From contig CALMBN010000091.1 of NCBI GenBank assembly GCA_937860195.1, positions 1 through 10,805 of the forward strand: a stretch of DNA of 10,805 nt, read 5' to 3'. Below are positions 1-10,805 of this stretch, in pieces. Numbering within the stretch: the stretch's first letter is position 1; each line of letters starts with the position of its first letter. Position numbers and translations under genes: made by a program. The stretch is from an uncultured Novosphingobium sp. Lineage in GTDB: Bacteria; Pseudomonadota; Alphaproteobacteria; Sphingomonadales; Sphingomonadaceae. The notes under the pieces are model-generated. The model was not told the origin of the DNA. It was given only the letters and a program-made list of their open reading frames with translations, and did no database searches.

Positions 1-1
1 G

Positions 2-598
2 TTCGGAACCCGCGTTGCCTGCATCTACCTGCCCAACGGCAATCCCCAACCGGGGCCGAAGTTTGACTACAAGCTCAAGTGGATGGAGCGGCTGCGCGCA
101 CGAATGGCTGTGATTGCTGCCGAAGAGGTGCCGGCGGTGGTGCTGGGCGATTACAACGTGATCCCGCACAACAGCGACATCTTCGCCCCCAAGGCGATGG
201 CCGACGATGCCCTGATGCAGCCCGAATCGCGCGATGCCTGGTTCCGGTTGCTCGGCGATGGCTGGACAGATGCTCTTGCCACTCACAATCCGCAGGGCGG
301 GCTATGGACCTATTGGGACTATCAGGCGGGTGCCTGGCAACGCGATCACGGCTTTCGCATCGACCACGCGTTGCTTTCACCCGAACTGGCCGACCGGCTG
401 CTCGCCTGCGGGGTCGACAAGGCCCATCGCGGGCGCGAAAAAGCCAGTGATCATGCGCCGGTCTGGGTTGAGCTCAAACCGGACTATCTGAGGGCGGAAA
501 AGCTGACGACGGGCCGTGGCCCGCCCCCAATTCAAATCACCGATAGAACACGTGATTGTCGATCCGGCCGACCCGGCGCAGTTTCCAGCCGGGGCTGA
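2..598 (+). CDS. xth: Exodeoxyribonuclease III (XthA), 3' part, cut by window edge
   Basis: This is the C-terminal ~198 residues of the AP endonuclease / 3'-5' exonuclease of base excision repair. The reading frame is open from base 2, so the start lies outside the window. It belongs to the exonuclease/endonuclease/phosphatase fold. Visible family motifs are YLPNGNP, LGDYNV (the Asp and Asn of the GDxN motif), the WDYQAGAWQRDHGFRIDHAL block and the terminal SDHAPVW with the catalytic Asp-His pair. The family normally ends just after SDHAPVWVEL. Here the frame runs about 38 residues further, through a Pro/Arg/Gly-rich tail of no recognisable domain, to a TGA at 596-598. It thereby overlaps the convergent cell wall hydrolase gene by 62 bp. 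A TGA in the neighbouring frame at 489-491 suggests the ancestral stop may have been lost through a small indel. Identity is certain; the C-terminal end is uncertain. Confidence 0.93.
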   Translation, partial: FGTRVACIYLPNGNPQPGPKFDYKLKWMERLRARMAVIAAEEVPAVVLGDYNVIPHNSDIFAPKAMADDALMQPESRDAWFRLLGDGWTDALATHNPQGGLWTYWDYQAGAWQRDHGFRIDHALLSPELADRLLACGVDKAHRGREKASDHAPVWVELKPDYLRAEKLTTGRGPPPIQITDRTRDCRSGRPGAVSSRG

Positions 599-1178
599 CA
601 TAGGCCGCGTGGAAATACAGCGCGCCTTCGACCTGGCTGGTCCAGGCGTTGGAATGCGCTATCTGGGCAATCGCCACGGCAGTCTTCCAGTTCTTCGAGC
701 TCCGCGCGATGGCCGGCATGGCTCGGCCGCGCACGAACGAGAACTGCGACGGCTGGTATACCACGCCGCAATAGGAATTTGGAAAGCGCCCCGACTTTGA
801 CCGGGCGACAACCACCCGGCCAACCGCGAGCTGTCCGGCGAGCGATTCGCCCTTGGATTCAAAATAGACTGCACCGGCCAGGCAATGCAGCTCACGCGGC
901 AATTCGGCCGGCTGCGGCTGGGCAGCGACCAGTTTGGCCAGCGAACCGGCTTTGATCGGTGGTGCAACAGGCAGGTCAACTTCGGCCTCAACCGCCGTTC
1001 TTTCGGCGGGAAGCGGCTGGATGACCGGCTGGGAAATGGTCTGTAGTGTCGGTTCCTGAATCACCGGGCCAGACGTTCTGGCCTGTGCGGCTGCGCCCGA
1101 ACCGTCGGCGCTGGCAATGACAAATGCTATCATGGCGGCCACCGAAATCGCGGAGGCCTGGTGGAGCTTGCGGCTCAT
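537..1178 (-). CDS. Secreted cell wall hydrolase, SleB/CwlJ type (Hydrolase_2)
   Basis: A probable peptidoglycan hydrolase of 213 residues. The chosen ATG at 1178 gives a signal peptide: MSRK, then a hydrophobic stretch at residues ~8-24 and likely cleavage near GAAAQA (28-33). An open frame continues 52 codons upstream, but that part is Arg-rich and would bury the signal peptide. Residues ~34-95 form a Pro/Ala/Gln-rich linker. The SleB-like domain starts near residue 97 with LAGAVYFESKGESLAGQLAV; Glu107 sits where the catalytic Glu of the family is expected. It continues with SGRFPNSYCGVVYQPSQFSF and ends VFYR. Proteins with this compact domain are common in Sphingomonadales and probably act in the periplasm on the murein during growth. 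The name SleB comes from spore germination and should not be read as a sporulation role here. Its 3' end overlaps the convergent xth frame. Confidence 0.88.
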   Translation of the reverse strand: MSRKLHQASAISVAAMIAFVIASADGSGAAAQARTSGPVIQEPTLQTISQPVIQPLPAERTAVEAEVDLPVAPPIKAGSLAKLVAAQPQPAELPRELHCLAGAVYFESKGESLAGQLAVGRVVVARSKSGRFPNSYCGVVYQPSQFSFVRGRAMPAIARSSKNWKTAVAIAQIAHSNAWTSQVEGALYFHAAYVSPGWKLRRVGRIDNHVFYR

Positions 1179-1346
1179 AATTAGTGCTTTATCGGCGGTG
1201 GACGCGCCCGCGCAGGATGGTTGAGGGTCAAGCTTTGCAGCGATCTGCCCCAAGCCGGAAATCCTGCCGGCTGTCCCCCGTCTGCGTGCTGGCGTGCTGG
1301 GCCGAAATGCCCGCGCACGCTGCCTGCGCATCAAAGAGTGGGCGCG

Positions 1347-1370
1347 CTTTGATTGTGCAGTGCAACAAAG
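1347..1370. terminator. Possible hairpin after the DUF1491 gene
   Basis: CTTTG at 1347-1351 pairs with CAAAG at 1366-1370. An inner TTG/CAA pairing lies across one bulged A, leaving a loop of about 7 bases. It lies 6 bases past the stop of the minus-strand DUF1491 gene and could end the ptsN-DUF1491 transcript. There is no U-run on the minus strand, so it is at best a weak intrinsic terminator. The remaining ~200 bp up to the hydrolase start holds no gene I can see and should carry the hydrolase promoter. Confidence 0.25.
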
Positions 1371-1376
1371 TCAAGC

Positions 1377-1719
1377 TTACATTGATGTCAATCCGATGAA
1401 GCGTTCACCATCGGCGATATCCAGTTCGATAATCCACAGGTCAGGATCTCGGGCGCTGCAACGATCAAGATAGTCTTGAAATAATGCCATATTGTCAGTG
1501 TCTTGGGCTTTTGCCAGCAGCCATTGTCGGCCTGATTCAGCATGCGGAATTCGCTCAAAAAGCCGCGCATTTGCGCCCTTTTCGGTCAGGATTACAAGGA
1601 TTGTCCCGGCCTCGCGTTCACCTTTGTGAAGCACCGCCGCAAAGCCGCCGGCGGCTTCAACAGCCCGAATCAGGCCCGAAACTTCAAGGTGAGTCGGGAG
1701 CCGCGAGATTACGCGGCAT
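1377..1719 (-). CDS. DUF1491 family protein; 5' end disturbed (possible frameshift)
   Basis: A small conserved alphaproteobacterial protein of unknown function. The frame reads RLPTHLEVSGLIRAVEAAGG, then FAAVLHKGEREAGTILVILT, and later DPDLWIIELDIADGERFI, which matches the DUF1491 pattern as I know it. The family normally starts only a few residues before RLP. In this frame no ATG, GTG or TTG lies between the upstream TGA (1725-1727) and RLP. The nearest in-frame start is GTG at 1632-1634, which would cut off about 20 conserved residues. An ATG at 1717-1719 behind AAAAGG is well placed but one base out of frame and stops after 11 codons. One extra base near 1709-1712 would explain this: removing an A there gives MPRISRLPTHLEVSGL. 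The coordinates given span from that ATG. The cause could be a sequencing error, a real mutation or a non-standard start. The gene follows ptsN directly and is probably co-transcribed. Confidence 0.75.
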
Positions 1720-2170
1720 CCTTTTCAATCGAATTGACCAGCAAACCATAGAGGGCTTCGGCGCTCGGCGCTTCGCCCAGTGCCTGATGCATCACATCGT
1801 CGCGCATCAGGCGGCTGATCGCGGCAAGAGCATGGAGGTGAGCGGCACCGGCCGCTTCCGGCGAGAGCAGTCCGAAGATCAGATCGACCGGCATCCCGTC
1901 TGCAGCGTCGAACGAAACCGGAGTGCTCAGCCGCAAAAACGCTGCAACCGGTCGGTTCAAATCGGGAATTCGGGCATGCGGGATCGCCACGCCGCGCCCG
2001 AACCCGGTTGAGCCAAGCTTTTCCCGCTCTTCAATCCGATCGAGCACCAGCACCGGATCAAGCCCGTAAACTCCGGCGAATCGCTGCGCCAGCTGATCGA
2101 GAATCGCCTGCTTGCTATCGGCATCGATCGTGCCGACAGCTTCGGGCATCAGTGTGAAAAGTGCAGTCAT
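1709..2170 (-). CDS. ptsN: PTS IIA-like nitrogen regulatory protein PtsN (EIIA-Ntr)
   Basis: A 153-residue EIIA domain of the fructose/mannitol type, the terminal phosphoacceptor of the nitrogen-related phosphotransfer chain (EI-Ntr, NPr, EIIA-Ntr). It is cytosolic and regulatory rather than a sugar importer. The phosphorylation site is seen in GRGVAIPHARIPDL, with His65 as the acceptor. A second conserved block is AHLHALAAISRLMRDD. Length is normal for the family. The start ATG at 2170 opens MTALFTLMPEAV. No strong Shine-Dalgarno sequence is seen. It lies 114 bp downstream of hpf on the same strand, an order (hpf then ptsN) found widely in proteobacteria near rpoN, although rpoN is not in this window. 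Its TAA at 1709-1711 falls exactly in the stretch where the DUF1491 frame is disturbed. If one A there is an error, PtsN would run on for about eight residues. Confidence 0.95.
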   Translation of the reverse strand: MTALFTLMPEAVGTIDADSKQAILDQLAQRFAGVYGLDPVLVLDRIEEREKLGSTGFGRGVAIPHARIPDLNRPVAAFLRLSTPVSFDAADGMPVDLIFGLLSPEAAGAAHLHALAAISRLMRDDVMHQALGEAPSAEALYGLLVNSIEKDAA

Positions 2171-2284
2171 GTCAGACGATCATTCCAAAATAGCGCGACC
2201 GATCCGGTTGTGGATCGAACGGCGGTGATTGCCGCCTCAAGCCCCCCTCACCTATCGGATTAGCGCGCGCCTTTAGCCTGCGCG

Positions 2285-2851
2285 TCAGTTCGGTTCAACC
2301 CATCCGATCGAACCGTCACCGCGCCGGTAAACCATATTGTGCTTGCCAGTGCCAGCGTTCTTGAACAGCAGAGCATTGGTATTGCGCAGATCGAGCATCA
2401 TCACGGCATCGGAAACGGTCGCCTCGGGAACATCCACCCGGGTTTCAGCGATGATCAGCGGCGCATCGGCGGTGACCTCATCAGCCGCCTCATCGGGCTC
2501 AACGAATACGGTGTAGGCAGCCTCTTCGGCACGCTGGGCATGGCTCGAGACTTCGCTGCGGTCTTTCAGGCGGCGCTTGTAGCGGCGCAGCTGCTTGTCG
2601 ATCTTTTCTGCCGCCTGATCGAGTGCAATGTGGGCATCGGCAGCATTGCCGGCACCCTTCAGCACCAGGCCGTGCATGACATGGGTGACGATATCGCAAC
2701 GGAACCCGGCCGCCGGCGCACGGTTGAATGTGACCACCGATGACAGGGCTTTGGGGAAGTATTTGTCGACAACCGCGGACAGTCGGTCCTGCGCGTGCAG
2801 CTGCAGCGCTTCGCCAGTTTCAACCTGATGGCCCGATACGCGAATGTCCAT
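2285..2851 (-). CDS. hpf: Ribosome hibernation promoting factor, long form
   Basis: A 188-residue long-type HPF. It binds the 30S subunit in the decoding region during slow growth and dimerises ribosomes into inactive 100S particles. The N-terminal S30AE domain (residues ~1-105) begins MDIRVSGHQVETGEALQLHA and ends in a basic helix, KIDKQLRRYKRRLKDR, as expected for rRNA contact. An acidic linker (~106-140) follows. The C-terminal dimerisation domain (~140-188) contains SDAVMMLDLRNTNALLF and ends YRRGDGSIGWVEPN. The two-domain length rules out the short HPF or YfiA forms of gammaproteobacteria. The start ATG at 2851 has a clear AGGAG at 2862-2866. The gene lies 36 bp downstream of dnaQ on the same strand, so it may be read from the upstream operon as well as from its own promoter. 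Confidence 0.96.
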   Translation of the reverse strand: MDIRVSGHQVETGEALQLHAQDRLSAVVDKYFPKALSSVVTFNRAPAAGFRCDIVTHVMHGLVLKGAGNAADAHIALDQAAEKIDKQLRRYKRRLKDRSEVSSHAQRAEEAAYTVFVEPDEAADEVTADAPLIIAETRVDVPEATVSDAVMMLDLRNTNALLFKNAGTGKHNMVYRRGDGSIGWVEPN

Positions 2852-2861
2852 GGGGTGTCTT

Positions 2862-2866
2862 CTCCT
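2862..2866 (-). promoter_or_regulatory. Shine-Dalgarno site of hpf
   Basis: AGGAG on the minus strand, 10 bases before the hpf ATG. It is the clearest ribosome binding site in the minus-strand series, where most other starts either overlap an upstream stop or have weak sites. It supports the start chosen for hpf. Confidence 0.7.
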
Positions 2867-2887
2867 GTTCTAGCAACTCGGCGCGGT

Positions 2888-3574
2888 TCAATCGTTCCAG
2901 ATTGGCGATTTCACCGTTTCAAGAAATACGGCGTGAGCCGCGAGTTCCTCCTCGCTGGCCGTATGCGGGCGGGCGGGGCGGATGGGATGGGTCTGCCGAG
3001 GCCTGGCAAGGTTGGTAATCTCGATCACATTGGTTTCGGCGGCCAGCGACAGCCCAATCTGGCGACCACCAGTCAGCTCGACATAAACTTGCGCCAACAG
3101 CTCGGCGTCGAGCAGCGCGCCGTGCCTGGTTCGGTGACTGCGATCGATGCCATAACGCGTGCACAGCGCATCGAGCGAGTTCTTGGCACCAGGATGCCGC
3201 ATCCGCGCCATCGCGACGGTATCGATCATCCGTTCGCGGCTGAGTGGCGGCAGCCCGCAGATCTCAAGCTCGGAATTGACGAAGCCGAAATCGAACCCGG
3301 CGTTGTGAGCAACGAGCTTGCACTCATCACCGATGAATTCGAGGAAATCAGCAGCCTTTTCGTGGAACCTCGGCTTGTCTGACAAGAACGTGATCGATAG
3401 GCCGTGAACCGCTTCGGCCGCAGCTGGCATATCGCGATCAGGGTTGAAATAGGCGTGAAAGGTATGGCCTGTGGTCACCCGATTGACCATTTCGATACAG
3501 CCGATTTCAACCAGCCGGTCACCGCTTTTGGGATCGAGCCCAGTGGTTTCCGTGTCGAAAATAATCTCACGCAT
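2888..3574 (-). CDS. dnaQ: DNA polymerase III epsilon subunit, 3'-5' proofreading exonuclease
   Basis: A 229-residue DEDDh exonuclease, the proofreading subunit of the replicative polymerase core. From the ATG at 3574, Exo I is IIFDTETTGLDP (Asp7, Glu9), Exo II is AHNAGFDFGFVNSEL (Asp95) and Exo III is HGALLDAELLAQVY (His151, Asp156). All four metal-binding acids and the general-base His are present. The C-terminal ~50 residues are a low-complexity Arg/Pro/His tail followed by SEEELAAHAVFL, which may be the segment that binds the alpha subunit. An in-frame TTG at 3601 would add nine residues; the ATG fits the usual start right before the first beta strand. It follows coaE by 32 bp. dnaQ beside coaE and aroE is the usual alphaproteobacterial arrangement. 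Confidence 0.95.
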   Translation of the reverse strand: MREIIFDTETTGLDPKSGDRLVEIGCIEMVNRVTTGHTFHAYFNPDRDMPAAAEAVHGLSITFLSDKPRFHEKAADFLEFIGDECKLVAHNAGFDFGFVNSELEICGLPPLSRERMIDTVAMARMRHPGAKNSLDALCTRYGIDRSHRTRHGALLDAELLAQVYVELTGGRQIGLSLAAETNVIEITNLARPRQTHPIRPARPHTASEEELAAHAVFLETVKSPIWND

Positions 3575-3606
3575 TACCGATTTGATATCTGCCCATTCCA
3601 AACAGG

Positions 3607-4224
3607 TTACAAGGGGGTTTGCGGTTCTTTTTGCGGCCCGGTCAGCGCGCGGATCAAGTCCTGCACTGCATGGCGGGTTTCGGCCAGCGATGTGCCGGTA
3701 TCGAGCACGTAATCGGCGCGGGCACGCTTTTCCGCATCGGGAACTTGCAGCTTCAGGATCTGCGCGAATTTCTGTTCGGTCATGCCGGGCCGGGCCAGCA
3801 CTCGCGCCCGCTGAACCTCGGCAGGAGCGGAGACAACTACGACCGCATCAAGCCCGTGCTGGCCGGTCTTTTCGTACAGCAATGGAATATCGAACACGAT
3901 CAGCGGGGCTTCGGCAGTGTCGGCCAGAAAGGCCCGGCGCAATTCGGCGACTTCGGGGTGAACGATCCGCTCCAGCCGTAGCAGCGCGTCCGGGTTTCCA
4001 AACACTGCCGCGCCAAGTTTCTGCCGATCAACCCCCTGCGGTCCGGTGGTGCCGGGAAAATCCCGCTCAATCGGAGCGAGACAGGCCCCGCCCGGTCCCT
4101 GCAGCTCGTGGACAGCAGCATCGGCATCGAACACCGGCACGCCCAGCCCTTTGAACATCGCCGCGACCGCCGATTTGCCCATCCCGATCGAGCCGGTCAG
4201 ACCAAGGATGAACTGCTTCCTCAT
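3607..4224 (-). CDS. coaE: Dephospho-CoA kinase
   Basis: A 205-residue P-loop kinase that phosphorylates the 3'-hydroxyl of dephospho-CoA, the last step of coenzyme A synthesis. The Walker A motif is GSIGMGKS (residues 11-18). The substrate-side FDADAAVH (Asp33, Asp35) and the HPEVAELRR helix of the CoaE family follow, then FDIPLLYE at the lid/core junction. Length and motif order are those of the family. Its ATG (4222-4224) overlaps the aroE stop as ATGA, so translation is probably coupled. The C-terminal TGPQKEPQTPL is an unremarkable tail. Confidence 0.96.
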   Translation of the reverse strand: MRKQFILGLTGSIGMGKSAVAAMFKGLGVPVFDADAAVHELQGPGGACLAPIERDFPGTTGPQGVDRQKLGAAVFGNPDALLRLERIVHPEVAELRRAFLADTAEAPLIVFDIPLLYEKTGQHGLDAVVVVSAPAEVQRARVLARPGMTEQKFAQILKLQVPDAEKRARADYVLDTGTSLAETRHAVQDLIRALTGPQKEPQTPL

Positions 4225-5078
4225 GCCGTGAGCAGAACCCGAAGTTCGGCATCACCGTCTTTGGGTGGTTCAGCCCCATAGAAACGGCGGAATGCCTCAC
4301 GGGCCTGCCCAACCAGCATCTCAAGGCCGTCATGGGTCCTGAGGCCCCGCGCAGCCGCCGCGCGCAGCAACGGGGTTTGGTGAGGGTGGGTGATGATATC
4401 ATAGACGATAGCATCATCGCGCAGGCTGCCAACTTCCAGCGGTAGCGGCGGCATGCCCGCCATGCCCAGCGATGTGGCATTGGCGATCAGGCGGCTGCCG
4501 GCAGCCAGGGCTTCGGCCTGACTCCATCCGGCCTCGATGATGTCACACCCGGTCAGCGTGGCGGCAATATCTTCGAGTAATCGTGCGGTCCCTTCGGGGC
4601 TGCGGTTGACCACCGCAATCCGCCGCGCGCCCAGCCCGACCAGCCCGGCGATCACCGCTGCGGCAGCTCCGCCTGCGCCCAGAACGGTCACTTGCTCGCC
4701 AGAAAGATCGAGATTGGCAAGCGGCTCTAAAAACCCCGGCAGGTCAGTGTTCTCACCGGTCAGCGTTCCGTCATCCTCAACGATGACGGTATTGACCGCG
4801 CCAAGCGCCTTGGCTGCCGGGGTATGATGATCGACCAGATCAAAGCAGGCCCGCTTGTGCGGCATGGTTGCCTGAAGCCCGGTGAAACCCAGCGCGGCCA
4901 TGCCTTTGAAGGCCCGCGCGACTTCGCCGGGGCGAACGGGCAAGCGGACATAGTGCCCGTCGATGCCCAGCCGCTTCAACCAGAATTCATGGATTAGTGG
5001 CGATTTTGATTGCGCCACCGGCCAGCCAATCAAACCGGCCAGCAGCGGCAGCGGGCGATCCTGACGGCCCGCACTCAT
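4221..5078 (-). CDS. aroE: Shikimate dehydrogenase (NADP+)
   Basis: A 285-residue enzyme that reduces 3-dehydroshikimate to shikimate in the aromatic amino acid pathway. The ATG at 5078 overlaps the maf stop as ATGA. A longer open frame upstream is only the shadow of maf and is ignored. The residues that contact shikimate in the family are present: Ser24 and Ser26 in [10 protein letters not shown], Thr71 and Lys75 in QATMPHK, Asn96 in AVNTV, Asp112 in GENTDLPGF and Gln258 in MLVGQ. The nucleotide-binding loop is GAGGAAAA (134-141), followed by VNRSPEG, which fits NADP use. One departure is that the usual NVTxPHK motif reads QATMPHK. The TDG step after the catalytic Asp is also TDL. The chromosomal position within the conserved operon argues that this is the housekeeping enzyme, not a catabolic paralogue. 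Confidence 0.94.
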
Positions 5079-5659
5079 GCGGCCAGCGCTCCGTGGGCCC
5101 GCAGCGCGCTCAGCACTGGCAACAGCGGCATGCCGAGCACGGTGAACTGGCTGCCTTCGATTGAGTCGAACAATTGCACACCCAGTCCTTCGATCCGGAA
5201 CACCCCGACGCAGGCCCCGACGGCAGGCCATTCGGCTTCGAGATAGCGGGCAATGAAGCTTTGGGACAGGGTCCGGACCTGCAGCTGCGCAATATCACCA
5301 TGCCGCCAGATCAGTTCACCCTCGCGCGCCAGGGCAGCGGCAGAGTGGAGATGCATCACTTTGCCTGAAAAAAACTGCAAGTGCCCGGCGGCATCTTCGC
5401 GGCTGCCCGGCTTGTCGAACCGGCGTCCTTCAACCTCGACCAGCGAATCGCTTCCGAGCACGAGCCCCGGATGCTTGCGCGAAACCGCCAGCGCCTTGGC
5501 CTCTGCCAATGCCGCAGCAACTGCATGCGGCGGCGCGCCGATCAGATCGGCCTCAAGCGCCCGTTCGTCCAGCTGCGCGGGCACAGCCTGGTAAACCACC
5601 CCAGCCGCATCAAGCATCGCCCGCCGCGAAGCGCTTTGCGAAGCGAGGATCAGGGTCAC
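5075..5659 (-). CDS. maf: Maf-family nucleoside triphosphate pyrophosphatase
   Basis: A 194-residue Maf protein that hydrolyses non-canonical or modified nucleoside triphosphates to monophosphates. It keeps the pool clean and is linked to septum control when overproduced in other bacteria. The family signature is at the N-terminus, [14 protein letters not shown] (Ser7, Arg12, Arg13). Next come QLDER (29-33) and [16 protein letters not shown], with the catalytic Asp71 and Lys83. The C-terminal [20 protein letters not shown] matches the substrate-pocket strand. The start is GTG at 5657-5659, which overlaps the upstream PPSR stop as GTGA and begins right before the conserved [11 protein letters not shown]. 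The usual annotation in sphingomonads is simply Maf or nucleotide pyrophosphatase; I cannot assign dTTP versus m7GTP preference from sequence alone. Confidence 0.94.
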
Positions 5660-6486
5660 TGGGTTGCGCCTTCGCGCGCTACCATGAATGCGTTGTAGAG
5701 GTTGATTATCGCGGCCGCCGTTTCCTCGATCGAGCGGCGGGTCACATCGATCACCGGCCAGTCGTTGTCGGCAAACATCCGCCGGGCGTATTGGATCTCG
5801 CGTGTCACCTGCTCGCTGTCGACATAGTCGGTCTCGGGAGCCTGGCCCAGCGCCAGCAACCGGTTGCGGCGGACCTGCACCAGCCGCTCGGGCGCAGTGG
5901 TCAGGCCGATCACCAGTGGATGCTTGAGCCCATAAAGCACCGGCGGCGGTGGACTTTCGACCACTACGGGCACGTTGGCGACCTTGTAACCGCGGTTGGC
6001 GAGGTAGATGCTGGTGGGAGTCTTGGAGCTGCGCGACACGCCAGCAAGGACAATGTCGGCTTCTTCCCAGTTCTCCCACCCGACCCCATCGTCATGGGCG
6101 ATGGTATAGTGGATTGCATCGACCCGTCCGAAGTAAGCCGCATCCATCGTGTGCTGGCTGCCGGAACGGGCTTTGGGAGGTTGGCCAAGTGCAGCTTCGA
6201 GCGCTTCGACTGCGGCATCCAGTACCGGCACCACCGGTAATCCAAGCACCCGGCAGCGTTCCTCCAGCTTGACCCGGATTTCAGCATTGGCAAGAGTGAA
6301 GAATACCAGACCTGGATTGGCCCCGATCTCACCCATGATCCGGTCGAGGTGCTGCTGCGAACGGACCATTGGCCAGAAGTGACGCACTACTTCGGACCCT
6401 TCGAATTGCGCCAGCGCCGCTTTGGCCAGCATCTCGAGCGTTTCGCCGGTCGAATCCGACAAGAGGTGGAGATGGAGTCGCGGCAT
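5656..6486 (-). CDS. Pyruvate, phosphate dikinase regulatory protein (kinase/phosphorylase, DUF299)
   Basis: A 276-residue bifunctional ADP-dependent kinase and Pi-dependent phosphorylase. The family switches pyruvate phosphate dikinase (or PEP synthetase) off and on by acting on its active-site Thr. The opening [20 protein letters not shown] is diagnostic, and the P-loop is GVSRSSKT (residues 149-156). [12 protein letters not shown] and the C-terminal [15 protein letters not shown] complete the family pattern. The ATG at 6486 is preferred because homologues start there. An in-frame ATG at 6531 would add 15 residues, but those codons overlap a DnaA-box-like sequence and look non-coding. It is the first gene of the leftward PPSR-maf-aroE-coaE-dnaQ operon. 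It corresponds to the RP001/CC_0001-type gene that flanks the Caulobacter origin. The symbol ppsR is used for the PEP synthetase version, so I leave the symbol blank. Confidence 0.95.
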
Positions 6487-6606
6487 GGAAAGTGGAACGA
6501 TCCCCTGTGGAAGACTTTGCTCATAAACCATGGGATGGACAGAGGCACAAGTTTGCCTCGCGATTCCGCCCCCACTGTCAGGACCTGGGCAAGCAGGTTG
6601 TCGCCA

Positions 6607-6626
6607 TGTGGATGATGCTACCCACA
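6607..6626. promoter_or_regulatory. Pair of opposed DnaA-box-like sequences
   Basis: TGTGGATGA at 6607-6615 is TCATCCACA on the minus strand, matching TTATCCACA at 8 of 9 positions. CTACCCACA at 6618-6626 on the plus strand matches at 7 of 9. The two face each other two bases apart. Further 7-of-9 matches are at 6506-6514 (TCTTCCACA, minus) and 6736-6744 (CTTTCCACA, plus). Degenerate boxes are normal at alphaproteobacterial origins, but 7-of-9 matches also occur by chance. Confidence 0.4.
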
Positions 6627-6760
6627 GGCTGGGGACAGCGGGGAAAAGAGTCGGTTGACGTGTGGTTGCGGCGATTCGCCCTTTCGCCAGGTCTGTTCAA
6701 CCCGGTAGAAATCCGGCAAGGCGCGCTTGTTCCCGCTTTCCACAAGCCAACTACAACAGA

Positions 6761-6790
6761 AACCTTTTAAGACTCTTATTTGTATTTGAT
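6761..6790. other. AT-rich stretch, possible DNA unwinding element
   Basis: This 30-base stretch has only 7 G/C bases (about 23%) within an otherwise GC-rich chromosome. It contains TTAA at 6767-6770 directly followed by the GANTC site GACTC at 6771-6775. It could be the melting region of the candidate origin. It could equally be the -10 region of the hemE promoter, which must lie close by. Confidence 0.4.
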
Positions 6791-6804
6791 TGGAATCAGA
6801 CACG

Positions 6805-7830
6805 ATGCCCGGATTATTGCTCGATACCCTGCGTGGCCAGAACGTCCGGCCCCGTCCAGCGTGGCTGATGCGCCAGGCTGGGCGCTATCTGCCTGAATAC
6901 CGTGCGCTTCGGGCCGAAAAGGGCGGGTTCCTCGCGCTGGTTTATGATCCAATAGCTGCCGCTGAAATCACGCTTCAACCGCTGCGTCGGTTTGGTCTTG
7001 ATGGGGCGATCCTGTTTTCCGACATTCTGATCGTGCCCTATGCGATGGGTCAGGATCTCGCGTTTCTGGCGGGTGAAGGCCCGCACCTTTCACCCCGGCT
7101 GGCTGAGGCAGCATTGGCGAGCCTTGATGCAGTGCCAGAGCGGCTCACGCCGATCTATGAGACGGTTGCGCTGGTGAAAGCTGCTTTGCCGCCCGGTAAA
7201 ACCTTATTGGGCTTTGCCGGTTCTCCCTGGACTGTGGCGACCTATATGGTGGCGGGGGAAGGCAGCCGTGACCAGCATGTCACGCGCGAGCTGGCTTATC
7301 GCGATCCGGCAGCGTTCCAGGCGATCATCGATGGAATCGTCGATGTCACTATCGAATACCTTGCCGGCCAGATCATGGCAGGAGCCGAAGCGGTGCAGTT
7401 GTTCGACTCGTGGGCCGGAAGTCTCGCCCCCGCGCAGTTCGAACGGTGGGTGATTGCGCCCAATGCGGCTATTGTCACCGCACTGAAGGCGCGGTTCCCT
7501 GAAGTGCCGGTGATCGGCTTTCCGAAAGGTGCGGGCGAAAAGCTTGCCGCCTATGCCCGAGAGACCAAGGTTGACGCGCTGGGCCTTGATGAGACTATCG
7601 ATCCGCTCTGGGCGCATCAGGTGCTGCCTGAAGGCTTGCCGGTGCAGGGTAACCTTGATCCACTGCTGTTGCTCTCGGGCGGAGCAGAAATGAAGAAACA
7701 GACGCTCCGCATTCTCGATGCCTTTGCCGAGCGGCCCCACGTCTTCAATCTTGGCCACGGGATCGGCCAAACAACTCCGTCAGAACATGTCGGTGAATTG
7801 CTGTCTGCTGTGCAAGGCTGGCAAGGATAG
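6805..7830 (+). CDS. hemE: Uroporphyrinogen decarboxylase
   Basis: A 341-residue cytosolic enzyme that removes four carboxyl groups from uroporphyrinogen III to give coproporphyrinogen III in heme synthesis. The N-terminal signature PAWLMRQAGRYLPEYR supplies Arg23 and Arg27, and Asp73 in ILFSDILIVPYAMG is the catalytic Asp. The GFAGSPWTVATYM motif, FDSWAGSL and the C-terminal HGIGQTTPSEHV complete the family pattern. The ATG at 6805 is chosen because homologues begin close to MPGLLLDTLRG, and GGA at 6792-6794 could serve as a ribosome binding site. An in-frame TTG at 6790 would add only five residues. It is the first gene of the rightward group, 15 bp ahead of hemJ, and flanks the candidate origin as in Caulobacter. 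Confidence 0.97.
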   Translation: MPGLLLDTLRGQNVRPRPAWLMRQAGRYLPEYRALRAEKGGFLALVYDPIAAAEITLQPLRRFGLDGAILFSDILIVPYAMGQDLAFLAGEGPHLSPRLAEAALASLDAVPERLTPIYETVALVKAALPPGKTLLGFAGSPWTVATYMVAGEGSRDQHVTRELAYRDPAAFQAIIDGIVDVTIEYLAGQIMAGAEAVQLFDSWAGSLAPAQFERWVIAPNAAIVTALKARFPEVPVIGFPKGAGEKLAAYARETKVDALGLDETIDPLWAHQVLPEGLPVQGNLDPLLLLSGGAEMKKQTLRILDAFAERPHVFNLGHGIGQTTPSEHVGELLSAVQGWQG

Positions 7831-7845
7831 GTTCTCGCGGCGGAC

Positions 7846-8289
7846 ATGAACTGGGTGCTTTCCATGACTTATCTTTGGCTCAAAGCCGGCCACATCATTT
7901 TCGTGATCTTCTGGATGGCCGGGCTGTTCATGCTGCCACGCTTCTTTGTCTATCATCAGGAGGCTGAGCTGGGCAGCGAGGAAAGCACGCGCTGGCTTGA
8001 GCGTGAGGCACGGCTGCTGCGGATCATCCTGTGGCCCTCATTGATTGTGGCCTGGGTGCTTGGGTTGATCCTCGCCTATGCGACAGGCGCGTTCCCGCAA
8101 GGCTGGTTTCTGGTCAAACTGGCTGCTGTGCTGGCGCTCACTGCCTACCACGTCTGGCTGGCAGGATACCATGCCGCCTTGATGCAAGGAGAGCGCAAAC
8201 TCTCTGGCAAACGGCTCAGACTGCTCAACGAGGTTCCCGGGATTGCCGCGGCTTTGATTGTGATCATGGTGGTGCTGAAGCCGTTTTGA
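7846..8289 (+). CDS. hemJ: Protoporphyrinogen IX oxidase, HemJ type
   Basis: A 147-residue inner-membrane protein that oxidises protoporphyrinogen IX to protoporphyrin IX, late in heme synthesis. It replaces the HemG or HemY enzymes in most alphaproteobacteria. Four hydrophobic segments are visible, at residues ~9-33, ~58-80, ~87-105 and ~127-145. Conserved blocks are KAGHIIFVIFWMAGLFMLPR with the family His (His15), FFVYHQEAE and the C-terminal LNEVPGIAAALIVIMVVLKP. The ATG at 7846 follows a GGCGGA purine-rich site. A second ATG at 7864 would remove six residues and is also plausible. It lies 15 bp after hemE and is almost certainly co-transcribed, so two heme steps sit together. Confidence 0.94.
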   Translation: MNWVLSMTYLWLKAGHIIFVIFWMAGLFMLPRFFVYHQEAELGSEESTRWLEREARLLRIILWPSLIVAWVLGLILAYATGAFPQGWFLVKLAAVLALTAYHVWLAGYHAALMQGERKLSGKRLRLLNEVPGIAAALIVIMVVLKPF

Positions 8290-8315
8290 TTGACGTTAGG
8301 CACTGCAACTCCTAT

Positions 8316-8347
8316 CTGTGCGGGTGACCGGCAAGGCCAGCGCACAG
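8316..8347 (+). terminator. Possible hairpin between hemJ and rho
   Basis: CTGTGCG at 8316-8322 pairs exactly with CGCACAG at 8341-8347 across an 18-base GC-rich loop. It has no U-run, so it is not a classical terminator. It may form part of the rho leader, which in other bacteria is the site where Rho limits its own synthesis. The rest of the 139-bp gap shows no gene. Confidence 0.25.
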
Positions 8348-8428
8348 GTGCGCGGCGCGATCTGCTTTCCCCAAGCCCTCTGATTGTCCGGCCAGTCTCA
8401 GATTTGAATTCACGGAACGACAGCCAAA

Positions 8429-9703
8429 ATGCATCTTAAAGAACTCAAGAAAAAGACCTCCGCCGAGCTGGTCGAAATGGCCGAAGAGCTGGGAGTTGAA
8501 GGCGCCTCGACGATGCGCCGCCAGGACATCATGTTCGGCATTCTCAAGGAGCTGGCCGAGGACGGCGAGACAATCCTGGGGATTGGCACGATCGAAGTCC
8601 TGTCCGACGGATTCGGTTTTCTGCGCAGTCCCGAGGCCAATTACCTCGCCGGTCCAGACGACATCTATGTCTCGCCCAATCAGGTCCGCAAATGGGGCCT
8701 GCGCACTGGCGACACGGTTGAAGGTGAGGTTCGCGCGCCCAAGGATGGCGAGCGCTATTTCGCGATCGTCAAGCTGATCAGCGTCAATTTCGACGATCCC
8801 GAAGCAGTCCGCCACCGCGTCAACTTCGACAACCTGACCCCGCTTTATCCGGACGAAAAGCTCAGCCTCGATACGCTTGATCCGACCGTCAAGGACAAGT
8901 CGGCGCGGGTGATCGACATCATTTCACCGCAGGGCAAGGGCCAGCGTGCGCTGATCGTCGCGCCGCCGCGGACCGGCAAGACCGTTCTGCTGCAGAACAT
9001 CGCCAAGGCGATTACAGACAACCATCCCGAGGTGTTCCTGATCGTCCTGCTGGTTGACGAACGCCCCGAAGAAGTCACGGACATGAAACGCAATATCGTC
9101 AACGGCGACGTGTTTGCGAGCAGCTTGGACAACGACGTCGAAAGCCATGTGCGACTCTCGCAGCTCGTCGTTGCCCGATGCCAACGCCTAACCGAAATGG
9201 GTAAAGACACTTTCATGTTGATGGACTCGATCACGCGATTGGCGCGTGCTTTTAATAAGTGGGTCGGCAACACAGGTCGCACGATGAGTGGCGGTGTGGA
9301 TATCAAGGCGATGGATATTCCGAAAAAGCTGTTTGCCACGGCCCGGGCCTTCGAGGAAGGTGGATCCCTGACGATCGTCGGAACGGCCCTCATCGACACC
9401 GGAAGCCGCATGGACGAACTCATTTTTCAGGAGTTCAAAGGAACCGGCAACATGGAGTTGGTACTCGATCGAAAACTGGCCGACCGACGCGTCTGGCCGG
9501 CGATTGACATTGAACAATCGGGAACACGACGCGAAGAAAAGTTATTGACTGCTCAAACGCTTCGCGCAACGACCATGCTGCGGCGAACGCTTTCCTCCAT
9601 GCACCATGTCGACGCCATGGAACAACTCACCAGCAAGCTCGGGAAATTCAAGACGAACTCGGAGTTTGTCAACCTGATCCAAGGTGCCAACGGCGACGGT
9701 TAG
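8429..9703 (+). CDS. rho: Transcription termination factor Rho, chimeric reading frame
   Basis: A 424-residue open frame for the hexameric RNA helicase that ends transcription. Residues 1-219 are typical of alphaproteobacteria: [20 protein letters not shown] (Rho N-terminal helix bundle), then a cold-shock RNA-binding domain with [20 protein letters not shown], then Walker A APPRTGKT (178-185) and Walker [14 protein letters not shown] (207-219, Asp210, Glu211). From residue ~220 the protein changes type. [40 protein letters not shown] and [20 protein letters not shown] are, from memory, planctomycete-like. Alphaproteobacterial Rho would instead read close to [20 protein letters not shown] there. 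Codon use changes at the same point, with CGA, CTA, TTG and ACA appearing. The frame is intact and all catalytic motifs are present, but I think it joins halves from two organisms, most likely by misassembly. Upstream context (hemE-hemJ-rho) is alphaproteobacterial. Confidence 0.9.
9041..9100. other. Probable junction between two genomes inside rho
   Basis: The change of sequence type falls in or just after the codons for [14 protein letters not shown], nearly invariant across bacterial Rho proteins and therefore a likely shared k-mer for an assembler. Left of it the protein, codon use and gene order are sphingomonad-like. Right of it the Rho sequence, intergenic repeats and the next gene are not. 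The exact base cannot be fixed by eye. Confidence 0.65.
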
Positions 9704-9793
9704 TAACAATTCAAATTTACTTCGGCATTTGTCGCTTGCTTGTAGGCAGGTAGTAATTTTACCACGGAGCCACGGAGGACACGAAGAAGATAA

Positions 9794-9835
9794 GTGGTAT
9801 GTGGTATGTGGTTAGTGGTTAGTGGTTAGTGGCTG
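9794..9835 (+). repeat. Heptamer tandem repeat GTGGTAT/GTGGTTA
   Basis: Six consecutive 7-base units: GTGGTAT twice (9794-9807), GTGGTTA three times (9808-9828) and a degenerate GTGGCTG (9829-9835). It starts at the inner edge of the left inverted-repeat arm. Such short heptamer arrays can expand and contract by slippage. Confidence 0.9.
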
Positions 9836-9904
9836 GGGTGATTTCCGTTATTACCGCGCAGAGCCTGCCCCTCGCGGAAGCGGGAATTGACTGCATTGGA
9901 ATTC

Positions 9905-9925
9905 ACTTACGACCTACGACTTACA
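9905..9925. repeat. Second heptamer array ACTTACG/ACCTACG/ACTTACA
   Basis: Three 7-base units lie just inside the right inverted-repeat arm. Their reverse complement (TGTAAGT, CGTAGGT, CGTAAGT) has the same period as the left array, and the two occupy mirror positions inside the arms. The element as a whole is therefore roughly symmetrical. Confidence 0.75.
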
Positions 9926-10023
9926 CCCTTATCTTCTCAGTGTCCTCCGTGGCTCTGTGGTTTATCTGAAATGAGGAAGTTATTTTTGAGCCCTGCCTTA
10001 GCAGGCACGGCGGAAAACCCGAA

Positions 10024-10048
10024 CGCCCGGGGGTTGCAGCCCCAGGCG
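10024..10048. repeat. GC-rich hairpin
   Basis: CGCCCGGGGG at 10024-10033 pairs with GCCCCAGGCG at 10039-10048 at 8 of 10 positions around the loop TTGCA. It lies just past the stop of the minus-strand gene that follows. It could act as that gene's terminator or be one more dispersed palindrome. Confidence 0.5.
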
Positions 10049-10078
10049 CTGCGTGGTGTCCCTGCGACAAGTCAGGCG

Positions 10079-10465
10079 TTACCGGCAATCGCGTTTTTCG
10101 AGGTCTTCCTTGGCCAGTTTCCAAGCGGCGGTGGCATACTTTTTATCGAGCCGTGCCAAGCGGCAGCGGCGCACATCGAGCGTCCGCCTGCCGCCGCCGG
10201 GGTGTTTTACGAGGACATAGGGCAAGCAAACCGACTTCACTCGCAGCGGCACCCCGGCCGACTCCGGTAGGCAGCACAGTCGCACGAGTTCCTCCGGGGG
10301 CTGTGTGGTGGCGTCGTTGCACCAGAAGAACGAAGGGACTTCGTACACGATGTGCAGCAGCGACACGAAATCCCCCAGGCGGATTTCTTCCGGGGCCAGG
10401 GGCTTAGCCAAAGAGCCCCCGCGGTCGGATTTGCGTCGTTCGAGTTGAGTTGGAGAGTTTCCCAT
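10079..10465 (-). CDS. Hypothetical protein, planctomycete-type
   Basis: A 128-residue protein of unknown function. From the ATG at 10465 it has a short polar N-terminus, MGNSPTQLERRKSDRGGSLA. A conserved-looking core follows: PEEIRLGDFVSLLHIVYEVP, SFFWCNDATTQPPEELVRL, GVPLRVKSVCLPYVLVK, then RRTLDVRRCRLARLDKKYA and a Lys-rich end. The core, with its Trp/Cys pair and LDVRRCRLARL motif, resembles small uncharacterised proteins I associate with Planctomycetota. It has no signal peptide, membrane segment or catalytic motif that I recognise. An open frame continues 36 codons upstream, but that part is low-complexity Ser/Pro and repeat-like. No Shine-Dalgarno sequence precedes the ATG, which is common in planctomycetes. 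Its pattern of alternating hydrophobic strands supports a real coding sequence. Confidence 0.65.
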   Translation of the reverse strand: MGNSPTQLERRKSDRGGSLAKPLAPEEIRLGDFVSLLHIVYEVPSFFWCNDATTQPPEELVRLCCLPESAGVPLRVKSVCLPYVLVKHPGGGRRTLDVRRCRLARLDKKYATAAWKLAKEDLEKRDCR

Positions 10466-10669
10466 GGGGGAGAGGACAGCCGCAGAGTGGGAAAGGTTCA
10501 CTTGCCCATGGGCCTGTGGAGGGGACAGGATTGAGGATGCAGGGGTGAGGGAAAGAAATACAGAGTCCCACAAGGTCCCTGGCTGCGGGCCATCGCGTCT
10601 CTGCGCCTCCGCGACTCTGCGGTGAAAACGGAATTCAATTCCTCAGTGCTTTGTCACAGCTTGATTTTA
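10466..10669. other. Intergenic DNA with a degenerate CTGCG-type repeat
   Basis: No gene is seen. At about 10598-10625 the sequence TCTCTGCGCCTCCGCGACTC followed by TGCGGTGA resembles the GCAGAGGCGCAGAG class of dispersed intergenic repeats, read on the other strand. It is of the same general kind as the CCACGGAG arms after rho. CCCATGGG palindromes occur near 10461 and 10504. Confidence 0.4.
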
Positions 10670-10748
10670 GGGTGGCACTGTCCAGCTTGCTGGCAGTGCG
10701 AAGCGTGTTCCAGGAGTCCACTGCCGGACAAGCGGGACAGTGGCACCC
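10670..10748. repeat. Long imperfect hairpin, GGGTGGCACTGTCC type
   Basis: The left arm at 10670-10698 pairs with the right arm at 10719-10748 around a 20-base loop. It begins GGGTGGCACTGTCC and ends GGCAGTG; the right arm begins CACTGCCGGACAAGC and ends GTGGCACCC. Only a few mismatches and one length difference break the stem. This GGCACTG/CAGTGCC palindrome type is one I associate with repeated intergenic elements in planctomycetes. It may be a transcript end or a mobile palindrome. Confidence 0.75.
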
Positions 10749-10782
10749 GTAACCGTTCACGCCCCGGGGAGTGAACGGTTAC
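10749..10782. repeat. Perfect 12-bp stem hairpin GTAACCGTTCAC
   Basis: GTAACCGTTCAC at 10749-10760 is followed by the loop GCCCCGGGGA and its exact complement GTGAACGGTTAC at 10771-10782. It abuts the preceding long hairpin with no gap, so the two form a tandem stem-loop block. There is no U-run after it on either strand. Confidence 0.85.
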
Positions 10783-10805
10783 GATGCAACGTGTCATCCC
10801 AAAAA

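What the first reader, a model, noticed from the sequence alone, without database searches (positions are those of the whole stretch)
8429..9703. Rho reading frame is half alphaproteobacterial, half planctomycete-like
Seen: up to residue ~219 ([13 protein letters not shown]) the protein reads like sphingomonad Rho. From residue ~220 it reads [20 protein letters not shown] and [20 protein letters not shown], and codon use shifts (CGA, CTA, TTG, ACA). Known: alphaproteobacterial Rho has a [16 protein letters not shown]-type segment at this place. Inference: two genomes were joined at the invariant Walker B codons, most likely during metagenome assembly. A true recombinant Rho would be remarkable, because the two halves must cooperate in a hexamer.
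Basis: partly seen in the sequence, partly recalled or inferred. Interest (0 to 1): 0.8.

Follow-up and report, generated by a model that had tools for sequence, protein, structure and literature searches.

The report
Assembly chimera inside rho gene
The odd two-part Rho gene is most likely a metagenome assembly error that glued the first half of a sphingomonad gene to the second half of a planctomycete gene; proteins identical to each part exist unjoined, and the missing sphingomonad ending lies on another contig of the same assembly.

Summary
Rho residues 1-219 are identical to an intact 418-aa Novosphingobium-type Rho (P0122). Residues 210-424 are identical to a 375-aa Pirellulales-type Rho (P0001). 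Both of these are of one type along their whole length. If they stand for the parents, the join lies within window 9054-9085, at most 32 shared bases.

The decisive fact is in the window's own assembly. Contig C139 begins inside rho and carries the genuine sphingomonad C-terminus, 111 of 111 residues identical to P0122. After it comes a P-loop gene that also follows rho in 10 of 17 relatives. Residues 220-307 of the genuine Rho were not found in the assembly.

Among 194 other genomes of the genus, no C-half match is better than E 8.0e-63, 52% identity. None of 271 listed proteins is 85% or more identical in both halves. The 9704-10805 tail is also planctomycete-like.

So this is a short-repeat mis-join, not a recombinant Rho. 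Codon usage is weak support. Raw reads were not available.

The parts
8429..9055 (+). 5' part of a genuine sphingomonad (Novosphingobium-type) rho, residues 1-209
   Evidence: 209/209 identical to P0122; 82% DNA identity to G023 over 7852-9078; preceded by a hemJ-like gene (name recalled), as in 16 of 17 relatives
9054..9085 (+). join zone: longest stretch that both parents can share (at most 32 nt), with the codons of [10 protein letters not shown] at 9056-9085
   Evidence: P0001 has Ile where the window has Val-209 (GTT), so base 9053 must differ; P0122 has Gln where the window has Lys-220 (AAA), so base 9086 must differ (alignments, window DNA). DNA of the two parents not seen.
9086..9703 (+). 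3' part of a Pirellulales-type planctomycete rho, residues 220-424 and stop
   Evidence: 205/205 identical to P0001; best genome contigs match Bythopirellula polymerisocia, 95% over 195 aa; 80% DNA identity to it over 613 nt
9704..10805 (.). tail of the contig, mostly without convincing genes, planctomycete-like
   Evidence: 12 of 15 planctomycete genomes searched have a match, best 334 nt at 71%, E 4.5e-42; at the same depth 0 of 14 relatives of the window's genome have one; in a shallower search 4 of 194 other genus genomes match, with pieces of 25-46 nt
10079..10573 (-). ORF of 164 aa with a relative in Bythopirellula polymerisocia, no Pfam family
   Evidence: 87/124 identical to L118; no Pfam hit at E 0.001

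Best explanation
The reading frame is an assembly chimera. The assembler walked along a sphingomonad contig (hemE-like, hemJ-like, rho; first two names recalled), reached a run of at most 32 bases coding [10 protein letters not shown] that a co-occurring Pirellulales-type planctomycete shares, and left along the planctomycete rho. The frame was kept because both genes code the same ten residues there. The real end of the sphingomonad rho became the start of another contig, C139. Shown: the two exact identities, the orphaned true C-terminus in the same assembly, and its gene order in relatives. Inferred: that a short shared word in the assembly graph was the cause, and that P0122 and P0001 stand for the two parents.
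For: Residues 1-219 = P0122 and 210-424 = P0001, both exact. P0122 is sphingomonad along its length (191-198 of 209 and 191-198 of 199 identical to four named Novosphingobium Rho in its two parts) and P0001 planctomycete along its length (127-145 of 160 and 183-194 of 205 to five proteins from the planctomycete list). C139 starts inside rho and encodes P0122 residues 308-418 exactly. In 18 loci of 17 related genomes (18 of the 23 relatives' loci held at that point) rho has the sphingomonad C-terminus, 16 in full and 2 cut at the locus end after 92 residues. The P-loop gene of C139 follows in 10 of 17 genomes and the hemJ-like gene of the window precedes in 16 of 17. In 194 other genomes of the genus no C-half match is better than E 8.0e-63, 52% identity, against 8.0e-133 for the window. 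None of 271 proteins is at least 85% identical in both halves. The best identity in the full-length search list was 76%. The genome is 359 contigs, 71% complete.
Against: No raw reads or coverage were available. The DNA of the two parents was not seen, so the shared word is bounded (at most 32 nt) but not measured. The genuine middle piece, residues 220-307, was not found in the assembly. The overall codon score does not separate the halves. The P-loop gene was not found in 7 of 17 relatives, two of which are cut inside rho. It is not shown that 9704-10805 adjoins rho in the planctomycete: in Bythopirellula polymerisocia the match lies at G219:C1:64348-64681, and of 80 planctomycete rho loci only two gave short matches (27 and 34 nt) beyond rho.
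Confidence: 0.98

Rival explanations
1. A true recombinant: a sphingomonad strain acquired the 3' half of a planctomycete rho by homologous recombination at the conserved [10 protein letters not shown] codons, and the hybrid Rho works.
For: The frame is intact without stops and Rho_N, Rho_RNA_bind and the ATPase domain are all recognised. Three database Rho proteins (P0241-P0243) combine an N-part 63-71% identical to this one with a C-part 74-82% identical, so the combination is not structurally absurd.
Against: The same assembly holds the unrecombined sphingomonad 3' end with a downstream gene found there in 10 of 17 relatives. No return to sphingomonad sequence was seen in the last 1.1 kb of the contig. 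P0001 is 100% identical over the C-part, so the event would have to be very recent (inference). No comparable C-half was found in 194 other genus genomes (best 52%).
Confidence: 0.01
2. The window's organism carries two rho genes, one normal and one hybrid or acquired.
For: Two rho segments exist in the assembly.
Against: They are complementary, not redundant: the N-part was found once and the genuine C-part once, at a contig start. The hemJ-like gene before the window rho and the P-loop gene after the C139 piece belong to one locus in relatives.
Confidence: 0.01

Closest known systems
Sphingomonad (Novosphingobium-type) Rho, P0122, 418 aa
   Same: Residues 1-219 identical, which include the Rho_N and RNA-binding domains
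   Different: From residue 220 it continues QRSVKGEV...[16 protein letters not shown] and ends as C139 does
Pirellulales-type planctomycete Rho: P0001 (375 aa) and Bythopirellula polymerisocia locus L014
   Same: Residues 210-424 identical to P0001; 95% to L014 over 195 aa
   Different: The N-part of P0001 matches only 69/209 of the window's and has no Rho_N hit in Pfam; P0001 may be cut at its N-end
Inter-species chimeric contigs of metagenome assemblies
   Same: Join inside a conserved run shared by two genomes; complementary remainder of one gene on another contig
   Different: Nothing notable

Membership tests
Assembly chimera | Two parts match two different taxa at near identity with a sharp switch | tested here: met
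   219 and 215 residues identical to P0122 and P0001, overlapping by 10; each of these is of one type along its length
Assembly chimera | The displaced remainder of a parent gene exists elsewhere in the same assembly | tested here: met
   C139:1-333 = P0122 residues 308-418, 100%; residues 220-307 not found
Assembly chimera | Switch lies in a stretch shared by both parents | tested here: met
   [10 protein letters not shown] in both proteins; at most 32 nt by the codon argument; parental DNA not seen
Assembly chimera | No reads span the join; coverage step | not testable with these tools
   no reads held
Natural recombinant Rho | The hybrid gene is found independently in another genome | tested here: not met
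   No C-half match better than E 8.0e-63 (52%) in 194 other genus genomes, identities of weaker matches not all listed; 0 of 271 listed proteins at 85% or more in both halves, lists capped at 120 per search
Natural recombinant Rho | Host sequence resumes after the acquired tract | tested here: inconclusive
   The tail 9704-10805 is planctomycete-like and has no match in 14 relatives, but the contig ends at 10805, so a longer tract is not excluded

The most novel reading that the evidence does not exclude
A minority strain of this sphingomonad really carries a functional Rho hexamer with a planctomycete motor half, while the C139 fragment comes from the unrecombined majority strain.
Probability: 0.01. 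Interest if true: 0.7.

Novelty: not a real feature. Interest (0 to 1): 0.04.

Why it matters
It is an ordinary artefact, useful only as a warning. A clean, in-frame, domain-complete protein in a genome bin of low reported contamination (1.26%) can still be an inter-phylum mis-join. The 424-aa protein and the last 1.7 kb of the contig should not be credited to the sphingomonad.

Tried and rejected
Codon-usage log-odds did not separate the two halves; the planctomycete C-halves used (76 of the 80 loci, those with the motif in frame) themselves range from GC3 0.38 to 0.99. It is reported as uninformative. Tetranucleotide profiles were not computed. GC falls to 0.494 at 9501-10000, which is suggestive only.

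The first control for the tail in the genus scored only 2 candidates per genome, fewer than the planctomycete search (up to 29). I therefore repeated it in 14 relatives (9 of the same genus, 5 of the order) at the same depth: 0 of 14 match.

P0241-P0243 were examined as possible independent hybrids because they score above the sphingomonad parents against the full-length chimera. They are 63-71% and 74-82% identical in the two parts, so they are neither this chimera nor close kin of either parent. Their organisms are unnamed and were not pursued.

Papers: a search on inter-species chimeric contigs found 0. One on Rho in planctomycetes found 10, of which I saw the listing of 9. One on chimeric contigs and de Bruijn graphs found 11, listing of 10 seen, and I read found passages of two (PMC11443906; PMC6843070).

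Full report
What was claimed. The rho frame at 8429-9703 was said to be sphingomonad up to about residue 219 and planctomycete-like after it, most likely by mis-assembly.

The observation. The frame exists, 424 aa, plus strand, ATG start. I searched the two halves separately against 5.8 billion proteins; each search scored about 8000 candidates and listed the best 120. Where the N-part list (residues 1-215) names a taxon it is Novosphingobium, Sphingomonadales or Pseudomonadota. Where the C-part list (228-424) names one it is Bythopirellula, Lacipirellulaceae, Pirellulales or another planctomycete. P0122 (418 aa) is identical over residues 1-219 and 96/205 identical over 220-424. P0001 (375 aa) is identical over 210-424 and 69/209 over 1-209. 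Each is of one type along its own length: P0122 is 191-198/209 and 191-198/199 identical to four named Novosphingobium Rho before and after [10 protein letters not shown], and P0001 is 127-145/160 and 183-194/205 identical to five proteins of the planctomycete list. All 80 record titles carry planctomycete names (six say Candidatus Kuenenia; that these names are planctomycete is recalled).

Where the join is. [10 protein letters not shown] is coded at 9056-9085. P0001 has Ile where the window has Val (GTT at 9053-9055), so the planctomycete parent must differ at 9053. P0122 has Gln where the window has Lys (AAA at 9086-9088), so the sphingomonad parent must differ at 9086. If these two stand for the parents the shared run is at most 32 bases, 9054-9085. 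By recalled E. coli Rho numbering this is the stretch with the catalytic glutamate. The Walker B aspartate would be residue 266, window 9224.

The missing half. The window is contig C91 of a 2.31-Mb, 359-contig assembly, 71.3% complete. Contig C139 of the same assembly starts inside rho: its first 333 bases encode 111 residues, identical to P0122 308-418. A search of the assembly with P0122 finds only C91, C139 and a weak match on C238 (27% identity; taken to be an ATP synthase subunit, my guess). Residues 220-307 of the genuine Rho were not found.

Gene order. I compared 18 loci of 17 related genomes (18 of the 23 relatives' loci held) with four proteins. All 18 loci have the sphingomonad C-terminus, 16 in full and 2 cut at the locus end after 92 residues. 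The hemJ-like gene that precedes rho in the window is found in 16 of 17 genomes. The P-loop gene that follows rho on C139 is found in 10 of 17, in three of them (L103-L105) about 0.5 kb further on; the seven without a hit include the two cut loci. The names hemJ and P-loop are recalled from sequence. So C91 and C139 are the two sides of one locus.

Controls. The planctomycete-type C-half was sought in 195 genomes of the genus. Outside the window's own genome 193 of 194 match, none better than E 8.0e-63 (52% identity), against 8.0e-133 for the window. I read these as ordinary sphingomonad C-halves and weaker relatives; identities of the weakest matches are not listed. Of the 271 proteins gathered, 146 are at least 85% identical in residues 1-209 (highest C identity among them 52%) and 118 at least 85% in 220-424 (highest N identity 54%); none is in both sets.

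The tail. 9704-10805 was searched in the genomes of 15 of the 80 planctomycete loci: 12 match, best 334 nt at 71% in the Bythopirellula polymerisocia genome, and a repeat around 10645-10752 makes up most of the 31 matches in one genome, that of L016. At the same depth 0 of 14 relatives of the window's genome match. A shallower search of the genus (2 candidates scored per genome) gave 4 of 194 others, with pieces of 25-46 nt. ORF 10079-10573 (-) is 87/124 identical to L118 of Bythopirellula polymerisocia. The tail is planctomycete-like. In that genome the match lies away from any rho that I saw, so a second join between 9704 and 10805 is not excluded.

Codon use. CGA is 0 of 13 Arg codons in residues 1-219 and 7 of 17 in 220-424 (p 0.010), against 8 of 103 in seven window genes (p 0.0011). 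A whole-codon score does not separate the parts.

Mechanism. [quoted passage not shown] PMC6843070 (passages read) notes that assembled contigs may be chimeric. A run of up to 32 bases is in the range of small assembler words (recalled). The join stays in frame because both parents code the same ten residues.

Verdict. An assembly artefact, confidence 0.98. No evidence for a recombinant Rho.

Noticed in passing
P0241, P0242, P0243: Unnamed database Rho proteins with a conventional N-part (63-71% to this sphingomonad Rho) and a C-part 74-82% identical to the planctomycete-type one; they may be natural Rho of another phylum in which the two types meet.
   Followed up: partly
G017:C102:2942-3079: A related genome has a second, 63%-identical Rho piece (query residues 170-215) in a 195-aa frame besides its normal rho; possibly contamination or another mis-join.
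   Followed up: no
window 9761-9817 and 9904-9961; 10748-10783: Inverted repeats in the planctomycete-like tail: two arms of about 57 nt, 83% complementary, and a 36-nt near-palindrome (94%) close to the contig end.
   Followed up: no
window 10645-10752; genome G221 of L016: A stretch that makes up most of 31 matches in one planctomycete genome, so probably a dispersed repeat.
   Followed up: no
P0121: A 458-aa 'partial' Rho from a Pseudomonadota MAG with part of its N-terminal region duplicated in tandem; looks like another assembly error.
   Followed up: no
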